DNA of 64,000 bases from Gracilariopsis chorda (Eukaryota; Rhodophyta; Florideophyceae; Gracilariales; Gracilariaceae). A model generated the notes under the pieces. That model had not been told where the DNA came from and made no database searches. It saw nothing but the letters and a program-made list of their open reading frames with translations. The first letter of the stretch is position 1. Each line of letters begins with the position of its first letter. Location of the stretch: positions 140,835 to 204,834 of the forward strand of contig NBIV01000146.1 of the NCBI GenBank assembly GCA_003194525.1. Reading direction: 5' to 3'. Of this stretch, positions 1 to 64,000 are shown one piece after another. The position numbers were made by a program, and so were the translations under genes.

Positions 1-492
1 TCACAAGCTTCAATCTAGATGGCTTGGACCTAAGCATATCATCGCATCAAAACCAAAATGGGTCTATGAAGTTTGAGATTTTTTGAGAAAGAAGAAGGAA
101 GCTGTGCACGCCAAGCGGTTTGTGAAATATCGTCCCGGGTTATAAATCCAAAAGGTTTATCCACAGATATCTCGGTTTGCCGAAAAATATGAGACACTGT
201 ATCAGACCACTGAAACTTTTCATGCCATTAGAGAGAAAAACGGTGTACTGCAGATCTTAGTGCAATTGCAAGGACTACCGGAAGCAGTCAATCAGACTTG
301 ATTCACCCTGACAATGGTACATAAATATCTGCCAGGCACGCCCGAAGACTTTCTACACACTGCTACCAAAAGAGACTTAAAAAAAGGCTATGAAGTTCGT
401 GGCCATGACAACCAAATGAAAAAGCCCCATAAATTGGCTGCAATTCACTGGGCCGTGTTATCAGGCACCGAAATCATTGCCAAAACAGCCTG
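1..492 (+). pseudogene. Ty3/gypsy pol relic: integrase C-terminal end
   Basis: Reading frame 2 from base 2 gives a typical gypsy integrase tail. It has RWLGPKHIIASKPKWVYEV, then a basic VHAKRFVKYRPG segment as seen before a chromo-like module, then about 100 residues with IREKNGVLQILVQLQGLP and PGTPEDFL, ending at a TGA near 492. Three in-frame stops (TGA near 78, TAA near 142, TGA near 298) interrupt it; the one near 298 sits where related proteins usually have Trp. The start lies outside the window. It faces the gag on the other strand, so two unrelated elements meet near 490. Family assignment is by motif only. Confidence 0.6.
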
Positions 493-2803
493 AATTGGTT
501 TTAGAGGCCAAGGTCGGCATAAATTTTGTAATTCTCTTGGCCATCAATAAGACTGTATCCGGGATACAGAGATCACGGGAACGTACCCACGGTCGACGTA
601 AAACAATTAACTGTTCTGACTCTACGTCTGTTTCATCCATCATCCGTGTAAGGATTTTAACAGCTGGGGAGCGAAGCTGTTCCGCCTCCGGCGTCTTCAA
701 CTTTGGCCCAGAAGACGCCCCTCCCGAATGGGAAACTCCGGAGGTTAGTTTTTTCGAAGCAAGTTGCAGTGGAATAGGTAGCTGGACCAATTCGAGGGAT
801 CCCAATCGAACCCCATTCGGAGATACGTCATCTTCAACCTGGTTCCCAAGGTTAGGTGCTCGAACGGCATCGTCTGCTAACACCTGATGCAGGTATGCTT
901 GCAGGAACTTCTGCTGTTCGTATGACGCACCCCTAAAACGAGTATTCTCCTTAGGCGTAAGAGATTCGTACTGTGCGATGATCTTCAACCGGTCCCGCAT
1001 GGGGAATGTGCATTTGGGTGCAAAATGACCTTGTAGGTAGCAGGTACAACATATCCGCTGGGCTGAAGCATCGGATGGTCGATTGTCCACCCGAGGTTGT
1101 GTTGTGTTCTTCCAACCCGGACGGGTGTGACGCGTACCGTTGTTCGCATGAGAGAGCGGCGTTGCGGGAACTGGAACGCGTCTATAACACGCAGGGTCTC
1201 CATGCACGGTCGGAGTCGATGTTGACGGGAGATCCGTAGCTCCCAACGAGTCTGGGCCACTTCCAGCAAAAAGGATGTTGTCGTTATCACCGTTTGTGGT
1301 TACATCTCGCAATAGCGATAATAAGGATGATCCTTCTACTTGAAGAGCTCTCGACGGTCGAGTTCTCGACGGAAGTTGAGCAAGGTAAGTATCTCCCTCG
1401 GCTTGGGCAAGTTCAACCAATTCGAGGTAGGTAGCTCTCTGTTTGTCTTCGCGATGGCGAGCAACCAACGCTCTGGTAGCAGCATCAAGACCATCAACAA
1501 ACATGGTGCAGCGTTCCTGGGAGGAATACACGTTACCAAAACCGAAAACTGCCTCATTCAAACGCGTCAAATAAACCGTTTTGGTCTCTCCAGGCTTCTG
1601 CTTTGTACTGCGCAAAGCGAGTATCGCATCCTGCATAGCATTACCAGTTTCGTAGGACCTGAGAAGGTAATGAACCGCTTCTTGCCAACAGGTTACCCCA
1701 CCCTCCGAGGAAAGGGAAGATCCACGAACGGAATTGAACTGATCTTCAGCCATACCGGTTACAAAGTACAGTAAAGTGACATACGCTTTTCCTTCACTAA
1801 TTCTGTGCATATCAGCCTCCTGAACGAACTTTGTGAGGAAGTCAAGAACCAAGATTGGATATTTACCAGTAAAGCGCTTCCGTAACGTCAGACTCATTCT
1901 GTTGATATCTTCCCTGACTTTTCCGGTTCCTTGTGACGATCGGTCATTATATGAATCGTTAAGGCGAGAATAACAATACGATAGCAGTTTCCTGAAAAGA
2001 GAACTCGTCAAATTCAGCTCTTTAAGCCCAAAGTGGCGCCGTCCCTTCTCTCGAGAGCCAATAACTCCCTGAGTGTGGTACGTGGCCTTAGAACGTGTCG
2101 CACGAGATCTCCTATGAATGATATCGGAAATCGATGAATCCGAAGATTAATCACTGTATTGAATGTCAGAGACTGAAACTGGTAAATCCGAATGGATGTA
2201 AACTTCCTTTTTGGATTTACGCTGACTTCTTTTGTACGAGCGGTGAGTCGAACCAATCGACGCATCTTTTTCTTGAGCACGTGTGTCTACTGCTTCACCC
2301 ATATGGATTGTTTCTTCAAGCATATTCAGACGCCAGTAGATTCGAACTGTCACACCACGAACTTCATCGTTAAGTATCTGATAACACTTCATAAAAGACT
2401 CGCGTGTATCAAGATATTCCAAAATGGAATTCACGTCCTGTCTCAAACGATTTAGATCATAAAAGACGTTCCGAACCGGGGCGTCTTCAACCCTACGCCT
2501 ACGATCATATACACTCTGCAAGAGTTTCAGAGGTGTCGCAGCAGCGATGTCCAGGCGAGACTAGAGCCAAGATAACTCCGAAGCAACATTGCGGACCGTA
2601 ATAACCGCTGACGGTGTCTCAACCACAGGTTGATTAACCATTGCAACTTCTCGCGGACCTGAAGCAACAGATGGTGCTCTCCGAATATCCGGAACGACCC
2701 CATCAGTAGGTGAATTCTTGACGGTAGAACCACGTAAACGCGGTGCAGCAGGCTGAGGAACGCTTGAAGATCCTGCACGAGAACCCTTAGAGGGTGGTGG
2801 CAT
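461..2803 (-). pseudogene. gag: gypsy-1 gag polyprotein (broken)
   Basis: Capsid/nucleocapsid precursor of a minus-strand Ty3/gypsy element. The long open part (2011 to 461, 516 codons) has the Retrotrans_gag-like helical region and a zinc knuckle CCTCYLQGHFAPKC (C-x2-C-x4-H-x4-C). The N-terminal part, from an ATG at 2803 (MPPPSKGSRAG), lies in other frames: 2803-2561, then 2521-2147, then 2280-2014. At least two frameshifts therefore separate start and core. The 2521-2147 piece is charged and helix-rich. The last residues near 461-520 probably read into the neighbouring plus-strand relic. PBS and 5' LTR lie just upstream at 3030-3648. Its organisation resembles the gag of gypsy-2 at 39.3-41.25 kb. 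Confidence 0.75.
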
Positions 2804-3029
2804 TTCTCAATCGGCCAGCCAATCCAATCAGAGTACTGAAGAGCTCAACTACGGGATACCCGAAGAATGGAGCACAAAAGTCAAAACAGATCTTCACCAC
2901 GATCACTCAAGTACCACACGATGGTCCAACTGATCACTAGTTCTTCGACTTCCCCGTGAGTCTTCCTTCTTCGAAGTGAACCAAGTATGGTTATTCCGTT
3001 GAAGTAACCACGCACCGTTCAACCTTTCT
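2804..3029 (-). other. gypsy-1 untranslated leader
   Basis: Stretch between the primer-binding site and the gag ATG. No coding frame stands out; it is the expected position of the 5' leader and packaging region. Confidence 0.45.
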
Positions 3030-3043
3030 AAGTCGGGAGACCA
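3030..3043 (-). promoter_or_regulatory. gypsy-1 primer-binding site
   Basis: On the minus strand the sequence starts TGGTCTCCCGACTT directly after the 5' LTR. TGG complements the CCA tail of a tRNA. The same 12 bases TGGTCTCCCGAC recur next to the LTR of gypsy-2 at 41337-41348, so both families appear to use the same primer tRNA. Confidence 0.65.
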
Positions 3044-3045
3044 CT

Positions 3046-3648
3046 TGCATTGCAGAACTGGAAGTTAGATATCACGCTCAAGGTATCCGGGGCCTTGCTC
3101 CCTGTGGAGGCGGATCTAGTGACAGAGCTCTCTGTATACCTGTAATACGGGCGTAACTCCGTAGTTATTTTCGATTGACCACAGAGGTGGATAAAGAAAG
3201 GTGAACCGGAGCCAGAAAGACGGCAAAACCAGAGACCAGTGTTCCACGCGATGCGGCAGCTTGGAATATACCCGGTGAAAGGTGCCTTCTGATGATGGAG
3301 AAAAACCACCCGGCAGGTCGTGCGGAAAGCGGAAACAGACCCGACGGAGGGTGCACATGCACGGGATATAGTGGACAAACTACCCAAAATAGGGGTAATA
3401 TCAGTACCACACGGTAGATAAATGTCACAAAACAATTATAACACAGAGTATCTGTATGCTTACCGAGCGGTTAAATTGAGCGAACTGAATGCGGTGACCC
3501 TCCGCGAGGAGTATTACCTGGCGCAATGACGTCAAAATCCAGAGCCGGATACCTCCGGTCAAACTGAACAGTTATGAATGACCGAAGTCTCGGGTTAACT
3601 TTATTTAGTGCTCGCCACGACGAGGTCGCGCTCACCTAAGTAGTTACA
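3046..3648 (-). repeat. gypsy-1 5' LTR (about 603 bp)
   Basis: Read on the minus strand it begins TGTAACTACTTAGG and ends next to the primer-binding site. The matching 3' LTR is not in the window; the element is truncated on its left by the relic at 1-492. The inner boundary is set by the PBS and the outer one by the TG start. Confidence 0.55.
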
Positions 3649-3746
3649 CTACCAAATAAATTGTAATCCCCCCACTTATACTAAAGAATATGTTTGTCCG
3701 TCTGTGTGTCTGTGTGTCAGCTAACGCTCACTCATTGGCTGAAAAA

Positions 3747-3901
3747 TCGCCAAGGAGGCTGCCAAGTGGAAACGTGGCATTTTATGCGCTCCAAGAGGAA
3801 TCTTGCACCGCATAATGCGACACGTTTCCACCTGGCGCCTTTTGCACGCCATCTTGCACCGCATAATGCGACACGTTCCCACCTGGCGCCTTTTGCTTGC
3901 C
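3747..3901. repeat. Helitron 5' inverted repeat plus 51-bp tandem duplication
   Basis: A 51-bp unit starting ATCTTGCACCGCATAATGCG occurs twice in tandem (about 3800-3850 and 3851-3901) with about four differences. Upstream, near 3762-3790, lies an inverted copy of its core (CCAAGTGGAAACGTGGCATT against CACGTTTCCACCTGG). The segment can fold back on itself. The ORFs across it on both strands simply follow the repeat and do not look coding. Confidence 0.7.
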
Positions 3902-3970
3902 ACAGTAGCCTAGCCGTTTGACCAAAGTAGCCCACACGTTACACTACAGTAACGGAGCCGTTGCAGTGCA

Positions 3971-4016
3971 GTGCACATGACCGTTTTAATTACTAAATTT
4001 CAACGGTCATGTGCAC
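3971..4016. repeat. 15-bp perfect inverted repeat
   Basis: GTGCACATGACCGTT at 3971-3985 is repeated inverted at 4002-4016 with a 16-nt AT-rich loop. It lies in the non-coding 5' part of the Helitron. Nothing else recognised between 3.65 and 4.70 kb. Confidence 0.75.
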
Positions 4017-4720
4017 CAATCGCATTGCATCCCATACAAAAGCGTGCAATGCACTCGCCCACAGAGCGCTCGCGTTTTCCTTCGCTGTGGTTAACCTACG
4101 GTTTGGGTTGTAGCATTTTGTGCGAGTCAGGACGTCTGAAAAAAGGACGCTGGTGGTACCGGCGGGATCTGTTAAGTTTAACTTTCTCACCAAATAACGC
4201 GTTCATCATCCATATTTAACTGGTTCGGCATCTATTTCTGGGTGGCGTTCACGTGAGGTACGATAGCTCCCCACAAAACGTGCTTTGCGCGGAAGGAGTA
4301 GCCCTTGAAGAGTCTAGAAAGGGGACAACAGAGTACGAATCGAGCAACAGCGGCTCTGTCTGGATCTAAGGAACTGTTAAAGGGAAACGGTCTTCGGACT
4401 AAAGTAGGTCCAGCACAGAGTTGCCTAGCGAATTTGGGATTGTAAATCTCGCAGTCCTTGCAGAATCTCCAGGCATGGCCACCTGTTCACTCTGTACAGG
4501 TCAGTTCCCAATCTAGGCGGTTTCTTTGTGGTCAAGATATTCTATCTTTGCTGCAACGATCCAAAACTTCGGTGCTAGGTGCATGAAAGGGTTTGGCAGC
4601 CCGTAGGACAAATGTTCTTGACCATATCCCTCTTTTTTCTTTTTTCTTTCTTTTCTTTTTTTTGCTTTGCCGGTCTTTGGACAGTTTTTCTTTTGTGTGG
4701 TGTGCTTGAGATATTTTACC

Positions 4721-7418
4721 ATGCCTCCAACTCAGCCCAGTGCCTCAGGCGATGCCACACGTGAGAAGAACCGTCAACATACTGCAGCAAGACGTCGAAC
4801 AAAGTCCAGTGAGCAACAGGCAGAGAGAAGACGTCGTAATAGAGAGCGAGCAGCCATACGGAGGGCAAATGAAACTGAGGAACAGCGTGAAGCACGAAGA
4901 ACAGCTGATAGGGAACGTGCGAGAAGAAGAAGGGCTACAGCGTCCGCTGCGCACACTGATGACGTTCGTGAGGCCGACTGTACAGCCACTGCTTTGGCAC
5001 GAGCTTCAGAGGCGCCAGAAAATCGCAAAATTCGTCAGGCAAACGATCGTAACGCCCATCGTGCTGCAAGGCAACAGGATGACCCTGCTGCTGAACATTC
5101 TCGCCGTCACTCTGAAAGAACATCTATACGGGCATCACGAGAGCTTGAGAGCACAGCTGATCTACAACAGCGTCTTGAAGCTGAGCGTGAGAGCCGAAAT
5201 GTCGCCCGTCGACTGTTTGACTCGGATAATGTCGATGAGAGTGGCTACATGTACCTTGGTCTCATGAATGTAGAGTGCCGCGTCTGCAAGGCACTGCACT
5301 TCAGAGAGGAGAGAGTGGTGAACAGCTCTCGCCAGAACCCGCTTTTCTCGCAGTGCTCCGCAAAAGGGCATCTCAGCTTCCCTCAGCTTCTGGAGCCTCC
5401 GCCTCTTCTTCGACAGCTGCTGACTGCGACCTGGCCCCGAGAGAACCAATTTCGTGCTGAGATCCGTACCTACAACACAGTTTTGTCTATGGCTTCCGTC
5501 AAGGCAAACTGGGTGAGCCGTGGTTCAGGAGACTCTACCTTCAATCCTACGATCACCATGCAGGGACAGATCTATCACTACATGGGTCCGCTCATTCCTG
5601 CTCAGGGTGTCCAGCCCGCATTTCTGTCTGTGCACATCCATGACACCGACTATGACGCGCAGTATGCGAGGCGAGCGGGGTTGCTGCCCCGCCTCCAACC
5701 GGAACTCCTGTCTCAGTTGGCCGCCATGCTGCACACGGGCAATCCATACATGCAGACATTCTGCAGCCTGCGCGAGTGGGCTATCACCGATATGCCAGCA
5801 ATTACGTATCAGATGGTGATTCATGCTGATAGACGGCCCCACGGCGAGCAATTTTGTCACTACAACGGGCCAGAGGCGTCGCAAGTAGCTGCCATCATTC
5901 CAAGAAATGAGGACAGCGAGATTGGGACGCGCGATATTGTTGTGCGTAGGCGTGGAGAGCTGACTGTAAATGGTGATGAGGTACTGGACACTATCCCCGT
6001 CAGTCACAGATCGTACGATCCCTCGAGCTACGTTCTTTTGTTGCCATGTGGCCAGGACGGATGGCACCCTGAGATGAGGTATTGCCCACCAAACGCCTCA
6101 CAAGAGAAGAAGGTGACTCCGCTGATATATTATTCGTGGCAGGTTTTCGAGAGACCGACCGAGTTCACTACGATTCTACGCAGCAAACGTTAATTCCAGC
6201 AGTACATGGTTGACCAGTTCTGCAAGGTTGATTCGGAGCGTTTGTCTTAATTACGACACAACCAGGACAGACTTCGAGCTGCGGACTATACATCCCTGCG
6301 GGAGAGCCTGGGTGACTCTCTGCTGGGCGTGGATGAGGCCGATGCTGTTTGCGCTGGACGACTGTTCGTGTTGCCCTCCACATTTGTAGGAGGTGACCGA
6401 TACATGAGACAGCAAATGCACGACATCATCGCGATATCCAACACCATACACCATTAGGCACCCCGATATCTTTCTCACGATGGCGTGCAATCTGAACTGG
6501 CCTGAGATCACCAGGGCGCTGTCAGATGGTCAGCGCGCTCCCGATCGAGCCGATTTTTGTGCTCGAGTGTTTTGTCTCAAGATGAAAGACATGATTTCGT
6601 TTGTCATTGATGAACAGGTCTTTGGAGCGGTTCTTGCTCACGTGCGGGTAATAGAGTTCCAAACGCAAGGCCTACCGCACGATCACATTATCTTCTTCCT
6701 CAACGAAGATGCAAAGCAGCAGCTCCAAGACCCTGCTCACATTGACGAGCTCATCATAGCTGAGATTCGTCCTTCCTCCGACGCCACCTTACAGGAGTTG
6801 GTGCTCAAGCACATGATTCACATTCTGTGCGGTGCAGGAAACCGGTCAGCCCTGTGCATGCGCGAGCTGACCTGGCTGAAGCACTTTCCGAAGCCGTTTC
6901 GCTCCGAAACTGCACGGCTTGAGAATGAGTACTACGTCAGCTACCGACGAAGCGCTCTTTCCGAGTGCGGGGTGTCTGTCTAACGAAGCTGCAGGGTCGG
7001 CCGTCGACAGCACGTAGTGACGTTGGACAATTCGTGGGTGGTTTCACATTGCCCAGAGCTTCTCCGCCGGTTTGCATGCCACATCAACGTTGAGCTATGC
7101 GTATTGCGACTTGGCGGTATCAAGTACCTCTTCAAGTATATGTGCAGGGGTTCTGACAGAGTCACCATGGAGATTGTAGATGAGACCGGACGCCATGAAG
7201 AGATCCATAACTTCCAAGACGGACGGTATGTGTCAGCCTCCAAAGCAGTGTGGCGGATGCTTGCGTTCGACATTGTCGATCGCAATGCACCCGTCGTGCG
7301 GCTTGAAGTACACTCGGAAGATCACCATACGGTGTTCTTCCGGGAAGGCGACGAGCGCTCTGCTGCTAACAGAGAGCAGGCAGGAACCAAGCTGACTGAG
7401 TGGTTTGTGGCCAACTAA
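4721..7418 (+). pseudogene. Helitron Rep (HUH endonuclease) region, broken
   Basis: Rep nicks and joins DNA in rolling-circle transposition. The likely start is the ATG at 4721 (MPPTQPSASGDATREKN), followed by an Arg-rich stretch. The frame runs to 6193, where a stop lies inside the conserved R..LFQQYMVDQF segment, and resumes as FQQYMVDQFCKVDSERL. Further stops near 6249 and 6455 precede the 6480-6983 piece. That piece has the Rep HUH motif as GLPHDHII; the residue between the two His is Asp where a hydrophobic residue is usual. The 7017-7418 piece has FACHINVE and YLFKYMCRG, so the two tyrosines of the Y-x3-Y motif are present. Between 6983 and 7017 the frame changes. Protein order and motifs are those of Helitron_like_N/Rep. 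Confidence 0.8.
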
Positions 7419-7526
7419 AAGTACCCCGGGGCACAGCATATCCCTTATGCCCAGTTCCCGAGGTACTTTACTTGGAACAAATATAACAAATTCTGGAAGC
7501 CGCGTGCATGTCTCCGACGTCGTTCG

Positions 7527-9640
7527 GTGTCTCGAAGCCAGCGCACCTCCTCCTCAGCGGTCCCTGCAGCAGCCGATCTATACGACTTCACTGGCAGCGG
7601 TGCGCATGTACTTGGGCGCATTTACACTGCCAGTCCACGAGAGGGTGAGCAGTACTACCTCCGCTTACTCTTGACCCACACAGCGGGTGCTACTTACTTT
7701 CAGCATCTCCGCACCGTGGATGGTCAGCAGTGTGGTAGCTTCAGGGAGGCCTGCTTTAAGAAGGGCCTTCTCGCCGATGACAGCGAGTGGAGATGGGCAC
7801 TAAGCGGGTTCTTTCGCTCCTCATTTGTTCCGCTCTCTCATTTGTTTGCCACCATCTTGCTTTACTGCGAGACGTCGGACGCCCGTTTTCTGTGGGAGCA
7901 GCATCTAGCGATGCTCCTGCGGGATATTCGCGCTCGACATCGCGGCATGATGCACGCACTGCCCGAAGACGAAAGAGCCCGCTCTTACGTTCTCTTAGAA
8001 GTGCAAAAGGCATTGCAAGAAATGGGTGGCCCACTGGCGTTTCTGTCATCGTACGGTCTTCCGACACCCATGCAGGACCTACCAGAAATGCGCACTCCAG
8101 CTCGGTCTCCGCAGCAAATGCAGTCGGAGCTGAACGACACTGTGCAAGCTGCCCGCTCTCTCTTCAATGAGCGTCAGCGTCTAGCGTTCAATACCGTGGT
8201 GGGGGCTATCCCTTCTGGCGTGTCCGCGGAGAGCTTGCAGGGTCTTGGCGTTCCTTCTACAGCAACGCAGCAAACCACTCGCGTCTTCTTCTTGGATGAT
8301 CCGGGTTGATCCGGCAAGAACTTACTCTCCAAGACAATTCAGGCCATGTTACGCCTTCGTGGCAAGTCCGTCCTTACGGTAGCCACGTCTGCTGTAGCAG
8401 CCATACTGCTTGAGGGCAGTCGGACGGCCCACTCCGTGTCAGGATTCCCATCCCAGCCACCGCTGAGAGCACGTGAAACATTCCGGTCAACTCGCACCTG
8501 GCCAATCGGATGAAGAACGTCGACCTCATTATCTGGGACGAGATCGTAATGTGTCATGGCTTCTGCATCGAAGCCGTAGACCGCACTCTCCGTGACATAG
8601 CGCTCTCGCAGCTCCCCTTTGGAGGCAAGTTCGTATTGCTTTCTGGCGACTTTCGGCAGATTCTCCCCGTTGTTCGTGGCCGCTCTCGATCATTGATCGT
8701 CAACGCATGCATCAAACGCTCAAGTCTCTTTTCCCACTTTCGCACCTTGAGATTGACTGAGAACATGCGCCTTTCTGCGCTCTGTTGAGACCCCACAGCG
8801 ATACAGTAGGCACTGCAGTTTCTAAACACGCTCTTGCAGATTGGAGAGGGCAGAATGCCAGGCCCTGTCCTGCCAAAGCACCCCTTCACCCTGCCAGAGT
8901 CCGTACAATGTGTGGAGTCATTCCGCACCATGGTCCGTAAGGTCTTTCATGGTATCGCTCAAAGGTACAGAGATGCAGATTGGCTAACGTCAACGGTGAT
9001 TATAACCAACCGCACGAAACTATCGCCTACCAGAGCTCAACGACTATGTAGGCCACATGATACCTGGAGCGTATCGCACGTACCTCAGTGCGGACAAGGT
9101 GAGCGACGACGACGGTGCCGCGCTGCGGTACCCTGTCGAGATGCCCAATACTCTGACTGCTCGGTCAGCGCTGCCGGACCACCGCCTCAAACTCAAAAAG
9201 GGCTTTGTAGTTATGCTCTTTTGCAACTTGGATCCTTCAAACGGCCATGTCAATGGTGCCATCTATACCGTAGAATACATGCAAAGCAACGTACTGTTCC
9301 TTCGAATCGCTTCTAAAGCAAATCGTGGCAACGCACATTGCCTGCCGCGCATGCCCTGTGGACCTGGAGACGACAACCTTCCGGTTCCCAACTTCACTGG
9401 CACCCAGTTCCCAGTACGTGTCTGTTTTGCCATCATTACCAATATGGCACAGGGTCAGTCGTATAGTGGTCGCATCGGACTGGATTTGCGTTATGGCTTT
9501 TTCACGCATGGCCAGCTGTACGTCGCATTTTCTCGGACCACCAACCCGTCCAACATCGTGGCCTGTCTCCCTGCCGGTAGCACCTCTACCAATAATGTAG
9601 TGTACCCTGAAGTTCTTTCGTACACGAACTTGATAGCTTT
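7527..9640 (+). pseudogene. Helitron Pif1-like helicase region, broken
   Basis: SF1 5'-3' helicase half of the Helitron RepHel protein. 7527-8309 has the linker typical of the family (LGRIYTASPREGEQYYLRLL, then EACFKKGLLADDSEW). The P-loop is interrupted: DDPG, a TGA at 8307-8309, then SGKN, where GPGG-GKT is expected. Motif Ia/Ib follows as VATSAVAAILLEGSRTAHS, then a stop near 8512. 8510-8788 has Walker B IIWDEIV and GDFRQILPVV, the Pif1 signature. The C-terminal part (8834-9040, frame change, 9057-9640) contains NMAQGQSY and HGQLYVAFSR, matching motifs V-VI. The open frame to 9821 beyond LPAGSTST is low-complexity and probably not helicase. At least four breaks; dead. Confidence 0.82.
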
Positions 9641-9841
9641 AAGTAAACCTCTTCTTTCTTCTTTTATTATTTTTTTCTTCTCCCTTCTTACTCCCCAAAA
9701 ATTCTTTCATTCTACAAACAAATTACCCAAAACACGGAACCCAAATACTCCTTTCACTCTAATGCTTCTTTTACTCCTTAACGCGTGCGAAGCACCAATG
9801 GAGCCACTAGTAATTATCTAAAATAGTGCACACCTCCTCAG

Positions 9842-9879
9842 GGCCACCCACGTGGCCAGGCCAGTGTCAGGCACCCTAA
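9842..9879 (+). terminator. Candidate Helitron 3' hairpin and CTAA end
   Basis: A perfect 6-bp hairpin GGCCAC-CCAC-GTGGCC (9842-9857) precedes CTAA at 9876-9879. Helitrons end in CTRR with a hairpin just upstream, which acts as the rolling-circle stop signal. The spacing is slightly long, so this is a candidate only. From 9880 to 10060 I see nothing else. Confidence 0.4.
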
Positions 9880-10060
9880 GAGGTCAACCCAAGTTAAAAA
9901 TAACACTACAGCATGGTGCTGTCGCTCACGCGTCCACTCATCCTGCAACCCATTCTAGATTCCTACCTTCCTAGGTGAAACTTCACACAGTAAACCACCC
10001 CATTGGCGTCAATTCGTACAGGTCCAACTCGTATATGGTAGAGCCGACACAGTAACCACG

Positions 10061-12618
10061 TCACCCTCCTACAGTATGAGTAGCATCACCGCAATTTCCA
10101 CGTCTTTCGCGTTGCAAAAGGTGATCATCGGGGAAAATGTAGTCCAGACTCTCAAATATCTGCACAATCACAAACGCTTCCTGCTGGTAGGTACTTCTGT
10201 CTTGTTGTGTGCCCTTGAATGTGCCACCCAAGAATGCCAATGGCTCATGGCGCTGTCTGTTGAACGGTTTCTCTAGCGATAAGGGGTCTGTTTGCGTAAC
10301 GACCACTCACCAATGTTTGTTGGAGGCATCAGTATACACGCAGATAACATTTCCTTTGCGCGGGTATGCTAACTCAATTGCGTTGCGAGATTTTTTTTGG
10401 ATATCCTGTAAAGTTGTTTCCAGTTCTCGGCCTCACGACAAACCGCGCAATGTAATTATTTTGATTGACCGTTTAGGGCAACTTCCGGATTTGGCATATA
10501 CCTCTTCTAGGGTGTTCACCAGCGGTGCGACACGACATTCAAAGTCCGATATCGTGCTAGACATCCAGTGGCAGCAATAGATAACTTCAAGAAGTTCATC
10601 CGCCGTCTTGGGAAAGTGTACATCTTTGAGTCCTCCTACGTTTGTCGGATCCAGCTTGTAGCCCCCTTTTCTCACGATTCTATCACACCACGGGATCTCT
10701 TTCGCAAGCAGTACGCTTTTCTTCGCTGATATGTACAGTTCCTTTTCTGTGCATGCTTCGAGGAATCTCTGCATCACGTCCAGCAGTTTTCTCTCGTTGT
10801 TGGCATGTAGGTTAAAGTCATCTAGCCAAGCGTTCAGATTTTCTCTCAGATTCTTAAAGAGAGGCTTGAAACAGGACTAGACGTAGGTGGTGGCGGTGGT
10901 GAGATCAGTAATAACACGGGTTGAGGAGTATGTACCTTCTGGGCAGACGACTCCACAAGAGGAGTACGAATTATGGTTTATTGACAACTGATAGTAGCGT
11001 TGCAAAAAGTCGATCACTGCAAAGCATGTGCTCCCAGAAAGGTCCTGTATCTCTGAGTTTAAATGTCGCATTGGGCACGCTTGCTTGATAGTTGAAGCAT
11101 TAACTGGATGTAAATCGATCGCCTTCCGGTACTTAGCGCTTCACCCGATTTTTGGCACTGGTAATGGTGCGGCCTGCTATTCTGCGTGAGCATTGGGTAT
11201 CTGAAATCCAAAGTCTACTAGCTTGGTGACATACGCTTTCAGAAATGGTCTTTGCGGCCCTGCATAACGTCGCGACCTAACTTTTACCGACCATTTTGTG
11301 GGATCGACCTTGATCTCCCTCGGAGACATTCTTCCTCGTCCGGTTTTTGCCCAGCCTCAATCGAAAACCGACTTTAACTCTCTCTCCATGCGATCCAATG
11401 TTCCTGCCCTTTATTAAGAGATGCCATTTTGCTGGGCGTCGGAGTCTAGATCTCATAGGGCTTTATCAACATCTGCAGGCTCTTCATCCCCTAAATCAAT
11501 GCAGACATTGGCATCAGCTAACCCATCATCACCCTCCTATTAACCGCTATGAAATGTTGCAACTTTCAGAAGTGATGCGATTTGGTAAGATTGTTGACTT
11601 TCTACGGACTTCTTTCGTGCGAAAGCCTCAGGTAAGTTAATAGTGCCATTATGTTTGTCATAAATCGCCGCCAAGATGGCTTTATTGTCACAAAACCCCA
11701 ACAGAACGGACCTGATGGCCGACGAGCACATATTTCAGATTAGTATCAGCAATTTCCCAAGCAGATTCACGTAAAATTAGTGTTGTTCTATTTGGAATAC
11801 GCAGACTAACATCTAGGGTTAACTTTTTCTTGCACACAAGCTCGCAGTGTGAGGATAACGTCGCATTTGTATGTAGAGCATGTTGCTGTATGTGTGTGGA
11901 AAGTGTAATATCATGGGGTGACAGGGCACTCCAGTTTGCTTGATGGGATCGTAGATGGTGGATGGAATGGCATTGGTGTCCGCACCCTGTTTGCCTAAGA
12001 CCACAACTTCTACAGCACCTTTCCCAAAATAAGCGGTAAGCAGTGATGAATGAGAATCAATCTTATCAGCACCAATTTGTTTAATTGCACCCTTTTGCTC
12101 GCCTTTGAATTTCATGGCCTCTTGCCGCGCCTTGTTTCTCTCGCAGTACTCCTTACGAAGCTATTTCTTCTGCTCTTCCGTGGCTATTGGGCAATCTGAA
12201 ATAAAATGCCGTCCATCGCATTCAGGTAGCCAACCCGGGGGTAAGTCTTTTGCTAATCTCTCAGTGCTTCCTTCAGTTTCCACTCGATGGTCATGCTCTT
12301 TTCCTCGCTTGCGGCAGTTCTCACCTTTCATTTCTTCCCAAATTTTTTTTTGCGAGAAGACCTTTGGCGTGGTTGTGCGTTGTTGTCGGAACTGGTGATA
12401 GAATCAGAATCCGATGCACAAAAAGCTGTTCCACGATTGCCATCATACTTGCATGCCTGCGTTATCAGCTTTCGCATGAAAGTTCCGAAGTCCTTGCTAG
12501 ATTCTTAATTCTTGCACCATTCTACGAGATACTTCATACGTTGCTGTAGCGCCTTAGGCCTAATAAACTTCAAGACATGGCATATGGCAATGTGTGGCCT
12601 AGTCGTTGACTATGCAAG
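10061..12618 (-). pseudogene. gypsy-3 relic: gag, protease, RT, RNase H (broken)
   Basis: Minus-strand Ty3/gypsy of a family distinct from the other three. From right to left: gag core with HVLKFIRPKALQQRMKYL (about 12.57-12.5 kb); zinc-knuckle remnant CDGRHFISDCP (about 12.2 kb); a protease piece with VEVVVLGKQGADTNAIP (11819-12115), where the catalytic Asp of the D-x-G-A motif is Lys; RT with CFAVIDFLQRYYQLS (10877-11071) and WCDRIVRKGGYKLDP (10433-10777); RNase H start HEPLAFLGGTFKGTQ (10061-10306). No integrase or LTR is visible. Many frameshifts. It is cut on the right by gypsy-4, and the gag frame seems to resume after it at 17505. Confidence 0.7.
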
Positions 12619-12825
12619 TGCAACTGGGATGTTTTCTCTTTACACAACTGTTCTTCTGACGGATCGATGAGCGTCCTCTTCTGGCACAAAGACTAGAACT
12701 TCCTCCTTAAGTATACTACCTATGATCACGACCTTTCGCATGCTCTGCAACTCTTCGGACTCTCATTCCAATTACAAGCACCCGACAGTGTCCTTCAATT
12801 GCGTTTCTCAATTGCGCCCGTTGCA
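12619..12825 (-). repeat. gypsy-4 3' LTR
   Basis: 207-bp LTR, direct repeat of 17298-17504, with TGCAAC...GTTGCA ends. Confidence 0.85.
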
Positions 12826-12867
12826 CTATTGTCATCCCTCTCCTTGTTGACGTCCACGTCAATGTTT

Positions 12868-15800
12868 TCAATGTAGATGGGGTAGCAAATTCTTTTGAAC
12901 GATGTATCTATGAAAAGCATCTGTTAACGTCCCATCCTTATCGACAAAGTCTTTTGTAGGTTGCCATTGCGCGTCATGCGTAGTAGAGTTTTCCATGAGG
13001 GTCAAACATTGATATCCTCGGCCGCGACGTCGATGGGCAAGAATACGATCCACCTTGAACAACGGTATAGAAGCAGTAGCATCCACAGGTGCAGGAGAAG
13101 ATCTACAACTCTGTGCCAGATCTTCAGGCTGCTCGACGTGAGGCTTTGTGTGCGATACATGAACAACTGGATAAATTCGAAAGTGACGAGGCAATTTCAG
13201 TCGAACCGCATTTCTTCCAACAAGTTCCTCAATAAGAAACGGGCCATACCTCCTCGCTGAAAGCTTTGAAGACTGTTGTGCATTACTGTACGAATCTTTG
13301 AAAAGCTTATGTGATATCCAGACACGGTCACCTATACCGTAGGAAGGCTTCTTGAAATGAACACTGGCTTCTGCTATTTGCTTCGCCTTAGCAAGTTTGT
13401 GAGCGTATTGAGCGTCTTCCATTACCGCCTTTAGACGCTGACGGAAATCCGATAATGATTCCAGCTGTGTCGGAGTTCCAAGAAGCATCTCCAGTGGACC
13501 TTTTGGTTGCCATCCTAAGTCTACCTCAAAAGGTGAAAGACCAAGATCCTCAGACACTGCTGAATTATAGGCAAACTCAGCACAAGGAAGAAAAAGATCC
13601 CAATCATCCTGCTCGTAATTACAAAAACACCTGATGTAGTTCTCGACCATCCTATTCATCACCTCCGAAGCACCATCAGTTTGCGGATGTTTGGTCGACG
13701 ACATACGTAGTGTCACTCCACAAAGTCGCATAAGCTCCGTCCAGAACTGGGAGGTGAACTTGGGGTCACGGTCGGATATGATATCATCAGGAAGGCCATG
13801 ATGCGGGAAGAGGTGTGTGAAAAACAAATTTGCGACATCGTGGACTTGGTCAGTAGTCTTACAAGCAATGAATCGAACTCTTCGAGACAAACGGTCAACC
13901 CAGGTCGAAATAGCATCAAATCCTCGAGGGGTTTTGGGTAGTTTCACAATAAATTCTGTTGCCAACAAACCCCACCTTCGTGTGGGAATAGGAAGCGCTG
14001 CCGGGTCATTCAACACTTGCCCATGAAAATCTTTCTGTTGTTGACAGACGGAGCACCCATCGCAATACTGACGAACATGCTTCGTCTTGTGCTTCCAATG
14101 AAATTCTCCGAGCCTAGCCAAGGTCTTCGAAAACGCAAAATGGCCAGCTAACTTTGAATCGTGAGCTAGCTCAAGAACCGCTTTTCTTGCATGAGATGGT
14201 ACGCAGAGTTTACCTTTGTAAAACAGTTTCGAATCTCGTGTGGAGAAAGAAGGCAACAATTCCTCAACTCTTCGTAGCTGCTTTCGATCTGTGGGCCCCT
14301 TGCCATTCAAGGCAGCCATAATGGGCCCAAACTGTTGGTCTTGGTCATAGCGGCAAACAACCTGCCCAACATCCAGCAGAGACGGCGTGCTGCACTCCAC
14401 TTGCTGGAGAGACAAACGATCCGGGATACGGGAAAGGGAGTCCCCAAGTACATGAATCTTACCCTGCACAAGATTCATCTCCCTAATATTAAACATGACC
14501 AGCGTATCCAACCAACGCGCTTCACGCCTATTCACGGACTTCTTAGTCAGGAAATTCTTCACAACCTGATTATCCGTCAAAACATCAAATGTAGACCCCT
14601 CAAGATAGCACCGAAAACGTTGGAGCGGGGAAACAAGAGCCAAAAGCTCTCTCTCGTTAGCAGTATAGTTCTGCTCAGTTACCGTGAGCTTCTTAGAAGT
14701 AAAAGCCACCGCTCGATCTCGACCGTCAGAATCCAATTGCGTCAATGTAGCTCCAATGGCCACCTGAGAGGCATTAATGTGAACTCGAAATGGTTTAGAC
14801 CAGTCAGGGGGAACAAGAACCGGAGCGGTCATCAACGCCGACTTCAAGTCCATAAACGCAGCTTGCGCAGACTCATCCCACTGACGAATACCAGCGCGCT
14901 TCTGCAACAGGACATACAAAGGCGCCGCACGAGCTTAAAACCCACGTATAAATCGGCGGAAAAACTGGACCAACCCAAGGAAACTACGTAGCTCTGTCAA
15001 GTTGATAGGTCGAGGCCAGTTCTGAATGACTTCGACTTTATGCGGGTGTACGCGTATGCCATCTCGTCCGACAACCAGACCCAAAAAATCAGCCTCCTCA
15101 AGCATAAACGAGCACTTCTTTGGAGAAGCATAAAGTTTATGCTCTTGCAATCGTTCCAAAACCATGCTAATATGAGCAAGATGTTCCTCCTTGGTGTCAC
15201 TGTATATAAGGATATCGTCGATATATACAACCACGAACCGATCAATATAGTCGTGAAGAACACGGTTCATCAGCGACTGAAAGGTTGCCGGCGCATTGCA
15301 CAACCCCATGGGCATCACCAAGTACTCAAATTGTCCATATTTGGAGTTGAAAGCCGTCTTCTCAACATCGGAAGGACGCAGGCGTATCTGATGGAAACCC
15401 GTCTTGAGGTCTAGCTTTGAGAAAAAACGGGCCTTCCCCAAACGATCGAACATTTCATCACATCGCGGCAAAGGGGCATTATTCCGCTTGGTTATCCGAT
15501 TTAACCCACGATAGTCAACAACACCGCGCAACGCTCGTCCAGGCTCCTTAACAAAAAATAAAGGAGAGCCATAAGGGGACCTGCTTGGTCGTATCTTGCC
15601 GGAGCGCAAGAGCTTGTCAACATATTCGCGGGCAGCAACCAACTCGGCTGGCGACAACTGATACAGTGGACGATGTGGCGGTTGGCTGTCTGGTATAGTA
15701 TCAATAGCATGATCCACATCACGCTTGGGTGGTAGTCCATCGGGCAGCTCCTCCTGAAAGACATCCTCAAATTGATGCAACAAAGCGCAGAGATCCGGAT

Positions 15801-16386
15801 CGTCTTCATCTAACAGTTTTGCCTTCGGGCCCTCAGGCCTAGATGCCGGAGAAAATTGCGACGAAGACACCTGGACAACCCGAAAGACTTCGACGCCCTG
15901 TTTTCCTCGGCGGAGCAGACGACAAAATTTCTTCACTCCAATGTTTGTGACCTGCAAGGCCGAGCGACGCGACACTGGACTAGCTTTAAGAAGATGACCA
16001 CCAACGGCAAGGGTTCGAGCGCGGTAATCGGCCTGTGGATTTTCCTCAGTGTGCCATGGCATGCCGAGTAAAACATCGTAACGACAGTCCGCCACAACCC
16101 AGTTTCCTGTGTAAGAGTAAGACCCGAGTGAAACGGTCCCATTTGCGACCATTTCAGTAGATTTTTCTTGAGCACCTCGCTTAGAATGGCTCACATCAAT
16201 CAACACAGGCGCGAAAGTAAGCAGATGCTCATTAGCGCGAGCAAACGCCCGTGATATCACATTTGTCGAGCACCCATCATCCTTCAGCACTTGAGCAGGA
16301 ATACTATTGAACGTTCCATCCAGGACCAATAATGGAACACACGGAACTTCGGCAGATCCCGAATCACAAAGGTTCTGCAACGACAC
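12868..16386 (-). pseudogene. pol: gypsy-4 pol polyprotein with one in-frame stop
   Basis: The upstream piece (16386-14935, 483 codons) holds a retropepsin with LKDDGCSTNVIS and LLGMPWH, and a reverse transcriptase with KLDLKTGFHQIRL and the YIDD active site. The downstream piece (from 14919, 683 codons) holds RNase H, an HHCC-like YCDGCSVCQQQKDF, integrase core and a C-terminal chromodomain-like segment (FKVDRILAHRRRGRGYQ). The two are one frame: RRFIRGF, a TAA at about 14935, then ARAAPLYVLLQK, where a sense codon is expected. In the integrase the first catalytic Asp of the usual D-F-I-V is Glu (ATEFIVKLP); SDRDPKF and the later Glu (GASEVMNR) are present. Catalysis is therefore doubtful apart from the stop. 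Confidence 0.88.
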
Positions 16387-16439
16387 GTCACCATAAACAC
16401 GTCCTTCTAACGTGCACTTCTTGATTCTAGAAGGACTTT

Positions 16440-17282
16440 TTAGTTTTCCGAACTGTCAGAATATACACTATCATGATGCTCTTCCGACCCTAACGCCGCC
16501 TCAATATTGGCTACAAAAACATTACCAGCCCCACCCTTTTTACGATGCATCCACGGACGACACCCTGGCTTATGAAAATAGAAACAAGCGTTGTTACGAA
16601 TGTCCTCTAGGCGTTGCTTTGAACGCGGAGGCTTATGCACTTGTGTATTTCCAATTTCCATAGGCGCAGGTGCGGACATATTTTCAGCAGCAGATTTAGG
16701 TTCGTTCAGATCGGAAAGTAAAGAAACACCAGAAAATGCAGCTTCGACGCGCATAGCAATTTTTGTGGCTTCTTCGAATTCTTGACAATTGGCCTTTCGT
16801 ACCTCGAACTGAATCTTTGTCTGCAATCCACTCACAAATTTGTACTACTTCTCGCTAGAACTCATGTCCGGAATGGTGAGAACTATGTTTCGAAACCGAG
16901 AAAGATACTCGGATACAGAGCTCGTTTGCTTACATGAATGCAATGCATGCCGAGCACGTCTTTCATGGTCTTCTGGAACAAACTCTTTGCGTATGGCACT
17001 CACAAAAGTCTCCCATGTCGTTGGGCTTGAACCCGCTTTCAAAAGCGTATACCACCAAATTGCTGCAGTATCCGTGAGTAGGGTTGTAGCATAGGAAATT
17101 CGATTCTCATCCAAGAAGATGACATTCCCGTTCGCAAGCTGGATAAGATTGAAATACTGTTCAACTTTATACAACCACGTGTTGACAACAAGGAAGTCTC
17201 GTGCTTCACTAAATGGCTGCGGCTTGTTCGGCTTCAGATTGATCGATCCAGAAGGATTAGGCGTAGGATTTGTGTTTTCCAT
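16440..17282 (-). pseudogene. gag: gypsy-4 gag with one in-frame stop
   Basis: Starts at ATG 17282 (MENTNPTPNPSG). Residues about 30-145 match Retrotrans_gag (WLYKVEQYFNL, AAIWWYTLL, FRKEF-like IRKEFVPED, SEYLSRFRNI). A TAG after SSEK (about 16846) splits it from the rest, which continues in the same frame as YKFVSGLQTKIQFEVRK. The nucleocapsid part has CFYFHKPGCRPWMHRKK, a CCHC-type knuckle in which the second Cys is Phe. The gene ends at 16440; pol starts at about 16386. Confidence 0.85.
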
Positions 17283-17283
17283 A

Positions 17284-17296
17284 GCGATTGCTACCA
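17284..17296 (-). promoter_or_regulatory. gypsy-4 primer-binding site
   Basis: TGGTAGCAATCGC on the minus strand, one base inside the 5' LTR. TGG pairs with a tRNA CCA end. It differs from the PBS of gypsy-1 and gypsy-2, so this family uses another primer tRNA. Confidence 0.65.
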
Positions 17297-17297
17297 G

Positions 17298-17504
17298 TGC
17301 AACTGGGATGTTTTCTCTTTACACAACTGTTCTTCTGACGGATCGATGAGCGTCCTCTTCTGGCACAAAGACTAGAACTTCCTCCTTAAGTATACTACCT
17401 ATGATCACGACCTTTCGCATGCTCTGCAACTCTTCGGACTCTCATTCCAATTACAAGCACCCGACAGTGTCGTTGAATTGCGTTTCTCAATTGCGCCCGT
17501 TGCA
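17298..17504 (-). repeat. gypsy-4 5' LTR
   Basis: Direct repeat of 12619-12825 (207 bp). Confidence 0.85.
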
Positions 17505-17625
17505 GTGCACCACTAAAGATACACGGTATATATCTGACTTAGATTTTGCACCCTCGTCCTCTCTTCGAAAGATATGTCATTGCCTTTTGAAAAGAGTTTC
17601 TCAGGCTTATTAAGAAGGAGATACG
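17505..17625 (-). pseudogene. gag: Possible gypsy-3 gag remainder beyond gypsy-4
   Basis: One minus frame stays open (LNKPEKLFSKGNDISFERED) up to the gypsy-4 border, which fits the gag of gypsy-3 having been split by gypsy-4. The joined frame has a shift, so the link is tentative. Confidence 0.3.
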
Positions 17626-17638
17626 TAACATAACGTGG

Positions 17639-17762
17639 TTATCTCACTACCTCCACGTTCACAACTGCCCCACAGTTCAAATATCTGATATTTGGTTCGC
17701 CCCAGAGTTCCAATATCAGATATTTGAACCCCGTAAAATATTGAACTACGAAAGTGAGATAA
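17639..17762. repeat. 124-bp foldback element
   Basis: Outer 10-bp inverted repeats (TTATCTCACT at 17639-17648 and AGTGAGATAA at 17753-17762) enclose a second inverted pair (GTTCAAATATCTGATATTTGG at 17675-17695 and its near-complement at 17710-17729, one indel). This looks like a small MITE or other foldback. No clear target duplication was found. Confidence 0.6.
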
Positions 17763-18257
17763 GAGCTGGCAAAGTCCCTTACGCAAGCGTCGCTTATTAC
17801 CTTGGTTTGGAATGTGTGTGGGCAGAGCGGTGCTCATAATTAGAGCTTGGCTGCCAGAATTTTATGGGAAAGTCGTATCGGACCATGTGCTATGTTATTC
17901 GGACGAGAATCCTCCAAACTTCGATCACTGACCCTTTCGACTTGTTCGCAGATGGCTACAAAACTTACACTTTTTTCGTCTTCACCTGTTTCATATTCCA
18001 GAACGGTGCCGTGGGGAGGCTATCGCAAGAAATGCGCAACGTCGCCAATTTCGTTTTGAAAAGGCGAGACCGCGGCGGTCATCGATCGTCGTAAACCAGC
18101 ATCAAAGATGCTCTGTTCTGATCTCATGGCAACAAAATATGGCTTCGGATCCCTCCCATGGCAGCGTCAGACGAACAAAAACCTGTACCACGTCGACAGC
18201 TTTCGTTCTTGTTGGCACCCACGAATGTCATACAACATACCCTCTTCTGTCGAATCA
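17763..18257. other. No gene recognised
   Basis: Short ORFs only, none with recognisable motifs. This is the 3' side of the VOC gene. Confidence 0.4.
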
Positions 18258-18656
18258 TTACGCGTGATGAGTAAACTCAATACGTACACCACACGGTTCG
18301 CAGCACATGAAGTGGGTCAGCGGCAGCCCGGCGATAGGCTGCGGGCCGAACTCAATTCGAACACCACCAATTCCTCTCACGATGTCGTACGCCTTGTTCA
18401 ACGCGTCAAGCGACGATACTTTGATTGCCAGATGGTGCAGGCCAACATTGGTAGTGCGGTCGAACTCAACGGGTTCTGGCGACTTGGCCTGCCAGACTGT
18501 TATGAGAGTAGAGCCATCAGACAAGAATACGGAAGGGTAATCGTCGACTCCGCCGGCTTTTCTAAACCCGACTGACTCGAAGAACGATACAGTCTTGGAT
18601 AGGGTTGATACTGTTAGCCCTACGTGGCTCACGCCGAGCGTTAGTGCGTTGGACAT
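18258..18656 (-). CDS. VOC-family (glyoxalase/dioxygenase-fold) protein
   Basis: 132 residues, ATG at 18656, intact. The N-terminus GVSHVGLTVSTLSKTVSFFESVGF is the classic first beta-alpha-beta unit of the vicinal oxygen chelate fold. The middle GLHHLAIKVSSLDALNKAYDIV is the second unit, and the end CCEPCGVRIEFTHH supplies the last strand. The His near the start of each half and the Glu in RIEF are in positions used to bind a divalent metal in such enzymes. Size fits a single-domain lyase, thiol-transferase or dioxygenase; the substrate cannot be told. It is a free-standing host-type gene between transposons. About 200 bp upstream contain only short frames. Confidence 0.82.
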   Translation of the reverse strand: MSNALTLGVSHVGLTVSTLSKTVSFFESVGFRKAGGVDDYPSVFLSDGSTLITVWQAKSPEPVEFDRTTNVGLHHLAIKVSSLDALNKAYDIVRGIGGVRIEFGPQPIAGLPLTHFMCCEPCGVRIEFTHHA

Positions 18657-19280
18657 TTTCAGGTAGATGAACTTGAATCGAACTGGAGGCGGGGCTTGAA
18701 GCGTTGACGACGTGATCGACTCCAGGTTGTAAACACCGAGGACACCGATTCGAGATTTATGTGCAGATCATTTGGCTGACATTTCTCCGCTTGTACGAGT
18801 TTAGGCCAATCAGTGAGCGCCATCGTTGTCCGCAGCGAGTAATACTTTCTTATCATTTCGATTTACAGGTTTTTTGATCACGCTGGCATTTCTATGGTTT
18901 CTATTTCTATTTCCGCCCTAATGTTGCAGCCGTAAACGGTACGCTTACAAAGCATGGGAATGCACATCGCCGCCGTGCATATTTGGCGGACATTTCTCGC
19001 CATTCAGGTGGTCACCAAAGATGAGAAACGAACTGGGCTGTGATTGATGAAGAAGCTTTCCGGACTGTGCATCGAATGAACGGATGTTATCGTCAGTGTG
19101 AAAGAGAAAAATGCTCTTCGAGGTGGCTGCACTCTAGAACTGTAAATAAAACTCCGTTTGTTCTATGTATTTCAGCTTGAATCTTCCAAGACAGTTTGAT
19201 ACTGAGCACGACAGATCTTTTAGTTCTACTTTCCCCTAAGGATGAACGGATTGAATAGCAGTGTGTTGTAACAAAGGGAT
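18657..19280. other. Upstream of the VOC gene; no gene recognised
   Basis: No convincing coding frame; a small minus ORF (18659-18856) has no recognisable features. Confidence 0.4.
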
Positions 19281-19281
19281 G

Positions 19282-19419
19282 GTGAATGAAGTCTGACCTT
19301 CTCCAGATGGAGGGGAAGGTCGGCTGACGCTCATTTTATACATATCTTGTAGCGGTCTAGAGACGTGTATGAATACGCTACACGCTAGCTACTGTCCGTG
19401 AACATGACAGCTACAAGCT
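19282..19419. repeat. Dispersed repeat, copy 1
   Basis: About 138 bp closely matching 54810-54943 (shared GTCTGACCTTCTCCA, GCTGACGCTCATTTTATACA, CTAGCTACTGTC). It includes a hairpin GACCTTCTCC...GGGGAAGGTC. Copy 1 has one copy of the 33-bp motif that is tandemly repeated in copy 2. Probably a small non-autonomous element or shared 3' flank. Confidence 0.65.
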
Positions 19420-19628
19420 ACAGCTTGCGATTGATTGTTTTGGTAGTTTCTTCAACCATTTGCCGTTTGCATCGCAATATCATCCGCTTTGAAGCAGTGG
19501 TTTTCATACGTCGAGCAAAGAGAACAAATGCGTTTGGCTTTGTCCATAATAATAGTATAGTTTATATATAAGATGTTCAGATATTATCAATACGGAAAAA
19601 CTGTTATTCGGTGCACCATCACAGGTTT

Positions 19629-20231
19629 CTATGCAACCCACCACTCTATCGGCATCGGTTCTGCAAAAATACATGTCTCCCAGTCCATTTGCGCCACCTG
19701 CTCATAAATGCAAGCATCTCTGATTTTGCCCAGATTGGCGAAAAGACTGTTGTACACTCTGCTCATGCTAAGAATTGTGTTCAACGTACAAATTTTGAGA
19801 CTCTTCTTCTTCTTTTGAATTGGTTTCTTTTCGGACCGCGTTGTTCTAGAGACCTTATTGTGTCTCGCTTTGGCTTTCAACGGTTTGCTGGTCACTCTAC
19901 GCGTAGAACAGAGCCCTTTCTTATTTGTTCTGTTAGGTAGCGCAGGGCTCTTTTTTCTGTATAATGTGTCGTACACGATTTTGTTAAGATTAGCAAACCG
20001 ATTGTAGTGGATCCTACTTGTGCCCAGTATAGTTTTCAAGGTGTTAATTTTGAGATTCCTCATCTGCTTCCGAGTGCTCTTATTTTCCAAATGTCGTGTT
20101 GCTGAGCACTTGTTGCGCCTTGCGTTAGTCTTTAAGGTATTGCTGAACACAGAACTTGTAGAAGACACGCCTTTTCTAGTTTTGTGCTTAGCTATGGTGG
20201 GGACTATCTTTTCGAATGCTTTGGAAAGCAT
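19629..20231 (-). CDS. Basic protein with two 74-residue repeats (unknown)
   Basis: 200 codons from ATG 20231 to TAG 19629. Residues 18-91 and 103-176 align without gaps; I count 34 of 74 identical. The best-kept part is the end of each unit: NLKINTLKTILGTSR...RFANLNKI against SLKICTLNTILSMSR...LFANLGKI. Each unit opens with a Lys/Arg-rich stretch followed by a hydrophobic helix-like segment, suggesting nucleic-acid binding or nuclear location. There is no signal peptide. The C-terminal 24 residues (EQVAQMDWETC to EWWVA) are acidic/aromatic and unrepeated. Preservation of the repeat at protein level argues that this frame is translated. Family not recognised; neighbours give no clue. Confidence 0.55.
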   Translation of the reverse strand: MLSKAFEKIVPTIAKHKTRKGVSSTSSVFSNTLKTNARRNKCSATRHLENKSTRKQMRNLKINTLKTILGTSRIHYNRFANLNKIVYDTLYRKKSPALPNRTNKKGLCSTRRVTSKPLKAKARHNKVSRTTRSEKKPIQKKKKSLKICTLNTILSMSRVYNSLFANLGKIRDACIYEQVAQMDWETCIFAEPMPIEWWVA

Positions 20232-21464
20232 TATTTTTGAAATCGTACTCTTAATTATTAGGTAGTGCTTGCTGTTTTATGAATATGTTCAAGACCGATA
20301 CTCTTTAAATTCAAAACTTCGGTGAGCTTTTGTACGGCAACAGTTTCCGGGTCAATGCTGTCCATATGTATGGTTTTTGCAACGGCGAACAATGTATGAA
20401 ATCAAGAAAGAAAATAGTTCCTCTTCTATCAATCAGAAGAAATGGGGCTTCATATATTTCAAAAAACTTTTCTATGAATTCCAGAGGCAAATGGTATAGA
20501 AATGGAAATGAATACTAAACACTGAACCGTCGGATCAATATCTCTGATAATAATATGCGCCTGAATTATGAGACATAAATGCTGCAAATAGAGAGGTATT
20601 CTTTTGTCAAAGAGAGTAATACAACCCTAAAGTGTGCAATCGTTCTCATTGCCGAGAAGCAGACTTCTGATAATCCATAACATAGCAAACATTTACGCCA
20701 GTAATCAGAACAGCTTGAGTCGTTTGCATTTATTAATGGAACCCACATGTTGACCACTGAAAAGGTTGTGAGAAAGAACGTTAAACCTAAATGTATCTGT
20801 ACTTACATGCTGATGATTTGAAGAACCATTCAAAGCGGTCCGCAATCGGTCATATTCAGCCAAATCCTAGAAACTTTGCTAAGAGAAGAAAACGAGAACA
20901 GAGAGAACAGTGCGCAAAAAACCCAATGAGATCTACCGGTGCATAGCCCATGGACAACCATTGACGTAGGGCATAGAACACATCCAAGCCTGTAACAAGA
21001 AAAAAACTGACCTGTAATGTACTCTGAAGCTTTCCAAAACAGGAATATCCACTCCATAGGCCATTTTGAATGTCGCATCGCAGAAGTGCCACTGCTCGTC
21101 TCTACTGTTGCGTCTACGTCATATAAGACTTTCTCCTACAAGATGATCGCAAATAAAGCTCATGCCATAGGAAGTGATGTCGTCATTGAGACAGATTACG
21201 CTATCAGCATGTAAGCTTTCGTGACGCCATGAATAGCGAAATTCTATAGAATTGCTTTCGACTAAATTGCGTCACCTAAGAATCGTGTGACTCTCATAGA
21301 TTCTTGTCTGCCCTTGTTCTAATTAACCATCCGCATCGACGACTAATCTTTACTTAGGGGCCTCGCGACTCCTCCACCGCAAGTAAGTCAACTGCCCAAA
21401 TCGAAGTGATCGAAAGAAAGTTGTTTGGACCAAAGCTCGAAGAGAGAAAAACAAAAACACAACA
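20232..21464. other. No gene recognised
   Basis: Only short AT-rich frames on both strands. The last 130 bp before 21465 resemble the 5' flank of the gene at 57181 (both have ATCTTTACTTA and a GTGATC(A/G)AAAG stretch), so they belong to the duplicated pseudogene. Confidence 0.45.
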
Positions 21465-22103
21465 ATGCCCTACCAGTACTCGTACTACTCGAGATGCGGC
21501 GCATTCAATAAGTCACCAACTCTCACGGATGAACAGGAATACGCCCAGACGACCTGCTCTCAATTGGATAAGAAGTCGATGCTCAGGAGGTTCAAGAGCT
21601 TTTCGAAATGATGAAGGTTCTTGAATCGGGGAAGATGAGATCGGTTGTGCCTCTCTGGTCTATGGTGTGGAGGAGTGGTTCATGCTGGAGGATTCGAAAC
21701 CCGGCGTTGAGGATCTGTGCTTGGCAAAGCTGGGGAGCTTCTCTCGCGCCACCAAGAGGAGAGGCTCAATCCAGTCGTTGGGCCAGTCGCCCAGAAAACG
21801 GCTGGTGTGATAACCCGTCATCTCACGGTGGCCTCGGTCACATCTCCACCGCTCCTGAATAGTGAAATGTCGTGCTCTCACCGATCTGAGCAATCGGCGG
21901 CTGAAGCGCTTTAGGAGCTCGAAAGCTTGCCGCGGTATGGAGGGCACACTACACCAGCACACACCAAAGTTGAATTCAGTGAGTCTGACCGATCGGGATA
22001 GGATAGTAAGTTGGAGCAATGTACGACGCGTGGAACAGCCGGGGAAGCGGTATCATGTTGAGTTCATGGATGCCAATTCCGCTAGAAAAAACGTCCGTCA
22101 TTA
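21465..22103 (+). pseudogene. Broken copy of the destruction-box gene at 57181
   Basis: Starts MPYQYSYYSRCGAFNKSPTL, matching MSYEYSYYSRCGAFNRSPTI of the intact gene. After EYA one base is missing (AATACGCCCAG against AATACGACCCAG), which shifts the frame. Homology nevertheless continues through the whole gene to the GTACGACGCGTGGAACAGCC segment near 22020. The motif RRALTDLSN of the intact copy is CRALTDLSN here; the change is CGT to TGT, a CpG transition. Several other differences are also CpG to TpG/CpA. The 3' hairpin of the intact locus is absent. A non-functional duplicate. Confidence 0.85.
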
Positions 22104-22194
22104 AGAGGAGGCGTAAGAAGCTTAAGCATGGCGGAATCATCATTCGCTATCCTGGTCACATGAAACGTAATAACCTTGTTCAATGACGTCTCTA

Positions 22195-22583
22195 TGTAAA
22201 GTTCCTGATCAGGACGTATTTGCTTTATTGTTTCGAGTCCCTTGCTTCCTCTTTGTCCCCTATCTCTAGCTCTGGTCAGGCGTGAGCAAGGTTCTTATAG
22301 CGCCGTTTCTTTCGAACAGAAGCCTCTCGGCAACGTAATTATCTCGCTATCCTCTCCCGAAGTTCGTACTACTAGTTGCACTAACGCTAGTTATCGAACA
22401 AAAACTCCACACGGAGGCAAGTGCACAAAAAGCCAACAGGTAGCCGCCACTTCGAGTGTGTGACAAACTTCGGAATGTGTTTCAGTGTAAAGTGCGGTAG
22501 CAAATGGATTGAGCATGTAGCTGTTACTTAAAGGCAACAACTGAATTACACGCAACTCCGCAAACTTGCCGTGTCCAATTACA
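22195..22583 (-). repeat. copia-1 3' LTR
   Basis: 389 bp, TGTAAAG...CAATTACA on the plus strand, near-identical in length and sequence to 47760-48148. A purine-rich stretch just inside (AAAGCGGAAGTGG on the minus strand) is the likely polypurine tract. Confidence 0.85.
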
Positions 22584-23434
22584 TTCTATACCACTTCCGC
22601 TTTGTAGACTTGTTATCCAGTTGATCTGCGCGAGCCAGTAAATAGAGCCTTAGACAAGTCTATTGACACTTTTCTATGGTGTAACATCAGCTATAGTGCG
22701 CTTGCCATAGAACTATCAAACTTAGTCAACGGATCTGCAAAATTGCACGTTCCAGGTAGCCATATCATTCGGTCCATTTTCTTAGTCTCGAACTCGTAAC
22801 GTATGACACTAATTTAACCCCGGACTGATCGATCAGCATCGTTACGGCAGGTAGAAAGGGTTCGATACGAAACCTTTGAGTCGACTACTATCCACACCTG
22901 AACGTCAATCCCTAGTATTTTCTGGTAGTCCTAGACTACAAGCTTGCCTTCGTCGATAACCTTTCTTCCGCTCAAAATCTTGGCAGATGCCATACACTTG
23001 ACAGGGCAACATGATTTGTGTGAACCCAATGCATCTGTGTGAAACTCAGTACCTTCTTCTAGGTTGCCAAGCAATAATCCAGCTATGTATTCCACTTGTC
23101 CATGGTTAGTATTCTAACTTCTATCCACAAACACTACTATCGAAGGCCTGCACTCCTTGGCTTTGTACGGTTTAGTATAGAAGACACACGTAGAGCGCTT
23201 CTTTAAACCCTTAAACACGTTCAACTGCGTAACAAAGCCTTTCACCGTCGGTACTGTTGACGAGTCTTGGAAGCACAGTGGATGGTGTCGGAAGGAAAAG
23301 GGAATAAGATCGTAGACGTAGGCAAGGAGAAGGCGGAGCGGTGTGGAAAGGGAAAGGTAGGAAAGGAGGAAGGCACAAAGGAAGGCACAAAGGAAGGCAC
23401 ACCCAAGACCCGGAACTGTTGCTGCTTGGGGTTA
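22584..23434 (-). pseudogene. pol: copia-1 RNase H and pol C-terminus (broken)
   Basis: Minus-strand translation gives GQVEYIAGLLLGNLEEGTEF, then KILSGRKVIDEGKLVV, IVVDSKVSYRTLSTCRN and finally ADPLTKFDSS before the LTR. These are the RNase H steps of a copia pol ending in the usual ADPLTK motif. Several stops interrupt it. The gene is cut at 23434 by the pogo transposon; upstream pol continues at 26443. A purine-rich 12-bp microsatellite (GGCACAAAGGAA, three copies near 23370-23401) lies in it next to the insertion site. Confidence 0.75.
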
Positions 23435-23736
23435 ACCCTCTCAAGGGGGAAATTATGAAAAAATTCTGGAGCACAGTAGTCTGGCTTCCAGCCACAATAC
23501 AAACAACTTTTACTTATCGCATTTTCCACCAAGCTCTAGAGATTGGGCACAGGGGCCAATTCCACAAATACGGAGTCTCGGCTTCAGAGCTCACCGCGCG
23601 TGCGTCAAGCCCAAGAGGGCGTCCGCAGCGCTCGCCGTTGCGCCATTTTCTTTGCCACCATCCCCCCACAACTTTTGAAGACGCATCCAAACCTCCTTAA
23701 GTGGAATATCGTCATCCATATCCTGCAGTGCGTACT

Positions 23737-26261
23737 CTAACGCAGTGCCTTTCTTTCGTTTTTGTGTCTCGTTGAAACTTCATTCAAAGTTTTCCTATTG
23801 TTGCTGACCCTCAGAAGGTTATTCCTGTTCGTTATGTCTGTCATAACAACGCGGTTTGTCAAAACTGCAGCTGGCGCCCCACAAGCATTTCCATTCTTGT
23901 CCCTAATACTCCGCACTGGTGCTCGCAGCGGAGCAGATTCGCAAAGAATGCGATGAGAAGAGCGATTCTCTTGTAACGTTTGTTCAATAAGACAAAGACC
24001 TTGTGTTGGACTGGGCTGACGGTTAACAATCGCTTTGATTCTTGAATACACAAAGCGATCGCTTGTGCGCAATGTCATCTGCAAACCCAATCCTATTTTG
24101 CTCCTTGTGCTTTCAGATAAGCATGCTCGATCATCGAGTCTCCGACGTAAGTTTTCGACAAACTGGTACTTCATGGGCCACATTCCCGTGTTAATGAAAC
24201 TTTGCTTGGCGATTTGTGGAGTAATGGCACGAAACCAGGCGACGCCCAGCTTGATCTTGAATGCGATGTTTGGGTTGCTATAAATTCCAGTGTGCAACAG
24301 CATATCTCTCACCTCTCATGTTCTCTCTTTGAATGTCTTATTTATATAAGAATCGCATGGCTGAAGGAAATGGGAGGTATTGGCGAGCAGTTGAACAACA
24401 TTGTTATTTAAAACTTTGTGGTGCAATGCCCCAAAGGGGAAAAACACCGAAAGACGTCCGGGATCTTCCTCTCACGAGGTGAACCCAGTTGGGTAGAGCC
24501 CTCCCAGAGGTGTCACGGCGAAGCCGGTTTGTAAGACCAGGGACACCTGTCGCGACTCGCGCAGGGAGGTGAAGGCGAAGAATCGGTATCCGCGTGAGCG
24601 GGGTGTGATCCTCAGTAGAGGTATGTTTCCACGTAAGTGGGGGTGTGTGAGCGGATGCGCACACGAGGGCCGCGGATAGCGGTAGGTGCTACCCTAAAAA
24701 GAGGAAAGAGGAAGGACGAAGTGGGTCGCGAGAGCGACGAGTAGATACGGCAATGCCGGTGGACAGGACTCCCTATACAGGGCGAAACACCAATATGATT
24801 GGAACAATTAGTACTTCCAATGATGGGTCTCCTTTGGATGTGCAAGGGGGGTGAACTTTCGTACACTACGGTGCTTCCCTCCAAGGAGGAGTTGAGAACA
24901 CGCGGAGGCGGTAAAGCTCAGAGCCAATTCCCCAGGTTGGGGTCCCTTGTTGGGGAAGGTTTACTGGTGCGACGGCAGTGCGCCGTCGCACTAAGTACTA
25001 GCTTCCCAGAAATGGGCGTGAAAATAATAAATCAAATTAACTAAAATACTCCACATTCCGTGGCAACATCCAATACTGTGGCCAACCACCAATTGACCCA
25101 AAACCGTGTCCCACGTGTCCATACCCACCATTGTGGGGCGTAGTTCATATACACACTACACAACCGATAATATCGGGAAAGCGTTCAAGTACCCAGAATC
25201 CCTCCCTGAGGGCGTTGCACTTCACACTTGGCAGTACATGATCCATTCGTCCCCTCTTCGAGAACTGTGTCCATCAAGCATAAGTAGAACTGTGAGATGC
25301 GGCGGAACCGATCTTCGAACGAAACTGTTAAAGTGTTGCACAAGTTTTGGCATTAGGTCCATTGTCATAGAGCCTTTTGCAGTTGCGAAGATTTGCGTCT
25401 TCCAGGGTATACAATCGTCTTCCGTCATCCAATGCAGCTCTACAGGGAGTTTGGTTTTGCTGGTTGCTTCGATTGCCTTCTTCCAACTAGGCATTATTTT
25501 CTTTCCTGCAACCACAAAGAAGGGAGGAGCAATCAACCCTGAAGCTGAAGCAGATATTACAGCCGTGACGTGGGCTCCATCGTCTTTCATATTGTGGCGT
25601 CTTCCTCCCAAGTTTGTCCGTGCACTGGAAAATACTCTTACTCGTTTTCCGTATGCAGCGTTAATTGCGGTTTCCTCTAGATTCCAAATCCGCTTTGGGT
25701 CGTTAAACATGTCTGGATGGCGATTTTAAGGAGCTTAAGATGTTCCACCAAAGTACCAACGTGGTCCATATTCTCTCCCAAGAAATACTTGTGGTTATGG
25801 TTTTCGGATCTGCGAACAGTTACTTCGTGGTTCTTCGCCCGAAAGGAGCGAACGGCTTTCATGCTGGGAAGCTTGTGTTTGTACGTTTTGCGCCCATCAC
25901 TTGCCATTTGTCCCATATACTGCCTTACATGGTTCACATCTAACGCAAATCCCCTTTCAGCTGCATGTTCTCTGCGCCTGACTATTAGTTTTTGCTTACT
26001 TGCATTAAGAATTGGGGGTCGTCCAGGATGATGGAGGACAGAGTTGAGTACCTTTTCAAGCCATTTTTGATTATTTGCTTTCCAAGCGCGTCGAATACGA
26101 TACACAATGGATACGGACAAGCTGCATGTCGTTGCTATGTTGGCAACTTTGTGTTTTTGCTTCAATAGCTCCAGAGCACGATTGTGGGCAGCTTTTGTTT
26201 GCTCTCTTTTGGCTCTGCTTTTCTTTAGGTGGGATGTTTGCTTCCGCATCGAGTCCGGCAT
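23737..26261 (-). pseudogene. pogo-like (DDE_1) transposase, interrupted
   Basis: N-terminal part from 26261 (MPDSMRKQTSHL) has a helix-turn-helix (VANIATTCSLSVSIVYRIRR). One frameshift near 25715 leads into RHPDMFNDPKRIWNLEETA. The first catalytic position, normally D in NLDE, is Glu. The second Asp is in LLMLDGHSSR. After CQV the 809-bp insertion begins; the frame resumes as LNNNVVQLLANTSHFLQPCD, giving the third Asp. One TGA near 24316 (ACA TGA GAG, likely from CGA) precedes the 24312-23737 piece with FINTGMWP and a basic tail. Without the insertion the frame joins exactly (TAC TGC CAA GTT TTA AAT). Confidence 0.88.
24417..25225. mobile_element. 809-bp hairpin-array element nested in pogo
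   Basis: Bounded by ACTT on both sides (24413-24416 and 25226-25229); removal of the element and one ACTT restores the transposase frame. Ends form imperfect inverted repeats (GTGGTGCAATGCCC against GTGAAGTGCAACGCCC). It has no coding frame of note. About 24 small hairpins follow one another, for example CCCC-AAA-GGGG (24429-24439), CCGC-GTGA-GCGG (24590-24601), CCAC-GTAA-GTGG (24629-24640), GTCGC-GAGA-GCGAC (24725-24738), a 10-bp stem GTGCGACGGC-AGTGC-GCCGTCGCAC (24967-24991) and CCCA-GAAA-TGGG (25005-25016). Four loops are GNRA on the plus strand, one on the minus. No known family recognised. Confidence 0.75.
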
Positions 26262-26442
26262 TCTGAAGACAGCCCGAAAGTGGGAGTGGAATGACTTGTA
26301 GTATGTTTGAGAGTGGACAGGAAGATGAACACCTTGTTTACTACAGCTTGTAAACTAGTGGGAAGTAAACAATTTGTGGCTCTGATGTTCTGTATATTTT
26401 CGCCTTTTGCATAATTTCCCCCTTGAGAGGGTTACCGGTACA

Positions 26443-27720
26443 GCGAGGCCGTCCCGGTTTTTATATGGTGTGCCCGTCGGCTAGGTCTTTAGAAAAGTCC
26501 CCGCCGACGAATGTACAATGGCTAGTTTGTACTGTAGTGTAGCCTAACTAGATCAAAAGCTATTGTCATATATCACGTGGTGTTCACTGTCCAACACACA
26601 GTTACTTGGTGAACGTGGCCACGACGAATGGGGTTTGCGGTATACTACGATAAAATGGCGTAAATACCTACGGTGATGCCTGACACAACAGGTACAGGTC
26701 CTGGCTGCTGTAGCAGACTGGCAAAAAGTGCGCAAAAAAGTGATGCGGCTATTTAGAGTCATTCAATGGAGCTTGTGAGTGACGGAAAGCTTTTTAGCTC
26801 AATAGTAGTCACTGTTTAGTCCTGGTCTTTTCGTCGCAATCGATTGACGATAAGCAACGCAAGGGCTTTAGCTTTTGATCTCCGGTTACCGTAATGTGTT
26901 CTTCACGCTGCAATACTTCTAGGCCGTAAAACTGTAATTTTACTGGTCCAAATACAATTGTTCCACGTTTCGACTGTTCTTTGATTCTTTTGATTATGGC
27001 CGACAGATGTTCTCGTGCACCTGCAAATAAAATATGGTCAACCGCTTTCACTGCCAAAATTATCAGCTTTCTATTCATCTTCATATAGAACAGTTGAGGT
27101 ACATAAACGAGTTGTGTGAACCCCATATGTCTCAAGAAGGCATCACTGATTTCTTGCCATTCAGCTCCATCATTGATCAATCCATAGGCTGCAGCTAATA
27201 GGAGCCAGTACATCTTAGCTCGTGTTTGGCACTCGCGCAGAGGTATGAGGTAGACATCTCTCGCTGCAGGAGATTGGCGGAAGGCGCTTTTGAAATCAAT
27301 TTTCGCCAGAGTCCACTTTAGAATCACCGCTATAGAGGTCAATATACGGATTCCAACTGGAGAGCAGGTTGCTGAATCGGTTCGTAAAGAATTCTTCTCC
27401 TTATTCTTGTTGCCGTGAACGGCAATTCTTGCTTTCACAGATTGTGCTTCATCGTCATATTTTTTTACTTTGTAAAACACAAGAGTACTGATGACATTTG
27501 CACCTTCCAGAATATCTTCAATCAGTATTTCGCGAACAATGCCTTTGAATGCCTTTTCTTCACGGTCATATGCGTTCTGCGTAACAAATGGTGAAATCCC
27601 CTGAGATTCGTGTAACATGAATCCTGATGACCCAAAAGCTTGGTAATATGTACCGATGGTTTCTTTCTCAACGCTCTGAAGTTCCTGTGCTGATAAAAGC
27701 TGCACTTTTTTTGGGTTCAT
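26443..27720 (-). pseudogene. pol: copia-1 reverse transcriptase (broken)
   Basis: 27720-26809 (303 codons) is a copia RVT_2 domain: KARIAVHGNKNKE, KIDFKSAFRQSPAARDVYLIP, WLLLAAAYGLIN, and the active site as AVKAVDHILFAG, where the second Asp of the VDD core is His. After a TAG at about 26819 the frame continues as TTIELKSFPSLTSSIEW, SLFCALFASLLQQPGPVP, the connection to RNase H, with two further stops before the pogo border. The tail after 26443 contains a GC hairpin (CGTCGGC...GCCGACG near 26467-26500). RT function is lost by substitution and stops. Confidence 0.85.
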
Positions 27721-27753
27721 CGTACTTGGTGACTGGTTCGTTTCTGCCGTATC

Positions 27754-29284
27754 TCATTGAGTATCATCCTCGTCCAAAAATTTCCACGTTTGATCTTTGA
27801 GACGGAGGATTTCTCTCTGTCCGTCTGTATATTGTATGCTGTAGCTGTCTGTTCGCGGATTGTGCCTTGATATGGTACCTTCATAGTACGTATCATCCAA
27901 TGGCCAGTACACGCCAATTCGGTCGCCAATCACAGGTTCTCGCGATTTCGTTTCCCTTCCTGCATCTTCTATGCTGGGTTCGTCCACGTTCATATTCTCC
28001 TCGGGTCCAGTGTTGCCAAAGTCTGCGTCAAAGCGCGTTGTTCTCGGTTTGGAGATTGTCCGTGTCTCACTGTCATGTTTCTGCGTAATATTTTCCGTAA
28101 CTTCTGCTAAGTTTCTGTCGAGATCGTCGATTGCATCTTGCGCAGTAGCAGCTAGATCGTTTTCGATTATTGCGGGCTTGACATCTTCAATCGCTGCCTT
28201 CGCCCTTCGTCCTTTTTTTCCAGGTAGCGTTAATGTTCTGCTGTCTAAATCGAAAACTAGAATGGTTCTCGACTGCGCACATTTCCCTCTTTTCTCGCTC
28301 TGCTGCTTGGGAAAGACTTGAACGCTGTCTCCAATAGCCATTGAAAAGTCTTTCCCCGCTTTAAAACACAAAATGAGCGTAAGCTTGCGCTTTGCAATAA
28401 TCTTCTGATGAGCCTGAAGAAAATCTTGAGGAAGTCGTTTTGGTGTACTTCCTCGCTCTATCGGTCGCTTGTATCTCTTTGCAAGCTCGTGCACTGACAT
28501 GACGTCGATACCGTACAAATCTTTTGAAAACCGTATCATTTGCTGTACTAATAATACTGCAAAGCGTTCTGACTTCATAGTAGTGTCTGACTTCAACTGA
28601 AAAAATATCACGAAGAACTCGGTGCTTCGATTCCAGCACATTCTTGTTCTGACTGCGTGGAGGGATGGGACAAACATCAATTCCCATATCTGTAAGATAA
28701 TCTCGGAATATCATGTTGTCAAAGGCCGGGTCTAAGATAACGGATTCCGGCGGCCAGAATGCTGAGATCCATGTCGTGTCGAAAGCCAGGATTGCATGTT
28801 TCATTGAGGTATCTTCGACCAGAGCTCCTGTAGAATATCTTGATGCATTGTCCATGACGTGTGCTACGCAGTTGTAATCTAGAAATAAGTGATCAATGCA
28901 CACTACTTCGTTAAACTCCCTCGTCATGCTGCTGAGAGATACTTTATTTGTTGAGGCTGGGTCTGCGGTGGTGGTGCACACAGAGCACTTTTCGAGCTTT
29001 TGCTGGAGGTATTTGTCTACCTCACGTCTCCACTGGATGTTCCTCTGCAAGAGTACTTTGATATCCAAGTAAGTAGAATGGCCACACACGTGGTGATGTA
29101 CTTTGTCGACGATCTTCTGCAATTGCTCCCATGGTCGTTCCTCGCATTTATCTTCAAACTGCGCGGTTCCGCAGAAATGTGCCATTTCATTATAAGTGCT
29201 CAAGCCGGCTTTGTGATACATAAAAGAGGTGTACGGAATGTACATATGCATTCCCTGTCGATGAGATTCATTTTGTCTCTCTGA
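27754..29284 (-). pseudogene. pol: copia-1 integrase with C-terminal Tudor-like domain
   Basis: Two overlapping frames (29251-28361 and 28680-27754) together give one integrase. Core: FNEVVCIDHLFLD (first Asp), VILDPAFDNMIF (second Asp), NKNVLESKH (Glu), so the D-D-E set is present. One frameshift lies between about 28680 and 28580. The C-terminal part carries a charged linker and then IGDRIGVYWPLDDTYYEGTI, SYSIQYTDGQREILRL and WKFLDE, the pattern of a Tudor/Agenet (Royal family) domain that reads methylated histones. It may steer integration to chromatin, as chromodomains do in gypsy elements. RT begins 30 bases further on in another frame. Confidence 0.82.
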
Positions 29285-30199
29285 CTGCCCTCAGCTGGCG
29301 GTAGTCGAAGGACGTCCTGTCCCATGTGCAGAACTTTGCAATGCTTCGTCAGCCTCTTTCCCACTACCCAGTGGGAGGATCCTTCAATTACCAGATGTCT
29401 GACTTTGATGCTGATAACTTCATTGGAGCGTGCGTTTAGAGTGACAGATACAAGAATAGGCCTTGGCTCGCTGCTGTGGTTCCCTGACCAATATTGCCAG
29501 TGTGGTCGGTCTGTGACACTGTGGGGTACCGGCTACAGTGTACCGTCTCACTCTGGGCACACTATCTTTTTTGCGACCTGCTGGTATTCCATCCCAATGC
29601 AGCTGTAGGGCGCTCCGTCATCCAATAGAGGTCCTTCAAATTTGTGTTGGTTTCCTCCGAGGCAAACTAGGTTGAATGATCGTACATTTTGCTTGTTCTC
29701 GTTCTCCTCTGGAGGTTTGTCATAGCTTAAACATCCAGGCTTGAGACTGCCATCTTCCTGATGATACTGATACCGATGTCCATACTTTTTGCATTTGCAG
29801 CATTTAGTTTTCCTCTTCAGTGCCGCAATTTGTTCCGTTTTTCTATGCTGTCGGCGATATTCAGAACTGTTACCAGCATACCCTTTTTGTACGTGCGAAG
29901 AGTGGCTGCTCAGCGCTGGCGCTAGAGTATTTTCAGATGCTCTTGTACACTATCGTAAAACTGACTCAATAGCACTTTACAACACTTTTTGCAAGTAGTC
30001 ACTCGTCTATGCTCTGTATCCAAGATTCGTGACTTGCGGTGCACAGTTAGCCAGGACAGACACTATTTGAGTGTTATCGACGTCCGAATTTGCCAATAGG
30101 ATAAATGCCACAGGTGCGTCCGATAGTTTAGCCTCCTATCCGTGTGCACTTATTCGCCAAAATTGTGCTTGGAAGTGGTATCAATAATTCCGCGTGCTT
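29285..30199 (-). pseudogene. gag-pol: copia-1 gag C-terminus and protease (broken)
   Basis: Minus-strand translation gives gag residues VAFILLANSDVDNTQIVSVL (about 30.1 kb), a zinc knuckle CCKCKKYGHRYQYH ending in PGC (about 29.8 kb), then the retropepsin LLDDGAPYSCIGMEY (about 29.6 kb) with the D-x-G-A motif intact, and SHWVVGKRLTKHCKV near 29.37 kb. Stops interrupt it. The N-terminal half of gag lies beyond copia-2, at 46324 onward. The border with copia-2 at 30200-30204 is TCGTT, matching CCGTT at the other side. Confidence 0.7.
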
Positions 30200-30204
30200 T
30201 CGTT

Positions 30205-30519
30205 TGTTGGGTATGGTTGGGACGAGTTCTCTGTTCTTTCAAGAAACTCATCCCGTTTATATATAAAAGCATACCTTGGCAAAACCCTGCCAAAATCAAA
30301 GGTACTTCTAACTTGCGGTCAAAGCTCTATCACTGAATTGCTGGGAACTACACATATACGATATTACATCAATATAAATTGTATCGTAATATTTGCGGCC
30401 GAGATGTAGAAACATCACCTCTTGCAACACTCTCATGCAACGCCAAGGAAACACATTACATAGTGTGAGAGTGTTACGTGAGAACAGTGTGAGTGCTCAA
30501 TGGAGTACTGCTCACTGTT
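30205..30519 (-). repeat. copia-2 3' LTR
   Basis: Matches 46009-46323 along its length (shared TATATA box region TTTATATAT and TTGGCAAAACCCTGCCAAA-like stretch). The inner end has diverged, so the right limit is approximate. Confidence 0.75.
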
Positions 30520-30787
30520 GTACTAAATAAGTACGGCAAAGTTGTTGTAATGTTGATGATGATGTTGATGCAAGATGAAACAAAAGTGATGGTAAAGATT
30601 GTAAAAGTTGGTGCCAGACTAGATGGTTGAAGCCATCTAGTTTTGCTTTTTATAGTAGACTAATCTAAAAAAAAATCACAGAGGCTATTCCTCAGTGAAC
30701 CTAAAATGGACTCCTTTCATAATCAGAAACTATGCAATACTACATAATGTGATTAGGTGACTGAAAGTTGCGTGGGTGCCCAATATG
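30520..30787 (-). other. copia-2 3' untranslated region with two hairpins
   Basis: Two perfect hairpins: CTAGATGG-TTGAAG-CCATCTAG (30619-30640) followed by a T-rich run, and a 10-bp stem TTGCGTGGGT/ACCCACGCAA (30768-30777 and 30790-30799) overlapping the end of pol. No coding. Confidence 0.6.
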
Positions 30788-31093
30788 TTACCCACGCAAA
30801 CTTATCACTCCCAATATCCTCCCCATGCCACGAGAGAATCTCACAAGTCCAGGAAAATTCCGCAGTTCTTGATGGCGTCGCTGTGATAGACCCTTATTGA
30901 ATATTTCAGCAAGGTTTTCCGTGGAGCAGTAATTCAAAACGATTTCATTTTGCTGAACACCTTCTTGTACGATGTAATATCGTCTTTCAACATGCGTCGC
31001 TCGTCTGCCACCAGCAGCCCAATTCAAAACACGAGTGTTGTCCTGATAAATCATTGTAGGTCGTTCAACGAACAAAAGCTTTGTTTCACATAT
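30788..31093 (-). pseudogene. pol: copia-2 RNase H, C-terminal part
   Basis: Reads CETKLLFVERPTMIYQDNTR, then HVERRYYIVQEGV and ENLAEIFNKGLS, the end of a copia RNase H with its D-N and ADIFTK-like tail. The first part lies at 41908-42146. Joined across gypsy-2 the frame is continuous (RNIL-CETKLLF), proving one gene split by the insertion. Confidence 0.85.
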
Positions 31094-31627
31094 TCTGAGG
31101 TAGTGCGCGCGAACATCCTACTCAGATGAAATGTCTGCGCATGGTGACGGTGGGTATCGCTCAAAGGGGTGTAAGGACGTGCGGCTACCCAGTCGAAAAA
31201 GGCGGAACAGTGAAAGTGCGGAGTAACGCAGGGACCTTTGTTGTGAGGCCCAGTACGGAGACATGCATAGCCAAAAAAGGTACCACGCACCTAAGCATAG
31301 AGCCGATGTAGCGGTAAATATCCAATACGGCGCAGCCTGTACAGGACTTTGACGAGATGTGTCTCCTACGAAGACTTAGGATCTGTGCGAGGGAACTAAG
31401 GCGAAGAATCTAGTAGGAAGCAGGGTTTACTTGGTGATGGAGTCGGCCACGCTAGTGGAGACAACATATCTAGCTGGACCGCGCCACACGTGTATGGCTT
31501 ACCGTTCGTGGGGCACTAGCTGCCACTGGCATACACGTGTGCTACTACAAATATTACACTAGCCAACTAGCGGAAATGCTCCTACAGCCAGAACACCACT
31601 CAGACAAACGGTCTTCACTTCCTTACA
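31094..31627 (-). repeat. gypsy-2 3' LTR
   Basis: 534 bp, starts TGTAAGGAAG on the minus strand directly after a purine tract. Direct repeat of 41351-41907. Confidence 0.85.
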
Positions 31628-32500
31628 GACCCCCATTCTCACACCGTTGTCCGTCCTCGGAGAACCGTCGCCTTCATCTTCCATAACCCGTTTTGGCTCC
31701 TTTCTCTCTCATAGAAATGTAACTGGCCGTGTCTGGGACCGAAGCGGGGATTTCAATCGAGGGGATCCGATTCTCAGCTGGAGCCTTCCGTGCTCGGAAA
31801 ATCTGCTCGTCGGAGTCCGTCTTTGGAGCAGGGCTGACTGGCAGGACCGTTGGGAGCAGACGTACGTGCTTATCCGCCATCTTCGGATCTGGTTGCAATA
31901 CCGCGACGGACCTGGGATGGTAGGCAGTTAGCAAGTATCCCGTCTCAGCTGCCCCTCCTTTCTTGATTTTTCACCGGTACGGTAGGCCCATCAGCTTCTC
32001 CGTCCATAGCTCGCTTCCCCTGGCCTTTATGCCTGCGGCGGCCTCGTAGTCAGCGCGAGAGATGGCCTAGTTGAGGCGGTAGAATAACAGTAAAGCGAAC
32101 TATCCGTGACTGCTTACTTCTGCCCGTATATCGGTTGTAACTGCCGTTTTTCCCCTTCAGATGAAGTGCTTCCCGTATCTCGGATTGTCAGTGCTCCGCG
32201 GTGAAACGCACTGCTGCGTCTGGTGGCAGGGCTTCCTGTCAATGCCGTCAGTGGGTCGTCGCCGCGGCAACCATAGACCACTTCCAAGGGGGCGTAGGCA
32301 TCAGCGTTTACCTCTCTGGTCACAGCGCTTCTTCAAGGTGCTCCGGTTTATGGTCGGGTTAAATGAGTGGCCAGCAGGGACCAGCAATGCGCAGCGCGTG
32401 GTGGACGCGATACGACATGCTCGTTCTTTCGAAAACCGTACCGGGAATTGAGTTACAGCTTTCCCAACACAGAGGCACGCCAAAGGTGAGTCATCCGTGG
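31628..32500. other. gypsy-2 3' region; no gene recognised
   Basis: Short frames on both strands without motifs. It forms the left half of the extra 3-kb block of gypsy-2. Confidence 0.4.
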
Positions 32501-32503
32501 TGG

Positions 32504-32509
32504 TATAAG
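32504..32509 (+). promoter_or_regulatory. Possible TATA box of the antisense cargo gene
   Basis: TATAAG, about 85 bases before the ATG at 32593, followed by a pyrimidine-rich leader. Position fits a core promoter on the strand opposite to gag-pol; weak evidence alone. Confidence 0.3.
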
Positions 32510-32592
32510 TAGTCTTCCCTGTCCTCTCCTTCTTCCTCAGCGTTCTTCATCCTCCTCGCCGCGTTCTACTTCCATCATCCGTATCGGTCAAA

Positions 32593-33340
32593 ATGCCTTT
32601 CGTCAATGAGCAGTGGGTCACGCCGGATTTGGAATACGATCACCGTTGCTATGCAGGTCGTACGCCGATTCATCGTGGTGGTATCGTTACCCCGTATTCG
32701 GCAGACCACTGCGCCTCCTTAGTTGGTGAGTGATTCGATGCTACGCGCTTCTCAGAGATCCCAGTGAATCCCGTCCCTGGTTATCTGGTCGGCAATAAGC
32801 GCCTTCGCGAAAGCGCTTGGAAGCTCGTTGGGGACACATGCGTATTCGACTCGAAGATGGTCAGTCCGTTAACGGCGTTCACGTTGGAGCTGACATTCCA
32901 GTGGATATGCCGTTTGTTCGGTGCGTCCAGGAGCGATAGTACCGGCACACGTTGGCTTCTATCATTATGTGGCTCCGAGACGACTTTGCTAGATCCTCCG
33001 CTCCGCGTGACTCAATCATGTTTCCGCTACCGGGCCACAACCTTCTCGCTCTCGTTGCTTGGAGGACGCCCTTGGAAAGGTTCTATCCGTTCTCGGAGTG
33101 CAATTGATGGGGCGATGACATCAGCACCGAGGCTCGTATCCGTTCCGGACATGCGTACTTCTTTGCTTGGCACAATCAGGAGTTCCACGACTTGGTACAA
33201 CCGAAGCGGAACGGGTGCTACGTTCCGATATACGAAGATAAACTCTACGCCATTCCTCGGTACCTCTGCGTCCCTACCCCGCCGATCATCGCTTATTACA
33301 GTGGCGTACTGTTATAAAAGTCTCGGTTAGCATACTTCAC
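32593..33340 (+). pseudogene. Unknown antisense cargo gene in gypsy-2, part 1
   Basis: Opens MPFVNEQWVTPDLEYDHRCY and runs, with one TGA (about 32731), through NPVPGYLVGNKRLRESAWKL. Near 32847 the frame shifts and continues as IRLEDGQSVNGVHVGADIPV, IIMWLRDDFARSSAPRDSIM, FPLPGHNLLALVAWRTPLER, YFFAWHNQEFHDLVQPKRN and VPIYEDKLYAIPRYLCVPTP, ending at a stop near 33317. Composition and length with few stops indicate real past coding. I do not recognise the family. It is not gag, pol or an obvious envelope (no signal peptide or membrane segment seen). It could be captured host DNA or an antisense ORF belonging to the retrotransposon family. Confidence 0.5.
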
Positions 33341-34196
33341 GCGCGGCGTCCGCACAGTCGAGTGGGTTGTCCTTGCCTTCTTCTGCTTCCTTTACGCTGT
33401 CCGTGACGGCCTCGCAATGCAACTGAAGTTCTCCGATTGGGGGCTTGGGCGGGATGAAGACTTGGATGCTCCGAGAAGTCGGTTGATGAGGCTGCCATGT
33501 GCTCTGGTGAAGTTTACCCGGGGTCTCGGCGTACAGAATATCGTGCGTGGGACTGCGTTCGGGGCTGCCGACGCGGACGTGCTTCTCGATTATGTCTTGC
33601 GCGTCGATTGGGCTAGATCGCCGAGTCCTGGGTACCTCTGGTACGACTACGAAGGAGACCGTTTTCCGGATATGCCAAGGCACCCTACTAAAAACCCCGT
33701 ATCTTCTAATGTTGGCTTGGTTGGATGCGGCACGCGACAACGTGCCTCACTTTTTCGGCAAGCGGCCGGCTTTGTTCAAGAGTGCTTGCCAGGTGGGCAC
33801 CTTCCCACGCTGGTACCCGAAGTGGTCGAAGACGCTGGCACGAACGTGGTGGCGAGCGTTGCTACTCGTGTTCAGTTACCTCCGTACTCGTTAGTGACTA
33901 TGTGTGGCCTGGACATGAAGCCGGAGTGGCGTCGGAGGGACGGTGAAGGAGTTTCGGTGCTATCCGAAGTCAGGATTGGGTCCATCAACATAACCCCGAG
34001 GACGGGAGCATTCTTTTCCAATTTTTCGGTTTTGAACCAGCGTTTTGAAGAGCTCGGACTTCGGAGATCGGCGAACATTAATAAGGTCCTTTGCCTTGTG
34101 GTGGGTTGGGTAGAAGAATCTTGCCGTCTTCGGATGCAGCTGGAGCGCCTGGACGCGTTCCGTTCATCGGTTACCGTCCGATATCGGGAAATGTGA
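33341..34196 (+). pseudogene. Coding-like region in gypsy-2, part 2 (unknown)
   Basis: A 260-codon plus-strand frame (33417-34196) is open, but it may be a mosaic. Around 33690-33895 another plus frame (PYLLMLAWLDAARDNVPHFF, FPRWYPKWSKTLARTWWR) looks more protein-like, while the ends of the long frame (EVRIGSINITPRTGAFFSNF, NKVLCLVVGWVEESCRLRMQ) also look coding. The simplest reading is one gene with two compensating frameshifts. No family recognised. 34197-34915 holds no clear gene. Confidence 0.35.
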
Positions 34197-34915
34197 AGGG
34201 CGATTCATCGTACTACGGATTCTGTCATCCAGGACTGTACTGTGTTATTTGGCGTCGAGCCACTCCATAGCGATACTCTGCTGAACCGTCTCATCGAGAT
34301 CATACGCATTTATTATGAGAACGAGGCCCATGCTCGAGCGGCAGGGCGTGCGACAGGCGAGCCAGCAGGGGCAGGTGCCAATTCGGATGGGGTGCACGGC
34401 GATTCTCAGAAGCAAGGCGCGTGCTCACCGATTGCAGTTGCTCAAATAAAGTAAATGAACAATTTTTTGAGCAGTGCCACATATGGTTGAATTAGCTCAT
34501 GCGCCTGAGCTACGAATACCGGCCATGAGACAAGGAGATACAAAACAGGTCGTTTTCCAGAGAATTCAAATCCGCATCCAGATTCGTTCTGCGATGCCTA
34601 GGAGCCAAGATACGGGCAATTCTTTGTTTTGGCCACTTTCTCGGCTTGCAAGCCGGTTTCAAAAAATCTGGAAAATTCCGGAGCGGATTATTTGATACTC
34701 TCTCGTGCGCCGTGGCAAAGCCTTGTGCGCTGTAAACGTCTATCCTTTCCAGGTGTCACGCCAGGTTAGCTTCTCAAGGTGTGAATCTTTGGCAATGTTG
34801 ACGACGTTTCGGAGGTGGTAGTTCAACCGCTGTTTAATTGCTGCTGTGCGCCGCGTCCGGATAGTGACGCAGTACCGTCTTGGGTTTCAAAGTAGGAGCT
34901 TTGGTACCTTCTGCC

Positions 34916-36394
34916 TACTCTGTTGAGCCGGTGTGCCAAAACGGCGTATGCGTATCATGAGTAGAATGAAGAAATTTCGCAAATGCGGCTGCCCGTTTCC
35001 GGATGCCACGTGGTGAGCACGACATGGGTGAAGCGCAGGCGACATTTTCTCGATCCAAGAAATTCCAAATGCTGGTATTGACCTGTATTCTGAACAGTCT
35101 GTGTGCTTCCATGGAGCCAGGGCGGAGAATGACTCACTATGTCGGAGGTGTTAAGCGCAAACGTTACGAGTGTTACATCAGGGACTGTTCCGGGTTCGGT
35201 GTCACTTCCGTTTCGGGCGGTTAGAGTTTCGCTTTTGGTGTTGCGTATCTCCTCTCTCAGTCTGCGATGTGTCCTCATGGTGAGCCGTTCTTCGGATGTA
35301 ACGCTGCATGTAGTTGTGTGGAATGTTCCGCTTCGGTTCCCACATGGGCATTTTGAAGCCATACCACTTAACGCGGACCAGTTATTCTCCGTCTTCAGCA
35401 ACATGTTCGATGACCTTCTCGATCACCCATTCCTTTTCTGCAGATATCGGATCAGAAACCTTGGAGTCAAAGTTCTCTGCGTCTGGGAGTGTGTAGGGAT
35501 CAACCAATACCGGTTTTTCTGCGATTGCAGAGCCATTTGATGCAGGTTCGTTCATGGGTTCCGGGAACGACACATCCGTTCAAACTTCATTTTACTCCGA
35601 TTCTTCCGGTGCGGCCGTGTTCGGTGGGATGTTCTCGGAAACTGAAGGTCCAGCTGCTGTCACGCGGTCAATACTAACTATATCGTGTAGTCCATAGATC
35701 AGCTTGTCCCAGTCCTTCTGGTGTTCGGATACGTAGTGCCGCAAGCGGTTGATCAACACCTTGTAAAACCTTTCGACCTGCCCTTTCGTCTGATGATGAT
35801 AGATAGCTGTAAGTACATGCGTAATTCCAAGATCGGCCGCAAGCGACTCGAAATACTTGGCGACCAACTGCGGACCGTTATCGGTAAGCAGGTGGGTAGG
35901 AATCCCGTAGGGGTAAACCCAGTTCTCCAAGAAAGCGATGGTGATGTCGCTCTCCTTCGTATCCGATAGCGGTATGGCTCTCTTGAGCTTTGTGAAGCGG
36001 TCCGTTATCACCAGTATGTACTTCTTTCTGCGTCTGGTTTTCGGCAGTGGGCCAAGGATGTCCATAGTCACGAATTCGAATGGTCCCGATGCCGGGAACA
36101 ACTTCAAGCATTTCTGGTTCTTGAAGTATGTTCTGCGAATGGCTCGACATGGATTGCACCGTGAGACGGTTTCATATACATGCTGTGACACGAAGGGCCA
36201 GTAGAAGCCCTCCCGCAATGTATAATACATCCTGACCGAGCCTGGATGGCCAGCCAGTCGTGGGTAGTGAGAGAGGTAGAGTACTCTATCCTGTAGGGAC
36301 TCCGGAACGACCCTCTGTATGGCTCCGTCATTTGGTGAAATTCTGCAGAGTATTCTGGAGCAATTGTAATCGAGCTGGGACTTCGGATCTCCAA
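34916..36394 (-). pseudogene. pol: gypsy-2 integrase (broken)
   Basis: Main piece 36230-35592: HHCC-type RCNPCRAIRRTYF, core FEFVTMDILGPLP (first Asp), LLTDNGPQLVAKYF (second Asp), TKGQVERFYKVLINRL (Glu), so the D-D-E triad is intact. The frame before it, toward 36394, continues from RNase H with shifts. After 35592 the tail is scattered over several frames (35573-35382, 35404-34955). No chromodomain could be recognised. Confidence 0.82.
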
Positions 36395-36413
36395 CGGACA
36401 GGGCTTTCTCCTT

Positions 36414-37300
36414 TCAAAACGGGTCCTCTGCCTGGGCGGCGATAAACTCTTTGACCGTTATCGGGGGGACGTCAGGCTGTTCCGGTACGGTCGCCATAAC
36501 GTGCAAGGGTTCTCCCGTGCCCGTAGTCATCGGAAAATTCACCAGTACATTCTTGCAGACTTCTTCGTTCACGGTAGCATCTGTGACGACATATTCCAAG
36601 TCGGATTTATCCTCGTCCACGAACAGACATGGTATTTCATCCTCGAGAGGCGTTTCATCGGTTCCGTCTGTTGGCATGCGGGACAGTTCGTTCGTGGGAC
36701 GATGCTTGATCCCGGGACGGTATTGGACTTCGAAATCGAACTCCGCGAGGCGCAAGTGCCATCTGGTGAGTATTCCTGTCGCATCGGTTGTATTTAGGAG
36801 CCAACGTAGGGCTTTGTGATCCGTTCGAACGGTTAAACGTTGTACTTCAAGGTGAGGCCGTAGAAATATCATGCTCCAAACGATGGCCAGGCATTCACAT
36901 TCGGACGTGCTGTAGTTATTCTCCGGTGTGGTTCATGAACGGCTCCAGTACCCAATTGGTCGTAAATCTTTCGTATCTTCTTGTTTTTGGGGCAATGTGC
37001 ACCCGACTTGATGGTTACAGGCATCTGTTTCCGGTATATAGGGCTTACCGGGTTTCGGTAAAGGAAGAATTGGCGGTGAGGTGAGTTTCTCTCTGAGTGT
37101 TCCGAATGCCTCCATATCTTCATCCGAAAACGGTTGCAAGTCCACGGGTTGGTTCTTCTCTAACTTCTGGTTTAGGGGATGGGCAATTAGTGCAAATTTG
37201 GGCTTGAAGCCCCTGTAAACGTTACAGACGCCCAGCAATGCCCGAAGCTCAGTCTGAGTCTTTGGTGGTTTAGCTTTCGTAACAGCGCCACAAGTCCTCG
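36414..37300 (-). pseudogene. pol: gypsy-2 RNase H and RT thumb (broken)
   Basis: 37238-36933 reads LGVCNVYRGFKPKFALIAHP, the RT/RNase H link, and PYIPETDACNHQVGCTLPQK, where the catalytic Asp of TDAS is in TDAC. After a frameshift, 36872-36414 gives the RNase H end VQRLTVRTDHKALRWLLNTT and FDFEVQYRPGIKHRPTNELS. Order and spacing are normal. Confidence 0.82.
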
Positions 37301-37382
37301 ACGCGACTTGATGCTTTCCGGGTCGGATGACATGTCCAAAGTAGTCAATAGCCGATTGGAAAAAGGAGCACTTCTTCAGCTT

Positions 37383-38075
37383 CTACTTTATTGCGCCTTC
37401 TCTGAGGAGGTCAAGTACCTTCTTCAGGTGCTTGTAATGATCCGAAACAGAACTCGAGTATATTATGACATCGTCAAGATACACTATGGCAAACTGCCAA
37501 CGAACCTTATTCGGGATGACGTCTATGGCTCTCTGGAATGTCGCCAGGGCGTTCTCCAAACCAAATGGCATCCTAGTACAGCGGTAAAGTCCCACTTGAG
37601 AGGTGAAAGTCGTCTTGTCCCTGTCGGGTTTGTCGATTTCCACTTGCCAGTATCCCCAGTTGTCATCAAGGGTGGAGAACATCCTTGCGTCCCTTAGAGA
37701 ATCAATACACTCATCCATCCGTGGTATCGGGTAAGAGTCGCGAACCGTGACCGCATTGAGCTTTCTGTAGTCCACGCAGAAGCGCCACAAGTCGTCCTTT
37801 TTCAAGGCTATGACTGCTGGGCTTGCCCATTCTGCCAAAGAATGTTCAATAACTCCTTCCTCGAGCATTTTCGCGACTCGCTCCTTCTCCCATTCACGGG
37901 CCTTCTGACCGGATCGGTAGGGGACCTGGTGGACCGGTTGGGCATCGGGTTCTATGTCAATTTGAGGTTTGCCGGCCGTGATGGTACCTAAATGTCCATC
38001 CCACATGCCAGCGTACTCGGAAAGCATCTGAATGATCTTGTTCCGTTGCGGTTCATACTCTTCACCGGTGTTCAA
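37383..38075 (-). pseudogene. pol: gypsy-2 reverse transcriptase (largely intact frame)
   Basis: 230 codons: PYRSGQKAREWEKERVAKML, SPAVIALKKDDLWRFCVDYR, KLNAVTVRDSYPIPRMDECI, FSTLDDNWGYWQVEID and the active site YLDDVIIYSSS. All core motifs are present, including the Asp pair. The frame breaks only at its C-terminus near 37383, where the thumb continues in another frame. Confidence 0.88.
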
Positions 38076-39330
38076 GGTCGATGTCCAGTCCGCGTCTGGA
38101 TGTTTGTCCTCAAATTTTGTACGCCCTTCTCAGTGTTGTCGACGTTCTCGTCGAAGTGATTATTGGTTGCATCTGTAACGGAGAGGATAGCTGTGGGTGC
38201 TGGATGAGTATTACTGATGAGGGTGTTTTTCGATAAGTGGGTAAGGCGGTCACTCATGTTCGAAACCAGTACGTAGAAAGGCGGATTCGGAAGGACTTCC
38301 ATAACGCCATTCGCCAGCAACTGGAGGTTGCGACGCGTTGTGTGAAGGTGATTCTGTATGTACAGCAGTCCGTGCGTATGTGTTTGAACCAGGACTGCGG
38401 TTTCGGATATAAGAGGGAGTAATATTGAACTAGCGACTCGAAGCTTTGTTGATACCTTACTACGATGGATTCGAGTGGAGATGGTTACACCGTTGCGGGA
38501 ACCATTTCGGGCATCTAAAAGAGCCACTGGCGGTGAGTTGTGGAAGGACATTTTCCGTTACTTGGGGTAGATCAATTTGACATAGCGGTCTATAAATCAA
38601 GTACCCAGTATACAGTCGACTGCCAGGTCGGATGAAACAAGGAACCGAATTCGGACCTTCAAGTTACTGAGGCGGATGTCGAGAGGAACGACACCGAGGA
38701 TGGTAGTAGAGTGACTTGACGCATCCAATATCTTGAGAGTATCGAGCGGTAGTGACTTCGATTCTCATCCGGGCGGTAGTACGCGGGTGTGAATTAGGTT
38801 CGGTGATGCACCTGTATCCAGGCCGCTGGTAATCATTCGTGTCAATCGGGGACTGTGATAGAGAGCTGTCAGGAGCTTATAGTTCTGACTTCGGAACAAG
38901 TACATCGACTTGGAAGTGTCAAAGGTACAATTCAACACTTCGTCATGGAGTTCATCTTCCGTAATGGCGGTCCGTTCGACGGCTGTGTCTCTATTAAGGC
39001 TATCACCTTTGACAGGGCGCGGCGCCTTTACGCGTCCTGCTGAGCGTTTTCCTCCTCTTCATGTGGATGGGCGTGATCCTCTTCCAAAGCAAGAACCAAA
39101 CGACGAGTGTTCCTGTTTGCAGGGGGAGAAATTCCGGGGATCGGAGCTGTGCTGTTAGCGTCACTTCACTGGCTACCAACATTACCGGGGGGACTTCCGT
39201 GGCCTCCAGTAAATGGCATGCAACGGCAGAAATATCCTTTACCAACCCAATGGGAGTAGTTGTGCTAACATTGCTGACGAAATTTGTTCCGGATCTAGGC
39301 CGGCATCCATTCGCAACATGGGCGAGTGGT
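38076..39330 (-). pseudogene. pol: gypsy-2 protease and gag-pol junction (broken)
   Basis: Minus-strand translation near 38.82 kb reads SGLDTGASPNLIHTRVLPP, a retropepsin with intact D-T-G-A, followed by ILGVVPLDIRLSNLKVRIRF and DCILGT. Stops lie after PP and GT. Upstream, near 39.33 kb, a degenerate zinc knuckle ACQPLAHVANGC marks the end of gag. 38551-38072 is the protease-RT linker with one open frame and no motif. Confidence 0.7.
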
Positions 39331-41252
39331 TGACAAGCATAAGCGAGGTGCTGGGTTCCGGTTCGGGTCAAAAGACTGACGTGGGGTTTGGCAGGCCGAG
39401 TATGGTGTCGGAGGCGCCCTATCTTGGGAGCTCATATGAGAAGGTGAAACAGAACCGGTAGTCTGTATCGATGGGTAGGAGACGCTCGGCGAGGGCTTCA
39501 CTGCAAGTGCCTCTCCAGCTGGGTCTTCTACTGTCCTGGACTGCATACTACTTTCCGTTTCGGCAAGGAGGGCTCTGGTGCGAGACTTACGTGCTTCGCG
39601 AGCCATCTCAATCGTGGAGTAAACTTTCTTACCACCACTGTGAGTATCTTCTAAACATTCTGCGAAGAGAACCAACTGCCGCAATCCGATCTTCGAGTGC
39701 GTCGCAGAGTGGTTGCGAACCGAAGCTTGGATGGCTGGCAGTAACCCTTCCACGAACAAAGCCTTAAGCCGAGAGTTGGTGAAAATGTTCCCGCAACGGA
39801 TATTCTTCTTCCATAGACGGTCTGCAAACTCACTTTCCGTTATACCGCAACTCTGCCGATAAGTGGTGATAACTTGGTACGCTTCCGCAATTTCTTCGTC
39901 GGTAGCGTACGTTTCCAGGAGATGGTTTACGGTCTCCAGATAGAATCGTAAGAGCTCATCATCGTCATCCGAATCCATGGCACAAGACTCACCTGAGATG
40001 CTGTTCTTGACGAGTTTCAAATCCGGGCCAGATGTGGAGAACTGAAAGAGCCAAACAGCCGCCCCCTCATGAATGCCGTTCTGGTTGCACGCGGTTTTAA
40101 ACGCGCTCAGAAACTTGAGAACCGTGATCGGGTCATTCCCACTGAACTTCTCGGGAATCTCTAGCGCCATTTGTTTTGCGAACTTCGCGACTGTCCGGGC
40201 AACTCGGGCGTCATACCTTCCGGAACGGTTCATCAAGCGGTAGGTCTTGAAGCTCAAGACCTTGGCGAAATCTCGATTGTTCGGTTTGATTCGCAGGGTA
40301 CGGGAGATATCGGATTCTTCTTCTTCCGTATAGGAAGATTGACTTCTGTCAGAGTCAGAGCATTCTGACTGGGTGTCAGAGTTAGAATGCCCATAACGAG
40401 AATAACGTGACCATCGACGTTTCCTGCTTTGGTTCTTCCTTTTGTTACGCTTCTTTTTCTCCGACTTCGGTATGGCGTTCCACGTGCCTCTTGCGATCTC
40501 CCTATCACGGAGAAGACCATCCGAGTTCGGTACCAGAACTGGATCGACGTTCGACGTGCCCGCCGTGAGCTGCCACTCACGGAAAAGGCCGCCCGCATTG
40601 AATACTTCATCCCTAGAGGGTTCAGGGCGGAGTTTCCTGTTGGGGTGACTGAGTTGCTGCAACACTTCCATTGCAGAGATAAGTTAAGGATGAGTTCCAG
40701 CAAGTAACACACGATGCCTGCGGAGTTGGTTCGCGACTTCCGTCTCCACGGTTTTGATGTTCGCGTCGGTTACAACCAAAGCATTCTGAAGACGGGTGGA
40801 CACGCTTTCCACACTGATGGGGAGGTGCGTTTCTATTCCGGACCGGACTCGCTGTTCGAGGACAGTATCGACCTGAACAGGCACGGGATTGGAGAGTTCC
40901 TCCAACAACCCCTCTCCTAGTGGGGAAGGAGGGAGGCAATATCCGAGGCGGTTGTTGCGTCTAGTAAGGCGGAGAAAGCCGATTCGGGGCCACGCATCTG
41001 CAGAGGGGGTGCATGTCCAGGGTCTCCTCTTCCATGTTACGTGCTCGGTTGTGCTTCTCCGGTGCGGCGGAGCAAACGCTCTGGGTTATCAACGCGTGGT
41101 GCAATCCCTTGGGGCTCACTGCGCGTGATGTTGGAACGTGCGGGCTGCAACGACATTGCAGGAGGATTCGATTCTGGGTGCACATCGCTGGGCGTCGATG
41201 AGAACGATTTTGGACGAGTGAGCTCCTCAAGCCGGAACGTTTTAGAAGTCAT
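39295..41252 (-). pseudogene. gag: gypsy-2 gag polyprotein (broken)
   Basis: Core frame 40671-39295 (458 codons): a Lys/Arg-rich stretch (KSEKKKRNKRKNQSRKRR), a Ser/Asp/Glu-rich stretch, then the capsid-like region EIPEKFSGNDPITVLKFLSA. The N-terminus starts at ATG 41252 (MTSKTFRLEELTRP) in another frame and passes through a helical segment (40908-40684, LISVESVSTRLQNAL-like) before the core. At least two frameshifts. Overall plan resembles gypsy-1 gag. Confidence 0.78.
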
Positions 41253-41335
41253 CGGGAGTGATGCAGCGTTTTAGGCTACTCCTTCTTTTGATACGGTGAA
41301 GACGGATCTCTTGTTCCCACGAAAGGACCGTTTTA

Positions 41336-41348
41336 GGTCGGGAGACCA
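41336..41348 (-). promoter_or_regulatory. gypsy-2 primer-binding site
   Basis: TGGTCTCCCGACC on the minus strand, 2 bases inside the 5' LTR; nearly the same as in gypsy-1. Confidence 0.7.
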
Positions 41349-41350
41349 GA

Positions 41351-41907
41351 TAGGAGGTAGCGTGCGCGAGCGTCCTACTCTGATGAAATGTCGGGGAACG
41401 GTGACGGTGGGTATCGGGGAACGGTGACGGTGGGTATCGTGCAACGGAGTGTAGGGCCGTGCGGCAATCGAGTCGGAAAAGGCGGAAGAATGAAAATGCA
41501 GAGTAGCACGGGGCACTCTATTGTGAGGACGAGTACGGAGACACGCATAGCCAAAAAAGGTACCACGCACCTAAGCATAGAGCCGATGTAGTGGTCAATA
41601 TCCAATACCGCGCAGCCTGTACAGGACTTTGACGAGATGTGTCTCCTACGAAGACTTAGGATCCGTGCCAAGGAACTAAGGCGAAGAATCTAGTAGGAAG
41701 CAGGGTTTACTTGGTGATGGAGTCGGCCACGCTAGCGGAGAAAACATATCTAGCTGGGCCGCGCCACACGTGTATGGCTTACCGTTCGTGGAGCACTAGC
41801 TGCCACTGGCATACACGTGTGCTACTACAAATATTACACTAGCCGACTAGTGGAAGGGCTTTTACAGCCAGAGAACCACTCCGGTAAACGGTCTTCACTT
41901 CCTTACA
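41351..41907 (-). repeat. gypsy-2 5' LTR with internal 23-bp duplication
   Basis: 557 bp. The extra length over the 3' LTR comes from a 23-bp tandem duplication (41392-41414 and 41415-41437, CGGGGAACGGTGACGG...) that the 3' LTR lacks. Confidence 0.85.
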
Positions 41908-43213
41908 CATAATATATTGCGAACCCACCTCACGTGCTTGAAACAATCTGACAATGAAATATATTTAGCCTCTGTAGTTGAGGTTGCAATGCTTCTCTGT
42001 TTCAATGTTTCCCACAATATAACGTTTCCAAAGACTAACACACAGAATCCACTTGTAGATTTGCGATTCGTGTTATCTCCAACCCAATCTGCGTCAGCAT
42101 ATGCACACAAAACTGAGTGGGTTTCGAAAGTCTTCTTGATATGCATCCCGTAATCTCTTGTACCACTCTAGTAACGCATTAATGTCTTCACTGCATTTCA
42201 GTGTATGAATGTAGGCTTTGACTATACCCTTAAAAGAATGTTGACGGCAGCACAGATATCTGGCCTAGTTCGTGAAGATAGATACAGCAAGGATGCTATT
42301 TCTTCCTGATATAGTTCTTTAGGCTTGAATAGGTCTGCTTCTGATTCTGATGCAGGTCTGTATCTCGGATTCATGGTGTAGTCGCCGGTGAAATTCTGTA
42401 GTATGCGTTCCCCAGCTAGAGGTTGGTGCAGATTTATTCCATCTTCTTCACGTTGCATATACACCCCCGAAAAGCTATCTGTAGAAGAGCATTCCTTCAT
42501 TTCAAACTCTGAAAAGAGCATGCTCTTCACCCTAATGGTTTTCTTGGGGTCATTGCCGGTCAACAAGAGGTCATCAACATACATTAGTATTCATAATTGG
42601 TGTCCTCCCCAGGTCTTGTAGAGGAAGCAAGGATCTGTCACACTTTGTACAAAACCTATGTTCGTCAACCTTTGGGTGAACAGTCGGCTCCAAATTGCAT
42701 TGAATTGCTTCAGACTATATATTGATCGGTTCAATTTTGAGCACTTGATTTCTTTGTGAACCAAGTTCCAGACCTTTAGGTGGTGACATATGGACTGGAT
42801 TCTCGTCATCGATATGTCCGTTCAGAAAAGCACATTTGACATCCAACAGGTTTATTTCAAAGTCAAACCTAGCTCTCAATGTAAATGCTAGTCGTACTGT
42901 TCCAAAGTCAACAACTGGAGAGTAGACATCTGTGACATTATCTTTTTGGCACCCTTTAGCTACAAGGCATGCCTTGTATCTAGTGATAGAGCCATCATCG
43001 TCGTGTGTTTCAGCGAGCACGAGTTTGGAATCTATGACATGCTCTCCAACAGACTTGTCCACAACCTCCAATGTCTTCATCGGCATAAGCGAAGAGAGTT
43101 CTTCGTCAATAGCCTTTCTCCATCATGGCCATTCAAGCGAATCTCTCGCGTCCTGCAAGCTTTCATGGACGGTACTTATTGGCTGCTCCCATGTCACAAT
43201 ACTGTTATGGTGA
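41908..43213 (-). pseudogene. pol: copia-2 reverse transcriptase and RNase H start (broken)
   Basis: From 43213: RDSLEWPWWRKAIDEELSSL and YKACLVAKGCQKDNVTDVYS, then FEINLLDVKCAFLNGHI (first catalytic Asp), SKLNRSIYSLKQFNAIWSRL, and MYVDDLLLTGND (42584) with the Asp pair intact. RNase H begins CAYADADWVGDNTNRKSTSG and reaches TTEAKYISLSDCFKHVRWVR at the gypsy-2 border. Three frame changes (near 42715, 42590, 42220). Confidence 0.85.
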
Positions 43214-43245
43214 GCGTCTGAATAAAGATTCGGAGGGTCTCGCTA

Positions 43246-43485
43246 TGTTGGCAGATGATTGACTTTTCTCCTCTCATGGAAGAGCTCCAGTCTTATCCTT
43301 TTATATAGAAACTGCGCCCGGGCAAAACCCTGCTAAAATCAAGGACGCTAGATACTACTGCGGCTACAGAGCAGGGAACCACTCAACGTAGATATCACAT
43401 CAGAATCTTTTCGTACTGATTGCGTGAGCGAAATATCTCTTCCACGTTTGCTCACGCAATTCTTCTAACGTAAGGTCAGGCAACA
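43246..43485 (-). repeat. Solo LTR of a third copia family inside copia-2
   Basis: 240 bp with TGTTG...CAACA ends and the same internal layout as the copia-2 LTR (TTTTATATAG, GGCAAAACCCTGCTAAAATC), but otherwise different. It contains an 11-bp perfect stem ATTGCGTGAGC/GCTCACGCAAT (43419-43429, 43450-43460). GTCTC occurs within 5 bases of both ends (43237-43241, 43487-43491), a possible duplication. It separates copia-2 integrase from RT. Confidence 0.65.
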
Positions 43486-44700
43486 TGTCTCATGGCACAT
43501 CCAGTACAATATTACATCACGCTAACGACCAGGGTAGCAGCGTACTGGGTAGTGTGTCAAGAACTTTTTGCATATTGGGTGTCATTGAGAAATGGTCTGA
43601 TTCTGCTTCAAGTACCTGATCTTCTCTTCATCTTCAGTAGTTCCACTGTCCATGACTTCATTTGCATTTATATTACTTCCACCATGTCCAGTTTGCAGCC
43701 CCTCTTAATGGTCTGCTTCAGCACCATCTGGCCCTTCTGCTTTTGGCTCTTCATCATAATCTGAGTCAGCTGATTATTGCTGTCGGTCAGCAACTTCAGG
43801 TATGGCTTTCAATTGATTTTGTTCAGTAGTTTTGAACAATGGCATTCTAGGAAAAACAGCTTCATTAAAACTGAAATGCCTTGCGAACCTAATACCTCCA
43901 CTTTCAATGTCAAAGACGCGATAATTCTTGTGTGGAAGGCAGTGTAAGAGAATTCCACGGAGAGTTTTGCTCTCTAACGTCTTTCTTTTGGCTACATGAA
44001 GCCAGAACTCACATCCAAACGTTCTTAAAGAGATAAAGTTAGGTATCCTCCCACTGAGAGTTTCGTGGGTTGTCTTCCCATCCGTTACTTCACAACCGAT
44101 GATGTTCACTGTTCTGGTAGCAGTAACGACTGATTCAGTCCAGAACTTCTTTAGGAGGCCTGCATGTCGTAAAATTGCTGTAGTCATCTCCACAAACAAT
44201 CTCTTAAATCGTTCTGCGACTCCATATTTCTGTGGATTGTATGGAGCACTGTTCTCCCAGTCTATTCCGACTTAGGAGAGATAATTTCGGAAAGAAATGT
44301 ACTCTTGACCATTATCAGAGTGAAAGACTTTGATCTTTCTTTCAGTCTGTCTCTCAAACTTCAATTGAAAGCATCTGAACTTCTGTGTCAGTTCTTTTCT
44401 TTTCGTCATGATACGTACGGCCTTTTACCTCGATCTTTTATCGATGAAAGACATAAAGTGTCTCTTCCGTCCGATGCTTAGGGTACTAATAGGATCGCAT
44501 ATGTCCATGTATATCACATCTCCGATTATAGTAGCATCAGTACTCCTGCTGCCTAGACTCCTTCGCGTCATCTTTCCTTGAATGCACGGAGTGCAGTCGG
44601 CACTGTTCTCTGGGGATACACTGAGGTCAAGTCCATGAACCGTGTTTTTGCTTGTCATTCGTCGTATTCTCTGAATTCTGATGTGCCCGAACCTCTCCCG
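43486..44700 (-). pseudogene. pol: copia-2 integrase (broken)
   Basis: Zinc-binding region HIRIQRIRRMTSKNTVHGLD...CTPCIQGKM, then IIGDVIYMDICDPISTL with the first catalytic Asp (44658-44425). After frame breaks, 44199-43774 gives MFVEMTTAILRHAGLLKKFW, RTFGCEFWLHVAKRKTLESK and the GKO-like end FDIESGGIRFARHFSFNEAV. A Glu/Asp-rich linker continues to about 43490. Order and motifs are those of a copia integrase; stops and frameshifts at several places. Confidence 0.82.
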
Positions 44701-45897
44701 TCAGAGCCGTAGACCTTGTGTTTCTTTCGCTACATATGCAACATGGGAAGCTAGACTGCCGCAAAACTGATAAACGCCTAACCTCTTTGGTCTGATCATG
44801 ACATCCGAACCTGTGATGAGGCATACCGATGAATCGAAAGATATTTGGTACGTTTCCTCCGTTAGGCGGGAGCAAGATATCGAGTTGCAGTCCATATCTT
44901 CAACGTAAAGAACTTCATGCAGTAGTAGCTTTACATAACGTCTTCCAGACTGCGATAAATTAAGACAAAAGTGTCCTCTTTTTGATGCTGTCACCCGCCC
45001 GCCATCGTGCAACACAATAGCTCTGGGCTGGGAGCGGTAAAATAAATGCGCCAAAGCACGGTACCTCATCATGCGACAAGTTGGACCAGATTTACCAATT
45101 AATTGGTGGTCTCCTTGTCTGATGAGGAGAGCTGGATGGGTATTTGGCTCACCTGCACCATTATCTGGCTTGACCGATCTGCAGTCTCGTTTGTTGTGTC
45201 CTTTTCGGCCACGTTTGAAACACCTACCCGTCACTTTCGCCTGTAATGCCCTTTCCGTACCCAGGAGACATGCCGGACCTGATCCTTTTGTATTCATCTC
45301 TGAAGTTTTGGTGTCCTACTCCTGGAGAAGCCAAGTGGTTACCTTTTCCTAGGACAATTCCACGTCTGACATAGTCTGCAGGTCTGATATTATTGGACCA
45401 TATGGGTCTCTCCAGTAGAACCACAACTGGAGCAACAGGATAGCAATCTGCATATTATTCCCATTTGGGCTTCCCATAGCTTCCAATCTTCAGAATACAG
45501 ACTCAAAAACATCCACGTACTCCACCATCACTGTTACTTCTGTAAAAAGAGTATGATGTAGTTTCGTTTCCAACTGTACCCTCGTCGCAGTATTCTCCGT
45601 TGCATACCTTTCACGCAGTTTCCGATACATAACGAATGGGTTGTGGCGTTCGGAGGCAAAAGCCCGTAGCGGTTTGTCTCCAAGAGATCGCACAAGCTAC
45701 ATACGAAGCTTCGAGAGGTTTGCTTCAATTTCACGGGTAGGGCTTCAATTTTTCTCCTCTCCAATACCATCTTCTAGAACTCCATTCAAGAGTTCCTTTG
45801 ATTCCAGCAGTGCTTCTATTCGCATCATCCACAAGGTAAAGTCCTCGTCGCTCTTTCTAGAGAAACGATGCACCTTCCTTGGACTGTCTTCATCCAT
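44701..45897 (-). pseudogene. gag-pol: copia-2 gag and protease region (broken)
   Basis: gag ATG at 45897: MDEDSPRKVHRFSRKSDEDF, TLWMMRIEALLESKELL, then RSLGDKPLRAFASERHNPFV in shifted frames, a UBN2-type copia gag. The zinc knuckle CFKRGRKGHNKRDC (45240-45200) has its second Cys changed to Arg. Downstream, HDGGRVTASKRGHFCL and LHEVLYVEDMDCNSISCSRL are the protease C-terminus and pre-integrase region. The D-x-G-A itself could not be placed. Confidence 0.75.
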
Positions 45898-46008
45898 AGC
45901 GGGGCTAAGGTAATGGAAGCAAAGCCCTGTAATACTTTGAGAAATTAAATAAGAAGTAGCTTATTTTAGTTCAGAGCGTTGATTGCCAGTGACGCGCGAT
46001 GCTAGCAC

Positions 46009-46323
46009 TGTTGGGTATGGTTAAGGCGAGTTCTCTGTTCTTTCAAGAAGCTTACCCCGTTTATATATGGAAGCTTACCTTGCCAAAATCCTGCCAAACT
46101 CAAAGGTACTTCCAACTTGTGGTCAAAGCTCTATCAAGGAGCTTCAGGGAACCACACATATCCGATATTACATCAACATATATTGTATCGTACTATTTGT
46201 GGCCGAGATTTAGACATACCACCTCTCGCAACACTCTCATGCATCACCAAAGGGACATATCACATAGCGTGAGAGTTTTACTTGATAAAAGTGTGATTGC
46301 TCGATGGCATACTGCACACAACA
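46009..46323 (-). repeat. copia-2 5' LTR
   Basis: 315 bp, TGTTGGG...CAACA, direct repeat of 30205-30519. Confidence 0.85.
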
Positions 46324-46714
46324 CCGTTTCCAACTCATTTAGTGTTGAGTAGAGCAAGAACATTCTGATACACGTCTGAAACAACAGCTAATGGATCAAT
46401 TGTATACAATGCGGTTACAATTGCGTCAACACTGTCTTCCGACTGAATGAACTCGTGCGGATAGGTTTGCAAATATCTCTTTCCCTGCAATAGAGTAGAG
46501 ACTGCAGCATGATACCCATCAGATCTTCTCGTACATAATTCGAGTTTGTAGCGTCGCTTAAGTTGCAGCGATTTCCTTTGAGCGACTGCAGTCGCCTACA
46601 TTTCCTTGTAGCTTGTCGGTCGCGAATGTTGCGGAATATGCCAGACATTGCTGGAACACACGTGTAGAATGTTCCAGTAGTGTCTAGCACATTGCACGCT
46701 TTGTTGGCCCAGCA
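46324..46714 (-). pseudogene. gag: copia-1 gag, N-terminal part
   Basis: Minus frame MLDTTGTFYTCVPAMSGIFR (from 46690), then QSLKGNRCNLSDATNSNYVR and MLQSLLYCRERDICKPIRTS, ending against copia-2. Joining to 30199 across copia-2 keeps the frame for ELETESTRN before a TGA. The gag start may be close to 46690. Confidence 0.5.
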
Positions 46715-47740
46715 AAGACTACAGTATTTTAGTGATGCTGGCGCAAACTGTCGCTTTATTATTGGTTATTGTGCAGCTCCAGAGGTCTCTAGAAGCCAAT
46801 GGAGTAACCTAGACGCACACATGAGTAACTAGCAAGTAGAAATGCGTATTTGGCTCGTTTGTAGTGCCTCTAAACACTACAAAAAGAGGTTCTGAGCTTC
46901 GGACTTCGGTCTGAACTCACCTCAACAATCGACCAACATCTAAGCCCCACCCCCTATCAACCTTCAGCCACTTCAACTATCATCAAAAACCAGTGAGGCG
47001 TTCGCCACTGGATAAAGGGCTTCTAGTGAGGCGTGTGCCGCTAGTTGTCCAATAGGGTGGGGAAGTACCGTCGCTTAGACCGGTTGAAGCGCCTTAGTCG
47101 TGGACGGGAGACGGGTAGTGTGTACCAAAGGTGTTTCTGTCGTCTGTGAGCCCCACCGGAGCTTTGCTCGGATACCGGTGTCGGTCGAAAGACCTGGTGA
47201 TTTCTGGACGGAAGTACTTGACGGGAAGCTATCCGCAGGCGACGTGCCGTGCAACCTTTCCTGCAAAGGGCCAGCTTGGGTATAGAGTGAAAGCATATCC
47301 CGCTGTTAGTAGCTCTCCTCGGGAAGCCCTGTAAGGATTGTATGCGCCTGCTTCTGGTTAGTGCAGAGGTAGGTAGGCTGCAGAATCCACTTCACATCCG
47401 GAGTGTCTGACCGGAAGCCGAGGGTCTGACCCTTAGTGATCCTTGACATAATTCTTGGGTTGCGCGCCGTTTCAACAAAGAAGTTTTATTTGGGGATTGA
47501 GCCTCTTGCTCTCCCTAGTGTTGTTTTATTTCATCGAGTGGGTTTAGTTCTTTTGATCCCACTGTTTTCAACTTGTTTTGGGGCTTTTAGCTACGAAGAG
47601 CACCCTTTTGGCTTTTATTATTACAGCTTTTTGGCCCCCTGCGTCACCGTCCCGTGATGGCACCCACATAGCTCTTCGCGTCGGTCCACCGTACTGTCTT
47701 CATATTCCAAGAAAAGGCCGGTCGCTTCGGTAGATCTGAG
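46715..47740. other. copia-1 leader with a hairpin-rich segment
   Basis: Non-coding. Between 46861 and 47430 many stable hairpins occur on the plus strand: GTAGTG...CACTAC (46861-46880), TTCGGAC-TTCG-GTCTGAA (46898-46915, a C(UUCG)G tetraloop), two similar bulged stems at 46990-47011 and 47023-47044, CACCGG...CCGGTG with inner GAGC-TTT-GCTC (about 47155-47180), and GGTC-GAAA-GACC (about 47183-47194). CCCCACCC/GGGTGGGG (about 46945 and 47055) could close the first domain. It may be the retroelement leader or another inserted structured element. Confidence 0.5.
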
Positions 47741-47759
47741 CTCTCTGGGCTCATAATTA
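47741..47759 (-). promoter_or_regulatory. copia-1 primer-binding site (tRNA-Met half type)
   Basis: Directly inside the 5' LTR the minus strand reads TAATTATGAGCCCAGAGAG. Its complement CTCTGGGCTCATAATTA matches the anticodon arm of tRNA-Met (GGGCUCAUAA). Copia elements are known to prime from an internally cleaved initiator tRNA-Met, which fits. Confidence 0.7.
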
Positions 47760-48148
47760 TGTAAAGTTCCTGATCAAGGCGTATTTGCTTTATTGTTTTG
47801 AGTCCCTTGCTTCCTCTTTGACCCTTATCTCTAGCCCTGTTCAGGCGTAAGCAAGGTTCTTATAGCGCCGTGTCTTTTGAACAGAAGCCTCTCGACAACG
47901 TATTTATCTCGCTATCCTCTCCCAAAGTTCGTACTACTAGTTGCGATAACGCTAGCTATCGAACAAAAACTCCACACTGAGGTAAGTGCACAAGAAGCCA
48001 ACAGGTAGCCGCCACTTCACGTGTATGGCAAACTTCGGAATGTGTTTCAGTGTAAACTGCGGTAGCAAATTGATTGAGCATGTAGGTGTTACTTAAAGGC
48101 AACAACTGAATTACACGCAACTCCGCAAAGGTGCCGTGGCCAATTGAA
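47760..48148 (-). repeat. copia-1 5' LTR
   Basis: 389 bp, same length as 22195-22583 and closely similar; the outermost bases differ (CAATTGAA against CAATTACA). Confidence 0.85.
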
Positions 48149-48189
48149 TTCCATTGTCTCATCGTGAGCGTCTCAGAACTCTTCGCATT

Positions 48190-48668
48190 TCAGTTATCCA
48201 TCAGCACAATGCAATGTCCTCTTTTCCCGCATTTTCTCCATGTGCTTTTCGGCTCTACGTCAACGAGCCGTGGGGCGTTCAGAGTCCTCTGAAGTTGTCC
48301 ATATGGTCTATAGGCCTTCGCAGAGCTTTCCTGGACGGAGCGGATATGGCAAGCAATTCCAGAACTAGGTTGATAACACTGGCGCATTAGCCACGGCACT
48401 GCAACGTAGGAAGAAGCTTCCAAGTAATCATCAATTGTAGAAGATGTATCGAATGACTTTTGTCGTGTTGACGAGACAGCAAGCACCAAATGCACTGATG
48501 GAAGCCATCATTGGCATTAGCCATAAGCAGGAAAGTGAGACGAGCATCCAGTAGCTGGAAAATCTCTAAATGTGAATTTGCTGTTGTGGGGTCAGGAATA
48601 TTCAGTGATTCAGGATGCAGTTCTTGCCAGAGTTGCTGAGAACGGCCGCACTGAACAGAGCCACTCAT
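48190..48668 (-). pseudogene. gag-like relic
   Basis: Two overlapping minus frames. The first (48668-48387) has LEIFQLLDARLTFLLMANAN; the second (48495-48190) ends in TWRKCGKRGHCIVLMDN, like a truncated CCHC knuckle (C-x2-C layout changed to R-K-C-G-K-R-G-H-C). Likely an unrelated copia-type gag fragment next to the copia-1 LTR. Confidence 0.35.
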
Positions 48669-50055
48669 ATCTGTACTTTACTACTTACTTGGTTCTCGCG
48701 CACCATGTGCTGGCCACGGCGCAACCAGATAGAGTATCTAGAAAATATTATGGGCAGTGGCTAGGATAAGCACTCTGGATATTACTTAGTAGCTGGCACT
48801 AATGCTTCTTCCTTAAACTGAAAAACACACAATCATGATACCAATCTCAAGTCTTGGATATCTATGTGGATTTCCAAGATTTGTTCATGACTGGTAGCTC
48901 ACCGTTTCCGCCGATACCACAAGAACAGGTCAATCGACTTACTTAGAAGATGTGCTTGATAGTATTTGCGGGCTAGCACGTATTAATGCCCATTTTAGAA
49001 GCGACACGAGTGATCTTGTTTTGTTTACTTGAGATTAGACTCATTTTGAGTTCTATAATACTCGCTCCGGCTACCAAGAATATAACAATTAAATCTCCAT
49101 GAAACTGGTATTAGCTACACTTTGTTGCACAAACGTTAGCTTGACGGTTCAGACACGTAGTAATTATAGTTGAAGAAAACCATGTCTCTCCACACAAGCC
49201 CGTCCAAATGAACGTTCATCTATCTCGGCCAAAGTCTGAAATCATCTTTAAGGGCAAGCCGTTAGAGGTCGATCGATAGGCATCGTCTCAGATGAACCTG
49301 AAGTACTGGCTTTCGCGGCTATTGAAGTGAGAATGGATGGAGCATCTGCTAGCCCCGTGTTTGGAACAGAGCTGCAATGGTTGAAATGGTTGAACGTCCA
49401 TGGTGTTGATCCGAGTTGGAAGTTTAGAATATCCATCGGGGTTTATATAGAGTTTCTAGTATAATTCTATCAGTGCCACTAGTCGATGAGAATTCGTCCG
49501 AATTAAACGGTATGATGCTTGGTGTTCGTGCTGGCCTCCGTACGCGACTGATTTACAGGGTTCAGTGCCAGATCTAGTTGTTTAATGACTTGGCAAATTC
49601 CATCAATGCTTATGACTTGTCCTCAGACAAGATCTTGATGATATGGCATGAACCCAGGGTGCTAGTCATGACTTGGCAGGACTTCCTGGAGAATCTTCCA
49701 TGACCGTTCGATCCCTGGAGTACCGTGTCAGGTGTCTTTCAACGTTGTGAGTAGCATGAAACGTGTTCTTCAGAGCCAATATGTACACGTGGTCATTCAA
49801 GACTTCTCTGACATGAACATGTTGTCATGCCGCATTGACAGGGTGTCACGAAAATGTCAACGTGGCTTTGAGGCTGGTTGGGCACAGAACATGAATTACC
49901 GATCTCTTCAGAAGACAAAGATTAAAAATAACAGGTTTGTGCACATAAGAACTGCCACTAGAGCCTAATCTATTCAAAGAAATGTAAATAATAACTAATT
50001 CTAACATCAATATCCTCTAACAGTAGACTTGAGCCGACTCGTGACGAAGAATTTC
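48669..50055. other. No gene recognised
   Basis: Short AT-rich frames on both strands without motifs; no repeats or hairpins noticed. Confidence 0.4.
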
Positions 50056-50241
50056 TTAGACTCGCACACACCCCGCTTTGGGAGGGACGGGGATCAGATC
50101 GCGCTGAGTTTCAGGTTCCAAGGTGAATGGGACTTGACCTTTTTCCTCGAAGCGTTTTAGAATTTCACCAGTTTTCTCCATAAAACTTCGTTCGTCCGTT
50201 AGGTGTCCGTAACGCACAAAGATATAGTAGAAGATATGCAT
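50056..50241 (-). CDS. Short hypothetical coding segment
   Basis: 61 codons, MHIFYYIFVRYGHLTDERSF to PVPPKAGCVRV, with balanced composition (EKTGEILKRFEEKGQVPF). It could be the last exon of a host gene or the 3' end of the chromodomain element next to it. Not recognised. Confidence 0.25.
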   Translation of the reverse strand: MHIFYYIFVRYGHLTDERSFMEKTGEILKRFEEKGQVPFTLEPETQRDLIPVPPKAGCVRV

Positions 50242-50539
50242 TTCAAACGTATGGTCCTAATTCGTCAGAACTACACCATCATAGTTGAAGAAGAGTCAGT
50301 GCAGCAGTATGTCTTTCTGGTCAATTTAGAAAAATCTACGGTGTTCGGCGACGGAAAAAACGAGATAGGGCAGGCTTTTCAGGAAAGAACTAGCTTGATT
50401 GCTTCAATGACAGTGATTGTACCCATCCAGTGAAATAACAATCTTTCGCAGAGGTTGGTATTGTTGTAGAACCCTCTTGTGATTTCAAAATTGGTGTTCT
50501 GATTTATCTTCAAGATTTCTTGAGGCAAAGACGTTTCGG

Positions 50540-51070
50540 AACTTCTCGGTAGGAGTCCATTCGTCTGCTTACACTGCCAGAGAAGTTCTTATCAGTTCGT
50601 GAGGTCTCTTTCCTTCATCCAAGTGTTCTCATGAATTGGGTATCCAAGCCATTTGACAAGAAATTCAAATCGTCTGACCCGTGTTTTGTGGTTGAAAATA
50701 CATTATACTGCATATTATTCTGCCACATCCTTCAATGTTACCGGGTTGGTGTGGGCTGCCTCCAGACGAATTGATTTGTGTTCTTGGTAAGGCTTGAGGA
50801 CAATAGCGTAGAATATATCATGAATCTTTGACTTCAGTGTATGACTCAAATTTAGACGAAATGGTACAGGACCACGTTTTTTTGAGATTCTGTACGGTCC
50901 AAAATATGGAATTTGTAGTTTAGACTTCTTCTACATGTGCTTAGTATTGGGTGTTTTTGTCGACAAAAGAATTTTCTGCGTCTCTTGGAAGGTGCAGGGA
51001 GATCGATTCTTATCGTTGTATAACTTGTAGTAACAGTTCTGTTTTTCAATTTGTGGCCTTGCTTCAATGG
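50540..51070 (-). pseudogene. pol: Ty3/gypsy chromodomain integrase tail (relic)
   Basis: Minus-strand translation gives the integrase C-terminus FGPYRISKKRGPVPFRLNL, then HDIFYAIVLKPYQEHKSIRL, and a chromodomain CIFNHKTRVRRFEFLVKWLG followed by ENTWMKERDL. The pattern F-L-V-K-W-x-G-Y-P...T-W is the chromodomain signature of chromoviruses. Stops interrupt it. No LTR found nearby; an isolated fragment of a fifth gypsy. Confidence 0.7.
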
Positions 51071-54000
51071 TTGCTTGCTTCGTGGTTTCTATGAACTTCA
51101 GAGATGCATTATTTTCTGAAATGGTGGTATCGAGCGGGTTTTTATGTGATTAAAGGGCGAGCGGACAAAAGGGTCGATTGAAAAGTAGAGAACTAGTGAT
51201 CAAACGCGTTTCAAGGAAGCTCCGTTCTTGACGGCAGACGACCATCCATGCCGAAACAAGGGTTATCGCTGTGACTGTTAAGGAACATCTGCGACTGCTC
51301 GGACGATGCTGCAAGTTTTCGTATTTTTCGGTTTTGCCCGTTTCGACATTTTGGCGTTCACGAAGAGGGTGCATTTACGTATACCCACTGTGTTCGATGG
51401 GACTCAGAGTTGTTCCATTGAAGACAGTGGGTTTCCGTTGCAGCTAGGCTAGATCGCTACGCTTGTGTTCGTAGCGAGTACAATCATTGCATTCGCGCCG
51501 CGATTTATTCCCAGGCCCCCGACTCAAGCCCGCAAACGTCACAGTTCAGTTACCGTGCAACACTGCTCAGTAAGCACATCCGCGACTATTCTACACCGCA
51601 GTCAAACAGCTCGCACGATGTTTTTGATCTTCGTGGCATTGTTGTCAATCAATCTTTATCTCAGAACCACCCTCTTTCGGGAACGCATGTCTCTTCAATT
51701 TCATCTTGCTGCAAAGTATGCTTACGGATACACATGGCTGGGAAACCCAGCAGATGCAGCGCACTGAACAGATGTCACAAATGATGCTGGCCTTCATTAC
51801 ATCAAAACGAATCTCAAGTGTAAGAAAGAATTGAGGCACAAGAGCACAGATTTCTTCCTGTCAAGTACGAAAGTTGTCTTATTTGAGCTTGTTCAGGAGC
51901 TTATTCTGAAGACTTGGATGACTTCACCTTTGCTGTACACTTTTTGAGTACATAAAAACTGGGTTGTTAGAGTCACGTTCACATTCGACGCTGCTTTGGG
52001 TATCACTTTGAATTTTGTTGTGGGTGTTTGGGTTGCACTTGTATTTGATTAAACAAACTGCAATAGTGCAAGTCAGTAACGGTAGCATCAGCATTGCCTT
52101 TCCAATTTGGTAAGGAGCAAAGATTTCTGGGCACTAGGCTCTATCTGTTGCGGAGGCCGCACGATGTTGCACGGAGCACGAGCGAAGCATTTTCCTTGCT
52201 TTTACTGAATATGTGGTAGAAAGCGATCTGAGAAACCCCCTATCCACCCTACAACGGACAAAGAAGTGTACAGGTTTGACACAATCTGCTGTGAAGGCGC
52301 AGATCTTGTTTCAAACATCTAAGAAAGTGTAACATCGAAGTCCACCCCAACAAGCGCCGCCATGTCGGACCGACGTGAAATAAGATCAGCTGCCATTTGT
52401 TCTGATATGCGGAATAGAAAGGATTTCTACCAAACAGCGCATATGCGGGCGCTTTTCAACCCGTTTCTGAGCAACAAACGCCATGATTATGTTGCGGAGC
52501 TTTGTTCAAGTGGAGTAGAGCTTACTGCATGAAATGTAAACAGTCCTTGTTTGCAGAACTGGTATCAAGAAGCAAGCATGAACTGCATTTGGAACGGAAG
52601 AACTTGAATAAGCGTCGAGTCACTAATTGCTCCGTACTACAGGTTGTTTGCCGTCGAGCAGATTACAGTTAACGTGAAGCTGGACTTGTTTTGTTGGGAA
52701 CTGTGCTCATTCAGTGAGCGTTGTGGACTTTTGCTTTCCCACAAAAGTTGCTTGCTTTTCCTCCATGGGTTTGTCAGATGAAGATACGCGACGCTCCTGC
52801 TTTCGTAGAGAGCTCTAAAGAGTTCTAATGAACTCGGTTCCAGTTCAGTCATTTGGAATGACGCAAAAGTCGTATTGTTTCTCTGCATGATTGTGCTACG
52901 AGAGGTGAAAAGCTGTCGAAGCTATGTAAAATAGAGCAGTTCCGCTCCCATCGCACCAGGTCCCAGCATAAGCAGAACATCATCTTTGAGCTGTGAGAAC
53001 ACGAATGGAAATGTGCTGAGAGGATGTGCTGAGAGGATGTGCTGCGAAATGCATTGGATTTTGGCGACGAACACTATGCAGTAGCTCCAGAGGTGCACGA
53101 ATCAACCGTGGATTCATTGAGCGTTCTCTTTTTGTCCAAGACTGTTCTCATCCCAGTGGGTAGTGTAGCCTGAAGCTCCTACGTTCTTGGCCGAAAGGAG
53201 CTGATAGGCCAGTTTGTGCCCATCCGCATCTAATATATTGTGGATACCTGGCGAGGAGTACGGCATGACATACTCATCATTATGGTATGCTACCATATCT
53301 GACCTCCGGTGATACCGATCATAAAACCGGCGAAACTGAAGGTGTGCCGTCATAAATCAGTCGTGCTTGCTAGCACTAGCTGTAAACCATGCATCGGTTC
53401 ACTCTACAGCAATGCGCGATTCCGCGTTTTCGGTTTGCTCTGATTGCTCCGCCACCGCCCATTCGTTCCATCGTTCCATGTTTTGTTGGTTCTAATGTGC
53501 TCAGCAATGCTTGCACTGCTTTTTGCTTGTTTTGCTTTGCGTGTTCACCATTGCGGCTGTGGCTGATGCTTTCTTCAACGTTCTTTTGAAGTGATGTGAG
53601 CACAACTGTCGCAGGCCGGTGCTTCACATGATTGGCACTGAAGTGTGCTCTGCCGACTTGCAACTTGCCACTGGCATGTGCATTGTACTGCGAATGGCTC
53701 AGTGCTACTCCAACCAAAGCGCATCCAGTCTTCGCGGGTCTGCTGCCATGGTAGCACGGCCTGCCAAGCCATGATGCGCACGCAATTCAGACGATTGCGA
53801 TAGTGCTTACCTCGGCTGCTAATTCAGAAAAAGCTCAGCGAAGCACTCCAGCACTTTGTTACAAATCTCAGAGCTTGTTTCATCTACCGCCGCATGCGCG
53901 GTACATGGGCTGCACATGTAATCATCCACACAAGGCCCGTTTATGCGCGTGTTCTCGTGCACATGTCTTTGTGCAAGTGCATCAAATTCCCACGCTGTTT

Positions 54001-54809
54001 TCGGTCATCGTATCAACCACGCTGACTTACCTAGTCGTTGTTTCGTAAACTGCGTTTCGCGGGCTTGCTCGTTGGACGGCAGTTGAACACTTCGCCCGTT
54101 GCCATGACGACCTTATTATTCTCCTTAATTTCCCGAACCTACACCCAAGCCGATCGCACGCTTCCGTCTCTTGCAACTTTCGCGTGAATCTCGCCACTGG
54201 AAAGCATACGCAAAGTACTTAACACAGACTTGCACATTTCAATGCACAGAAAACCAGATTTGGCAAACCGCTTTTCATTGTTAGAGCTGTTTCACTTACA
54301 CTGCGCTTGTTGCAGATGAATAGGAACTGAAGGCTTAAGAGGCTACAGCATAACCCCTGACCTGCAACAAGTAGATGTCACAATATGTGACGGAACGCGA
54401 CAGAAGTTGATAGAGTGATACCTGGAGTTTTGCTACAGCTACCACTAACAGTTTCTCCGAGCTGCAAGAACTCGTTCACTTGCGCTCTGCATACGTGAAG
54501 GCACACAACTCTTGTGGATAGGGCAACTCGCATTTCCATTTTACTGAGTCCAGGATGCTTGCATACTTCAAAGTCAACACAGCACTACTCCAGCATCATA
54601 ACCTGAAGCCTGTACATGTTAAGTAGAGCCTGAGCAGCACACGCAACAAAGGCCTTCCCGATCTCAGATAAAGGAAGTCCAAGCGTGAGAACGTATGTTA
54701 GAGTTGGGCCAAATAGAGTTCTGGCTTTCCAGGGAGGGATTAATCCCTTGAATGCAGCAGACCTGCCGGCGGTTCCGAATGTGCAGTGATGGAAACTGTA
54801 ATAAAGTGA
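51071..54809. other. No confident gene
   Basis: Several ORFs of 60-113 codons (51465-51767 plus, 53376-53717 minus, 52637-52888 minus, 53114-53353 minus). The plus ORF at 51465 has a hydrophobic stretch (MFLIFVALLSINLYL). None has recognisable domains; they may be exons of unknown genes or chance frames. Confidence 0.35.
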
Positions 54810-54910
54810 TCGTGAATCAAGTCTGACCTTCTCCAAATGAAGGGGAAGGTCAGCTGACGCTCATTTTATACAGGTCTTGTAGCAGTCTAGAGACTTCTAT
54901 GACTACGCTA
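54810..54910. repeat. Dispersed repeat, copy 2
   Basis: Matches 19282-19380, with the same hairpin (GACCTTCTCCAAATGAAGGGGAAGGTC region). It is followed directly by the tandem array. Confidence 0.65.
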
Positions 54911-55042
54911 CAAGCTAGCTACTGTCTGTGAACATGACAGCTACAAGCTAGCTACTGTCTGTGAACATGACAGCTACAAGCTAGCTACTGTCTGTGAACA
55001 TGACAGCTACAAGCTAGCTACTGTCTGTGAACATGACAGCTA
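54911..55042. repeat. Four tandem copies of a 33-bp unit
   Basis: Exact 33-bp unit beginning CAAGCTAGCTACTGTCTGTG, four times (132 bp). Each unit contains a CTGTC...GACAG palindrome and AGCTAGCT. The related copy at 19381 has only one unit, so this array expanded locally. Confidence 0.9.
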
Positions 55043-55511
55043 CAAGCCGATCACGGTGTTCAGGCGTGACTTGGCTTGTAGGCTGTCTTCTGTGTTACAG
55101 AAACCCACAGTAAAGAAGAAGAAAGGCCTCGCTGTTCTCGGCGACAGCCTTTCAAGTTCGCAATCTGGCGCTATGAAGCTACCTTACCTTTTCAGCAGCA
55201 CCTTTTCATTCTTCACTTTGCTCCTTGCCCAACGACTTCCCTCTACATGCGGAGATGTTAACCCTTTCACAGTCGACTGTTTATCTTCATTCACGAGGTC
55301 AGCCTTCTTAGTGGCTGTATCGATTGGGAGCCATTCATGGCACTTATGTCCACTGTGGGGTTGTTTTTCGGCTCCCCAGTTGCTTCAGGTTCAGGTTCAT
55401 TCTTAACGTGCGTCTCTACGCGGTCCGTAGGGTTTCCAACTCTGCTTTGTTCTCTGTGCTTTTTTCATTGCATACTGGAGCGAAATCTTCGGAAGCCGGA
55501 TCAAAGCCATT

Positions 55512-55895
55512 TTACTGGCTTCCAGCTTCGTCTTGCTTGCATTTTTCTGCCTCTACCATGCTTTCGACACTCTTGTAAGCATCTGGCACGTCTGAAAGGG
55601 CGCCGATGTCTTCCCATATTTCCTCTTTGTAATAAACACTTCCGATTTGACGACATTCATAAATACGCTCAGATGAATAGTGCGGACGATTATTGATCTC
55701 CTGAGCCCCACGTTTAGACCATCGTGGCACGAATCCCCAGCAATCGGCGGGATTTACGTGGAGCTTCAAAACGATGACCTTCTTGCGATCGCGGGCAGCA
55801 ATCACAGTTCCGGGAATACAGCGTACTGCGTGTATTTCTCTCTTGGAAGCAAGGTCAGTCTGGCAATTAGAGCTCGCAATTTCCCAGAGGAGCAA
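55512..55895 (-). CDS. Hypothetical protein segment
   Basis: 127 open codons. The part after IHAVRCIPGTVIAARDRKKV looks protein-like (VLKLHVNPADCWGFVPRW, NRPHYSSERIYECRQIGSVY, YKEEIWEDIGALSDVPDAYK). The first codon is not ATG, so this is probably an internal or terminal exon. Upstream minus frames at 56150-55920 (RSRLIADLAFGALKSSEDTG) could be a preceding exon. Family not recognised. Confidence 0.35.
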   Translation of the reverse strand: MLLWEIASSNCQTDLASKREIHAVRCIPGTVIAARDRKKVIVLKLHVNPADCWGFVPRWSKRGAQEINNRPHYSSERIYECRQIGSVYYKEEIWEDIGALSDVPDAYKSVESMVEAEKCKQDEAGSQ

Positions 55896-57180
55896 ATGAA
55901 GGGACTTAGAAAAGGAAAATTAATTGTTCGGAGAGTCAAGTGAGGGTGTTCCGGTGTCTTCTGAAGATTTTAGTGCACCAAAGGCGAGATCAGCGATAAG
56001 ACGTGAGCGCTCAGCGTGGCCTCGGGGATTGGATTGGTAATTCCAGCTTCCATACTGCATCGAGTCTAAGATTGGGGATCTGGTTGCGTTCAACGTCTGT
56101 CCTTCAGTTGCAAGTGATAGTTGCCACTTCTTGTGTGAAGAATCTGTCATAGCACGATACGCAAGGACACCGTCAGTGAGCTGATATCGATGGGATGTTC
56201 TGGAATCTGGAGATAAGGCTCGAAATCAAGGGATTTGTGGTAAGCTCACCCAAGTTGTTGTTCACTATGCAGCGTTCCAAGAAAAAGACTGAGGTTGCAG
56301 ATATCTGACCAAAATTTTCAGCCACACCTATCTGTAGCCAGCAATGGTAGCTTGGGAGCGTTTGAAGAGAGAGATTATGATGATTGGACGCCCAAAAATG
56401 ACAGCGCACTTCTTGTGTTACATCTGGTCTGAACGTTTGGAAAACAGTTTTCGTGTATTGAGGCGGGCCAAACTTACGAGCTTCCGTTGGCACAAGAACT
56501 TGTTGGAGTGAGACTCAAGCAAAGATTTTGAAGAGAAATCCGCTCGTGCGCCAAGCAGGTGTATCTGGTGGGGAACGCATGTAGAAGCCCCATCTGTCTC
56601 TCAGGTGCTCTCAGGTGACAGAAAAAGTCGCTTGTAACGCAAGGCATTACCGAGATTAAGAATTTTCGACACTTGGAATAAGCAGTTCAAGAACAGCAAA
56701 AATCATTAGTTGCAGCGCACCTATGGCATTGCCGCATGGCTGAGCTGCTGTAAGTACGTCAGACCGCTGTTATTCTGGACAAGGAAGGCATGCATTAAAG
56801 CGGGAAATTCAGCACCTGCTCCACCTAGCATGCAGATTGTCTCGAAGAAGGTTGCTTTGATGTTGAAATGAACTTACTAATAGAGATAATTTAGACCAAA
56901 CTAAGACATAGCATATCGTGGAACACCTGCCAAGCATGTTTCACGTTTAGAACGTTCGAATTAAACTGTATCACAGAAGCGTCACCTCTTTCTTGTCAAG
57001 CCAGTCTGTCCTTCTTTCAATTAAAACGCAAGATCGGGTGTGGATCTTTACTTAAGCACCTTCCTCTCCTTCACACGGCTTCTCGAGACTCATCCGTCCC
57101 AACAAGTCTACTGCTCTAATCAAAGTGATCAAAAGTCAGTTTTCAGAACGCCCCAAAAAGTCAACCAAACCACGCAACCA
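55896..57180. other. No confident gene; 5' flank of the gene at 57181
   Basis: Short minus frames (55920-56150, 56173-56493) without motifs. From about 57045 the sequence resembles the flank of the duplicate at 21465. Confidence 0.35.
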
Positions 57181-57783
57181 ATGTCCTACGAATACTCGTA
57201 TTACTCGAGATGCGGTGCATTCAACCGGTCACCAACTATCACGGATGAGCGGGAATACGACCCAGACGACCTGCTCTCAATCGGATGGGAAGTCGATGCT
57301 CAGGAGGTTCAAGAGCTTTTCGAAATGATGAAGGTTCTTGAATCGGAGGAAGATGGGAGCGGCTGTGCCTCCCTGGTCGATGGTGTGGAGGAGTGGTTCA
57401 TGCTGGAGGATTCGAGCTCCAGCGTTGAGGATCTGTGCTGGGCAAAGCCGGGGAGCCTCTCTCGCGCAACCAAGAGGAGAGGCTCAATCCAGTCGTTGGA
57501 CCAGCCGCCCACAAAACGGCGCCGGTGTGATAACCCGTCGTCTGGCGGCGACCGGTCACATCTCCACCGCCGTTCAACAGTGAAACGTCGTGCTCTCACC
57601 GATTTGAGCAATCGACCGGTGAAGCGCTTCAGGAGCTCGAAGGTTTGCCGCGGTATGGAGGGCACACTACATCAGCGTACACCAAAGCTGGGTGCAGTGG
57701 GTCCGACCGATCGCGGTGAGATAGTAAGGTGGACCAATGTACGACGCGTGGAACAGCCGGGGAAGCGCCGTCGAATCCATTAG
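57181..57783 (+). CDS. 200-residue nuclear-type protein with a destruction box
   Basis: I chose ATG 57181 (MSYEYSYYSRCGAFNRSPTI) because the duplicate at 21465 starts there; an upstream ATG at 57040 is open but not conserved. Residues 1-90 are acidic (REYDPDDLL, EVQELFEMM, LESEED, EEWFMLEDSSSSVEDL). Residues 95-155 are basic, with PPTKRRRC (about 109-116) as a likely nuclear localisation signal. Residues 136-144, RRALTDLSN, fit the full destruction box R-x2-L-x4-N recognised by the APC/C, as in B-type cyclins. The end is basic (GKRRRIH). No folded domain recognised; low complexity suggests disorder. A small, acidic-then-basic, D-box protein could be a securin-like or other cell-cycle substrate; this is inference. 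Confidence 0.7.
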   Translation: MSYEYSYYSRCGAFNRSPTITDEREYDPDDLLSIGWEVDAQEVQELFEMMKVLESEEDGSGCASLVDGVEEWFMLEDSSSSVEDLCWAKPGSLSRATKRRGSIQSLDQPPTKRRRCDNPSSGGDRSHLHRRSTVKRRALTDLSNRPVKRFRSSKVCRGMEGTLHQRTPKLGAVGPTDRGEIVRWTNVRRVEQPGKRRRIH

Positions 57784-57837
57784 GTCCACCGGGTCATGCG
57801 CTCTCCGACAGACGAAGGAGGAGGGTAGCGTCGAAAG

Positions 57838-57900
57838 AAAGGCCGGGGCGATCGAGGCGGTGCCGCAAGGCATCGCCTCGGTCGCCCCGGCCTTTTTTTT
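57838..57900 (+). terminator. 27-bp hairpin with GCAA loop followed by T8
   Basis: Left arm 57838-57864 and right arm 57869-57895 pair along 27 positions around the loop GCAA (57865-57868). The only two non-Watson-Crick positions are U-G and G-U wobbles when read as plus-strand RNA, so the RNA stem is unbroken. The T-run is 57893-57900. It begins 54 bases after the stop codon of the gene at 57181, on the same strand. Could be a 3'-end processing hairpin, a small-RNA precursor or a Pol III unit end. Confidence 0.65.
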
Positions 57901-58323
57901 GGTCACTCTTTTTTGTACTGTACGCCACTATGTCTAGGAGGTGGCGCGGTGACATACGGGTACACGTATGGGCGTAGCAAATGCTTTTCATGCTGGAGAT
58001 AACGGTATCTAACCTTAATGTCCAACCTTAGATATGTCATCTGTTATGTGTTTGGTGGTTCGCTACCCCCGTAGCCTTATCAAGTATCTACCTTCGGTAC
58101 CACTCTGGCCGCTGCTAGTGGACAATGGATAAGCAAAGTCAGCGTTCAACTCATGCAGTATTTGTCAGGATGTGCCTATGTGCTCGCTGTATCACGTGTG
58201 AGCTTCCCACTCTAGCTAGGGTTCCTCCGTAATATTGTGAATGGCGACCCCAGGACATAACAATCGTGATGAAATACGCTGTCGGACCATCATCTTGAAT
58301 CTCTCCAGCCCACGAGAAGAGAG
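57901..58323. other. No gene recognised
   Basis: Short frames only. Confidence 0.4.
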
Positions 58324-58545
58324 GTGCTTCTGGAAAACAAGCGGATCTTGAGATGGATGTTCTATAGAATAGATTTTGGCCTAGAGGGCCTTGGGAATCA
58401 GTATGGGGTATCGGTGTTGACTATACGAGCCCTCTGGAAAAGATGGACGCAGGTAGGCCAGTTTTTGTTATCCGTGCGAGCAAAATTACTTCACGGTCTG
58501 TATCAGAACCCACGCACTACTTATCTGGACCCGATCCTTGTCTGA
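58324..58545 (+). pseudogene. Possible DNA-transposon N-terminal HTH fragment
   Basis: Frame reads NKRILRWMFYRIDFGLEGLG, NQYGVSVLTIRALWKRW, a helix-turn-helix-like pattern (G-V-S-x2-T-I-x2-L-W-K-R) seen at the start of many transposases. Upstream another frame gives NNRDEIRCRTIILNL, which may be its start before a frameshift. No DDE domain follows. Confidence 0.35.
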
Positions 58546-58777
58546 CGTTCTTATTTTCCATGAAGTCAAATTAAGTCAGTGTACCAACTACAACTTGCGT
58601 GCAAGAATTCTAATCTGCGCAGTAGAAAATCAAGTTCAAGACCGAGAAATCGTTTATTTTCTTTTGTTGCATCCGTATCTATTTCTTTAGAGTGAAGAGC
58701 TCATGCTCATGCCTACTTGGAATTGTGCTGAGCCAGAAACGGTTGGAGCTTATTCGTACGGCTGCCTTCCAGTTAGT
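58546..58777. other. 3' flank of the gene at 58778; no gene
   Basis: AT-rich, no frame of interest. Confidence 0.4.
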
Positions 58778-59921
58778 TTATGCCTCCATTCCAGGATCGC
58801 AGATGTCGTAAATCTTTTCGGACGCCTCACTCACTTCTGTTCTGAACTTGTCACAAAGCTCAGCGAAGCGCTTTCTCGCCCCCGCTCGGTAGTTTTCGAA
58901 GCTGTGCTTCTGTATCGCCTCTTCAGTGAGATTCTGAACCAAGAACCATGGAAGTTTATTTGCGAGAATACTTGGCGACCTGGTGAAGAGGCTGAAGTAG
59001 TATGCTGTGTGCCAACCACAACTTGGTCCCTTTTGCCTTGGGCTCTCAAGATACTTTATCGGCATTACGTCCTCTATCTCCAAAGGGTGCAAGTCATACT
59101 CCCGAAACACAGCTGCAAGGTACACATACACCATGTACCCACGAACCCAATGGTCTGAGTCACTCATTCCCTGGCTGTCCATACGATACACACCGTATCG
59201 TCTGCTCAACAGTTTCTTTCGACGCTCTCGGGATTCAGGTTCATATGTGTGCCTTCTTCTAAAAAAAATCGCGCAAAGCGGGGAGGCCAACAATGAACAT
59301 AGCGGAGAAATGTCCAAAAGCATGCAGCGGGATACCCACAATTTCATAGTTCCAGATGTGCTCTCCATTATAGTCAATATTTTCTGGAGAGGGAGCGAAA
59401 CGCCGCCGTATATGCGCTGGCATAGTCCAGTTTCCATCTTCCAACTCCTTCCTCTCAATTCGCGTATTGGCGTAGAACATGTTGAAGAAGAAAGATGTTC
59501 GACTGAGTATCATCCTCTCCTTTCCGGCAGCAGACCATGGCATTCCATGTTTGATGGTAAATTCGACGTGCATGTCGGAAAGAGGCAGGTAGTCGGCGAG
59601 GTAGTTCCTGGCCATACTTGCGCCAATTACTGTGAAATCGCTGGGCTGACCACTGAGCTCGTCGTTTGTAGGCTTGCGGACGGCCAGGGCGGTGGTGCAC
59701 AGCATTCTTCCTTTAAAGCTGGCAAGATCCTCGGCGTTAACGCTCATTTCGAATGCAGTTTGCTGCGACTGCAGGTTTTGCGCAGCTGGTGCATATGATG
59801 AACCAGCATCAATGTTCTGTTGGTCCGGTAGCATTATTGGCTTCTGTGAAAGAGTATGTTTTCTTGTTGCTTGTACTGTTAGTTTGTTGTGAATTTGCTT
59901 GAATAGATCGCGAGGTGGCAA
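58778..59921 (-). pseudogene. Unrecognised protein, about 380 residues, one frameshift
   Basis: The upstream frame (59921-59259, 220 codons) includes SVNAEDLASFKGRMLCTTAL, SDFTVIGASMARNYLADYLP, HVEFTIKHGMPWSAAGKERM and GHFSAMFIVGLPALRDFF, then TAG. The downstream frame continues RRRHTYEPESRERRKKLLSR, VRGYMVYVYLAAVFREYDLH, AGARKRFAELCDKFRTEVSE to the stop at 58778. The switch is at a run of eight T (59261-59268); one T fewer would join them. Both halves look equally protein-like. No ATG at the 5' edge of the open frame (first internal ATG near 59836), so an upstream exon is possible. Family unknown; no signal peptide. Confidence 0.6.
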
Positions 59922-61153
59922 CCAATGCTCTTAAACCTTTTTTAACTCAGTTCTGAAGAAATCTCACTCACATTACCGAGAAGGCTTTGCTTGCATGAAT
60001 GCGAGTGGTGTTCTACCGTTAAAAATGATATACTCTTGAAATAAAAAATGCTGTGATTCCGAACGACTGTCCGTATCTTCTGCTTTCGTAACATTCAGAG
60101 AAACCACCGGTTCATACTTTACAAATAATTGCCCGGAGCTTTTTTTCAAGACGACGGCCCTGAAACTCTCAAACAGCAGCTGAACAATTTTGAATCGCTA
60201 TTTTATTGTAACCGTTTTGTTGGTTCCTTTTTCAATATGGGTTGTGCAGGCTCCATGTTAATTGCAAGCAATGTTATATAATCTAAGAACGCAGTGGCAA
60301 GCGCAACTGCTCATTCTTGCTTGGCCCTCCCTCGTTTTATTCCGAGCACCTTTGCTCTTCTTATACCACTTGCACCGCCCTTTCTCTTTCAGAATACACA
60401 TCTGTGGTCTGACCTTTCGCGTTACCAACTATCGCGGTGTGTTACGATCAATTCGGATGCGCGCCTGTGTTCAATTACAATGTCACATATCAATTCGATA
60501 ACTATACGTTTTATCGTATTCACAGACCGCGCTTTGCTTTGTACTTGCTATATGTACGTTACCCTTGATAGTTGTCGTTCTAGTCGTCTTATTTCGTTTA
60601 CGTATCTTTTTGGCTTTTGGAGTCTATTGCAGAGCCAAAGCTGAAATTATTTCTCTTTCCTTCTCTCATATATTCATGGATTTGGGCATTTGGGAACGCT
60701 CGGAACACTCTATGCAATAGACAGATTGTTCTTGATAGGTTAGAACTTAAGACCTTTGCAGTACCCGAAGCAGATTCGGGGAAACCGTTCTATCTTCCGT
60801 ACACTACACACCATTCAATCATCAGAAGGGATAAAGAAGAATGTTTACTTGAGCTTTTAGTACGCAAATATCGCTCTAAATAGAGAAAGAAAGCTGGTGG
60901 ATAGTTATAATCAGCGCTCAGCCTTTCCTCATTAAAGTGCATGAAAGGGAATACAGCAAGCATAGTGTACTAGTTTCGCTCCAGAAAACGCTCTCAAGCA
61001 ATCGTTCTAACCAGCAAGGAAAGCAACGAATACCAAGATTTGGATAGATCAAATGGGTTCATCACAGTGAGCTGAAGAGAACCCAGCAGTCAATTGCAAG
61101 ATGCACCACGTAGGGACGGGGAACAAATCAATTCGTTTCAGCAGGACTCATTC
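59922..61153. other. No confident gene
   Basis: Plus ORFs at 60294-60644 and 60617-60883 (ELKTFAVPEADSGKPFYLPY) have no known motifs. Otherwise AT-rich. Confidence 0.35.
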
Positions 61154-61467
61154 CTACACATAAGTGTAGTCACGTTTACCGGTGCTTGCAATACCTTTCT
61201 TAAACTTCGGGACGAATGCGACACAAACGGCCTTAGTCTGACAGCATCTGCCATTTTCGATTTTCGTGCGGAACAGGAAAATCGGGAACAGAGTGCATTT
61301 GGCTTTCTTGAGACACTTAGTTTTCGGCGGACAGAATACCGGGACGCATTTGTACTTCGGAGAATGCGGAATTGAGGCACACTTCGCTCCACAGGGATCC
61401 CGCTGGCAAAAGCGGTGCACGCCAAGGTGAAAAGAAGAAGAACGACGAAGAACAGAGCAGACTTCAT
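61154..61467 (-). pseudogene. Secreted cysteine-rich peptide gene, one frame break
   Basis: ATG 61467 starts a textbook signal peptide, MKSALFFVVLLLFTLACTAFAS, with an A-x-A cleavage site. From there the informative frame is one base back: CQRDPCGAKCASIPHS, YKCVPVFCPPKTKCLKKAKC, RCCQTKAVCVAF, ending at 61154. It has ten Cys in about 70 residues (spacing C-x4-C-x3-C-x10-C-x4-C-x5-C-x5-C-x16-CC-x5-C). The signal-peptide frame itself stays open but loses the Cys pattern. A single extra T in the TTTT of GCT TTT GCC would join them. So either a one-base error or mutation, or a -1 shift. A TATA box stands upstream. Mature product about 80 residues, extracellular; family not recognised. Confidence 0.6.
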
Positions 61468-61594
61468 AGCGACTGAAGAGAACGGAAGACAAGATCGAGT
61501 GGGAACGCTAAGGAATGAATGTGAGGGCTTTTTTCGCTCTAGGAAGAACTTGAAGATGTTGATGCAGAGGCGCTGAAAGTTGCACCCTCTGTTT

Positions 61595-61602
61595 CTTATA
61601 TA
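61595..61602 (-). promoter_or_regulatory. TATA box of the cysteine-rich peptide gene
   Basis: TATATAAG on the minus strand, 128 bases before the ATG at 61467. A good match to the TATA consensus at a plausible distance. Confidence 0.55.
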
Positions 61603-61777
61603 GAACTAACGGGTACCCTTCCAAGATACCGAACCGTAGCTTCTTTCCCATTCAGATCACAGCACACAAGCTGACATGCCGTCAATACCTTTCAAATTTT
61701 CCTATGTTGACTCCAACAATGTCGTTGATGGCGAATTAAATGCCCTAATTTCAGAAAGCCCTAGCTTTCAATGCGGT

Positions 61778-61795
61778 TTCAAACCGCGGTTTGAA
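61778..61795. repeat. 18-bp perfect palindrome
   Basis: TTCAAACCGCGGTTTGAA, overlapping a second palindrome GCGGTTTCAAACCGC (61773-61787). Confidence 0.75.
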
Positions 61796-62682
61796 GCTGG
61801 TTACCCAAGGAGTGGAACACGCATACGAAAATATTAGACCTAGAACTTGGAAGAGCCGTATCCTTTTCTTGATGAGATCTCTCAAGAAGAATCATGGTTT
61901 TTTTATTGAACGCTACAACTTGAAAAGCATGGTCAAGAAAGAAGAAACTATTCTACATCATGTTGAGTAGAAAAGCTTTGTTTGATGTTGATCTCAGCCA
62001 AATGGACAATGAAAGAAGAAAGCAAAAGCTATAGCTCTCATTATGTTAAAAACGTGTCCGGCAAGACAACTGATTGTTGAAGGTGCTGGTGGAAGCAGCC
62101 TTACAGCCGTCCAGCAGAAAACGAATATCATAGCCAACTGATGTTTCGCGGACACCTATGAGTGTACAAGATACACCAGACAGCGTTGTGGACCACCAAT
62201 ACAATACCATCTCTTCATCCTTGCACATGAAAGCTGATCATCACAGATCCGAAACAAATCAAGCATGACATATGCTCGAAGTGGGTGTCATGAATCAGGC
62301 ACCCTCCAATGCTGAAAGCCCTGAACTTGTGGGTCTCTGACTGAAGATAGATTCCGGATGTTGACTCCAGCTATGGAGCGCCAGCCTAGGTTCATGCGCT
62401 TGTATATTCATAATTCTACCGGGCTCATAAAAACATATCTCATGCGTCTGGTGTGAGTGAATGCTTGTACCACTTCAAGGCGTGGCTTAACGTTTGTTTC
62501 CACCACTTTGCTTGCGCATGACCGAGATAATATCTGAAAAAAATCTGAGCGAGGTTCTAATGCTGCGCCAAGTGAATTAAAAACGGTTGAAACAAGGTAC
62601 CCTTGGTAATTGCAGCAGATGAATATGGAGCAGGGATATCGCAAAATAAAACAGCAAAGTTCGTTCCCCCACGTGTTTTGCT

Positions 62683-62742
62683 AACGCGTCGTATTATCAT
62701 CATCATTGTGATTTAACAATGATGATGATAATACGATGCGTT
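62683..62742 (+). repeat. 27-bp hairpin with 6-nt loop
   Basis: Arms 62683-62709 and 62716-62742 around GATTTA. They pair fully, the only non-Watson-Crick position being a G-U wobble in plus-strand RNA. Contains ATCATCATCAT/ATGATGATGAT. Confidence 0.85.
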
Positions 62743-62781
62743 GGGGTTATACGTACTGTATATGAGGCTATTCCTTACCAG

Positions 62782-62801
62782 GCAGTCTGATGTCAGACTG
62801 C
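62782..62801. repeat. Short hairpin GCAGTCTG-ATGT-CAGACTGC
   Basis: Perfect 8-bp stem, 4-nt loop. Confidence 0.7.
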
Positions 62802-62967
62802 TTCGCAGCGTGGTGTATTCGCATCCTAATATATCGTTTGTGAAACGGAAGTGTGTGGCCGGCAGAAAGCACAGACTGCGCCGCCCGGCTGCCCCTTCAT
62901 AGACTCTATCTTCTAATTATTTGTAAGCCTAATTGAAGGAGAGTACCGAATGCAATCTCAACTCGGC

Positions 62968-63000
62968 GTTGCATTGTAATTGAAAGAATTGCAATGCAAC
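62968..63000 (+). repeat. 14-bp hairpin with GAAAG loop
   Basis: GTTGCATTGTAATT against AATTGCAATGCAAC; the single imperfection is a U-G wobble on the plus strand. Confidence 0.75.
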
Positions 63001-63950
63001 TCTCTCTAATTCTACCTCTCACAGTTTGTAGGCCACCAACGCCTCACGTGACAGTGTTCCTACAGTGTTGGTGAAGGGAAGTTATGTGAGGTCCCATTTC
63101 TCTTCCCAGCTTCTTGGAAATCGGGTTAGATATGTGTGTTTGGCGGATGTTACATCCGAAGAGAAGTGAAGCCGTCCCAAAGAGGCCAAGTACAGATTCT
63201 TGCGCTGCTGTTTTGCGTAGGTACACGTGTGCTCAATCTTTGCCGCAGGAAAACAGGGACTGGTGAGCTTCTCTCGCGAATGCCGACATGTTCTGATTGT
63301 AGAAACTCTCAGGATGGGTAACGGTTCCAACGCTTGCAAAACGCTGACGTAAACAAAGCCTTTATAACAAAATCGGTGAAATCCGAAATCTGCGGTGCTA
63401 AAGTGTGTGGTGCATAACAAATCTCAGAGCCGAACCTCATCTTTGCACAAAGCTGTACGTTGGAGCCAGCATGGCATCTCTGAGAATGCGGACCAGGTTC
63501 GCATTCGATTTGTCTTTATTGCTAGAAAAGATGTTCAGGGAGTCGCTGAAGCGCGCTATATCCTGAAAACTGAAAGTTTTGAATACTTGGCTCGTTTGTC
63601 CCTTCTTGCTGAGTAAAGCTCCTGGTAGCGGCATCCCGTCCGGGATACTCTCAAGTTACTGACGACGCAGGGATTGCTGAGTGTACATGCACAGCTCTAA
63701 GGATAGCCCCATGCTCCATTGGAGAGAGGTCCGTTTTCCTTCGCAAAAAGTACACGTCCCCAAGTTTCGGTCAGCAGAAACCTATTTGCTCAATTCATGT
63801 CAAGAATTTCTCGGAAGAATCGGAATCACCGTCCGTCACAATAAGATAACGCCTTAGCCTCTTGGACTCTTTGACGTCGCACCAAGCCTTACTCTAAGAA
63901 CTACACTATAATTGCTTCATGCAAGGTGCAATATCACGGATGTTGTAACA

Positions 63951-64000
63951 TCGTGCATGTTCGCTTCAATAACATCTGTTACTGAAGCGAACATGCACGA
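63951..64000. repeat. 23-bp hairpin with ATCT loop at the window edge
   Basis: Arms 63951-63973 and 63978-64000, one mismatch (G-U on the minus strand). The right arm reaches the last base, so the stem may extend beyond the window. Confidence 0.8.

Follow-up and report, generated by a model that had tools for sequence, protein, structure and literature searches.

The window analysed in this study, a 64,000-nucleotide stretch of Gracilariopsis chorda DNA, carries a pogo-like transposase gene which is interrupted by an insert (Table 1). When the insert and one copy of its target duplication were taken out, the transposase frame was rejoined across the junction, with a stop occurring later in the host gene, and the insertion into a pogo transposase proposed by a first-pass annotation was thereby borne out. 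That annotation had given the insert 809 bp, a 4-bp ACTT duplication and TIR-like ends; the insert is indeed there, but it measures 808 bp, its duplication is 5 bp with one difference between the copies, and its ends, TGTGG...CTTCA, are the TG...CA ends of a long terminal repeat (LTR), other copies terminating at the same A.

Table 1. Features of the interrupted transposase, the insert and its relatives in the window
Feature	Position	Strand	Remarks
Gag of older relative	461..2011	-	49% identity with family A Gag (383 positions); z 2.6, weaker hairpin excess
Primer-binding site GTCGGGAGACCA	3032..3043		beside older relative
Host transposase, downstream part	23737..24312	-	frame crosses emptied site; alone, no Pfam match
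Left target duplication AACTT	24412..24416		4/5 bases identical to right copy
Solo LTR, family A (808 bp)	24417..25224	- (gag-pol sense of full-length copies)	identified by copies, ends and flanks
Seven of 26 perfect hairpins	24429..24561
Three hairpins	24590..24640		two with + strand GNRA loops (GTGA, GTAA)
Five hairpins	24681..24802		one with GAGA loop
Three hairpins	24860..24942
10-bp stem, 5-nt loop	24967..24991		longest in LTR; noted in first-pass annotation, confirmed
Seven hairpins to LTR end	25005..25212		first with + strand GAAA loop
Host pogo-like transposase, DDE part	25222..25710	-	DDE_1, E 5e-4, just below gathering score
Right target duplication CACTT	25225..25229		one difference from left copy
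Host transposase, N-terminal part, helix-turn-helix	25677..26261	-	HTH_7, E 1.8e-5
Primer-binding site GTCGGGAGACCA	41337..41348		beside gag-like ORF 39295-40671

The search of the host genome for other copies, which the first-pass annotation had suggested, showed that the sequence is not single copy. The 809-bp query gave 41 matches (LTR matches: 40 scored among 1780 first-look candidates), of which 40, the window copy included, spanned the query at 98-100% identity and the remaining one was 89% identical. A 23-base pattern from the LTR start, allowing up to three mismatches, occurred 798 + 784 = 1,582 times in the genome, while a control pattern occurred 0 times. Perfect 5-bp duplications flank another solo LTR, L021 (CAATG), and the full-length insertions L009/L010 (ACAGA) and L011/L012 (CCGTG), as expected of the mobile, multi-copy sequence with target duplications that had been predicted. 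The flanks were read for 23 distinct copies (30 rows), among which 13 joined a primer-site side, 8 a polypurine side and 2, the window copy and L021, were solo. The primer-binding site GTCGGGAGACCA lies on one side of the LTR, where the flank of the copies reads GTC(G/A)GGAGACCACTT, and on the other side lies a run of C, the complement of a polypurine tract which is a purine run on the sense strand; a tRNA matching the primer site was looked for in the window, which holds no tRNA. Paired direct LTR copies about 10.7 kb apart (10.7 kb for the pair on C28, 10.6 kb for that on C101) flank gag-pol. Thus the copies, the primer-site and polypurine flanks, the duplications and the rejoined transposase frame together establish that 24417-25224 is a solo LTR of a red-algal Ty3/gypsy chromovirus, and we infer that it became solo by recombination between both LTRs of a full-length insertion. 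The class of element is already known and the insert is not a new kind of element.

MITEs are short non-coding inserts with duplications and imperfect inverted ends. The present insert differs from them in having no single terminal foldback and in its ends, which are LTR ends, and a MITE was rejected on the LTR flanks of the copies. The first-pass annotation had favoured an undescribed element, a structured RNA packaged as a mobile unit of its own, and an independent non-coding element of this sort would agree with the multiple copies, the target duplications, the strong hairpins and the want of an internal gene. But the flank counts given above, the matching duplications at the outer ends of the two paired copies checked and the gag and pol encoded on the minus strand of full-length copies all speak against it, and we consider it hardly credible.

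On the sense strand, which is the minus strand of the copies, the order is gag, RT-RNase H, integrase and chromodomain, as in gypsy elements, and the Pfam domains RVT_1, RNase H, Integrase_H2C2, rve and Chromo were found between the paired LTRs. Membership of the chromoviruses is assigned on the predicted chromodomain downstream of integrase (PF00385, 41.5 bits against a cut-off of 25.1). Gag is 724 aa long with a CCHC knuckle, read by eye, and PF03732, which we take to be Retrotrans_gag, was precomputed in 14 of 33 Gag homologues. An RT query against genome_contigs and viral_contigs found no relatives outside the host; a protein with an RT 70% identical (P0008) is filed under a bacterial MAG (Sphaerochaetaceae) and is probably contamination. 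At one further locus (L028, C119:222800-224700) the 5' LTRs of family A, to which the window LTR belongs, and of family B lie head to head about 30 bp apart, and L070 and L073, which hold family C-like elements, have a family A-like LTR (95%) immediately upstream of the antisense ORF.

A 595-aa ORF runs antisense, on the plus strand, between pol and the 3' LTR and starts 57 nt from the LTR end. It has five relatives at 39-59% identity, including the hypothetical protein BWQ96_03215 of Gracilariopsis chorda (P0002; 100% identical to G000 over residues 1-491), this one protein pointing to that species as the most likely host, and a relative from Gracilaria domingensis is 47% identical. The antisense protein matched no Pfam family at its cut-off, and a five-sequence AlphaFold model of P0002 (mean pLDDT 32) was set aside. 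Genome searches with this ORF gave 1447-1742 candidates at first look, of which 68-98 were scored; an antisense ORF family of 600-670 aa is common to several retrotransposon families (L009:927-2714 (+), with relatives in L049-L078), identity being 45% between A and C, 60% between D and E and about 34% across. The long antisense ORF is conserved in the 10.7-kb copies examined; no match to it was found in the 9-kb subfamily B copies L029/L030 and L033/L034, and the B copy L031/L032 has it with an in-frame stop. The element shares with Ty3/gypsy chromoviruses its TG...CA LTRs, 5-bp duplications, primer site, polypurine tract, CCHC gag and RT-RNase H-integrase-chromodomain order, but differs in this long antisense ORF and in being tiled with hairpins of a family-specific pattern. 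Antisense ORFs between pol and the 3' LTR are also described for the Retand elements of plants (PMC11963269), which are non-chromoviruses, most of them with a TRP28 domain, whereas here a chromodomain is present and the antisense protein has no Pfam family at cut-off.

The window LTR holds 26 non-overlapping perfect hairpins (stem of at least 4 bp, loop 3-5). Counting overlaps and loops of 3-8, we found 46 perfect 4-bp stem windows, where 120 dinucleotide shuffles had 19.2 ± 5.3 and none was as extreme, and so the string of hairpins seen at first pass is indeed beyond chance. The four plus-strand GNRA loops listed at first pass do occur, against 0.58 expected and in none of 120 dinucleotide shuffles to that extent, but GNRA tetraloops as a feature of the element were rejected, no such feature appearing outside the LTR; over the LTR and six internal segments they made up 8 of 162 tetraloops on the plus strand and 10 of 162 on the minus strand. 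A known RNA family was also rejected, since the two Rfam matches (E 4.6 and 6.5) are far below gathering scores, and the clear Rfam hit which the first-pass annotation had named as a refutation did not turn up. The excess sits in the perfect stems, because a minimum-energy fold of limited span contains a number of hairpin loops that is hardly out of the ordinary (29 against 25.9, with 8 of 120 shuffles as extreme). Local folding gave z of -3.4 to -3.8 for the two family A LTRs, -1.9 and -3.4 for B, and between -2.1 and 0.7 for C, D, E and L069; in these folds the C' piece included 14 bases of flank, and E and L069 had arbitrarily cut outer ends.

The array is not confined to the LTR but spans LTR, gag, pol and antisense ORF. 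One LTR and the 9.9-kb internal part of one copy together contain 337 non-overlapping perfect hairpins, roughly one per 30 nt; the internal halves gave 151 and 158 hairpins against 53.9 and 48.9 expected, and one LTR 28 against 7.8. For the coding parts, synonymous codons were shuffled within each gene (stems of at least 4 bp, loops 3-8; 100 shuffles). In family A, gag had 125 stems against 54.0, RT 65 against 29.5, integrase 92 against 48.7, the chromodomain ORF 42 against 19.7 and the antisense ORF 85 against 45.1, while in family B gag had 111 against 54.2 and the antisense ORF 86 against 43.9, in each case with 0 of 100 shuffles as extreme. The z values of these seven ORFs were 5.8 to 9.7, and the ORF hairpin excess was 1.3-2.3x over codon-preserving and 2.0-4.3x over dinucleotide shuffles. 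At 30 further loci found by antisense-ORF similarity (30 fetched of 68 matches, the longest ATG frame being used for each) z was 2.0 to 9.7 over codon shuffles. The first-pass annotation was thus right about the oddity of the array and underestimated it, as it covers about 10 kb, mostly coding, in several families.

In the controls we noticed nothing comparable. For two host HSP70 genes, taken from 11 matches, z was 0.7 with loops 3-8 and -0.1 and 0.5 with loops 3-5; eight other window ORFs gave -1.8 to 1.2, except the Gag of the older relative; unrelated elements lacked the excess, and four control stretches stood at 1.0-1.1 overall against dinucleotide shuffles. A gypsy element at window 12868-16386, whose two long ORFs encode RT, RNase H and integrase and which has no hairpin excess, is a good natural control. 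Window 2200-4200 is hairpin-rich (39 against 19.9 expected) and is probably the LTR and leader of the older relative with gag at 461-2011. Degraded gypsy-like ORFs occupy window 35592-41350; hairpins are at background at 36300-40700 (42 against 42.1), and the gag-like ORF at 39295-40671 has z 1.2, yet 12 stems of at least 5 bp against 6.0. Chance or base composition would have in its favour that GC-rich sequence folds readily, and the folding of family A LTRs is only moderately unusual, 4 of 80 window-tile strands having z of -3.4 or lower. Against the dinucleotide and codon-preserving controls, the copies, the families and the constraint test given below, we regard this explanation as next to negligible.

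The hairpins are narrowly defined in size. In eight ORFs pooled, the excess peaked at loops of 3, 4 and 5 (2.69, 2.79 and 2.53x), being 1.56 and 1.64x at loops 1 and 2, 1.65x at 6 and about 1 from 7 on (1.1 at 8), while direct repeats ranged between 0.6 and 1.45 without a peak at 3-5. By stem length it was 1.06 at 3 bp, 2.26 at 4 and 3.46 at 5, with 16 against 8.8 at 6; in families C and E the excess lies at 4-bp stems and is near expectation at 5 bp or more. One-wobble stems were not enriched in the eight ORFs (plus strand 74 against 74.8, minus strand 50 against 64.2), and no clear wobble asymmetry indicated strand polarity. Regular spacing was not clear either, the coefficients of variation of centre spacing being 0.40, 0.55 and 0.52 against 0.53, 0.63 and 0.56 at random, and 11, 12 and 36 of 200 random placements being as even. 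In local folds (span 30) set against 30 codon shuffles per ORF, gag, RT and INT were on their sense strands 20-24% more stable than expected with RNA energies and 40-47% with DNA energies, and the two antisense ORFs tested 11% (RNA) and 22-24% (DNA), while two control gypsy ORFs fell between -5% and +5%. For both strands of five ORFs the RNA folding z was -2.0 to -6.9 over codon-preserving shuffles, against 1.2 to -1.1 in controls.

The ends of the stems differ by family. In A and B hairpins an outer 5'CC..GG3' occurred 252 times against 16.6 expected. The outer pair is C-G (5' to 3') in 76-85% of family A hairpins and the second pair in 65-74% (75% and 72% in B); the reversed outer pair G..C, which is equally paired, makes up 7-10% in A, and in controls the outer C-G stands at 23-26% (window) and 33-45% (two HSP70 loci). 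In five A ORFs pooled, the fully paired CC-NN-loop(3-5)-NN-GG was found 165 times against 23.6. With a plus-strand wobble CC..GG occurred 29 times against 18.4, with a minus-strand wobble 14 against 13.9, and with other single mismatches 62 against 58.8. Even where neither inner pair matched there were 149 against 112.6, so the clamp signal is in part independent of pairing. D (9.4-9.7x), E (6.4-7.6x) and L069 (9.6x) favour a 4+4 unit closed by G-C, 4+3 hairpins standing at 1.8-1.9x, 0.9-1.0x and 1.4x, respectively, with E and L069 again taken with arbitrary outer ends; family C favours 4+3 and 4+4 hairpins whose outer pair is C-G. These forms are preferences, as D has CC..GG at 4.1x and A the G-C-closed 4+4 at 2.4x. 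The patterns follow descent, since A-C and D-E are the closer pairs by antisense-ORF identity. Sequence homology among the A/B, C and D LTRs was rejected (41-49% identity in forced alignment), although about 165 bp at the A and C LTR starts align at 64-65%. Hairpin pairs shared between families numbered 8 against 7.3 expected for A-E, 6 against 5.5 for C-E, 20 against 5.7 for A-D and 20 against 3.9 for A-C. Thus individual hairpins turn over between distant families and their positions are hardly shared, while the density is kept, and the pattern appears to be a trait of the family and not of the host. Stability as the sole cause does not readily fit, because outer C..G is preferred over G..C and E favours 4+4 but not 4+3.

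We then compared changes in stems with changes elsewhere, calling a difference fixed when present in at least 90% of each group and private when in one copy. The main test took stems from either lineage and covered 44 LTR copies, but the internal parts were represented by no more than two A copies and three B copies, and the antisense ORF by one B copy, whose 'fixed' sites are thus A-B differences. Fixed A-B differences fell in 20 of 3141 stem sites and 99 of 6942 others, while private mutations numbered 198 in stem sites and 390 in others (odds ratio 0.40, P 2e-4). For comparison, inverted repeats with loops of 9-26, taken as controls, gave 12 of 1116 against 87 of 5826 fixed, and 66 against 324 private (odds ratio 0.68, P 0.28), and without the antisense ORF the fixed counts of the main test were 9 of 2631 stem sites against 68 of 5664. 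A-B differences as such were also scarcer in stems, at 40 of 2336 stem sites against 230 of 5698 others in one direction and 28 of 2234 against 240 of 5785 in the opposite one, long-loop control repeats, pooled, giving 35 of 987 and 25 of 938. One-sided tests gave stronger figures, 1 of 242 against 40 of 566 for the LTR and 1 of 2190 against 35 of 5301 for the internal part; with the two most divergent LTR blocks left out, the fixed counts of the LTR test were 0 of 216 and 15 of 495 (P 0.011). But as these tests define stems in one lineage they favour a reading of selection, and the two-lineage version was relied on. At fourfold sites the A-B comparison of stems with other sites gave 13 of 459 against 49 of 904, with P 0.04, and the reverse direction gave 5 of 430 against 54 of 921, with P 2e-5. 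Stems compared with control repeats alone did not differ significantly at these sites (P 0.17 and 0.06), and loops were the least changed class in the first direction, at 2 of 163. The C-C' pair agreed in one direction, with 18 of 403 against 296 of 2340, and gave 50 of 548 against 264 of 2195 in the other (P 0.06, not significant); D-E behaved in the same way (P 4e-4 and 0.06).

At the level of copies the LTR was equally variable at paired (107 of 432) and unpaired (101 of 376) sites, which is expected of dead copies and is not itself evidence of structure. Among the changed pair types of the 44 LTR copies, single changes broke pairing on both strands in 48 cases and kept it on the minus strand only in 27, on the plus strand only in 25 and on both in 8; of five double changes 3 kept pairing, 1 kept it on the minus strand only and 1 broke it. 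Covariation in these copies gave no support to the predicted fold, and compensatory changes among copies, whose lack the first-pass annotation had counted as a refutation, are largely absent. Stems are thus readily lost in copies, but tend to be retained in the source lineage. The stems look selected because fixed differences between lineages avoid them and the private mutations of copies do not, and on balance purifying selection on stems is favoured.

The hairpins could also be of mutational origin, if the element's RT folds nascent cDNA back and copies it, turning near-palindromes into perfect ones. This would act in the replicating lineage only, and it suits the apparently strict Watson-Crick pairing, the array in coding and non-coding parts and in both gene orientations, and a loop preference which tracks the DNA hairpin energies of the stem tested. 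But templated repair should, by our reasoning, alter the two arms together about half of the time, and Watson-Crick double changes numbered 0 and 1 for A-B and 3 and 2 for C-C'; the more distant D-E pair, with 14 of 122 and 15 of 86 changed pairs, figures which carry no computed chance expectation, leaves some room. It predicts neither the CC..GG clamp nor the patterns of each family, and we think this origin improbable.

A bulk structure without any reader, in which dense hairpins stabilize the single-stranded genome or hide it from host silencing or nucleases, much as with the ordered RNA structure known at genome scale from some RNA viruses, would account for the greater folding stability of element ORFs over codon shuffles, set against the near-zero values of the controls, and for a density retained while positions turn over. 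It does not account for clamps and loop lengths that are family-specific within one host, nor for the lack of enrichment of one-wobble stems, although RNA energies rate the one tested about like a 4-bp stem. Moreover, RNA energies make loops of 6 and 8 no less stable than loops of 4 on the stem tested, yet they are enriched only 1.65 and 1.1x. We hold this explanation to be rather unlikely, if a more serious one than the mutational origin.

Taken as a whole, we consider this account fairly probable: the window insert is the solo LTR of an element with a family-specific, selectively kept hairpin array, whose hairpins may serve as weak binding sites for an element-encoded protein. Pairing seems to be needed, because single mismatches are not enriched; and since the hairpins need pairing, are limited in size, prefer certain ends and are a family trait, they point to a partner sensitive to shape and ends and inherited with the element. 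In LTR elements Gag must bind the genome, which makes it the best candidate reader, with the antisense protein second. Dispersed sites bound by a protein of the element itself, probably Gag with its zinc knuckle, are the likeliest mechanism, which we put forward tentatively; the gene of the reader is a guess, two 9-kb B copies being without the antisense ORF and the third B copy carrying the in-frame stop. Each hairpin would be a weak site on the single-stranded genome, RNA or first-strand cDNA, and binding would coat and compact the genome and pick it over host RNA. The protein of each family would read its own hairpin form, which is the reason proposed for the difference of form between families in one host. 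Wobble-free stems and short loops fit DNA energies better, and the slight plus-strand wobble excess in the CC..GG class would fit first-strand cDNA or antisense RNA; neither is conclusive.

Dispersed packaging signals, in which many small RNA sites are proposed as coat-protein contacts, are described for HBV (PMC7612645), MS2 (PMC4751978) and parechovirus (PMC5431903), the recognised feature reported for HBV being the loop motif -RGAG-. In the array the loops are free, while stem ends and loop lengths are constrained; its hairpins are candidate sites known from sequence, and they are denser, as a judgement rather than a measurement. Pervasive local structure and folding energy beyond codon-preserving shuffles are found here likewise when set beside genome-scale ordered RNA structure, but the stems here appear strictly Watson-Crick and are limited in size, with clamps varying by family. 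Such ordered structure is known from some RNA viruses, where pervasive local structure is kept via synonymous choice. In the literature searched, whose coverage left out most subscription papers, no report of such a hairpin array was found.

How an element chooses its own RNA over host or rival RNA is an old question, to which the usual answer for retrotransposon proteins is one leader signal; the present array may carry hundreds of marks. It is conceivable, and offered with less confidence than the reading of the locus itself, that in this red-algal retrotransposon clade the whole genome, coding parts included, is written as 11-14-nt hairpins whose stem ends and loop lengths are a family tag read by the element's own protein. 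Such a code, if it exists, might mark self nucleic acid along its full length rather than via one packaging signal, a suggestion we make with the same caution. Families A/B, C and D/E are natural variants within one host, which makes the idea directly testable by binding and probing. Such an array would also restrict change at many synonymous sites, and this matters for dating and codon-usage studies of such elements.
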